A DNA stretch of 37,496 nucleotides from Gammaproteobacteria bacterium (GTDB taxonomy: Bacteria; Pseudomonadota; Gammaproteobacteria; S012-40): assembly GCA_029883265.1 (NCBI GenBank), contig JAOUJM010000021.1, forward strand, positions 1 through 37,496, given 5' to 3'. The notes beneath the pieces were generated by a model. It was not told the DNA's origin, made no database searches, and saw nothing but the letters and a program-made list of their open reading frames with translations. The position numbers and the translations under genes were made by a program. Shown one piece after another: positions 1 to 37,496 of the stretch; within the stretch, counting starts at the first letter, position 1; the number at the start of each line of letters is the position of its first letter.

Positions 1-1
1 T

Positions 2-1795
2 AATTTGCTAGCCATTGCCGATAAATATAAAGGTGATGGTAGCGTTGCAAAAAAAGAAGATGATGCATGGCGTAGTTTGCCCGTGGAAAAACGTCTGGAA
101 CATGCCCTTATCAAAGGCATTGATCATTATATTGAAGAAGATACGGAAGCTGTACGTCAATTAAAAGATCAACCAATTCATGTTATTGAAGGTCCGCTTA
201 TGGATGGCATGAATGCCGTGGGCGATTTATTTGGTGCGGGTAAAATGTTTTTGCCACAAGTGGTGAAAAGTGCGCGCGTGATGAAAAAAGCGGTAGCTTA
301 TTTGTTGCCATTCATCGAAGCAGAAAAATCTGGTAAGCAACAGGCGCAAGGTAAAATATTGCTTGCCACGGTTAAAGGTGATGTTCACGATATCGGAAAA
401 AATATTGTTGGCGTGGTTTTGCAGTGTAATAATTTTGAAGTGATCGACTTGGGTGTTATGGTTCCTGCGGCAAAAATTTTAGAAATCGCACGACAGGAAA
501 ATGTCGATATTATCGGCTTATCCGGTTTGATAACACCATCCCTTGAAGAGATGACTCACGTCGCCAAGGAAATGACGAGACTCGGAATGAGTGTGCCTTT
601 GTTAATTGGAGGTGCCACTACTTCGCGTGCACATACCGCTGTTAAAATTGAGCCTCACTACGCACACGGTACTGTTTGGGTAAAAGATGCTTCACGGGCT
701 GTGGGTGTTGCGCAAAATTTAATTGGCAAGGAGAGTCGCCCTAAATTTTTGGCCGAACTTAAAACGGATTATGCGCATGTGCGTGAGCAACACGAAAATC
801 GTTCCCAGCAAATTAATTGGATGAGCTTGTCACAAGCGCGATTGAATAAGCCTGCTATCGATTGGCAAAAAACCAATATTGTGCCGCCGACAAATTTGGG
901 CCTGCAGGTTTTTGCCGATTATCCATTATCAGAATTGCGAGAATATATTGACTGGACGCCGTTTTTCCATGCCTGGGAATTAAAAGGTAGTTATCCAAAA
1001 ATTCTAAGCGATCAAGAGAAAGGCGAAGAAGCAAGTAAACTTTTTGTGGATGCAGAAAAAATGTTGGCCCAAATAATTGATGAAAAATGGCTACAAGCAC
1101 AAGCCGTTATTGGCTTTTTTCCAGCTAATACCATCGCTGATGATGATGTTGAGCTATACACGGATGATGGTCGCCAACAAGTGTTAACAAAATTATGTTT
1201 TTTACGGCAACAGGTGGAAAAAGCCAATAAAGGGCCGAGCCGTTGTTTAGCTGATTATGTGGCGCCGAAAGAAACACAGATTAATGATTACATCGGCGTT
1301 TTTGCAGTAACCACAGGTATTGGTTTGCAACATAAAGTTGCGCAATTTGAGCAAGCACATGATGACTATCACGCGATTTTACTCAAAGCCTTGGCAGACC
1401 GTTTAGCCGAAGCATTTGCTGAACGTTTACATGAACGCGTACGCAAAGAATTCTGGCCTTATGCTGCTCATGAGAAATTGAGCAATAACGATTTAATTAA
1501 AGAGCAATATGACGGGATACGCCCAGCCCCTGGCTATCCAGCATGTCCGGATCACACTGAGAAAGCGAAGCTATGGCAATTGTTAGACGCGGAAAAAAAT
1601 GCACACATAATATTGACTGAAAGTTTTGCTATGCTGCCTGCATCGTCAGTAAGTGGCTGGTATTTTGCAAATCCTGAAGCTAGGTATTTTAATGTTGGTA
1701 AGATTAATAAAGATCAGGTTTTAGATTATGCCCAACGTAAAAACATGACATTGGAAGAAGCAGAGCGATGGTTGGCGCCGAATCTTGCATATTAA
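2..1795 (+). CDS. metH: Cobalamin-dependent methionine synthase, C-terminal part (5' truncated)
   Basis: MetH transfers a methyl group from methyltetrahydrofolate to homocysteine through cobalamin in the cytoplasm. The reading frame is open to the left edge, so the homocysteine- and folate-binding halves lie outside the window. What remains, about 597 codons, starts near the cap domain. The B12-binding motif DVHDIG is at residues 126-131, with His128 as the lower cobalt ligand, followed by [11 protein letters not shown] and [10 protein letters not shown]. The C-terminal AdoMet reactivation domain shows [17 protein letters not shown]. Comparing His128 with His759 of the E. coli enzyme suggests about 630 residues are missing, which fits a full-length protein of about 1227 residues. 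The fragment shows no frameshift. Any cobalamin riboswitch or promoter would be upstream of the window. Confidence 0.97.
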
Positions 1796-1827
1796 TCACT
1801 AGATAGTGTTTCAGCAGGGAAAAGCAG

Positions 1828-2190
1828 ATGAGTTTACCGTTTCATGTGGATGATGCCTTAGATAAAGGTGAGTTATTGATGGCCGAGGTGCCAGCAAAGA
1901 CTCCGGATTGTAAGGCATATGTTATGGTTCAAGCCTTACAGGTAGCACAACTACCTGCTGAACATGAAATGCAGGAAAAAAAACAAGCTGAAGACTGGGT
2001 ATACGATGTACAGCGTTTTGAATTACCCAGCCAATATGTTGATGATTTTGAAATTGAGCATGCATGCAATGAGCAACAGTACTTAATGGCTAATAAGCTA
2101 GACCTCGAATTAATATTACGTTTATGGATGCCCAATATGCATGGTTTGGTCAATGTAATGAAGCAAGAAGAGATTATGCTGGAAGCTTAG
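1828..2190 (+). CDS. Small uncharacterised protein downstream of metH
   Basis: This is a 120-residue acidic protein that I do not recognise. It begins 32 nt after the metH stop and has AGGGAAAAG-type purine-rich sequence just before its ATG, so it may be cotranscribed with metH. It has no signal peptide, membrane segment or recognisable motif. It contains several Met and Glu residues, two cysteines (within PDCKA and HACNE), and an amphipathic C-terminal half ending in VMKQEEIMLEA. Its composition and codon use look like those of its neighbours, which argues for a real gene. A link to methionine metabolism from position alone would be a guess. Confidence 0.7.
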   Translation: MSLPFHVDDALDKGELLMAEVPAKTPDCKAYVMVQALQVAQLPAEHEMQEKKQAEDWVYDVQRFELPSQYVDDFEIEHACNEQQYLMANKLDLELILRLWMPNMHGLVNVMKQEEIMLEA

Positions 2191-2286
2191 TTTCCAATTG
2201 TTACCGCAATAAAAACCAATTTAGAACTCTCCAATTTTCCAGCTAAAACCATGATTATGGTGTCAATGCATTCCCGCTAATAATGC

Positions 2287-2314
2287 TAAAGCTGTTTATT
2301 GCTCGTGCCGATGC
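2287..2314 (+). promoter_or_regulatory. Possible sigma-28 (FliA)-like promoter for the CheX/CheY pair
   Basis: TAAA at 2287-2290 and GCCGATGC at 2307-2314 resemble the flagellar sigma-28 pattern TAAA-N15-GCCGATAA. Here the spacer is 16 nt instead of 15 and the last bases of the -10 element differ. The element ends 27 nt before the likely ATG of the CheX-like gene at 2342. The match is imperfect. The chemotaxis-like genes behind it make it plausible. Confidence 0.3.
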
Positions 2315-2341
2315 TCAGTGGGTAGAGGACTGGAGCGAGTA

Positions 2342-2857
2342 ATGTCATTGTCTGATTTACATCAAAACATATTGCAGCCTTTTGTTGACGAAACATTGAC
2401 TTGTTTAGTGGATATGGCGTCCATGTCCGCATACGCTGATGAAGCGGAGCGCGAATCCTTGGATCAATTCAAGTTTCATGGTTTTGCTGTTGCGGTAAAA
2501 ACGCATGGAAGTCTGAACGGCTATATTCTAATGCACCATTATTTTGAAACGGCGTTGGCCATTGGCAATCAGGTTCGTCAAGCATTGTTGGGTATTTCAG
2601 AGACTGAGTCAAAAATTGAAGAGCCTATTATTGAAGCATTAGAGGAGTTCTCTAACACGGCTATTGGTTTGGCAACGCGCCACTTGGCCGAGGAAGATCA
2701 TGGCATTCAATTTGAGCCTCCATTTTTCTTGGTTGCGCCACAAGATTTGAGCAAGTTAATGCAAGGTGTTGTTGATATTATTACGGTTCCTGTGCACATT
2801 GAAAATGTGGGACGGTTTTATTTGAATTACCTGTTGCAGGAAAAAGCAGGAGATTAA
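2342..2857 (+). CDS. CheX/CheC-like chemotaxis phosphatase domain protein
   Basis: This cytoplasmic protein of 171 residues has the character of the CheC/CheX/FliY family, whose members remove phosphate from CheY-type receivers. The family signature (E-x2-N followed about 20 residues later by P) is visible: E102-F-S-N105 and then P126/P127. The N-terminal half (MSLSDLHQNILQPFVDETL) fits the first helix of the fold. I prefer ATG 2342, preceded by GGAGCGAG, over the upstream GTG at 2318. The stop overlaps by a few bases the region carrying the ribosome binding site of the CheY-like gene, which starts 3 nt later. The two are almost certainly cotranscribed, so the neighbour is the obvious substrate. 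No flagellar or chemoreceptor genes are in view. Confidence 0.72.
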   Translation: MSLSDLHQNILQPFVDETLTCLVDMASMSAYADEAERESLDQFKFHGFAVAVKTHGSLNGYILMHHYFETALAIGNQVRQALLGISETESKIEEPIIEALEEFSNTAIGLATRHLAEEDHGIQFEPPFFLVAPQDLSKLMQGVVDIITVPVHIENVGRFYLNYLLQEKAGD

Positions 2858-2860
2858 TGG

Positions 2861-3241
2861 ATGCTATCTAAAGACGCAAAAATTCTAATCGTAGATGATA
2901 TGAAACTCATTCGGACGGCCATGCGCAAGCATTTAAATCGTCTTGGATATATGAATGTTATCGAAGCAGTCGATGGACAGGACGCAGTGGAAAAACACGC
3001 AAGTGAGCATCCAGGATTAATTTTTATGGATGTTGTAATGCCAAAAATGACGGGTAGCGAAGCGTTAAAACAAATTCGTAAAACCGACCAGCAGACGCCA
3101 ATTGTCATGTTGTCATCGGTCGCGGATGAGACTGTGGTGGATGAGTGCGAAGAACAAGGTATCCTAGGTTATGTGACTAAGCCAGTGACGGATGAAACCG
3201 GCCCTTGGATGATTGGCGACCTGCTTGAACAAGCGGGTTAA
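2861..3241 (+). CDS. CheY-like single-domain response regulator
   Basis: The 126-residue protein is a lone receiver domain. The acidic pocket is VDDMK (D12, D13), the phospho-acceptor is Asp57 in IFMDVVMPKM, the switch Ser is in MLSS (85-86) and the conserved lysine is Lys107 in YVTKPVT. There is no output domain, so it must act by binding a partner, as CheY does on the flagellar motor. The ATG at 2861 is preceded by CAGGAGA. It follows the CheX-like phosphatase gene by 3 nt, suggesting a closed phosphorylation/dephosphorylation pair whose kinase is elsewhere. The C-terminus (DETGPWMIGDLLEQAG) is slightly different from a classical CheY end. Convergent with the protease gene, with 28 nt between stops. 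Confidence 0.9.
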   Translation: MLSKDAKILIVDDMKLIRTAMRKHLNRLGYMNVIEAVDGQDAVEKHASEHPGLIFMDVVMPKMTGSEALKQIRKTDQQTPIVMLSSVADETVVDECEEQGILGYVTKPVTDETGPWMIGDLLEQAG

Positions 3242-3269
3242 CTTGCTAGAGAAACTCATATACGATTAT

Positions 3270-4760
3270 TTAGCGCAAGTCACTTGAACGATCATCGTGA
3301 ACTCGATATTTATCTAGTATCGATTGATTCTTTTCACGCGCCTCTTCGGTTTGTAAAGTTAATACCTGTCCACGGTCACTAAGGAAAGTAATATAAGGTG
3401 CTTTGGTTTTTTCCACGACATTTATCAGCGCTTCCATGTTTTCAATTGCTATTCCGTTGACAGAGTGTATGACTCGGCTTTGCATGTGGTTGTAACCATA
3501 GTTCACTGCATCGGGCAAAATTTGACTTAAAATAATAACCTGCTTTTCACTAATGTCCATGCGACTGGGTACCAGCATGTTATAACCTTCCATGGTGTAT
3601 TCTGGAATGTATGAGGCTAACTCGTAGGGTGGACGCTTGATCGATTTGACGTAGCCTTTGGTCAAGGGTTGAAACACCAAGCCAGCAAATACAAAATAAG
3701 TTGGTGTCTGGTCAAAAATGACTTTATCGACACGACTTTGTTTGACACTCAAGGGAATATTGTAACGATGAGTTTTTCCTTGGCGTAATATTTTTACTGA
3801 CAAATTTTCATTGGCTTGTTTCATATATTCCAAGTGGTTTGCTGACACTCTTAAATCATGATCCAAACGCACTTTGCCATCCTCGGCGATGCGATGATTT
3901 TCAATTTCTAAAAGCACGTCTCCCGGTTGTAAAAAATTAGAAATATTATTGTCTGCCTGAGGTACGGCTATGATTAACATGCCGGAGCGGCGTTTATCCA
4001 AACCATATTGTTTTTTGAGGGCTTCATTGCGTACGGGTTGTACATATATGTCAAGTTGTGGAAAACCGTCAAAATGGCCGTCTTCTACATCTTTTAGAAA
4101 ATGTTTGATAATCGGCGGTGGAACAATATAACCAATGTTTTCACCTTTTGGCATGGTTTGCATGGCGATGCCGACGATTTTACCGTTGGATATGGCGGGC
4201 CCTCCACTATTGCCGGGATTTATAGCAGCATCGACTTGGATTAGGAGGTAGCTATCGCCAGAATGAACATAATAGTCAACCTCGATACGCGAAATAATTC
4301 CTGCCGTAATCGAAATCGTTTGCCCCCCTTGCGGGTAGCCATAAACTTTTACACGGGATTGTAATGGAGGCAGTCCATCAATTTCTAATGGCTTTACACC
4401 CGCAAAAAATGCTTCATTGGCAACAGTTAATAGAGCGAGATCGCAAGTATGGCAAACATGGGCGACTTTGGCTTCATAGGTAGCGCCTGAACTGTCGCGT
4501 TTAACCATTAAGGAGGTTTGATCGGCCACTACATGGGCGTTGGTGAGAATACGATTACCCGAAATAACAACACCTGAGCCTGTCACCGTATGAATGCCGT
4601 GTGGCTGCCATGGTGACACATAGTCTGCATGACTATGGGTAGCAATGATTTTAACTATTGAATTGGTAATATTTTCCTCATTAGCGAGTGCGCTGCTGGA
4701 GATTATGTTGCCTATCAATAACAGGAACACGACAATAAGAGGTTTAGCTGTTTGAGTCAT
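3270..4760 (-). CDS. Deg/HtrA-type periplasmic serine protease with PDZ-like C-terminal half
   Basis: This is a trypsin-like protease that probably degrades misfolded envelope proteins in the periplasm. Residues 1-26 form a signal peptide ending SSALA. The catalytic triad is intact: His76 in LTNAHVV, Asp107 in CDLALL and Ser185 in NPGNSGGP. A PDZ-type domain follows (about 235-330), and the last 160 residues contain another segment (ILSQILPDAVNYGYNHM, VNGIAIENMEALINVVEK). This layout resembles the Deg9/Deg10-like proteases of plants and related bacterial proteins more than E. coli DegP or DegS. Two cysteines lie next to the triad (HVCHTCDLAL), an unusual spot for a periplasmic enzyme, where they could form a disulphide. 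Divergent from the beta-barrel gene. Confidence 0.9.
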   Translation of the reverse strand: MTQTAKPLIVVFLLLIGNIISSSALANEENITNSIVKIIATHSHADYVSPWQPHGIHTVTGSGVVISGNRILTNAHVVADQTSLMVKRDSSGATYEAKVAHVCHTCDLALLTVANEAFFAGVKPLEIDGLPPLQSRVKVYGYPQGGQTISITAGIISRIEVDYYVHSGDSYLLIQVDAAINPGNSGGPAISNGKIVGIAMQTMPKGENIGYIVPPPIIKHFLKDVEDGHFDGFPQLDIYVQPVRNEALKKQYGLDKRRSGMLIIAVPQADNNISNFLQPGDVLLEIENHRIAEDGKVRLDHDLRVSANHLEYMKQANENLSVKILRQGKTHRYNIPLSVKQSRVDKVIFDQTPTYFVFAGLVFQPLTKGYVKSIKRPPYELASYIPEYTMEGYNMLVPSRMDISEKQVIILSQILPDAVNYGYNHMQSRVIHSVNGIAIENMEALINVVEKTKAPYITFLSDRGQVLTLQTEEAREKNQSILDKYRVHDDRSSDLR

Positions 4761-4866
4761 GAGGTCGGTATTTGCCTTTTATTAGGAAATATGGGTGTTT
4801 AGATATTCGCTGCCCAGGTCGATTAATGATAAGATAGCCCGTCTTATTTGTCGATTCAGTAATAGA

Positions 4867-5511
4867 GTGAAAGCATTGAAAAAACTAGTAGGTCTGTTCT
4901 TTTTTTGTTGTTTGCTAGGTCTTAGCCCTGCCGGTTTTGCATTGGAAGTCAGTCCATTTGTTACGGGTGGTTTTACTACCGGTGGCGATGTAATGGACGT
5001 GTTGCCTAAAGATAGTAGTGGTAATGAGCGGAAAATTAAGGCGGGCGGCGAATTTTTTATTGCGGCTGGATTAGCCTTCCCTTTCATGCAAAATACGTTT
5101 GTGCCAGAAATCAGCTTAGCCTACCACAGTGATGCTGCTAATGATGCCGGTCAAGGTGCCGTCAATTTTGATCGTTGGATGATCGAGTTATTACCAAGGC
5201 TAAATGTTTGGCGTGATTTGTATTTAGGCGTCGGTACTACCCTCCAGTATAAACCCAGCTTGAATTGCCAAATTAGTGGTTCTAGCAATAATTGTTATTA
5301 TGAGCGGGATTTTAAAAGCAGTATTGGTTGGATGCTTCAGGCCGAATACCGAATAGCTCGATTGTCCGGTGAGCATATTTTGCTGTCGCTGCGTTACGCA
5401 AATATTCAATATGAGTCTGAGCAAGTAAAATACTCATCGAAAACGGTCAATTCCAATATTCAATTTAATGGCTCTTATCTAGGCGCAATGTTGAAGTTGG
5501 TTTATTTTTAA
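4867..5511 (+). CDS. Outer-membrane beta-barrel protein (porin-like, small)
   Basis: The mature protein of about 190 residues looks like a small outer-membrane barrel: alternating hydrophobic/polar strands, many aromatic residues at strand ends, and a terminal Phe (LGAMLKLVYF), the classic signal for barrel insertion. A signal peptide is clear after the in-frame GTG at 4867 (VKALKKLVGLFFF...SPAGFA, cleavage before LEVS). I therefore choose that start over the upstream GTG at 4795, which would put 24 charged residues in front of the signal. A TTG at 4876 is also possible. One cysteine pair (NCQIS, NNCYY) sits in a predicted loop. No family name could be assigned. Divergently transcribed from the Deg-type protease, which may help barrel quality control. 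Confidence 0.75.
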   Translation: MKALKKLVGLFFFCCLLGLSPAGFALEVSPFVTGGFTTGGDVMDVLPKDSSGNERKIKAGGEFFIAAGLAFPFMQNTFVPEISLAYHSDAANDAGQGAVNFDRWMIELLPRLNVWRDLYLGVGTTLQYKPSLNCQISGSSNNCYYERDFKSSIGWMLQAEYRIARLSGEHILLSLRYANIQYESEQVKYSSKTVNSNIQFNGSYLGAMLKLVYF

Positions 5512-5565
5512 CTTTTTCTTTTTTTAAGCTCTCGAAGCTCACCCAAGCGCTTCTTCCTGTTCAGA

Positions 5566-5635
5566 AAATTAACCGAATACCGATACCAATACGATGCTCG
5601 CAGCTGTCGGGATGACAGTATTTTTCGGTTAATTT
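5566..5635. repeat. Long inverted repeat / stem-loop upstream of the histidine kinase
   Basis: AAATTAACCGAA at 5566-5577 and TTCGGTTAATTT at 5624-5635 are perfect 12-bp complements. Inside lie a second pair, AATAC (5576-5580) with GTATT (5618-5622), and a small hairpin CTGTC/GACAG (5604-5608 with 5614-5618). It ends 30 nt before the kinase ATG and has no T-run after it, so a 5' leader structure or a regulator site is more likely than a terminator. It matches no riboswitch class I know. Confidence 0.6.
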
Positions 5636-5665
5636 AAGGCGTTCTGGAATAGACGTAAATTTTTC

Positions 5666-7630
5666 ATGGTTGATACCTATAAACCAAAAAGCAAAACAAA
5701 ATCCTGGTACCACTCTCAACCTATTGCAAGGGTTCTGGTATTAGGTTTTTTGTTGACAGCGTTAATACCGGTTACATTTATGGGTATAAAGGCTTATAAC
5801 TTAAGCGCCGAGACCATGGAGCAGCAAATCGAGCAAGGTCATGATTTTCTTGAAACCAATTTTGTACCTGTACTGAATCATTATCTAGAAAGTCAATTCT
5901 CAGCTTTTTCGTTATTTAGTCATAGTGTGGGAGAACAGTTAGCTGAAAATAAAAATAATAGCCAACTGCACCACACACTGTTCGATTTTGCTAATAGTTT
6001 TCCGGATTTTCTTAGTGTCGCCTGGTTGGATAGTAAAAAGGCCAACAAGATCGAATATGAAGGTAAACAAAGTTGGGAAGCATTGAGTCAGATTATTGAC
6101 CAGTCTTTCATTAACCAAGCAGCAGAATCGGAAAACTGGACCATTCGCTCAGTGATGTCTTGGGGAGAGAATTCACAACCGGTTTTAGTTGTTGCGCATG
6201 TAGTGTTGGATAATGCTGGACGGAAACATGGATTGGTGCTTGGAGTTTTGAAGCTGGATAATATTAAACAGCTTTTGAAACTTGCGCAGCACAATCAATT
6301 CAGCCGGGTACTATTACTTAATGAACGCCAGCAAGTAATCATGTCCTTACATGAGTTTGCTGAGTCTAATCGTGAACGTTTGACGCAAGCCGCTGTTTCA
6401 GTTCAACCCGGTCTGCAACGGCAAATGGAGCTCGCTGGCGAAACATGGCAGGTCGATAAAATCGATCTTAAATTTCATAATTGGGCGGTAGCTGTTTGGT
6501 ATCCACGCAGTCAACTTAAATCGGAAATTATCGCAACCTCAATGAAACATATTCAATGGGGCGTGGTTGGTTTGTTATTTGCGCTTGCATTGGCCTATTT
6601 AGCCGAACGTTGGGTGACGCGACCGGTAAATGTGTTAATTAAAAATTCGAGTGATCTGATTTTGCATGATCTAAAAGGCAGCTTGGCTGATCCTCAACCG
6701 CAAGCGCCGCTGGAAGTACAACGCCTGACAGCAACAATGAAAATGTTGACTAATGGCTTTCGTCAATCACTCAATGTAGTGAACAATTTGAATACGTCCT
6801 TACAAGAACGTGTAGACAACGCAACCAAACAACTAAAAGAAACCAATACTCAACTAGAATTAGCGCTTGCTCAAGCTGAACAAGCCAGTCTGGCAAAAGG
6901 AAGTTTTCTTGCCAACATGAGCCATGAATTGCGTACACCGATGAATGCCATTATTGGTTATAGTCAAATGTTAGAGGAAGAAGCCGAAGAACGACGGCTT
7001 GATGATTTAATTCCTGATTTGAAAAAAATTCAATCGTCGGGTCGTCACTTACTCGCGTTAATTAGCGATATTCTTGATTTGTCAAAAATAGAAGCGGGTA
7101 AAATGGAATTAAGCCTGAGTGAATTTGAAGTTGAAACATTGATTGCAGACACGATTGCTACAGTGCAACCCATGGTTGAACAAAATCGTAATGAATTTAA
7201 AGTGGACATTGAAACAAAATTAGGCTCTATGTATGCAGACGAAACTAAAGTGCGGCAAGCCTTGCTGAATCTTATGTCAAATGCAGCTAAGTTCACAGAA
7301 GACGGAGAAATTGCACTTAAAGTAGAATGTGTTGATAGCGAAGATGAAGAAATGATTCGTTTTTCGGTGTCTGACTCGGGCATCGGTCTGAGCGAAGAGC
7401 AAGTGTCAAAGCTATTTAACGAATTTACCCAAGCAGACTCATCTACGACACGAAAATATGGTGGTACCGGTTTGGGGCTGGCTATTAGTCGACGCTTCTG
7501 TCGCATGATGGGGGGAGACATTTACGTTCTAAGTACACTAGGACAAGGTTCAATATTTACCATCGAGGTTCCTATGACAGTGCAGGATAGAGGCTCGAGT
7601 ATGTTTGGCGATTCAAAGTTCGCCATGTAA
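5666..7630 (+). CDS. Membrane sensor histidine kinase with large periplasmic domain
   Basis: This 654-residue inner-membrane kinase probably senses a periplasmic signal and passes phosphate to an unlinked regulator. Domains in order: TM1 (about 20-42), a periplasmic sensor (43-293, Cache-like by length and position), TM2 (about 296-313), a HAMP-like linker, a coiled coil (about 370-410), HisKA with His420 in [13 protein letters not shown], and HATPase_c with Asn539 in [17 protein letters not shown] (570-575) and [12 protein letters not shown] (599-610). There is no attached receiver. The kinase core is the type often found in hybrid kinases. No receiver gene is adjacent on this strand; instead an adenylate cyclase gene follows after 2 nt. 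The nearest free receiver is the CheY-like protein 2.4 kb upstream. Confidence 0.95.
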
Positions 7631-7632
7631 TT

Positions 7633-9873
7633 ATGTTAAAAAGAACGCGAAAACTTTTCAGTTCAAAGAATATTATTAGTTTGGCAGTTATTGCATTTTT
7701 TCTTTTACACACCTCTGAAATTAGCTCCATTCCCTTTCTAGATAAAATAGAAAGTCAAGCCTATGACTTGCATTTAAATCTAACAATGCCAAACAGTGTG
7801 GACGAGCGAATAGTCATTGTTGATATTGATGAAAAAAGTTTAGCCACACTTGGCCGTTGGCCGTGGGATCGTCAAGTGATTGCCAAATTAGCAAATGAGC
7901 TGTTGAATCACTACGAAGTTAGTATTATTGGTTTTGACGTATTTTTTGTCGAGGAAGATGAAGGTGCAGATGCTAAAATATTAAAACGGCTAGCGAGTGA
8001 TGAACTGAAAAAGAATAATCAATATCAACAAGTCATACGCAAAATACTTCCAACATTGGACCATGACAAAAAACTAGCTGACAGCATTAACGGGCAGCCA
8101 GTGGTGTTGGGATATTTCTTTGATACAAATTCATTGAACGCTACACAAAAAGGGCAGCTACCCGATCCGTTCTATGTGAGTGCATTGCAGCAGGAACGGT
8201 TTCAGTGGGCCGAGCAGGCAAGTGGTTATGCAGCAAACCTGTCTGTTTTGCAGCAGGCTGCGCAAGGTGGCGGCTTTGTTGATAATCCTATGTTGGACGC
8301 AGATGGTGTAGTGCGCCGCGTGCGAATGTTAATGAAGTATGGTAACAATTATTATGCATCCTTGTCGTTGGCAATGGTCGCTGCACTCATGGGATTTCCT
8401 GAGCCTGAACTAGTAATCGGGCATGGCTATGGAGGTGGTGATCGTTTTGATAGTCAAATCGAGTCTCTGACCATTGCTGGCTCAACCATTCCCTTTGGTG
8501 CGATGGCCACGGCAACGGTACCATATCGGGGGCCGATGGGAAGTTATAACTACATTTCAGTTATTGATGTGTTAAACCATGTGGCAAAAAAAGAAACCTT
8601 GGAAGAGGCAATAATACTTATTGGTAGTAGTGCGCCTGGTTTGCTTGACTTGCGTTCCACGCCAGTAGGAACCGCGTATGCTGGGGTTGAAGTACACGCA
8701 AATATGATTAGCGGCATACTTGACAACACGATTCCAAAACATCCGCCTTATGTTCGTGGTGTTGAAAATGTGTTACTTCTGTTTATGGGCTTAATCATTA
8801 TTATTCTAGTGCCACGCTTATCGGCGGCATGGGTGCTGGCTGCTCTAGGAATCAGCGTGAGCCTGTTAGTATTGCTACGCATTGTCATGTGGACTAACAG
8901 TATTGTTCTGAATGTGGAGGCAATCATATTAATGATTTTGACTGTTGTCATGGTTCATGTGTCTTATGGATTTTTGTTTGAGCAGCGTCAGAAAAAACAA
9001 TTGGCGCATAGTTTTGGTCAATATGTTCCGCCGGAATTAGTCGATGAAATGAGTTTGTCTGAAGATCAGGAGTTTTCTCTTGAAGGTGAAAGTCGTGAGT
9101 TAACCGTGTTTTTTTCAGATGTGCGTAGCTTTAGTACGATTTCCGAAAGTCTCACGCCAAAACAATTGAAACAATGGATGAATGAATACTTAACGCCAAT
9201 GACAGGTGTTATTCATCGTAATCGAGGCACGATAGATAAATATATCGGTGATGCGATTATGGCCTTTTGGGGCGCTCCACTCAAAGATGAAAGTCACGCC
9301 TCGCATGCCATTGACGCGGCGATGGAAATGCTGGACCTGCTAAAACCACTTAATCAAATATATCAAGAACGTGACTGGCCACCGATTCGAATTGGTGTGG
9401 GTTTGAATACCGGTATAATGAATGTAGGTAACATGGGGTCGGAATTTCGTATGGCCTATACCGTCATGGGTGACGCCGTAAACCTAGGTTCGCGACTAGA
9501 AGGTTTGACAAAAAAATATGGTGTAGAATTAATTGTAAGTGAATATACAAAAAATGCCGCGCCTGATTATGTCTATCGACAACTAGATAAGGTGACGGTG
9601 GTTGGTAAAGCAGAAGCAGTCAGTATTTTTCAACCAGTGGCGCGCGTGCATGAGTTAAGTCAAGAGAATGAAACAGAGCTAAGTGTCTTCCATGAGGCTT
9701 TGTCTTTGTATTTTAAGCAGGATTGGCAACAGGCAAAACTTGCGTTTCAAAAATTATTGCATGATTATTCCAAGCTGCCTATCTACGAAATCTATTTAAA
9801 ACGAGTGCTTGAGTTTATGCAATCGCCACCTAGTGATGACTGGGATGGAGTTTATCAGCATACATCGAAATAA
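7633..9873 (+). CDS. CHASE2-domain class III adenylate cyclase
   Basis: This 746-residue membrane enzyme should convert ATP to cAMP in response to an extracytoplasmic cue. An N-terminal TM (about 13-27) leads to a CHASE2 sensor (about 35-370; IVIVDIDEKSLATLGRWPWDR is typical). Three TM helices follow (about 378-395, 400-416, 427-447), then a class III cyclase domain (about 485-670). The two metal-binding aspartates are Asp496 (FFSDVRSF) and Asp540 (KYIGDAIM). Lys536 and Asp614 fit adenine recognition. Asn617 and Arg621 (DAVNLGSR) are the transition-state residues. All catalytic residues are present, so it should be active as a homodimer. The C-terminal 80 residues resemble the tetratricopeptide-like tail common in this family. 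Only 2 nt separate it from the kinase gene. Confidence 0.95.
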   Translation: MLKRTRKLFSSKNIISLAVIAFFLLHTSEISSIPFLDKIESQAYDLHLNLTMPNSVDERIVIVDIDEKSLATLGRWPWDRQVIAKLANELLNHYEVSIIGFDVFFVEEDEGADAKILKRLASDELKKNNQYQQVIRKILPTLDHDKKLADSINGQPVVLGYFFDTNSLNATQKGQLPDPFYVSALQQERFQWAEQASGYAANLSVLQQAAQGGGFVDNPMLDADGVVRRVRMLMKYGNNYYASLSLAMVAALMGFPEPELVIGHGYGGGDRFDSQIESLTIAGSTIPFGAMATATVPYRGPMGSYNYISVIDVLNHVAKKETLEEAIILIGSSAPGLLDLRSTPVGTAYAGVEVHANMISGILDNTIPKHPPYVRGVENVLLLFMGLIIIILVPRLSAAWVLAALGISVSLLVLLRIVMWTNSIVLNVEAIILMILTVVMVHVSYGFLFEQRQKKQLAHSFGQYVPPELVDEMSLSEDQEFSLEGESRELTVFFSDVRSFSTISESLTPKQLKQWMNEYLTPMTGVIHRNRGTIDKYIGDAIMAFWGAPLKDESHASHAIDAAMEMLDLLKPLNQIYQERDWPPIRIGVGLNTGIMNVGNMGSEFRMAYTVMGDAVNLGSRLEGLTKKYGVELIVSEYTKNAAPDYVYRQLDKVTVVGKAEAVSIFQPVARVHELSQENETELSVFHEALSLYFKQDWQQAKLAFQKLLHDYSKLPIYEIYLKRVLEFMQSPPSDDWDGVYQHTSK

Positions 9874-11214
9874 TTAATTGTATATCCAAATGCGCACACA
9901 TAGTCCGCCTAGTTTGCTGTGGCGAAAAACGATTTTTCCCGAATAACTAGCAACAATATCTTTGGCCACAGCGAGACCGATGCCGTGACCGCCGGCTTCA
10001 CTTGGATCTGTAACGCCGCGCTGAGTGATACGTTCCTGCATGGATGGTTCGAGTCCAGGCCCATTGTCATCAATTTGAATAAAAATACCTGATTCTTGGT
10101 TGCTGGCTTGCACTCGTAACTGAATGTGGTGACGCGTCCATTTAAAGGCGTTGTCTAATACATTGCCTAGTAACTCCATGTAATCGCCTTCATCGCCTGT
10201 GAAAAATAATTGTTGGTCAACCTCGGCTTCTATTTGAATACCACGCTCCTGGTAAACAGTGCAAAGGCTGCGAATAATTTTATTTGTCGTCTTTTCAATA
10301 TCGATCGGTAAGGCTAGGGCGCTTTGGCCGGTGGTCGCGGCGCGTTTTAGCTGGTAGTCGACAATTTGATTCATGCGGTCAATTTGTTCGTTAATGATTT
10401 GGTTGGATGGTTGAGGGGTGGTATTAGTTTCGATAGTTGAGCGAATTAAGGCTAAAGGTGTTTTCAAGCTATGGGCTAAATCCGCGAGCGCATTCTTATA
10501 CCGAGAAATTCGCGACTGACGAGAACGGATTAATAAATTGATGTCATCTGTCAAACGTTCAATTTCTTTAGGGTAGTGAGCGCCAAGATAATCCTGTTTG
10601 CCTTGTTCAATTAATTTCAATTCTTCTCCTGCATTTTGTAAAGGACGCATTGACCATTGTTGTAGAAAATTAAATAAAATTAATAATACAACCGCAGCAC
10701 CGCCAAGCCAGCCAACTAAATGTTGTTGAAAGCGAAAAATTTCTTTGTTGTAGTTCTCAAGGGTTTCAAAAATATGGAAGCTATAGGTTACTTGGCGTTG
10801 GTTATCATCCCATGGAACACCGAAGGCTAAATAAAACAAATCTTCTTGTGACTTTAAGCGAATGCGTTTAAAAATTAATTCAGTGGCGCGCATTTTTTCC
10901 AAAGAAACCTGAATGCGCTCGGTGACCGATGGAGAGGTCCAGGCAATTTGATTGTTCGAATCAGTAATAATGGCGTATAAGCCGGAGTCTTCCTGGTTTA
11001 AACGGGCATCCGGTAAGCGTGAGGATAGCTGTACAATACCGGTATTAAGTTCAGCGACGGCTATTAAGGAAAAAACCTGTCCGCGTAAACGATCTTGAGT
11101 GGCTGCTTGCACGCTATCAGAAAAGCTATGGAAAAGTGCATAACCGCTAATGCTTAGAAAAGCCGTTAAAATAATTGTCATGGCTAACAATAATCGGGAA
11201 CGTAAGGAATTCAC
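9874..11214 (-). CDS. PhoQ-like sensor histidine kinase
   Basis: This 446-residue inner-membrane kinase is the partner of the response regulator just upstream. TM1 is at about 8-28, the periplasmic sensor at 29-165 and TM2 at about 168-184, followed by a HAMP-like region. The phosphorylated His248 sits in DLAHSLKTPLALI, a spelling typical of PhoQ-type kinases. The ATPase domain has Asn355 (NVLDNAFKWT), DDNGPGL (382-388) and GGHGIGLAVAKDI (408-420). The GTG at 11214 overlaps the regulator's TGA (GTGA), a classic sign of translational coupling, so I choose it over the TTG at 11232. The sensor is not obviously acidic as in enteric PhoQ, so Mg2+ sensing cannot be assumed. The stop abuts the stop of the convergent cyclase gene. 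Confidence 0.93.
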   Translation of the reverse strand: MNSLRSRLLLAMTIILTAFLSISGYALFHSFSDSVQAATQDRLRGQVFSLIAVAELNTGIVQLSSRLPDARLNQEDSGLYAIITDSNNQIAWTSPSVTERIQVSLEKMRATELIFKRIRLKSQEDLFYLAFGVPWDDNQRQVTYSFHIFETLENYNKEIFRFQQHLVGWLGGAAVVLLILFNFLQQWSMRPLQNAGEELKLIEQGKQDYLGAHYPKEIERLTDDINLLIRSRQSRISRYKNALADLAHSLKTPLALIRSTIETNTTPQPSNQIINEQIDRMNQIVDYQLKRAATTGQSALALPIDIEKTTNKIIRSLCTVYQERGIQIEAEVDQQLFFTGDEGDYMELLGNVLDNAFKWTRHHIQLRVQASNQESGIFIQIDDNGPGLEPSMQERITQRGVTDPSEAGGHGIGLAVAKDIVASYSGKIVFRHSKLGGLCVRIWIYN

Positions 11215-11894
11215 TCGATATTGTCCATGCAAACTAAACGATAACCACGACCACGCAGTGTTTCGATGGGATTCAATTGGTTATTTGGGTCGAGTTTTTT
11301 ACGAATACGGCGTACAAAGACTTCGATAACATTGCTGTCACGATCAAAGTCCTGGTCGTAAATATGCTCAATGAGTTTAGTTTTGGAAATAACTTCACCT
11401 TGGTGAAGAATTAAATACTCCAAGAATTTGAACTCATAGGCAGTAAGTTCAATTTCGGATGTGCCGACAAAAACTTTTTGTGTACGTGGATTTAAACGAA
11501 TCGGGCCACATTGAATATCGGTTTGTGGGTTTCCAGCGGCACGACGAATTAATGCACGTAGTCGTGCTTGTAATTCTTCGACATGAAATGGTTTAACCAT
11601 ATAGTCGTCGGCACCAGCCTCAAGTCCTTCGACTTTTTCTTGCCAGCGGCCTCGTGCTGTGAGGATTAGTACCGGAAAACGAACTTGTTCATTTCGCCAG
11701 TGTTGGATGACTTGCAAGCCACTGTAGTCAGGCAGGCCTAGGTCAACAATCGCTGCATCATAAGCATGTTCACAACCTAAAAATTGGCCTTCTTTAGCAT
11801 TTTCTGCGGCATCAACAGCATAACCGTGTTGACTAAGTTGTTCGACTAATTGCAGTCGTAAGGTAGATTCGTCTTCAATAACTAAAATTCGCAC
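11211..11894 (-). CDS. PhoP-like OmpR-family response regulator
   Basis: This 227-residue DNA-binding regulator has a receiver domain with the acidic pair in VIEDES, phospho-acceptor Asp51 (AIVDLGLPDYSGL) and Lys101 (YMVKPFHVEEL). It is followed by an OmpR/PhoB winged helix (about 128-222) with the SNVIEVFVRRIRKKL recognition helix and the RGRGYRL hairpin. The GTG at 11894 is preceded by AGGA at a 9-nt spacing and starts right at the conserved VRILVIEDE, so I reject the 18-residue upstream extension. Part of an operon with the cytochrome c gene before it and the PhoQ-like kinase after it. A 6-N5-6 direct repeat upstream of the operon is a likely binding site for this very protein. Confidence 0.94.
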   Translation of the reverse strand: MRILVIEDESTLRLQLVEQLSQHGYAVDAAENAKEGQFLGCEHAYDAAIVDLGLPDYSGLQVIQHWRNEQVRFPVLILTARGRWQEKVEGLEAGADDYMVKPFHVEELQARLRALIRRAAGNPQTDIQCGPIRLNPRTQKVFVGTSEIELTAYEFKFLEYLILHQGEVISKTKLIEHIYDQDFDRDSNVIEVFVRRIRKKLDPNNQLNPIETLRGRGYRLVCMDNIE

Positions 11895-11912
11895 AAGCCT
11901 AATCCTTGGTAA

Positions 11913-11938
11913 GCTATCAGGCGGGGGCGCCTGATAGC
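11913..11938 (-). promoter_or_regulatory. Perfect 11-bp hairpin between the cytochrome c and response-regulator genes
   Basis: GCTATCAGGCG (11913-11923) pairs perfectly with CGCCTGATAGC (11928-11938) around a GGGG loop (CCCC in the minus-strand transcript). It lies 15 nt after the cytochrome stop and before the regulator's ribosome binding site. No U-run follows, so a simple intrinsic terminator is unlikely. An RNA-stabilising or processing hairpin that sets unequal expression of the two genes is a fair inference. Confidence 0.65.
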
Positions 11939-11953
11939 CATCTGACACTTGGC

Positions 11954-12274
11954 TTATAAGGAAAGCACAAAGTCGACCAATTTTTCAATGTCTGCGTCAG
12001 AAAGACGTGGTGAATATGGAGGCATGGGAACGCCACCTGTCACTTGTGTCCAATTACCTTTACCGCCTTTTTTAACTTTCTCGATAAGCAAAGCTTTTGC
12101 GTCAGCTTGACCTTTGTAGCGTGCTGCTACGTCCTTCCAGCCAGGACCAACGATTTTCTTGTCAACAGAATGGCATGCTAAACAACCGCTTTTACGCGCT
12201 AGGTTTAGGTCTGCCCAAGAAGCCGAAGCCATGAAAGTTAAAACTAATGCGATAGTAATTTGTCGTAATATCAT
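11954..12274 (-). CDS. Small periplasmic class I cytochrome c
   Basis: This is a 106-residue precursor of a soluble monohaem electron carrier of the c551/c552 kind. The signal peptide is residues 1-21 (ends SASWA, cleavage before DLN). The haem attachment site is Cys31-L-A-Cys34-His35, the sixth ligand is Met84 in GGVPMPPYSPR, and the final helix is ADIEKLVDFVLSL. The mature protein of about 85 residues matches the family. It would carry electrons between periplasmic redox partners such as a bc1 complex and a terminal oxidase or peroxidase. GAGG 8 nt before the ATG is a good ribosome binding site. First gene of an operon with the PhoP-like and PhoQ-like genes, an unusual association. Confidence 0.95.
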   Translation of the reverse strand: MILRQITIALVLTFMASASWADLNLARKSGCLACHSVDKKIVGPGWKDVAARYKGQADAKALLIEKVKKGGKGNWTQVTGGVPMPPYSPRLSDADIEKLVDFVLSL

Positions 12275-12330
12275 ATGGTTAACCTCACTAAGATAATATT
12301 ATCGACTGGCCGTAAAACCAGTGATGCTTA

Positions 12331-12364
12331 GCTTACGCGCTTTAAAATGAACCTTAACTGAACC
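12331..12364 (-). promoter_or_regulatory. Putative PhoP/OmpR-type operator and promoter for the cytochrome c-regulator-kinase operon
   Basis: TGAACC at 12348-12353 and 12359-12364 form a perfect direct repeat with a 5-nt spacer. On the minus strand this reads GGTTCA-N5-GGTTCA, the 11-nt period used by OmpR/PhoB-family dimers and close to PhoP boxes (GGTTTA or GTTCAG halves). Twelve bases further along the minus strand is TAAGCT, a weak -10 candidate, about 60 nt upstream of the cytochrome ATG. This suggests activation of the operon by its own regulator. Confidence 0.5.
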
Positions 12365-12446
12365 ACGGTAGGGTTTTTAGGGGTGTTCTAAGGCATTAAA
12401 TTTTGGCCATTTTTGCCGATTAAAGGCTAGAGTTTGGGAGTATTTC

Positions 12447-13538
12447 ATGGACCCTTTAGCGCGTTATCGAAATGATATTCAGCAGCGACAGTTTACTGAG
12501 GATGAGGATCAATTAGTCCTATTGCAGAGTTGTCAGCAATTGTTTGAACAACTGCAAAGTCGACCCTGGCAGCGCCCTACGCTGATGCGTAAACAAGTCA
12601 GTCCGCTAAAAGGGCTGTATTTTTGGGGTGGTGTGGGCCGAGGAAAGACCTATATTCTGGATTTGTTGTATGAAAGTTTGCCATTTTCACAAAAAAAACG
12701 TGTGCATTTTGGTGAATTTATGCGTGATTTGCATGATCAAATGCAAATTCTCGGCAAGACAACGAACCCACTGAGCCAAATAGCAAAAAAGCTTGCTGAC
12801 CGATATAGGATTATTTTTATTGATGAATTTCATGTAGATGATATTGCTGACGCGATGATTTTGGCCGAATTTCTCCAGGCTTTATTTGCTGAAGGTACAA
12901 CCATAGTCACTAGTTCAAATACTGCTCCGCAAGAATTATACAAAAACGGTTTGCAGCGTAGTCGGTTTTTGCCGGCGATTGAATTACTGCAACAATATAC
13001 CGAAGTGCTCGAATTACTGAGTCAAACAGACTATCGACAAAGGTTTTTACAAGCTCAAGGCAGTTACCATATTGTTGCTAGCGAAGCTGACACGCTGTTA
13101 ATGGCCAAAGAATTCCAGCAAATGACTGGTGTTGAACCAAAACCCAGTACTATTACACTCAACCACAAGCCTCTGCAGATTCTTGGCGAGTCTATTGATA
13201 CTGCTTGGGTAGATTTCAAAAACCTATGTGCATCCGCGCGCTCCAGTAGTGATTTTATCGAGCTAGGTTGTCGTTACCCGACCTTGTTTCTGAATCATGT
13301 ACCTCGTTTGCATGAGGGGCAAAATGATCAAGCACAACGTTTTATTCAACTAGTCGATGCCTTGTATGATCATAGTGTCAAACTGATTCTTAGCGCTGAG
13401 GTGCAGCCACCTGAATTATATAAGGGTCAGGCGCTGGCAGGGGTTTTCCAACGCACTGCAAGTCGCTTGCTGGAAATGCGTAGTGCGGATTATTTAACTC
13501 GACCGCATAAACCTTGTGCAGTGCGCTACGCTGCCTAG
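12447..13538 (+). CDS. zapE: Cell division protein ZapE (AFG1-like ATPase)
   Basis: ZapE is a cytoplasmic P-loop ATPase that acts on the Z-ring during division, especially under stress. The 363-residue length suits the family. Walker A is GGVGRGKT (61-68) and Walker B is IIFIDEFHVDD (Asp126-Glu127), followed by the sensor-1 region TIVTSSNTAPQELYKNGLQR. The C-terminal part has FLNHVPRLHEGQNDQAQRF, where the family carries its F-x-x-x-P-x-L segment, and ends TASRLLEMRS. The ATG follows GGGAG by 7 nt. It is divergent from the cytochrome/PhoPQ-like operon, so the operator region between them could influence both. Confidence 0.95.
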   Translation: MDPLARYRNDIQQRQFTEDEDQLVLLQSCQQLFEQLQSRPWQRPTLMRKQVSPLKGLYFWGGVGRGKTYILDLLYESLPFSQKKRVHFGEFMRDLHDQMQILGKTTNPLSQIAKKLADRYRIIFIDEFHVDDIADAMILAEFLQALFAEGTTIVTSSNTAPQELYKNGLQRSRFLPAIELLQQYTEVLELLSQTDYRQRFLQAQGSYHIVASEADTLLMAKEFQQMTGVEPKPSTITLNHKPLQILGESIDTAWVDFKNLCASARSSSDFIELGCRYPTLFLNHVPRLHEGQNDQAQRFIQLVDALYDHSVKLILSAEVQPPELYKGQALAGVFQRTASRLLEMRSADYLTRPHKPCAVRYAA

Positions 13539-13607
13539 GCGAATAAGTCTTGTTCCGTTTAGTCGGCCTGGTGTAAGGTTTAGGTCATAAATTTTGGAGA
13601 AGTAAGT

Positions 13608-13898
13608 ATGGCATCAACTGTAGACGAGTTAACGATTGAATATACGGAAGACGGTGTTGTCACCGTAAAAGAGTTGGGCAAAGAAGTGTTAACCAAAGGC
13701 GCTTGGTCAACGGTAATGTATCGCTACCAGGATTGGGACCGGCGCAAAGAAGAATATGGCGCGGAAAAATATTCCATTCGTCGTTACCAAAAACGTAATG
13801 GTGAATATACACAAAAATCAAAATTCAATATTTCGAGTAAAGAACAAGCGAAGAAAATGATCGAGATCTTGCAGAGCTGGATGGGTGATGAGGAGTGA
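13608..13898 (+). CDS. Small uncharacterised basic protein
   Basis: This 96-residue soluble protein has no signal peptide or membrane segment and many Lys, Arg and Tyr residues. The N-terminal part looks like beta strands (ELTIEYTEDGVVTVKEL), then WSTVMYRYQDWDRRKEEYG, YSIRRYQKRNGEYTQKSKF and a terminal helix (EQAKKMIEILQSWM). The fold pattern of paired strands and a helix recalls nucleic-acid-binding proteins such as PC4-like domains, but I cannot confirm that. The ATG follows TTGGAGAAG. A strong terminator lies 15 nt after the stop, so it is probably a single-gene unit or the end of one with zapE. Confidence 0.8.
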   Translation: MASTVDELTIEYTEDGVVTVKELGKEVLTKGAWSTVMYRYQDWDRRKEEYGAEKYSIRRYQKRNGEYTQKSKFNISSKEQAKKMIEILQSWMGDEE

Positions 13899-13913
13899 TT
13901 TATTGCTTCTTAG

Positions 13914-13943
13914 AAAAAGCCCGCCGTAAAAGCGGGCTTTTTT
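13914..13943. terminator. Strong intrinsic terminator, likely bidirectional
   Basis: The stem AAAAAGCCCGC (13914-13924) pairs with GCGGGCTTTTT (13932-13942), with a 7-nt loop and a T-run on the plus strand. The mirrored A-run means it can also work for the convergent peroxiredoxin gene on the minus strand, whose stop is at 13951. Confidence 0.9.
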
Positions 13944-13950
13944 ATGTAGT

Positions 13951-14556
13951 TTATAGCGCTTCGGCATTTTCAGCCAAGTAAGACGCGACACCATCAGGCG
14001 TAGCAGTCATACCTTTTTTGCCTTCCTGCCAACCAGCAGGGCAGACTTCACCGTGTTCTTCAGTGAATTGTAGCGCATCAACCATGCGAATCATTTCATC
14101 GATGTTACGACCGAGTGGTAAATCATTCACCACTTGGTGACGAACCAAGCCGGTTTTGTCGATTAGGAATGAACCACGGAAAGCTACGGCGCCGTCGGGT
14201 GTTTCGACGTCATAGGCTTTACAGATAGCATGTGTCATATCTGCAACTAAGGTGTAACCCACAGGGCCTATACCACCTTGGTTAACCGGGGTATTACGCC
14301 AAGCGTTATGCGCGAAATGCGAGTCGATAGACACGCCAATCACCTCTACGCCACGTTTCTTGAAATCTTCAAGACGATGATCAAAAGCGATCAACTCTGA
14401 AGGACAAACGAATGTAAAATCAAGAGGATAGAAGAAAACAACGGCGTATTTTCCTTCAGTCGCTTGAGAAAAGTTAAACTCTTCTACAATAGAACCATCG
14501 CCTAAAACGGCAGGTGCAGTAAAATCAGGGGCGTTACGGCCAACTAAAACACTCAC
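13951..14556 (-). CDS. Typical 2-Cys peroxiredoxin (AhpC/TSA family)
   Basis: This enzyme reduces hydrogen peroxide and organic peroxides in the cytoplasm using thiols. The peroxidatic cysteine is Cys51 in DFTFVCPSEL and the resolving cysteine is Cys172 in GEVCPAGW, so it is a typical 2-Cys enzyme acting as a dimer. The GGIGP loop is present, but the C-terminus (GVASYLAENAEAL) has no YF motif, which fits a peroxide-robust bacterial form. Length is 201 residues, normal for the family. The start is GTG, preceded by AAGGAGA at a good distance. Reductant (AhpF- or thioredoxin-type) genes are not nearby. A repeated ACTGAAT element upstream may be regulatory. Confidence 0.95.
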   Translation of the reverse strand: MSVLVGRNAPDFTAPAVLGDGSIVEEFNFSQATEGKYAVVFFYPLDFTFVCPSELIAFDHRLEDFKKRGVEVIGVSIDSHFAHNAWRNTPVNQGGIGPVGYTLVADMTHAICKAYDVETPDGAVAFRGSFLIDKTGLVRHQVVNDLPLGRNIDEMIRMVDALQFTEEHGEVCPAGWQEGKKGMTATPDGVASYLAENAEAL

Positions 14557-14578
14557 TTTATGTCTCCTTTTTTAACAT

Positions 14579-14607
14579 ACTGAATTAGTCAAGCATATAG
14601 ACTGAAT
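14579..14607 (-). promoter_or_regulatory. Tandem ACTGAAT repeat upstream of the peroxiredoxin gene
   Basis: ACTGAAT occurs at 14579-14585 and again at 14601-14607, a 22-nt period (two helix turns), reading ATTCAGT toward the peroxiredoxin gene on the minus strand. The promoter should lie here, so this may be a regulator site. No clean -35/-10 pair was identified. Confidence 0.3.
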
Positions 14608-14654
14608 CCTACGCGGTTTTGATCTTGGTTGCAATGCCAATACCCTGCTGAGGG

Positions 14655-15005
14655 TCATGGGATGTGGTGATTTTCATCCATAGTTTCATTGTCTTCAGGT
14701 GGTAAGTCTAGGAAATAGCTTTGTACTTGTCGTCCAAATAAACTGATTTCTCCGGCGTGGCGAATATTGTCAAATGATGTAAATTCAAAATTAAAATGAC
14801 GAATCAGCTGCAAGCGGCCATGAGAGTTGCGTTGCAGGCGAAAACGAGTCATGGCGACCGATTCATCTAATAGTTGTAATTGATGGTTTTTACAGATGCG
14901 TCGAGCTGCTATACGAGCGAATTCCTGGGCTTGCCGGTTAAACCAAAAATAAGCCGCCACGGCGAAGGCCAAGAAAAAGACAAGTAACTGACTTTGTTCG
15001 TTCAT
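14655..15005 (-). CDS. DUF3301 family small membrane-anchored protein
   Basis: This is a 116-residue protein with one N-terminal TM (about 7-24) followed by a soluble domain. The pattern EFARIAARRICKNHQLQLLD...TRFRLQRNSHGRLQLIRHFNFEFT is characteristic of DUF3301 proteins of gammaproteobacteria, whose function is unknown. It is divergent from slyX with 58 nt between the starts. The C-terminus (DENHHIP) is a short acidic and His-containing tail. Nothing in the sequence indicates an enzymatic role. Confidence 0.82.
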   Translation of the reverse strand: MNEQSQLLVFFLAFAVAAYFWFNRQAQEFARIAARRICKNHQLQLLDESVAMTRFRLQRNSHGRLQLIRHFNFEFTSFDNIRHAGEISLFGRQVQSYFLDLPPEDNETMDENHHIP

Positions 15006-15063
15006 GGTGTATTAATTTGCCTAGGGTTATAATTGGTCTTTTCATTGTAATGAGCAAAGCTAC

Positions 15064-15267
15064 GTGGAACAACGAATTACCGAATTAGAAGAGCGAATTA
15101 GCTATCAGGACATGAGTATTGAGACTTTGGGAGAGGAAGTCAGACGCCAGCAACTCGAGCTGGAGCGTTTAAACCAAACCATCGAATTGCTCAGTCAGCG
15201 TCTGCAATCCCTTGGGGAATCACCTATTGCCCCAGAGTCTGAAGAAACCCCTCCGCCCCACTATTAA
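15064..15267 (+). CDS. slyX: SlyX family protein
   Basis: SlyX is a short coiled-coil protein of unknown function found across gammaproteobacteria. The 67 residues are almost entirely one heptad helix (ITELEERISYQDMSIETLGEEV...) ending with the family's hallmark PPPHY. The start is GTG with only weak ribosome-binding sequence. A TATAAT at 15028-15033 could be its -10 box. Its stop abuts, with no spare base, the stop of the convergent gene on the minus strand. Confidence 0.93.
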   Translation: MEQRITELEERISYQDMSIETLGEEVRRQQLELERLNQTIELLSQRLQSLGESPIAPESEETPPPHY

Positions 15268-15639
15268 TTAATTTGCGGTTTGGCGCTGATATCCAAACTC
15301 ACCCTGCCATTCTCCTTGTAAATAATCGATTTGCAACCAGTTGGGTGAAAAGGTGTCGGGATTTTTAATGGGAAAATCTGTTAGTGGTGGGCCATCATCG
15401 CCAATCTCACTAATATGGCAAGCATCGGTCATTACTGGACGAAAACGAATAAACAAATTGTCCTCAACTTGAGTGCCTGCATTTTGGTTTTCGTAAAAAC
15501 GTACTTTCTTGCGAATAAAACAGCTAAAATACAATTCCATTTCCACCAGCAAATCTTTGCCGAGTTTGGCTAATGCCGTTTGGGCAGGCGCGCTCAGGGA
15601 AACTTTGAGTTGTTTCTGGTTGAATTGCAGCTGATACAT
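15268..15639 (-). CDS. Uncharacterised cytosolic protein
   Basis: This 123-residue protein has no signal peptide or TM and no motif I can name. It has a helical start (APAQTALAKLGKDLLVEMELYF), two cysteines (YFSCFIRKK and TDACHISEIGDDGPP), and a middle rich in charged and aromatic residues (KKVRFYENQ, LFIRFRPVMTD). The DACHISEIGDD segment is the most conspicuous part. Codon use and the ATG context look normal, and it fits exactly between slyX and yheS, so I consider it a real gene. A promoter for yheS would have to lie in the 70 nt on its start side. Confidence 0.78.
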   Translation of the reverse strand: MYQLQFNQKQLKVSLSAPAQTALAKLGKDLLVEMELYFSCFIRKKVRFYENQNAGTQVEDNLFIRFRPVMTDACHISEIGDDGPPLTDFPIKNPDTFSPNWLQIDYLQGEWQGEFGYQRQTAN

Positions 15640-15709
15640 GATTGAACCGTAAGCAAGTGGGCTAGAGTATTATTATAGACCAGTCCTCGCGAAACAGGAG
15701 TATTAAAAC

Positions 15710-17578
15710 GTGATACGCATGCAGAATATAGTGTTGCGCCGCGGGGAGAAATTATTATTTGAAAACCTTAGTTTTAATCTGCCGAGCCAAGCAAATTTGG
15801 GCATTGTCGGCGCTAATGGTTGTGGCAAGTCGAGTTTATTTTCCTTAATCCTTAAACAACTCGATGCGGATCAAGGGCAAATCGATTTGGCTCAGCATCA
15901 GCGCATTGCCCATGTTGCTCAAGAAACACCCGCAACTTCAGTATCTGCGTTGCACTATGTGCTGCGTGGTCATAGTCAGTACACCCACTTACAGCAACAA
16001 CTCGTGCAGGCCGAGCAAGATAAAAATGGTCAGCGTCTAAGTCAAATACACCAAGAAATGGAAACCATTAAAGCCTATGCGATTCCAGCACAGGCCGCGA
16101 AAATTCTCAGCGGTCTAGGCTTTCAATCAAAGCAACAACAGCAAGCGGTCGATTCGTTTTCTGGTGGTTGGCGTATGCGTTTGAATTTAGCGCAAGCCTT
16201 GTTATGCCCCTCAGACTTGCTATTACTTGATGAACCAACCAATCATCTAGATTTGGATGCTGTCATATGGTTGCAAGATTGGATTAAAAATTATCCTGGC
16301 ACAGTTCTGCTAATTTCTCATGACAGGGAGTTTCTGGATGCATGTGTCGATTGTATCTTGGCGATTGATCATCAAGTCGCGCAACTCTATCAGGGCAATT
16401 ATTCTGCCTATGAAGTGCAACATGCGGCGCAGTTGGCGCAACAGGACGCTTGGTATAAGAAACAACAGCAACAGAAAAAACATTTAAGTCGCTTTGTTGA
16501 GCGTTTTCGCGCCAAGGCGAGTAAAGCCAAACAAGCACAAAGTCGTTTAAAAATGTTGCAACGCATGGTCGAGATTGCACCGGCACATGTGGATAGTGAG
16601 TTTTCATTTGAATTTGCCACTAGTGGGCGTGCGCCACGGCCTATGCTAAAAGTCGAAGCCGCGAGTATTGGCTATCAGACGCCAATTCTGCAACAACTGG
16701 ACTTGCAAATTATGCCGGGTGATCGCATCGGTTTGTTAGGTGCCAATGGTGCCGGTAAATCAACATTGGTTAAGTTACTAGCTGGCGAAATAAAAAATCT
16801 AACCGGAGAGATTGTGCGTGCCGATGGTTTGCGCGTCGGTTATTTTGCGCAACATCAATTAGAGCAACTTGATGCAAGCGACCATGCGCTTGGTCAATTG
16901 AGTCGTGTAGATGCCAAAGCACGTGAACAGGATTTGCGAGATTTTCTCGGTGGTTTTGGTTTTCGTGGTGAACGAGTGTTTGATTCTGTGAATTGTTTTT
17001 CGGGTGGCGAAAAAGCGCGCTTAGTCTTAGCTTTAATTGCTTATCAAAAGCCTAATTTATTACTACTTGATGAGCCGACGAATCATTTAGATTTAACAAT
17101 GCGTGAAAGTTTGTGTGAAGCCTTGCAAAGTTTTGAAGGTGCGGTGGTTTTAGTTTCGCATGATCGTTTTTTGTTAAACAGCACCTGCGAACAATTCTAT
17201 TTGGTGGATGCTGGTACGGTTAGTGAGTTCGATGGTGATCTCGATGATTATAAAAATTGGTTGCAAAAACGCCAAAAACCGAAACTAGTGGAATCCCAAG
17301 AGAGTGACAAGAAATCTAAAAAAGATATGCGGCGCGAACAAGCAATGTTGCGTGAGCAGCTACAACCCATACGTAACAAAATAAAAAAGCTGGAAGCTAC
17401 GCTGGATAGTATAAATAAGGATCTGTCTTTAATTGAAGTAAAATTATCTGACAATAATATTTATGCTGCGGAAAATAAAAACGCTTTAACCGATTTGCTT
17501 CGTACCCAGGCACAGTTGCAAATAGAACAAAATAAAATTGAACAAGAGTGGTTGGAATTGAATGAAAAGCTTGAATAA
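15710..17578 (+). CDS. yheS: ABC-F ribosome-associated ATPase, YheS type
   Basis: ABC-F proteins are soluble twin-ATPase proteins that bind the ribosomal E site and help translation of difficult sequences; they are not transporters. Two complete ATPase domains are present. The first has Walker A GANGCGKS (34-41), signature SFSGGWRMRL (149-158) and LLLLDEPTNHLD (170-181). The second has GANGAGKS (344-351), signature CFSGGEKARL (429-438) and a second LLLLDEPTNHLD (450-461). The inter-domain linker (about 230-290) is basic and glutamine-rich. A C-terminal coiled coil (about 540-622) matches YheS/Uup-type tails. At 622 residues it fits YheS. The start is GTG at 15710, 9 nt after AGGAG; the Met at codon 4 is too far from it. 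Confidence 0.93.
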   Translation: MIRMQNIVLRRGEKLLFENLSFNLPSQANLGIVGANGCGKSSLFSLILKQLDADQGQIDLAQHQRIAHVAQETPATSVSALHYVLRGHSQYTHLQQQLVQAEQDKNGQRLSQIHQEMETIKAYAIPAQAAKILSGLGFQSKQQQQAVDSFSGGWRMRLNLAQALLCPSDLLLLDEPTNHLDLDAVIWLQDWIKNYPGTVLLISHDREFLDACVDCILAIDHQVAQLYQGNYSAYEVQHAAQLAQQDAWYKKQQQQKKHLSRFVERFRAKASKAKQAQSRLKMLQRMVEIAPAHVDSEFSFEFATSGRAPRPMLKVEAASIGYQTPILQQLDLQIMPGDRIGLLGANGAGKSTLVKLLAGEIKNLTGEIVRADGLRVGYFAQHQLEQLDASDHALGQLSRVDAKAREQDLRDFLGGFGFRGERVFDSVNCFSGGEKARLVLALIAYQKPNLLLLDEPTNHLDLTMRESLCEALQSFEGAVVLVSHDRFLLNSTCEQFYLVDAGTVSEFDGDLDDYKNWLQKRQKPKLVESQESDKKSKKDMRREQAMLREQLQPIRNKIKKLEATLDSINKDLSLIEVKLSDNNIYAAENKNALTDLLRTQAQLQIEQNKIEQEWLELNEKLE

Positions 17579-17662
17579 AATCAACATCTGCCTATACTTG
17601 CGGGAAGTGGGGCGTTAGTACAAATAAATGGAAAAAAAAGCCTGCAGGGGAGTTTTAATTTA

Positions 17663-19264
17663 GTGTTATTTAATTTTCGTTTAATATTGTTTTCTACCTT
17701 TTGTTTATTAGCAAATGCGAGTTTGTACGCACAAACTTCGCAAGAGCCGTCATTAGTAGAAGCTTGGTTTACAGAATCCGCAGAGCAAGGTGATACCGAA
17801 GCGCAACATAGTCTTGGCTGGTTGTATAGTACAGGCACAGGTGTTGAACGAAATCCTGGTTTAGGCATGAAATGGTATCGTACGGCAGCACATGCCGAAC
17901 ATGCAGAAGCACAATTACGTTTGGCTATTTTATTAGCAGAAAAAAATAAGAAAGAAAGTTTGCAATGGTTGAAACGTGCGTCGAACAATAATCATGCGCT
18001 CGCAAAACTTATCTCCGCATCTAAAATGACTTCGCTGAAGGATGAACATGCATTGGTCAATATTGTGTCAGGAGTCGATGCTTATGAAAACCTAGAATCG
18101 GAGTCGGTCGTAGCCATGGTACAAAAACGACTGAATAAAATTAAAGCGCAAGCGCCTAGTAGCAGACAAGTAACGGTTCCTCAGACCAAGTCAAGTCGCG
18201 AAACCATGCATGAAACTCAACCTGAGTTGATCCGCATAGCGCAAAAGCCAATCGAATTAAATAAAACAGAGCCTGATGTGTTGACCGAAGAACAGGCAAT
18301 AGCAAGTTTATTATCACAAATGAAACATAACGAAGTGGAAGCAAAAAGTGATGATGGCTTGGTTTGGTTGAGCTTAGCTGGCGGCTTAGTTGTTTTTGGT
18401 TTTATGCGCAAACGCAAGCTAAAGCAGCTGCCATTGAAAGTCGCAGACGCGCCCTTGTTGCCATATCAAGCGGGTAGTGATGAATTTGAATTGCTAAAAA
18501 CGTTATGGGATGAAGAAAAAGCTGAAGCAGAGAAAAAAGCAGATGTTAGTAAAGATGAAACATTAATATCTTCTCCACCGCCCACTGAAGAAGTGGCATT
18601 GCCCATTCAAGCAACACGAGAAACCAAGTCTAGTAAGCAAACAAGTATAAATGAAGTTCTTGAAGTACTGCCGCAGCGTGTCGACGCTGTACAACAAGCG
18701 CCAGCACATACGATTTCCTCGGTGTCAGATATTGAAGATTTGTTACTGCCGGTAAAAGAAAAGCAAACAAGCCCAGTTAAACAAGCTAAAAAAGAACTAT
18801 TTTGGGAAAGTTCTCAGTGTTTATTAGAATACAGTAGCGCGGAAAATTTTCTTCAAGAGCAAGAGATCGTAGTTTCTAGCAAGTCTAAATCTGCCGATTC
18901 CACTGATGTTGCTTATTTATCGGCAGAGCATTTATCCAGTGATATTAGCCTGCCAATTAACGCTTACCACCAAGTTCAGCGTGAACAGTCGTTTACCGCA
19001 CCAAATATAGCATCTGAGTTATATGCTTTGGAAAATTATACCAATAATCTTGCAGATACCTGGTATCGTATTGGCCAGATTTATTTACAAGGCGACCTGG
19101 TCAAGCAGGATTTGTACTGGGCGACATTTTGGTTAAGTAAAGCCGCCAATGCCGGGCATCGTTATGCACAATCGGAATTACAGATTTTGGGTCACCATAC
19201 CAAGGTTTTCGATGCTGAAAACTCAGAGATGAACAATAGCTTGCGCAGTCAAACCCGCGCATAG
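17663..19264 (+). CDS. Membrane protein with Sel1 repeats on both sides of one TM helix
   Basis: This 533-residue protein begins with a signal peptide (cleavage after LYA, residue 23). Sel1-like repeats lie at about 35-110 (AEQGDTEAQHSLGWLYSTGTGV, WYRTAAHAEHAEAQLRLAILL). Next come a low-complexity stretch, a TM helix at about 233-248 followed by RKRKLK, and a long acidic linker rich in Lys, Glu, Ser and Gln (250-450). A last Sel1 unit (about 470-508, WYRIGQIYLQGDLVKQDLYWATFWL) is cytoplasmic if the TM is as predicted. Sel1 repeats bind proteins, so a scaffold joining periplasm and cytoplasm is plausible, as in FimV-like polar proteins. That is inference. The start GTG follows AGGGGAG by 10 nt. 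Confidence 0.85.
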   Translation: MLFNFRLILFSTFCLLANASLYAQTSQEPSLVEAWFTESAEQGDTEAQHSLGWLYSTGTGVERNPGLGMKWYRTAAHAEHAEAQLRLAILLAEKNKKESLQWLKRASNNNHALAKLISASKMTSLKDEHALVNIVSGVDAYENLESESVVAMVQKRLNKIKAQAPSSRQVTVPQTKSSRETMHETQPELIRIAQKPIELNKTEPDVLTEEQAIASLLSQMKHNEVEAKSDDGLVWLSLAGGLVVFGFMRKRKLKQLPLKVADAPLLPYQAGSDEFELLKTLWDEEKAEAEKKADVSKDETLISSPPPTEEVALPIQATRETKSSKQTSINEVLEVLPQRVDAVQQAPAHTISSVSDIEDLLLPVKEKQTSPVKQAKKELFWESSQCLLEYSSAENFLQEQEIVVSSKSKSADSTDVAYLSAEHLSSDISLPINAYHQVQREQSFTAPNIASELYALENYTNNLADTWYRIGQIYLQGDLVKQDLYWATFWLSKAANAGHRYAQSELQILGHHTKVFDAENSEMNNSLRSQTRA

Positions 19265-19292
19265 TCACGCCTAGTTAATTCCTTTTTATCCT

Positions 19293-19321
19293 AGGCACTG
19301 GATTTTTCCTGTGCGTATAAT
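19293..19321 (+). promoter_or_regulatory. Candidate sigma-70 promoter for ubiD
   Basis: TATAAT at 19316-19321 is a perfect -10 element 27 nt before the ubiD ATG. A weak -35 (TAGGCA, 19293-19298) lies 17 nt upstream. GCCTAG (19269-19274) and CTAGGC (19291-19296) also form a small inverted repeat. Confidence 0.45.
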
Positions 19322-19348
19322 AAGCGCTGATTCAAAAAAGGCGTTGAT

Positions 19349-20818
19349 ATGCGATACAAAGATTTACGAGATTTTATGCAACAACTCGAGCAGCAGGGTT
19401 TGCTCAAACGTATTTCTCAGCAAGTTGATCCCTATTTAGAAATGACAGAAATCTGTGATCGAACCCTACGTCGTTCAGGGCCTGCGTTATTATTCGAAAA
19501 CCCCACGGGTTATGACATGCCTGTATTAGCTAATTTATTCGGGACCCCAGAACGTGTAGCCATGGGTATGGGTGAATCGCAGGTCAGTGCGTTGCGTGAA
19601 GTCGGGAAATTATTAGCGATGTTGAAAGAGCCCGATCCACCCAAAGGCATGAAAGACGCCTGGGAAAAGTTGCCCATGTTTAAACAAGTGTTGAATATGT
19701 CGCCGAAAATAGTAAGCAAAGCTGCATGCCAGCAGCAAGTCATTCAGGGGGATGATGTCGATCTAAATACAATTCCCATTCAAACTTGTTGGCCGGGTGA
19801 TGCTGGTCCGTTGGTTACCTGGGCCTTGGTTGTTACTAAGGGGCCTTTTAAAGAACGACAGAATATGGGGATTTATCGGCAGCAACTGATTGGCAAAAAC
19901 AAATTAATTATGCGTTGGTTGGCTCATCGTGGTGGTGCATTAGATTTTCGAGATTGGCAGCAAGCTCATCCTGGAGAACGTTTTCCAATTGCCGTGGCCT
20001 TAGGTGCTGATCCTGCTACCATTTTGGCGGCGGTCACTCCTGTGCCCGATAGTTTATCCGAATATGCATTTGCAGGATTACTTCGTGGCTCTAAAACTGA
20101 ATTGGTTAAATGTCAAAGTAATGATTTACAAGTTCCTGCGAGCGCGGAAATTGTTCTAGAAGGTTATATCGAAGCGGGCGAAACCGCACCTGAGGGACCG
20201 TTTGGCGATCATACAGGTTATTATAATGAAGTGGAAAATTTTCCGGTGTTTACCGTGGAGCGCATAACTAAACGTAAGGATGCTATTTATCATTCAACTT
20301 ACACCGGTCGACCACCCGATGAGCCGGCAATACTGGGTGTTGCTTTGAACGAAGTATTTGTGCCTATTTTGCAAAAACAATTTCCAGAGATTGTTGATTT
20401 TTATTTGCCGCCGGAAGGTTGTTCTTATCGTATGGCTGTGGTGAGCATGAAGAAACAATATCCGGGTCATGCGAAACGGGTGATGCTAGGCGTGTGGTCA
20501 TTTCTACGGCAGTTTATGTACACTAAGTTTGTTATTGTTACTGATGATGATGTGAATGTTCGTGATTGGAATGATGTGATTTGGGCAATGACTACGCGCA
20601 TGGACCCTGCACGCGATACTACTTTAATTGAAAATACACCCATCGACTATTTGGATTTTGCTTCGCCGGTTTCAGGTTTAGGTTCTAAAATGGGATTGGA
20701 TGCAACCAATAAATGGCCGGGGGAAACTCAGCGTGAATGGGGAGAGCCGATAACAATGGATGATAAGGTCAAGCAACGAGTCGATGAAATCTGGGATAGC
20801 TTAGAAATATTTGAGTAA
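19349..20818 (+). CDS. ubiD: 4-hydroxy-3-polyprenylbenzoate decarboxylase
   Basis: UbiD removes the carboxyl group from the prenylated ring intermediate of ubiquinone synthesis, using prenylated FMN made by UbiX. The 489 residues align well in character with the E. coli enzyme (497). Seen are [22 protein letters not shown] at the start, GNMGIYR-like [11 protein letters not shown] in the middle, the cofactor-site motif [16 protein letters not shown], and [14 protein letters not shown] and [10 protein letters not shown] near the end. It is monocistronic by appearance: a TATAAT lies just upstream, and the convergent yqcC gene follows 32 nt after its stop. No ubiX is in the window. Confidence 0.97.
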
Positions 20819-20850
20819 ATGTTTGTTAAAGAAAACGTATTCATAAAGAA

Positions 20851-21171
20851 TTATTGCGTGCAAATTAATTGGTCGAGTTCCATTAACAATTGCAAGAAGC
20901 GCTCATGGGCGGGTGTTTGTTCTAGGCAGCTTCGAGCATATTCATGAATTTGGCTTTGGTTGGGTAAGTCCAATTCGTTATCGATTAATAAACGCAAACG
21001 CGGTATAAACACCCATTGAAGCCATTGTTCAAATTGCAGTGTATCGCTGCAAAATGGCTTAGTGCTCTGTAACGCCAGTGTGTCAGGTCGATCGTTTTGC
21101 CAAAGTTGTAAGCACCGCAATTCGTCTTCGATATCATCGACGATGTTGGCAAGTTCGAAATATTTATCCAT
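20851..21171 (-). CDS. yqcC: YqcC family protein
   Basis: This 106-residue cytoplasmic helical protein of the YqcC (DUF446) family has no known reaction. In E. coli yqcC sits with the tRNA pseudouridine synthase gene truC. The pattern DDIEDELRCLQLWQND, FEQWLQWVFIPRLRLLI and EQTPAHERFLQLLMELDQL is typical of it. No truC neighbour is present. It faces ubiD, with 32 nt between stops, and has a poor ribosome binding site at its ATG. Confidence 0.88.
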   Translation of the reverse strand: MDKYFELANIVDDIEDELRCLQLWQNDRPDTLALQSTKPFCSDTLQFEQWLQWVFIPRLRLLIDNELDLPNQSQIHEYARSCLEQTPAHERFLQLLMELDQLICTQ

Positions 21172-21221
21172 GATGCTTAGCTGTTGTCATTACCAACATT
21201 TATATTAACATAGCTAACTAA

Positions 21222-21240
21222 AAGAATAATATTTATTCTT
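21222..21240 (-). terminator. Weak A/T-rich hairpin, possible terminator of the small membrane protein gene
   Basis: AAGAATAA (21222-21229) pairs with TTATTCTT (21233-21240) around a 3-nt loop. On the minus strand it follows the stop of the 72-residue gene by about 18 nt and continues into TTTTAG. The stem has few G-C pairs, so strength is doubtful. Confidence 0.3.
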
Positions 21241-21257
21241 AGCTGTTATGATTCACC

Positions 21258-21476
21258 TTACTCGTGACGGTCGTAGCTATAAACCGATTCATCGAGTATT
21301 GAAAAAGAAATGAAAGTCAGGAATAACACAAAAACAAGAAGCCAATTAAACGCGAGTAATAACATAATAGGTGACGCATATAACCATAAATCACGTACGA
21401 TTTTCTTCTTGAGTTGATACTCTCGCGTCTTACGTAGTGAAACCCATTGCTGGGTGTTTTGATCAAATACTTTCAT
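21258..21476 (-). CDS. Small membrane protein, unknown function
   Basis: This is a 72-residue protein: a basic N-terminal region (RKTREYQLKKKIVRD), then one long or two short hydrophobic segments (about 32-61) and a short charged C-terminus (YSYDRHE). The layout recalls small 2TM-domain proteins, but I cannot assign it. AGGA lies 9 nt before the ATG, which supports translation. It is transcribed away from the MFS gene and separated from yqcC by an 86-nt AT-rich stretch. Confidence 0.6.
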   Translation of the reverse strand: MKVFDQNTQQWVSLRKTREYQLKKKIVRDLWLYASPIMLLLAFNWLLVFVLFLTFISFSILDESVYSYDRHE

Positions 21477-21631
21477 AGTCCATGTCCTACTGAGATATCA
21501 GTTGTATCTGTTGCTGAGTAGCGTTTCTTGAGTACATGAATCCAAATTTGTGCCAGAACAAGAAGCTTAGTGTAACGAAGTATGCAAATGATTCAAGTCC
21601 AAAATGGTGCAGTTTTTGATAGAAAACTAAA

Positions 21632-22864
21632 GTGAATACGGTGAAACCAATGTCGAACAAAACAATTTCGGAAAACCAATTAATTGCATTGGTTAGTATT
21701 ATTCAATTTGTACATGTGGTTGATTTTATGATGGTTGCGCCATTAGGGCCGGATTTTGCCAAATCACTGGGTTTTTCTCTTTCTGATATTGGTTGGATTG
21801 TTGGTGTGTTTGCAGCAGCGGCGGCGGTTTCAGCTTTTTTTAGCGCCAAGTACCTAGATCGTTTTGAGCGGCGGGGCTTGTTGAATTTTTGTTTAATTGG
21901 AATGGCTGGCGGGACGTGTTGGGCGGGTTTAGCGACTGACTTTGAACATTTGTTATATGCTCGTATTGTTACCGGTTTGTTTGGTGGGCCGGCCAACGCA
22001 GTGGCGATTGCGCTAATTATTGACAAAGTGCCGAATGAGCGACGTGGACGTGCCATGGGCATAGTTATGGGCGCGTTTTCCATTGCTTCCATTCTTGGTT
22101 TACCGATTGGTTTGTATTTAGCGACCTGGTTTGGTTGGCAAGCCCCATTTTTTGCAATTACTGTGTTGTTGCTGCTTTTAGTGGTTTTGAATCTAATATT
22201 GTTACCGAAATCAGAGCAAGCGCCTACGCATGGTCTTAAGCGTTTTCAATTTCGAAAATTCTTCAATCGTCGGGTTACCTGGTTGTGTTTGTTAATGAAC
22301 ATGAGTGCATTGTTCGCTGCGTTTTTGCTTATTCCGCATATTTCAAGTTATATCCAATTTAATCGTGACTATCCGCGAGATGACTTAGGGTTTCTCTATT
22401 TAGTAGGTGGATTAGCCTCTTTCATTTTAATGCGTATAACCGGCCCTGCCGTGGATCGGCGCGGTGCGTTTATGCTTAGTCTGATCGCGACACTATTAGC
22501 AATAGCGAGTGTTTATTTAGGTTTTTATGCACAATATCTCTGGTTTAGCATGCCGCTTCTATTTTTCTTTTTTATGGGTGCTATGTCTATGCGCAATGTT
22601 GTAGCAACAACGGTGACCAGTATGGTGCCAGACGATCATGAGCGTGCTGCGTTTATGTCAATTAATGGCGCTATTCAACATGCATCCGCAGCTTTTGGCG
22701 CGTTTATCTCAAGTCAGATTGTTTCAAATGGTGGCCATGGTGAGATAATTGGCATGGCGAAACTCGCGCTAATGGCGATGCTGATTTATGCTTTATTGCC
22801 AGTTTTTGTTATGTTAATTGAAAAGAGTCAATTGGGGCGTAAGAATCAGTCGTTGACTTCATAA
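21632..22864 (+). CDS. MFS transporter (drug/sugar efflux type)
   Basis: This is an inner-membrane protein of about 410 residues with the twelve-helix pattern of the major facilitator superfamily. In the first half, GWIVGVFAAAAAVSAFFSAKYLDRFERR covers the loop between helices 2 and 3, and GLFGGPANAVAIALIIDKVPNERRGRAMGI covers helix 4 to the helix 4-5 loop. These are the features used by proton-driven exporters of the YdhP/arabinose-efflux kind. Substrate cannot be told. The start is uncertain: GTG 21632, GTG 21641 or ATG 21650, none with a convincing ribosome binding site; a start at ATG 21650 (MSNKTISENQ) is as likely. Its stop codon overlaps the stop of the convergent NERD-like gene by 6 nt. 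Confidence 0.88.
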   Translation: MNTVKPMSNKTISENQLIALVSIIQFVHVVDFMMVAPLGPDFAKSLGFSLSDIGWIVGVFAAAAAVSAFFSAKYLDRFERRGLLNFCLIGMAGGTCWAGLATDFEHLLYARIVTGLFGGPANAVAIALIIDKVPNERRGRAMGIVMGAFSIASILGLPIGLYLATWFGWQAPFFAITVLLLLLVVLNLILLPKSEQAPTHGLKRFQFRKFFNRRVTWLCLLMNMSALFAAFLLIPHISSYIQFNRDYPRDDLGFLYLVGGLASFILMRITGPAVDRRGAFMLSLIATLLAIASVYLGFYAQYLWFSMPLLFFFFMGAMSMRNVVATTVTSMVPDDHERAAFMSINGAIQHASAAFGAFISSQIVSNGGHGEIIGMAKLALMAMLIYALLPVFVMLIEKSQLGRKNQSLTS

Positions 22865-23542
22865 ATGGGCATAGCGTGAATCGACTTCAGTGACTTTGAT
22901 TTTTTTTTGTGGTTGGCCTTTTTTATTTAGCCCAGCTTGTTGTCGCAATTCCTCCCAGGCTTCGACCACATCAGCATCAACTTCTCCGTCGAGCATATAT
23001 TCAATATCTTGATGCAGCTGATCTAACATTGACACACTTTCGGGGATGCCTTTGGGGAATTCGCCGGCACTAGTAAAAACCACGCGTCCAACTACAGGAA
23101 GAGAGGGCGGGAAAAAAGATTTTATGGCTTGAACACAATATTGGTTATAGGGTAGTGGGTTTCTGAATTTATAACTTTTATGTTGATAAAGCTGGGTCCA
23201 CAAATCGATATTGTCAGCACCAAATAAAACCCCAGGATAATTTTGTACATTTAGTACGAGAACACCGCCTGGGGTCAAAACACAATAATCCACGGTAACT
23301 TCGCCCTCAACGCCGTCTTCGATGATGACATCTTCAAATACATAAGGACTAATTCCCTTCATAATCCGAATTTGTCTGCGTCGGTCAGCAGTTTTGCGAC
23401 GCAGTCGGAACAGGTAGCGAGCTGCAAAATAAATAGCAAATGCTGCAACACTGATGGCTAGCAATAGCGCTGGAGGGAATTGATAAAGTAGTTTAGAGAT
23501 TGAACTCAAGAGTGATTCGCTGAAGTTCTCTAATTCTTCCAT
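22859..23542 (-). CDS. Membrane-anchored NERD (nuclease-related) domain protein lacking the E-x-K residues
   Basis: This 227-residue protein has one N-terminal TM (about 23-42) followed by a basic stretch (RLRRKTADRRRQIRIMKG) and a cytoplasmic domain with the NERD pattern. EVTVDYCVLTPGGVLVLNV, then NYPGVLFG, then WTQL, KFRNPLPYNQYCVQAIK and VVFTSAGEFPKGIP follow in the family's order. NERD nucleases use a D...E-x-K site; here Asp85 remains but the E-x-K positions read Asn98-Val-Gln100, so cleavage activity is doubtful. It may bind DNA or act structurally. The gene starts 242 nt from the SulP gene, which is transcribed away from it. Confidence 0.75.
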   Translation of the reverse strand: MEELENFSESLLSSISKLLYQFPPALLLAISVAAFAIYFAARYLFRLRRKTADRRRQIRIMKGISPYVFEDVIIEDGVEGEVTVDYCVLTPGGVLVLNVQNYPGVLFGADNIDLWTQLYQHKSYKFRNPLPYNQYCVQAIKSFFPPSLPVVGRVVFTSAGEFPKGIPESVSMLDQLHQDIEYMLDGEVDADVVEAWEELRQQAGLNKKGQPQKKIKVTEVDSRYAHL

Positions 23543-23784
23543 GAATAACAGCCTGTTAAGTTTGCCACAGTGCTATCGGTAAAAGCAGTTAAATCCTTAA
23601 GTGGCGTTTATTTTGTGCATGTAGATAAGCATAGCAAGAAAAGATTAATTTGCGCGGATTTTGCGTGTGTTAGCTGAACTTTTGCCTATGATGGGTTAGT
23701 AACGCTTGGATTTTCAGCGAATTGACCCTACATATATTAGCATTTTATTATATAATCGCCGCCCCCTTATGAGAAATTGAAATT
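23543..23784. other. Divergent intergenic region between the NERD-like and SulP genes
   Basis: No gene is visible in these 242 nt. The right half carries the SulP promoter. The left half must hold the promoter of the NERD-like gene, but I see no clean -35/-10 pair there and no stable hairpin. Confidence 0.6.
23722..23756 (+). promoter_or_regulatory. Sigma-70 promoter for the SulP transporter gene
   Basis: TTGACC (23722-23727) and TATTAT (23746-23751) are 18 nt apart, each 5 of 6 to consensus. A perfect TATAAT follows at 23751-23756 but gives a 23-nt spacer. The ATG is at 23785, leaving a short leader with GAGAA near the start codon. Confidence 0.6.
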
Positions 23785-25560
23785 ATGCAAAAACCTAATA
23801 CATCGCCTTGGTTGCTGAATTTATTCCCTTTTTTGATGTGGTCGGATCGAGTAACGCCGAAAAACTTGCGAGCCGATTTTCTGGCTGGTTTAACGGGTGC
23901 TATTGTCGTTTTGCCACAAGGCGTAGCCTTTGCCGCTATTGCTGGAATGCCGCCTCAATATGGTTTGTACGCAGGTATGATTCCGGCGATTATTGCGGCC
24001 CTATGGGGTTCATCCTGGCATTTGGTGTCGGGTCCGACAACGGCAGCATCGGTAGTATTATTTGCTTCGTTAAGCTCATATGCTGAGCCAGCGAGTGATC
24101 AATATGTGCAGCTCGCTTTGACGTTAACACTAATGGTAGGTGTGATTCAGTTCGTTTTGGGTTTTGCACGCTTGGGTGTATTGGTCAATTTTATTTCACA
24201 TGCTGTGGTTATCGGCTTCACCGCAGGCGCAGCGGTTTTAATTTTTGCTAACCAGGTTAAGCACTTTTTAGGTATTCATATTGACCGCGGCACCGAGTTT
24301 TACGAAGTCATTCATCAGGCGGTGCTGCAAGTTGACCAAATAAATATCTATGTGGCAACGATTGGTATCGCGACATTACTTAGTGGAATCCTGATTCGAC
24401 GTTACCTACCTAAAGTCCCTTATATGATAATTGCCATGGTGGTTGGTACACTGGTGTCGATGATTTTAGTTTCGTTGTATGGTGAATCAGAAACCGCAAT
24501 AGCCACAGTAGGCGCTTTACCCGCATCGTTGCCGCCATTATCCTCACCAAGTTTTGATTGGACGATTATTCGAGAGCTAATGCCTGTTGCTCTTGCCGTG
24601 ACATTATTTGCTCTGACAGAAGCGGTTTCAATTGCACGCTCGATTGGTGTGAAGTCAGGACAACATGTGAGCGGCAATCAGGAATTCATAGGTCAAGGCT
24701 TGTCAAATGTTGCGGGAAGTTTTTTCTCGGGTTATGTCGCGACAGGATCATTTAATCGCAGTGGTGTCAATTACGAAGCCGGCGCAAAAACACCATTATC
24801 TGCGGTTATGGCGGCTTTAATGTTAATGCTTATTGTTTTGCTGGTAGCGCCGTACGCAAAAGTATTGCCTAATGCTGCGATGGCCGGCATCCTATTTTTA
24901 GTTGCCTGGGGTTTAATTGATGTTCATCATATTAAGAAAATTGTCAAAACCAGTCGCTCAGACACCGCTATTTTATTGACGACATTTCTTTCGACTTTGT
25001 TTTTGGATATGGTATTTGCAATTTTTCTTGGAGTGATGTTGTCGCTGGGCTTGTATTTAAAACGCACGTCCCGACCAAAAATTTTAACGCGTGTGCCTGA
25101 TCCAAAATTAAGAAAACGAAAATTTAATACCGATCCAAATTTAATTGAATGTCCGCAGTTTAAAATTGCTCGAATAGATGGTTCTTTGTTTTTTGGCGCA
25201 GTTGCGCATGTGCGAGAAACGGTGAGAAATTTCTACACACAAAATCCGAGTCAGAAACAAATATTAATTGTCATGTCAGGTGTTAATTTTGTCGATGCCG
25301 AAGGTGCAGAGTTTCTCGAACAAGAAGCGAAATTTCGCCGCGACGTTGGTGGCCATATGTTTTTGTACAATGTAAAAGAAGCTGTGCAAAGTGATTTGAC
25401 TAAAGGTGGTTCCATGCAGATTATTGGCATAGAGAATTTGTTTACCAGTAAAACCGAAGCCGTTACTCACATTGTCGGCCAATATCTTGATGCGTCCATC
25501 TGCGCGAAGTGTCCACACCTGGTATTTCTGGAATGTGAAGCAAAAAAACAAGCAGAGTAA
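23785..25560 (+). CDS. SulP/SLC26 family anion transporter with STAS domain
   Basis: This 591-residue inner-membrane protein probably moves sulfate, bicarbonate or another anion. The SulP core (about 25-430) begins with NLRADFLAGLTGAIVVLPQGVAFAAIAGMPPQYGLYAGMIPA and includes the pseudo-repeat with the substrate-site helix region, ASIG-like AVSIARSIGVKSGQHVSGNQEFIGQGLSNVAGSFFSGYVATGSFNRSGVN. A STAS domain covers about 450-565, with SGVNFVDAEGAEFLEQ. The C-terminal end carries Cys573-x2-Cys576-x-His578 and Cys584, a metal-like cluster that similar SulP proteins seem to share. No carbonic anhydrase or sulfur-assimilation gene is next to it, so the substrate is open. Confidence 0.95.
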   Translation: MQKPNTSPWLLNLFPFLMWSDRVTPKNLRADFLAGLTGAIVVLPQGVAFAAIAGMPPQYGLYAGMIPAIIAALWGSSWHLVSGPTTAASVVLFASLSSYAEPASDQYVQLALTLTLMVGVIQFVLGFARLGVLVNFISHAVVIGFTAGAAVLIFANQVKHFLGIHIDRGTEFYEVIHQAVLQVDQINIYVATIGIATLLSGILIRRYLPKVPYMIIAMVVGTLVSMILVSLYGESETAIATVGALPASLPPLSSPSFDWTIIRELMPVALAVTLFALTEAVSIARSIGVKSGQHVSGNQEFIGQGLSNVAGSFFSGYVATGSFNRSGVNYEAGAKTPLSAVMAALMLMLIVLLVAPYAKVLPNAAMAGILFLVAWGLIDVHHIKKIVKTSRSDTAILLTTFLSTLFLDMVFAIFLGVMLSLGLYLKRTSRPKILTRVPDPKLRKRKFNTDPNLIECPQFKIARIDGSLFFGAVAHVRETVRNFYTQNPSQKQILIVMSGVNFVDAEGAEFLEQEAKFRRDVGGHMFLYNVKEAVQSDLTKGGSMQIIGIENLFTSKTEAVTHIVGQYLDASICAKCPHLVFLECEAKKQAE

Positions 25561-25589
25561 AAGACTGTGCTGAATAATTAGTGATTGGT

Positions 25590-26726
25590 TTAAGCAGCCT
25601 GGTTGCCAAGAACATCACGAAGCTGTTGCATGACTTTGGCTAGTTTATTATCCACCTCTAAACCTTCATCGTATAAGGTCAGTGCTTTTTCAGAAGATTC
25701 ACTGACTATTTGCAATAAACGTTCTTCTTGCTGCTCGGTGAGATCGAGGCTGATAAAGGCTTCTTCAATATTGGTGACAAGGTTTTCCAGAATGCGTGTG
25801 CTTAGGGTTTTATGTTCATGGTATTTCATATCGATATCTGCTAAGGCTTCCCGCGTAGTATTGATCATGGCGAGTAAAGCCGATTGTTGTCGCTTCACTT
25901 CTAGTTCGGAATCGATGGCTTTAACACGCGCGTTTGCGCCTTCAACAATAAGCGCAATATTGTCTTTGTAACGACCATAACGATCTTCATCTTCGATCGG
26001 CATGTTTTTGAAAAGCACAGATACTCGGTCAAAATTACAAATCGTTCGTGCGCCGAAATGTAAGAGTCGGCCTTTATTGCGGGCCTTAGTGAGTAAATTA
26101 GATTGAAGTTGTGAAACAACACCATCGGTGTCTAATTCGACCATGCCTTCCTTGCCGTAAATCTGAACAAATACTCGCAAACCAAATTCGCCAAAAACTT
26201 CAATTAGACTTTTAGCTAAGGTTGGCTGATCAGCACAAGAAAAACTTCGGCTTAAAAAATTCAAGCCAATGCCAATTTCGCCGGTGTTGGTAATCGCTTG
26301 TAACGCGGTGTCCATTGCGGTTGATACATCTTGGCGAAGTTTTTCTTGTTCTTGTTTCTTTTGTAAGGAAACGGTTACTTTGCGTTGCAATTCTTCGGCT
26401 TCAAATGGTTTGACAATATAGTCGTCGCCGCCCGCATCATAAGCGGTTAGTTTCTCATCGAGGCTGTCGAGTGCGGAAACAAATGTAACAGGAATGCCGC
26501 TGGTTTCTGCATCGTATTTTAGTTGGCGACAAGTTTCGTAACCGTCCATACCTGGCATTTGTATATCGAGCAAAATAACGTCGGGTTTTTCAGTTTTAGC
26601 TTTTTCCAGAGCTTCTTGACCGGAAGGCGCGTAGCTTAATTCAAATTGCGTTTTGAGTGCGACTTTCATTAGATCGAAATTCAATTCCTCATCATCAACA
26701 ACTAGTATGCGGTATTTATTACTCAT
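25590..26726 (-). CDS. Response regulator with GAF-like and coiled-coil output, no DNA-binding domain
   Basis: This 378-residue cytoplasmic protein has an N-terminal receiver (1-120): Asp11/12, phospho-acceptor Asp54 in ILLDIQMPGMDGYE and Lys106 in YIVKPFEAEEL. The remaining 250 residues contain a globular part (about 140-260, LARSLIEVFGEFGLRVFVQIYG...LLHFGARTICNFDRVSVLF), which resembles a GAF-like sensor fold, and then a long coiled coil (about 275-370). It has no helix-turn-helix, GGDEF, EAL, HD or phosphatase motifs. Output is therefore by protein contact or oligomerisation. Convergent with the SulP gene and close to mutM. The cognate kinase is not visible. Confidence 0.88.
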   Translation of the reverse strand: MSNKYRILVVDDEELNFDLMKVALKTQFELSYAPSGQEALEKAKTEKPDVILLDIQMPGMDGYETCRQLKYDAETSGIPVTFVSALDSLDEKLTAYDAGGDDYIVKPFEAEELQRKVTVSLQKKQEQEKLRQDVSTAMDTALQAITNTGEIGIGLNFLSRSFSCADQPTLAKSLIEVFGEFGLRVFVQIYGKEGMVELDTDGVVSQLQSNLLTKARNKGRLLHFGARTICNFDRVSVLFKNMPIEDEDRYGRYKDNIALIVEGANARVKAIDSELEVKRQQSALLAMINTTREALADIDMKYHEHKTLSTRILENLVTNIEEAFISLDLTEQQEERLLQIVSESSEKALTLYDEGLEVDNKLAKVMQQLRDVLGNQAA

Positions 26727-26795
26727 GATGTTTAGTAAATTAGGTTGCTTGCCTCAAGCGGTATATCGGTTCTAAGAAGTCTAAACTTTATAGGC

Positions 26796-27611
26796 TTATT
26801 GTTGACATTTAGGGCAAAAATAGCTGCTGCGTTGGCCTATATTTATTTGTTTGATGGTGGAATTGCAAATCTCGCAAGCTAGGCCTTCGCGACCATAAAC
26901 GCATAATGATTGGGTAAAATAACCGGCTTGACCATCGGCCTGCAAAAAATCCTTTAAGGTGGTACCACCCTGCTGAATGGCTTGATGTAATATTTGTTTA
27001 ATTGCATCAACGAGTAGTCGACATTTCATTCTGGATAGTTTATTTGCTTTATGTTGCGGACGAATACCTGCTAGAAACAAAGCTTCACTTGCATAAATAT
27101 TACCTACGCCGACGACAATATGGGCGTTCATAATGGCCTGTTTTATACTTGTTGTTCGCCTGTGGCAGTGTTGCCATAAATAATCAGCGTTAAATTCATT
27201 GGTCAAAGGTTCTGGGCCAAGTCTTTTAAGTAAATCGTGTTCTTCAATTGCTTGAGTCGTCCAAACAATGGCGCCAAAACGTCGTGGATCGTGAAAACGT
27301 AAACAGGTGTTATCGTTAAAAACAATATCCACATGATCATGTTTACGGATGGGGGTATTGGTATTGACAATGGCTAGGCTGCCAGACATGCCCAGGTGTA
27401 ATAAGATGGAGCCGTTTGCCAAGGAAAAAATTAAATATTTACCGCGACGTTCGATTGTATTTATTGATTGTTGTTGCAGTAACTGCGGCAGATCTTTGTC
27501 GACGGGCCAACGCAAACCATGATGACGAATAATCACTTGTTGAATGGTTTTATTGAGTATATGCGGAGATATGCCGCGACGAGTGGTTTCAACTTCAGGT
27601 AATTCTGGCAT
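26796..27611 (-). CDS. mutM: Formamidopyrimidine-DNA glycosylase
   Basis: MutM (Fpg) excises 8-oxoguanine and ring-opened purines and nicks the abasic site, protecting against oxidative mutations. The catalytic N-terminus MPELPEVETTRRGI (Pro2, Glu3) is intact. RGKYLIFSLANG gives the active-site Lys region and VGVGNIYASEALFLAGI the helix-two-turn-helix. The C-terminal zinc finger is Cys-x2-Cys-x16-Cys-x2-Cys (CEIC...CPKC) with the conserved Arg in GQRSSYF. 271 residues is standard. It follows the DUF4340-like gene by 52 nt on the same strand, so it may be the last gene of the Gld-like transporter operon. Confidence 0.97.
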   Translation of the reverse strand: MPELPEVETTRRGISPHILNKTIQQVIIRHHGLRWPVDKDLPQLLQQQSINTIERRGKYLIFSLANGSILLHLGMSGSLAIVNTNTPIRKHDHVDIVFNDNTCLRFHDPRRFGAIVWTTQAIEEHDLLKRLGPEPLTNEFNADYLWQHCHRRTTSIKQAIMNAHIVVGVGNIYASEALFLAGIRPQHKANKLSRMKCRLLVDAIKQILHQAIQQGGTTLKDFLQADGQAGYFTQSLCVYGREGLACEICNSTIKQINIGQRSSYFCPKCQQ

Positions 27612-27663
27612 AATTTTTCAGTGGTCAAATGGGCAGTATAACCTAATGCAAAAGAATATTCGA

Positions 27664-28170
27664 TCATGGCTGCAGGAAAAACTCCGGCGCCTGCACCAGC
27701 AAATCGAATGCTGGGAAGTGTGCCAAATGAATCGTGTTATTGATCATGAAATAGCGAAGCTTTTTCAGAGGATGAAGACCACCAATGTTTAGCTGTTGTT
27801 GGTCAAAACGAATGACCAGACGAGGTGGGAAAAGCTCGTATTGTTGTAGCGTTAATTGCTCGTTTTGCGCCTCAAAAGCAAGTTCACTTTCAAGCCTAAC
27901 AAGATTAAGCAAGCGTTCAATTTTTTTTGGCGCTACCCGTTCGGCAGGTGTTTGTTGATTATCAATATAAAGCAACCATTGTTGTTGCTGTTTGATGAAG
28001 ATCAATAAATGTTCTGTTTGCTGTATAGAGATACGAGCGATAGAATCTATTTCAGGCATGGGACTAAGTATGTATGTTTTTTCTTTCTTGCCTAGAAGAA
28101 CATAAATACTAGCGAGTATGACGCAAATTAATACAAACAAAATGATATTAGTGGTCGAAGATTTAATCAT
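27664..28170 (-). CDS. DUF4340-like membrane-anchored protein of the Gld-type operon
   Basis: This 168-residue protein has an N-terminal TM (about 8-27) and a soluble extracytoplasmic domain rich in glutamine and beta-like segments (IARISIQQTEHLLIFIKQQQQWLLYID, LFPPRLVIRFDQQQLNIGG). It resembles the short DUF4340 proteins found beside GldG-type ABC components. Its ATG overlaps the upstream gene's TGA (ATGA), showing translational coupling. It is shorter than most DUF4340 proteins. Its job presumably belongs to the transporter complex; the substrate is unknown. Confidence 0.75.
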   Translation of the reverse strand: MIKSSTTNIILFVLICVILASIYVLLGKKEKTYILSPMPEIDSIARISIQQTEHLLIFIKQQQQWLLYIDNQQTPAERVAPKKIERLLNLVRLESELAFEAQNEQLTLQQYELFPPRLVIRFDQQQLNIGGLHPLKKLRYFMINNTIHLAHFPAFDLLVQAPEFFLQP

Positions 28171-29609
28171 GCTCTGCGACGTTTAAAGAAAATAGCCAAG
28201 CCAATGGCGAGTAATACGATGGGCATTAGGGCCATGAATAGCACTGAAAGTACCTGCTTTTCATTGACTGAAAGTTGCAAATTGGCATCAAAAGGAATTG
28301 TTGCAGGTATGTTCAGTAAGTCATCGGACTCGCTCAACCAATTAACAATATTTATTGCGAGCTCTTGATTGCCTGCCTGGCCTAAGTATGCATCAGAAAT
28401 AAAATCCGCATCACCAATTATAACGATACGTTGCATGGCTTGTTGCGTATCGTCACTCAATGGTTCATCGTCGATGGCTAGAGCATCGCCTACTCCGACA
28501 TCATTATTTTTTTCAAATTCCTGGTCGAATTGGTCTTTTGTTAAAGGCCGAGTCAAGGCAATGCCAATGCCCAATGGGCCAATAATATCGTGTTGACTAT
28601 CATAAACCAGTTCTCCCTTTAACTCATCGGTTTCTGACCAGGAGCGGGGCAGTGTTTCTAAAAAAACCTCACTATCCCATTGCTCATCGCCATTAAATTC
28701 TAAAGCTCTTGCAATGGGGAAAACAGTGGTTAAGTTAAAACCGAAGGTGATGGGATGTTGTGTATAATCGCTAACAATGGCGAATCGAGGATCTTCGATG
28801 CCCACAAGTTGTGCGCTGAGATCAACAATAGTACCAGGTAACATCTCTATACCTAAATATTCGGCTAAAAAATTCAAATGTCCATTGCTTTTCGGTTCGG
28901 TCAACCAGAGTAAATTACCGCCCTTGTCTAAAAATTCTCGAATTTGAGTTTTTTCATTGGCAAGTAAAGGCTGTTTACTGTCAGCAATAATGAGTAAGCC
29001 GGTTTGTTCCTCAAGTTGTTTGTTACTAGCAAGATTAATGGATTTTATTTTAAATCCTTTGGCCTCAAGTTGTTTGCGCCAGTTGAGGTAATTATAACTA
29101 GCGCCCCCATGAGGCGAGCGTTCGCCGTGACCTTCCAAAAACAAAACCGGGGTTTCGCTATTATGTAATAAACGCATCAGGCCGTTCGTGAAACCCTGCT
29201 CACTTATTTCACTCAGACGGTCCGTACGGTTTTCATACTCGAGAATGAGCTCACCTTCCGCACTAATAGCGTGTTTGCGAACTAATTCAGGTTGTTTGCT
29301 TGGGTCGATAAAGTTTAGGACTATGTTGGCATGATGCCGTTGGTAACGACCGATCAGTGTTTCGACTTGCCGGCGCATTTCACTATTGGTTTCGCTGACA
29401 TAAGCTTGAATGTTTAGTGCAAACGACATACGTTTGACAACAGAGACACTGCTGTCACTTAGGCTATTGCGTTGATCTTGAGTCCAATCCCAATGTTGGT
29501 TAGTTATGCTGGCGAGCCAGCTTAGGGAAAAAACAAAAAGGAGAAACAACACCACGAATAACTCGTGTTGTATGCGCAGGCGTCGTTTGAGTTTTGGTGA
29601 TATCTGCAT
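28167..29609 (-). CDS. GldG-like ABC transporter auxiliary protein
   Basis: This 480-residue protein is the large auxiliary component of a Gld-type ABC system. It has a TM near the N-terminus (about 17-36), a large extracytoplasmic domain with PVLFLEGHGERSPHGG and LLIIADSKQPLLANEKTQIREFLDKGGNLLWL (ABC_transp_aux-like), IVIIGDADFISDAYLG near the end, and a C-terminal TM (about 455-476) followed by KRRRA. These elements recur in GldG and its non-gliding relatives. It lies 2 nt after the permease gene and overlaps the DUF4340-like gene by 4 nt, so all four are one unit. Confidence 0.87.
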   Translation of the reverse strand: MQISPKLKRRLRIQHELFVVLFLLFVFSLSWLASITNQHWDWTQDQRNSLSDSSVSVVKRMSFALNIQAYVSETNSEMRRQVETLIGRYQRHHANIVLNFIDPSKQPELVRKHAISAEGELILEYENRTDRLSEISEQGFTNGLMRLLHNSETPVLFLEGHGERSPHGGASYNYLNWRKQLEAKGFKIKSINLASNKQLEEQTGLLIIADSKQPLLANEKTQIREFLDKGGNLLWLTEPKSNGHLNFLAEYLGIEMLPGTIVDLSAQLVGIEDPRFAIVSDYTQHPITFGFNLTTVFPIARALEFNGDEQWDSEVFLETLPRSWSETDELKGELVYDSQHDIIGPLGIGIALTRPLTKDQFDQEFEKNNDVGVGDALAIDDEPLSDDTQQAMQRIVIIGDADFISDAYLGQAGNQELAINIVNWLSESDDLLNIPATIPFDANLQLSVNEKQVLSVLFMALMPIVLLAIGLAIFFKRRRA

Positions 29610-29611
29610 AA

Positions 29612-30364
29612 TTAGTGCTGCAAACGATCCGCATCCAAACGACGAATGCTCAAGACAAGAAAAGTTAAACTAAATAATAAATAATAAAATAAATCGGCGC
29701 TATTGATTTGACCTTGTAGCAAAGGCTCATAATGAGTAAGTAGAGAAATGTAGGCAAACAAGCTGGCTAGGGTGTTGTCAGTTTGCACTGCCCAATCACC
29801 TAGCCATAGAATAATTAAAAAACCAAAACTAATAACGGCGGCTACTGCGGGCTGTTCAGTCAGACAAGAGGCGTATAGACCAGCCGCACTAAAACTGGCG
29901 AGTAGTAACAGCAGTCCTAGCAATCCACTTGCAAATAAACCAAAATCCAGGCGTCCACCAATCAAAAGACTTAAGGGCATTAAGCTAAACAGACTAATAA
30001 CCAAAAGCATGAATAGCAACATGCTGAGGTATTTGCCGAGAATAATTTCACTCATGGAAACGGGAGCGCTAAACAACAAGCTCAAGGTGTGCTGGCGGCG
30101 TTCATCGCTAATGAGGCGCATGGTTAATAGTGGCGTGATTAATAATAAAATAATCGCAATATTGGCTAAGGTCGGCATGGCCACCATTTCGGTGGCACCC
30201 GGCGCGTTCTGCATGGCGCCAAACTGTGCTTGCAAATCGAGAAATTGATTCAATTGGTGAATAAATAAATAGGCCAGAATGACTTGACTCATGGCGAGAA
30301 TTATCCACGCCAGTGGCGAGAAAAATAGACTTTGTAAGTCGCGTTGGGCTATTGTCCAGATCAT
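29612..30364 (-). CDS. ABC-2 type permease (GldF-like)
   Basis: This 250-residue polytopic inner-membrane protein has about six TM helices. The IAQRDLQSLFFSPLAWIILAM start and LLTMRLISDERRQHTLSLLFSAPVSMSEIILGKYLSMLLFM are the typical ABC-2 coupling helix and following segment. It pairs with the ATPase encoded just before it, with which it overlaps by 4 nt (ATGA), to form the transport channel. The GldF family is best known from Bacteroidetes gliding, but homologues occur in many Proteobacteria without gliding, so motility should not be assumed. Confidence 0.92.
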   Translation of the reverse strand: MIWTIAQRDLQSLFFSPLAWIILAMSQVILAYLFIHQLNQFLDLQAQFGAMQNAPGATEMVAMPTLANIAIILLLITPLLTMRLISDERRQHTLSLLFSAPVSMSEIILGKYLSMLLFMLLVISLFSLMPLSLLIGGRLDFGLFASGLLGLLLLLASFSAAGLYASCLTEQPAVAAVISFGFLIILWLGDWAVQTDNTLASLFAYISLLTHYEPLLQGQINSADLFYYLLFSLTFLVLSIRRLDADRLQH

Positions 30365-31314
30365 ATTGACTTGGCCTCGGTCTCGATGTTTTGCTCATCG
30401 GTGAGTTGAATAAAAATTTCTTCTAAACTTAAGCCTTGAGGGCAAAGTTGGTACAAACCCCAATGGTTTTCAACCGCCAAACGTGCAATTGCAGTAGCGG
30501 GATTATGGTCCGCATGAAAACGAATACACGTTTGATTTGAGTTCAATACCTCGATGTCGATAACACCGTCGACGGCTCGAAGCATATTCTCGTCAACAAA
30601 CGTTTCGCAGCCTAGCATTATTTCACTAATTTGCATCTTATCACTGAGTTGTTGCACGGCATCGTCGAAAATAATTTTTCCCTGGTGAATAATCAAAACG
30701 CGGTCACAAATGGATTGCACTTCTGGGAGAATATGAGTGGACAAAATGACCGAATGATCATCGCCGAGTTCGCGAATTAATGCGCGTATTTCGCGAATTT
30801 GGATGGGGTCAAGACCGACGGTGGGTTCATCGAGAATGACCACATCTGGTGCGTGAATAATGGCTTGAGCAATGCCTACGCGCTGTTGGAAACCTTTGGA
30901 TAAGTTGCCGATTAAGCGTGTGCCCACGTGATCCAAGCCGCAGCGTTCCTTGGCACGATAAATAGCCTCCAATAATTTGTTTTGTGGGATTCGATTTAAA
31001 CGTGCGCAATAAAGCAAGTATTCGTCAACGCTTTGTTCTGGATATAGTGGAGGTTGTTCTGGCAAATAGCCCAAATTCAATTTAGCTTGTTTGGGTTGGT
31101 CTAATAAGTCGATACCGTTAACGATAATCCGACCATTCGTCGGCGCCAGATTGCCGGTAATCATTTTCATGGTTGTGGATTTGCCCGCACCATTTGGTCC
31201 AAGAAAACCCACCACTTCACCGCGTTTTACAGAAAAGCTAATGCTATCAACTGCTGCTTGTTGATTATAAAAGCGGCTTACCTGGTGTAATTCGATTAAA
31301 GCGTCATTTTTCAT
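30361..31314 (-). CDS. ABC transporter ATPase (GldA-like)
   Basis: This is the energy-coupling ATPase of the Gld-like system. Walker A is GPNGAGKS (39-46), the signature is NLSKGFQQRVGIAQAI, Walker B is DVVILDEPTVGLDP, and the switch His is in LSTHILPEVQS. The C-terminal extension of about 90 residues is common in this subfamily. I chose ATG 31314 (MKNDALIEL) over 31326 because the domain starts there, but neither has a clear ribosome binding site. First gene of the minus-strand operon ATPase-permease-GldG-DUF4340-mutM. Divergent from the globin-cyclase gene; the 62 nt between must hold both promoters. Confidence 0.93.
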   Translation of the reverse strand: MKNDALIELHQVSRFYNQQAAVDSISFSVKRGEVVGFLGPNGAGKSTTMKMITGNLAPTNGRIIVNGIDLLDQPKQAKLNLGYLPEQPPLYPEQSVDEYLLYCARLNRIPQNKLLEAIYRAKERCGLDHVGTRLIGNLSKGFQQRVGIAQAIIHAPDVVILDEPTVGLDPIQIREIRALIRELGDDHSVILSTHILPEVQSICDRVLIIHQGKIIFDDAVQQLSDKMQISEIMLGCETFVDENMLRAVDGVIDIEVLNSNQTCIRFHADHNPATAIARLAVENHWGLYQLCPQGLSLEEIFIQLTDEQNIETEAKSI

Positions 31315-31421
31315 AGTGTAATACATCGGTTTATGTTTTAGTTTTGCAAAGCTAATGCCGCTATGAAAACTGGAGGAAAACCATAATCTTGCAGCAAGGT
31401 AAAGGAAACACCGCTGAGCTT

Positions 31422-32474
31422 ATGAACGAAAAAGATCAAAACTATTTTGAGACCTTTGGCATCACCATGCAACAAATGCGTGAACGCATGGCTATGCTCG
31501 GTTTAGGTGAAGCCGATCATCAACTATGTGAACACCTTCATGCAAGGGTCTTGCGACCTCATGCGAAAGACATTATTGATCAGTTTTATCGCTTATTGCT
31601 CCAAAGCAATGAAGTGACCAAAGTTTTGAAAAATCACCATTCATTGGAAAAATTAAAACGCACACAAACCCAATATTTAAACAGCCTAGGTCGGAACTTT
31701 GATCAGCAGCCTTATATTGAATCACGCTTACGCATAGGCATGGCTCATGTTTATGCTGGAGTTGGCTTGTCTGTCTATATGTGCGCATATCGCATTTTGC
31801 AGCAGTTAATCATAGATTTAATCCCTATGCATTCATCAAAGCGGGATATTTTAATTGCCTATATTCTGAAAATTACCTTCTTTGATATGAGTCTTGCGAT
31901 TGAGTGCTATCACAATGCTCAAATTTTTGGGTTGGTTGGTGCGTTGAAAAAAATTCAGCATAAAGCAGAGCGGCTTGAAGTGAAGTTGCAAAAAGACGGT
32001 CTTACTCGACTGTTGACCCGTGAGTCAATTTTTGCACTGATCAAACGTAAACAGGAAGAAAATGAGGCCGTGCATATTCTCATGTCAGATTTGGATCATT
32101 TTAAACAAGTTAATGACCAGTATGGACATTTGGTCGGTGATGAAGTATTACGTGAAGTTGCACGCCGAATAAAACATGCCACCCGTGAAAACGATGCCGT
32201 AGGACGCTTTGGAGGTGAGGAATTCATAATTGTCATTGCCCAAACAACAAATGAAAAAGCCTGCATTATTGCAGAACGTATTCGCACAGAAATGGAAAAT
32301 GAACCCATTATTATCAACGAATTGGAATTGACGATTACCATTAGCATTGGTTTGGCTTTGCTGGAGCCACATGCGGATATGAGTCAAATACTCGATAAGG
32401 CCGATCAACTCATGTATAAAGCTAAAACCGCTGGACGTAATCGAGTTGAGGTTGATGATGTGGTTAGGAGTTGA
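31422..32474 (+). CDS. Globin-coupled diguanylate cyclase
   Basis: This cytoplasmic enzyme of 350 residues should make c-di-GMP in response to oxygen or another haem ligand. An N-terminal globin-sensor domain (about 1-165) has the proximal haem ligand His109 in LRIGMAHVYAGVGLSVYM. A short helix leads to GGDEF (about 185-345) with the active site RFGGEEF (GGEEF 264-268). An inhibitory I-site RxxD (Arg255-E-N-Asp258) lies five residues before it, so product inhibition is expected. The start is uncertain: GGAGG at 31372 fits a TTG at 31389 with a long spacer, while ATG 31422 has only a weak site. The last 17 nt overlap the HyuA-type gene. Confidence 0.94.
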   Translation: MNEKDQNYFETFGITMQQMRERMAMLGLGEADHQLCEHLHARVLRPHAKDIIDQFYRLLLQSNEVTKVLKNHHSLEKLKRTQTQYLNSLGRNFDQQPYIESRLRIGMAHVYAGVGLSVYMCAYRILQQLIIDLIPMHSSKRDILIAYILKITFFDMSLAIECYHNAQIFGLVGALKKIQHKAERLEVKLQKDGLTRLLTRESIFALIKRKQEENEAVHILMSDLDHFKQVNDQYGHLVGDEVLREVARRIKHATRENDAVGRFGGEEFIIVIAQTTNEKACIIAERIRTEMENEPIIINELELTITISIGLALLEPHADMSQILDKADQLMYKAKTAGRNRVEVDDVVRS

Positions 32475-34425
32475 TACTGGGGGAACATTCACTGATTTTG
32501 TTTTAATTGATGATGATAATAATATTCGTTTACATAAATGCCTTTCCACGCCCCACGCCCCCGAGCAAGCGATTTTACAAGGTGTCCACGCCTTAGGTTT
32601 AACTGCGAGCAATCTTCAAGTGGTACATGGCTCCACGGTCGCCACCAATGCAGTGCTTGAAGCTAAGGGTGTTAGCACGGCTTTTATTACCAATCAAGGA
32701 TTTAGTGACACTCTTAAAATCGGTCGCCAGGCGCGCAGTGAACTTTATCAGCTTCAATTAAGCGCAAGCGAATCCGCTTTGGATACCACCCATTATTTCA
32801 CCGTGCCGTATCGGCTAGATGCGCAAGCCAAGGAAATACAAGCACTGAGCGCTGAACATATCGAACGCTTGCTTGAACAGCTTGGGCAAACATCCGTGCA
32901 AGCAGTGGCAATTAATTTCCTTTACTCATTCCTTGAGCCCAAAGCAGAACAGCGTTTAGCGCAAGCCTTGGAGTCATCGTATTTTGTGAGTTGCTCGCAT
33001 CAGGTATTGGCGCATCGCGGGGAATACGAACGGGGTATGGCGACTTGGTTAAATGCCTACGTTGGACCATTAATGCAAGGTTATTTACAGCGTTTAAAAC
33101 AGGCCTTGCATCACGTGCCATTGAGTATTATGCAAAGCAGTGGCGGTACAATTAGTGCTGAACAAGCAGCACAACATGCGGTGCGATTATTGTTATCCGG
33201 TCCAGCCGGTGGCTTGCAAGCGGCGCTAGCTATTGGGCAAGCGAGTGGTTATCAGCGTCTTATGACGTTTGATATGGGAGGAACCTCCACTGATGTTGCG
33301 TTACTCGATGGACAAATACGTCTGAGTAATGAAGGTCGTTTGGCGAATTATCCCGTTGCCGTTCCCATGGTGGATATGCATACAATAGGCGCTGGCGGAG
33401 GGTCTATTGCCTGGCTGGATAGTGGTGGATTATTGCAAGTAGGACCGCAATCGGCTGGTGCCTCACCTGGTCCGGCTTGTTATGGCCAGGGTGGAATAGA
33501 GCCTACGGTTACTGACGCTAATGTGGTTCTAGGGCGAATACCAGCAGATACATGTCTTGCGGGCGGAGTTAAATTAAATCTGCAAGCGGCCCAACATGCC
33601 ATAGAAAAACTGGCTAATCGCCTCGGTCAAAATCTGCAACAGACGGCGCTTGGAATTATAGAAATTGCCAATGAGCACATGAGCAATGCCTTACGTGTTA
33701 TTTCCGTACAAAAAGGTTTTGATCCCACCGAGTTCACCCTATTTTCTTTTGGCGGTGCTGGTGGGCTGCATGTATGCGCCTTGGCCGATGCGCTAGGCAT
33801 GAAACGAGCAATAATCCCAGCCAATAGTGGCGTATTGTCGGCCTTGGGCATGTTATTAGCGCCAAAATCACGCGAATTAAGTCAAACCATGGCAAAACCG
33901 CTGGAAATTGTCGCTACATCTGAAATCGAGACAGTACTACAACAGTTACAGCTCATCGCCGAAACCGAACTTTTAGCGGAAGGTGTTGATAAACAAGCAA
34001 TTAATTATGCATACAGTGTGGACTTATGTTATCAAGGGCAATCGTTTTGGTTGACTATTGAATGGCAAGGCGAAATTGCCAAATTGATCACGCAGTTTGC
34101 GCTTACCCATTCACAGTATTACGGTCATAATCTAAAATTGCCATTGGAGTTGGTGAATATTAACTTATCCGCTACCGCCCCTGGTGCAGTGAATAGATTT
34201 AGTCCGACTCTTAAAAATAATCGTATTGGTGAGGTTCAAGCGGTTGAAATATTAGGCCAGGAGCAAAAGGCAGGCTTAATTGAACGTGAGTATATTAATC
34301 CCGGTGATTGCCTTAAAGGGCCGTTGTTAATCCGTGAAACAGTCGCCACCAGTTTTATCGCTGCTGACTGGCAAATCGCCTGTACTACCAGTGGCGAATT
34401 GATTCTGACAAAGCGTGATGAGTAG
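32458..34425 (+). CDS. HyuA-type hydantoinase/oxoprolinase subunit
   Basis: This is a 655-residue ASKHA-fold ATP-dependent enzyme of the hydantoinase A/5-oxoprolinase N-terminal family. Seen are the phosphate-binding GVDTGGTFTDFVLID at the start, VVHGSTVATNAVLEAKG, the second phosphate motif DMGGTSTDVALLDG, GAGGGSIAWLDSGG, QSAGASPGPACYG and FGGAGGLHVCALAD. The family opens hydantoins, 5-oxoproline or, in some cases, activates acetone. Usually a HyuB partner is encoded beside it, but none is here. Starts at ATG 32458, 6 nt after GAGG, inside the diguanylate cyclase gene, so the two are translationally linked. ATG 32455 is possible too. Confidence 0.92.
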   Translation: MWLGVDTGGTFTDFVLIDDDNNIRLHKCLSTPHAPEQAILQGVHALGLTASNLQVVHGSTVATNAVLEAKGVSTAFITNQGFSDTLKIGRQARSELYQLQLSASESALDTTHYFTVPYRLDAQAKEIQALSAEHIERLLEQLGQTSVQAVAINFLYSFLEPKAEQRLAQALESSYFVSCSHQVLAHRGEYERGMATWLNAYVGPLMQGYLQRLKQALHHVPLSIMQSSGGTISAEQAAQHAVRLLLSGPAGGLQAALAIGQASGYQRLMTFDMGGTSTDVALLDGQIRLSNEGRLANYPVAVPMVDMHTIGAGGGSIAWLDSGGLLQVGPQSAGASPGPACYGQGGIEPTVTDANVVLGRIPADTCLAGGVKLNLQAAQHAIEKLANRLGQNLQQTALGIIEIANEHMSNALRVISVQKGFDPTEFTLFSFGGAGGLHVCALADALGMKRAIIPANSGVLSALGMLLAPKSRELSQTMAKPLEIVATSEIETVLQQLQLIAETELLAEGVDKQAINYAYSVDLCYQGQSFWLTIEWQGEIAKLITQFALTHSQYYGHNLKLPLELVNINLSATAPGAVNRFSPTLKNNRIGEVQAVEILGQEQKAGLIEREYINPGDCLKGPLLIRETVATSFIAADWQIACTTSGELILTKRDE

Positions 34426-34439
34426 GGTCGATCATTACT

Positions 34440-35918
34440 ATGACAAAACCATCGTCTGCAATTCTATTGCTACTTCTGATAGTGCTTCTCAGTATAAGTG
34501 CGTGCACGGTTGAAACTATTGATCGTACCGCATCATCTTTGAATACCCGCACCAATGCCTTCTTTTTTGCTTATCGTGACGCAGGTGAAGGTGTATGGGA
34601 AGTGAGTGTTACAAAAAACTCACAAGCACGCCTGGATGCGCAGCTTATAACTGTAAAAGATGCACAGGGCCGCTATGAATTGGTGTTTGTTTGTCATTCC
34701 AGGCTGGAAGAAGAGCCACATAAGATTTTTTATTATCGTGGCACCGTGCGGGAACTGAATTTTGTTGAACACATTTGTAAAAAGCCAAAGTCTGAAGTAA
34801 GTACACAACGGGTATTCGGCGAAATCAATGGCGTGGAGAGTAATCAGCAGCGTCATGCAGTGGTTAGTTTAAGCAGCGGTGATGCGGTTAAGGGACAGGA
34901 ATCGTTTGCCTTGGAAGTACCACATGGTAAACACGATACATTATCTTACATGGGGTCATTTAACGCGCAAAACAAAGTGATTCCCGAACAGTTCTATATT
35001 CAACGTGGTCGAGATTTTTCCAATCGTGCCACTGCGATAGGTTCACCATTAAAAATTAGTTACTTGCCGAACGATGATAGTCGAGGCACGACCGCCTTGT
35101 CTTTTGCAATCCCGAGTTTGCAGTCGTCGGTTAAGCTGTCCAATATTGAAAATATTTCTGCGCAAGAGAGCTGGAGCGCACGTGCAGGTTTTCTTAGTGA
35201 AAACGGCACTTATTTAACGTTGAACGAAGCGAAACAAAGTGCTCAAGCCGTGACTCAATTCGATTTTATTCCTATTCCTGAATATATTTATGATGCCAAT
35301 TTAAATTCAGTGGGTTTGTTTTTTCAAAAACAAGATGAAGGTCATGAAGTAGAGTTGGTGGTTCGTGACGCCAGGTTTGCTAACAACCCAATTTCGCGGC
35401 GTTCAATTAAAGCGTTTAAACGTGCGGAATCCATTAGCGTCGATTTATATATTCCACAAATACCCAATAATGATTTTGTTATAAGTGCGGGTTCAATGGC
35501 TGCTCTCGGAACCGTTAATAGCGGATGGCGAAATACGAGTGACCCTGTATTTGGTCAAACCAAGTTGTACCGTATCGATTTTACTGCCGATTCCGCAATC
35601 CCTCCCAGTTTAATTGATCCTTTTGGTTCCACGCCAAGTAAGGTGGTTTGGAGCGCAGTTATAACGCCAAAAGCCATTGATAAAATTGGCGACTACAATA
35701 CCTTCGACTTTCCATTGGATTTTAATACCATGGAAGATTGGAATAGTGATTGGAATATTGCTAACAATGGCGAAGTTATTGCCGAGTTTCATAGTTTTTT
35801 TAGCCCATCAAGCACTTCTACCGTATTGACTTACTTATCCAATCGTCGTTTTTACGATAAACTGCAACTAGCAGAAGTGATTCAACGTCGCTCAGATACA
35901 ATTACGCCACCACTATAA
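34440..35918 (+). CDS. Large predicted lipoprotein, unknown function
   Basis: This 492-residue protein starts with a lipoprotein signal: a hydrophobic run and then LSISAC with Cys22 as the lipidated residue and Thr next, so it would be anchored in the outer membrane or periplasm. The mature part is mostly beta-rich by eye, with repeated short hydrophobic segments. Only two or three further cysteines are present (FVCHSR, EHICKKP), which may pair. Two similar pieces, ELNFVEH/GEINGVES and FDFIPIPEYIYD, were noted but no family could be recognised. The 14-nt gap after the HyuA gene and the 11-nt gap before the TauE gene suggest one transcript. Confidence 0.8.
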   Translation: MTKPSSAILLLLLIVLLSISACTVETIDRTASSLNTRTNAFFFAYRDAGEGVWEVSVTKNSQARLDAQLITVKDAQGRYELVFVCHSRLEEEPHKIFYYRGTVRELNFVEHICKKPKSEVSTQRVFGEINGVESNQQRHAVVSLSSGDAVKGQESFALEVPHGKHDTLSYMGSFNAQNKVIPEQFYIQRGRDFSNRATAIGSPLKISYLPNDDSRGTTALSFAIPSLQSSVKLSNIENISAQESWSARAGFLSENGTYLTLNEAKQSAQAVTQFDFIPIPEYIYDANLNSVGLFFQKQDEGHEVELVVRDARFANNPISRRSIKAFKRAESISVDLYIPQIPNNDFVISAGSMAALGTVNSGWRNTSDPVFGQTKLYRIDFTADSAIPPSLIDPFGSTPSKVVWSAVITPKAIDKIGDYNTFDFPLDFNTMEDWNSDWNIANNGEVIAEFHSFFSPSSTSTVLTYLSNRRFYDKLQLAEVIQRRSDTITPPL

Positions 35919-35929
35919 TCGAGTTCTGT

Positions 35930-36709
35930 TTGGATATTCTTTTTTTCATTGTTTGCGGTTGTTGCGCTGGCATAATCGCTGGTTTGCTTGGTTTAGGTGG
36001 TGGCATTATTGTTGTGCCTGCCTTGAATTGGTATTTGCAAAGCAAAACGGGGTATGCAGATCATGCCATGCATTTGGCGATTGCCACTGCGCTCGCGATT
36101 ATGGTACCAACCGCTTTAATGTCGAGCTATGCACATTATCGTCATGGTTCACTGAATAGTCCCATGCTGCAAAGCATCATACCTTGGTTAATTATCGGCG
36201 CGATTATCGGTGTGTTGTCCGCGCTCAAAGCTCAATCTTCGCATCTAATGATTGTATTTGGTGTATTGGCCACGCTCTTGGTTTATAAAACGTTTCGGCG
36301 CAAACCCATAAGTACCCAGCGATGGACGCCACCATTGCCACCTGTGATGGGTTTTATTGGATTTTGGTCGGTGATAACGGGTACGGGTGGTGGCACTTTA
36401 ACGGTACCCTACTTAATTTTGCGCGGAGAATTGGCGCGAGTTGCTGTCGGAACCTCTGCGGCTTGTGGTTTTGTTATTGGCATTGTCAGTGTGTGCGGAT
36501 TTTTAGTCACAAGCGCACCAATAGGACTGGCACAAACCATTGGTTATGTTTACTGGCCAGCATTCTTTGGTATTGGCATTAGTGCCATGCTGTGTGCCCC
36601 ATTGGGTGCAAAGCTAAGTCATCAGATTCAAGTGCGCCGACTGGAATTAATTCTTGCGGCGGTGTTAAGCGTCGTGGCGATTAAAATGTTTGTCGACGCG
36701 TTTAGTTAA
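35930..36709 (+). CDS. TauE/SafE family sulfite/anion exporter
   Basis: This 259-residue inner-membrane transporter has about eight TM helices arranged as two repeats. The repeat motifs are AGIIAGLLGLGGGIIVVPAL near residue 15 and WSVITGTGGGTLTVPYLILRG near residue 145, which are hallmarks of the family. Members export sulfite, sulfoacetate or related organic anions. The start is TTG with only a poor ribosome binding site, 11 nt after the lipoprotein stop, so coupling is likely. No sulfonate-degradation genes are nearby, so the substrate is unassigned. Confidence 0.93.
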   Translation: MDILFFIVCGCCAGIIAGLLGLGGGIIVVPALNWYLQSKTGYADHAMHLAIATALAIMVPTALMSSYAHYRHGSLNSPMLQSIIPWLIIGAIIGVLSALKAQSSHLMIVFGVLATLLVYKTFRRKPISTQRWTPPLPPVMGFIGFWSVITGTGGGTLTVPYLILRGELARVAVGTSAACGFVIGIVSVCGFLVTSAPIGLAQTIGYVYWPAFFGIGISAMLCAPLGAKLSHQIQVRRLELILAAVLSVVAIKMFVDAFS

Positions 36710-36725
36710 AACGATTGGTTCATAA

Positions 36726-37496
36726 ATGAGTGCAACTGTAAAAAATATTTTTTCTTACCGCCCTTTCTGGGCCAAGCGTTTTGGTATTGCCAAACAATTA
36801 CCCATGAGTCGTGAAGCCATGGATGAGTTGGGTTGGGATAGTTGTGATGTGATCATTATCACGGGTGATGCTTATGTCGATCATCCAAGTTTTGGTATGG
36901 CCGTGATCGGTCGGGTGCTAGAAGCTCAAGGATTCAGGGTTGGAATTATTTCGCAACCCGATTGGCAATCAGCTGAGGATTTTTCTCGCTTGGGTCGACC
37001 AAATCTATTTTTTGGTATTACGGCAGGCAATATGGACTCCATGGTGAACCGCTACACCGCGGATCGAAAAATCCGCCGCGATGATGCCTACACACCTGAC
37101 GGTGAAGCAGGCAAACGACCCGATTATGCCAGTGCTGTCTATGCGCAACGTTGCCGAGAGGCTTTTAAGGGTGTACCGATTGTACTTGGTGGTATCGAAG
37201 CTAGCTTGCGTCGTATTGCGCACTATGATTATTGGTCGGATAAAGTTCGTCGATCGATTCTATTCGATGCAAAAGCTGACATGTTGGTTTACGGAAATGC
37301 TGAACGCCAGGTGGTTGAGCTTGCGCATCGCCTTGCTGCGGGAGAATCACTGGGTGACATTCATGATATACGTGGAACTGCATTTGCACGCAGCCAATTG
37401 CCGACAAGTTTTGTCGAGGTCGAGCATTTAAATACTCAAACCAAGAATGAGAATGAGTTAGCATTTGTACGTTTGGCTAGTTATGAAAACGTACGA
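36726..37496 (+). CDS. ygiQ: YgiQ family radical SAM protein (3' truncated)
   Basis: The reading frame from ATG 36726 runs 257 codons to the right edge without a stop. The translation starts [20 protein letters not shown] and continues with [75 protein letters not shown] and [29 protein letters not shown]. These are characteristic of the N-terminal UPF0313 half of YgiQ. The radical SAM Cys-x3-Cys-x2-Cys domain must lie beyond the window. Function in the cell is unknown; the family is thought to be an Fe-S radical enzyme. It follows the TauE gene by 16 nt. Confidence 0.95.

Follow-up and report, generated by a model that had tools for sequence, protein, structure and literature searches.

The direct repeat GGTTCAGTTAAGGTTCA, which lies in front of a small cytochrome c gene, is very probably a PhoP box through which a PhoP-type response regulator activates its own cytochrome c-phoP-phoQ operon. 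It was found in the window, that is, the whole 37,496-nucleotide stretch of gammaproteobacterial DNA analysed here. A sequence-only reading had proposed a PhoP-type operator controlling its own operon, and this proposal is supported by phylogenetic footprinting, promoter geometry, published boxes and the placement of the regulator in the PhoP clade. The presence, conservation, spacing and orientation of the repeat, its distance from the -10 hexamer and the PhoP-clade membership of the regulator were all computed directly.

The probable operator, its promoter and the operon

The half-sites of the repeat occupy 12364-12359 and 12353-12348 on the minus strand, and the second is followed by T instead of G. 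The GGTTCA-N5-GGTTCA described earlier, running from 12364 to 12348 with an 11-nt period, is present with no mismatches, and the TAAGCT placed 12 nt beyond it lies at exactly that distance, at 12335-12330 (Table 1). A further 55 nt separate TAAGCT from the ATG of the cytochrome c gene, and in relatives the same cytochrome gene is the first after the operator. A promoter scan of 12250-12460 found no sigma-70-type -35/-10 pair and no consensus promoter. The GTG start of the regulator gene was inferred by alignment of orthologues, the mechanical open reading frame beginning at 11948. On the plus strand, 5666-9873 encodes a sensor kinase and then a CHASE2-like adenylate/guanylate cyclase, both named from a reading of their translations.

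Table 1. Predicted operator, promoter element and genes of the phoP region of the window
Feature	Position	Strand	Evidence or remark
PhoP-box operator GGTTCAGTTAAGGTTCA (predicted)	12348..12364	-	exact, 0 mismatches
-10-like hexamer TAAGCT	12330..12335	-	exactly 12 nt past operator
Operon gene 1, small secreted mono-haem c-type cytochrome, 106 aa	11954..12274	-	Pfam PF00034, E 3.7e-11
PhoP-type response regulator	11211..11894	-	PF00072 and PF00486
PhoQ-type sensor histidine kinase	9874..11232	-	overlaps regulator gene; PF02518; PF00512 slightly below cut-off
zapE, divergent neighbour	12447..13538	+	NCBIfam ZapE, 380.6 bits

In the mechanism that we propose, the PhoP-type regulator encoded in the operon, once phosphorylated, would bind the two GGTTCA half-sites as a head-to-tail dimer. 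The downstream half-site, 12 nt before the -10 hexamer, would then cover the -35 region, which has no -35 consensus of its own, and PhoP would recruit sigma-70 RNA polymerase by class II activation. The expected result is transcription of cytochrome c-phoP-phoQ, presumably by activation rather than repression.

The Salmonella phoP box is reported to be directly oriented, with some 12 nt between it and the -10 downstream, and is predicted to be of class II; box-to--10 distances of 12 and 23 nt worked there, and 7 and 17 nt failed (PMC3335776). The window has the same class II arrangement (Salmonella architecture I), with a direct box 12 nt upstream of TAAGCT and over the -35 region, and the E. 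coli phoP promoter reads GGTTTATTTAATGTTTA-N12-CATAAT. The enteric promoters therefore resemble that of the window in having a direct repeat of 11-nt period, direct orientation and 12 nt to the -10, in front of their own operon. They differ in the half-site, GTTTA rather than GTTCA, and their operon has no cytochrome gene. The enteric box (T/G)GTTTA-N5-(T/G)GTTTA itself is not matched, both half-sites in the window having C for T at position 5.

The P. aeruginosa PhoP box is GTTCAGNNNNNRTTCAG, as described in a gel-shift and mutational study at retS (PMC3156716), and the ChIP-seq motif of this regulator is given as G/ATTCAG (PMC7916210). The box in the window agrees with GTTCAGNNNNNRTTCAG at 11 of the 12 specified bases, the exception being the last G, which is T. 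The consensus reportedly goes back to McPhee 2006. The P. aeruginosa oprH-phoP-phoQ operon shares with that of the window the half-site GTTCAG, the 11-nt period, an envelope protein gene in first place and an orthologous regulator. It differs in its first gene (oprH, not cytochrome c), in the base after the second half-site and in the number of tandem copies, four in the PA7 locus as against two here. Yersinia pestis y1795-phoP-phoQ is reported to have an autoregulated promoter (PMC2650801); the likeness is autoregulation through a promoter before an extra gene 5′ of phoP, with the difference that the box is of enteric type and the extra gene is another one. Box, promoter layout and promoter before an extra gene are each already known, since the word is that of P. 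aeruginosa, the layout that of enteric phoP and the extra 5′ gene a feature of Yersinia.

Conservation of the repeat and identity of the regulator

The search for homologous regulators covered 56 genomes (including that of the window) and a set of named genomes, 80 loci being kept from the latter, and TTCA-Nk-TTCA was counted within 1500 nt upstream of each regulator, some loci having less upstream DNA than this. With the window left out, TTCA-N7-TTCA was found on the operon strand at 33 of the 39 loci whose regulators share 53% identity or more, in genomes that are not independent samples and come from two collections that may overlap. The upstream comparison that had been suggested as a check thus shows the repeat to be conserved. 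At 45-53% identity the count was 10/12, in a mixed group of six Pseudomonas-type PhoPs, four members of a neighbouring clade and two others, and below 45% it fell to 4/58. Other spacings (k=0-6 and 8-20) each occurred at 0-3 of the 39 closest loci, k=7 on the opposite strand at one, and the extended form TTCAG-N6-TTCAG at 20. At the six loci from Pseudomonas or Halopseudomonas there are three or four copies at the 11-nt period; the P. aeruginosa PA7 operon, whose first gene we take to be oprH from a reading of its protein and from the known operon, has four copies of TTCAG with this period.

The exact word is absent from six of the 39 close loci. At three of these (L028, L047 and L053) there is a near-match in which one half-site reads TTAAG; at the others (L029, L030 and L045) no box was found upstream, near-matches included. 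Mixed TTCAG and TTAAG half-sites, with the same spacing and bridging the PhoP and BqsR boxes, were seen upstream of L154 as well as of L028, L047 and L053. Five Xanthomonadaceae-type phoP loci (L041, L042, L044, L050 and L023) have boxes of the form TTCA[GT]A[CT]C[CG][AG]ATTCAC in common.

The distance to the -10 was similarly constant. At 25 of 35 sites in the group with at least 53% identity, a gap of exactly 12 nt separated the second TTCA from TAnnnT, the next best offset accounting for 2/35. In the 45-53% group (21 sites, many of them from tandem copies) the commonest offsets were 12 (five sites), 23 (five) and 34 (four), a series rising from 12 in steps of 11. At the five Xanthomonadaceae-type sites the leading TA is missing from the 12-nt place.

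The best NCBIfam match of the regulator was PhoP (NF008078), at 221.7 bits and below the equivalog cut-off of 336. It has the OmpR-family receiver and winged helix and groups with known PhoPs: in a tree of 76 rows it fell in a 47-row clade (support 100/99) that includes the PhoPs of E. coli, here a long branch, and P. aeruginosa together with Xanthomonas-type PhoPs. The box was present in 40 of the 47 rows, 28 of these followed by a -10 after 12 nt; the seven without it are E. coli, which has the GTTTA box, and the six close loci that lack the exact word. In the next clade (15 rows, 100/99), which holds the second-best regulator of P. aeruginosa PA7 and C438, the closest paralogue of the regulator in its own genome (48% identical), five rows carried the word, and in the BasR/QseB clade none of 11 did. 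The word was also present at L046, L048 and L093, which lie outside these three clades. The second-best PA7 regulator may, we assume, be BqsR/CarR. Three neighbouring-clade regulators (L033, L034 and L173) have TTCAGCTTCA[AC]TTCA upstream, possibly a shared or exchanged specificity. In one genome a PhoP-like regulator is split over two frames (G040:C211:7393-8053) by a frameshift or an assembly error, and three box promoters remain there.

The kinase gave PhoQ (NF008077) as its best NCBIfam match, at 204.6 bits, under the cut-off of 497 and over residues 181-448 only. Its sensor domain and flanking helices were modelled from 17 sequences (pLDDT 92.4). Searches with the modelled sensor domain placed PhoQ crystal structures first in Foldseek (E 5.1e-4) and PhoQ structures first in VIA-align (Z 11.3, 2.8 Å, 106 residues). 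An integrative model of WalK drew level in VIA-align (Z 11.2), its match taking in the entire membrane arrangement. The domain is accordingly given here as modelled with a PhoQ fold. In the aligned region neither the kinase in the window nor P. aeruginosa PhoQ has the acidic EDDDDAE cluster found in enteric PhoQ, and Mg2+ sensing should therefore not be assumed.

Alternative readings of the repeat

The earlier reading had drawn attention to the repeat by its exactness, which was held to be rare by chance. This was correct only in part. The window contains seven perfect 6-N5-6 direct repeats of any sequence, and one arises in about 3% of mononucleotide shuffles of a 172-nt intergenic region of the same composition. 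The genome of the window has three exact copies of GGTTCA-N5-GGTTCA, but enrichment failed to appear: 17 sites with at most one mismatch compared with 28 for the reversed-pattern control, and a genome-wide excess was rejected. In this genome TTCA-N7-TTCA-N12-TANNNT was uninformative at its stringency (5 matches against 4 in the control); the stricter TTCAG form, TTCAGNNNNNRTTCA-N12-TANNNT, gave two matches against none in the same genome and 65 in 52 genomes, where its reversed counterpart gave 3. Exactness is thus not what gives the repeat its significance. The seven repeats and the lack of enrichment would suit a functionless chance repeat, but we consider this almost certainly wrong, because word, spacing, strand and the 12-nt distance to the -10 are conserved in orthologous operons across many genera. 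Conservation, and not the repeat itself, is decisive.

Binding of the box by another OmpR-family regulator, for instance the paralogue C438, alone or in competition with PhoP, is quite improbable. P. aeruginosa BqsR, reported to be ferrous-iron responsive, binds TTAAG-N6-TTAAG (PMC4682146), a direct repeat with the same spacing as that of the window and with its downstream half-site over the -35. The mixed TTCAG/TTAAG sites upstream of L154, L028 and L047 favour such a regulator, and the paralogue might share the site because TTCA-N7-TTCA stands upstream in five of the 15 rows of its clade. C438 itself, however, lacks the word in its upstream region, the word tracks phoP in 40 of 47 PhoP-clade rows, and the published binder of the word is P. 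aeruginosa PhoP (PMC3156716, PMC7916210). The BqsR box was rejected as the identity of the site, its TTAAG being a mismatch to TTCAG, and BqsR was retained as a rival binder. The tandem TAACTGA heptamers described from Beggiatoaceae (PMC4679880) were also considered; the plus strand has TAACTGA once, and they were rejected because no tandem copy within two mismatches occurs in the window.

The zapE start codon follows the operator after 82 nt, and Salmonella PhoP in reverse orientation can reportedly act 27, 37 or 48 nt from the -10 (PMC3335776), which would allow the operator also, or mainly, to control this divergent gene. We think this quite improbable. The gene was sought in 19 genomes and found in nine, and only three of these nine loci have the box within 500 nt upstream of zapE, exactly those with phoP adjacent; in all three the box points away from zapE, and the other six have none. 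Of ten genomes examined in which no zapE match turned up, nine retain the box at phoP, and the promoter scan found no consensus for zapE on the plus strand. zapE is probably not a target of the operator, control of zapE as a conserved function is rejected on box orientation and the relatives' loci, and the suggestion that the regulator could affect division through zapE finds no support, since the box points away from the gene and persists where it is absent or elsewhere. Repression by PhoP at this box is highly improbable. P. aeruginosa PhoP does repress retS, from a box placed after the -10 and before the start codon (PMC3156716), but in the window the box is upstream of the -10, at the distance of a class II activator, and not downstream of it. 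Autoregulatory activation by the PhoP-type regulator remains the reading that we prefer.

The cytochrome link and other genes behind the box

Thirty cytochrome loci were examined of 55 matches. All ten cytochrome genes adjoining phoP, including that of the window, have the box with the -10 at 12 nt, while only one of 20 copies unlinked to phoP has a box; in that genome (G012) the phoP locus, L029, is without one. The idea that the cytochrome gene carries the box wherever it is located was rejected, because 19 of the 20 unlinked copies lack it. Among 34 TTCAGNNNNNRTTCA-N12-TANNNT sites in the loci examined, a cytochrome gene comes next in 11 (window included), as judged from translations, and in one more (L143/L190) from the comparison of cytochrome loci. 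The first gene was scanned at nine sites, and at three of these it encodes a glycine-zipper protein (PF05433). The second strict site in the genome of the window (G000), at C322:1911-1879 (L178:1879-1911), lies 38 nt before the ATG of a gene for a lipoprotein-like protein of 487 residues, whose TPR matches are weak and do not reach the Pfam cut-offs; the gene is downstream of phoB-phoR-pstS-like genes. In another genome, G013, strict PhoP-box promoters number 12, and a 1.7-kb stretch of contig C3 holds three of these; the regulon there is likely to be expanded.

Nothing relevant was returned when the literature was searched for a connection between PhoP and cytochrome c, or for TTCAG together with PepSY and a response regulator, and the combination of the box with cytochrome c as first operon gene was not found in the limited literature searched. 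The main text of a paper on PhoP-box evolution (PMC2908699) makes no mention of Pseudomonas, Xanthomonas or GTTCA. A 2020 paper on Stenotrophomonas describes the PhoP consensus as 'not clear' (PMC7559202). The box described here supplies a predicted PhoP operator and promoter for lineages, such as Stenotrophomonas, that have none in the literature consulted.

Between non-enteric and enteric PhoP boxes the half-site differs in a single base, C in the former and T in the latter, and both types keep the 11-nt period and a gap of 12 nt before the -10. We tentatively suggest, while thinking it somewhat less probable than its converse, that the TTCAG box and the promoter at its fixed 12-nt distance represent the ancestral autoregulatory switch of PhoP in Gammaproteobacteria, that the enteric GTTTA box is derived from it and that in the lineage of the window the cytochrome is a core product of PhoP. 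The recurrent association of the box with a small c-type cytochrome is a candidate lead to the role of PhoP in these bacteria, and if the ancestral-switch reading is true, the lineage of the window would tie envelope sensing to electron transfer through this cytochrome.
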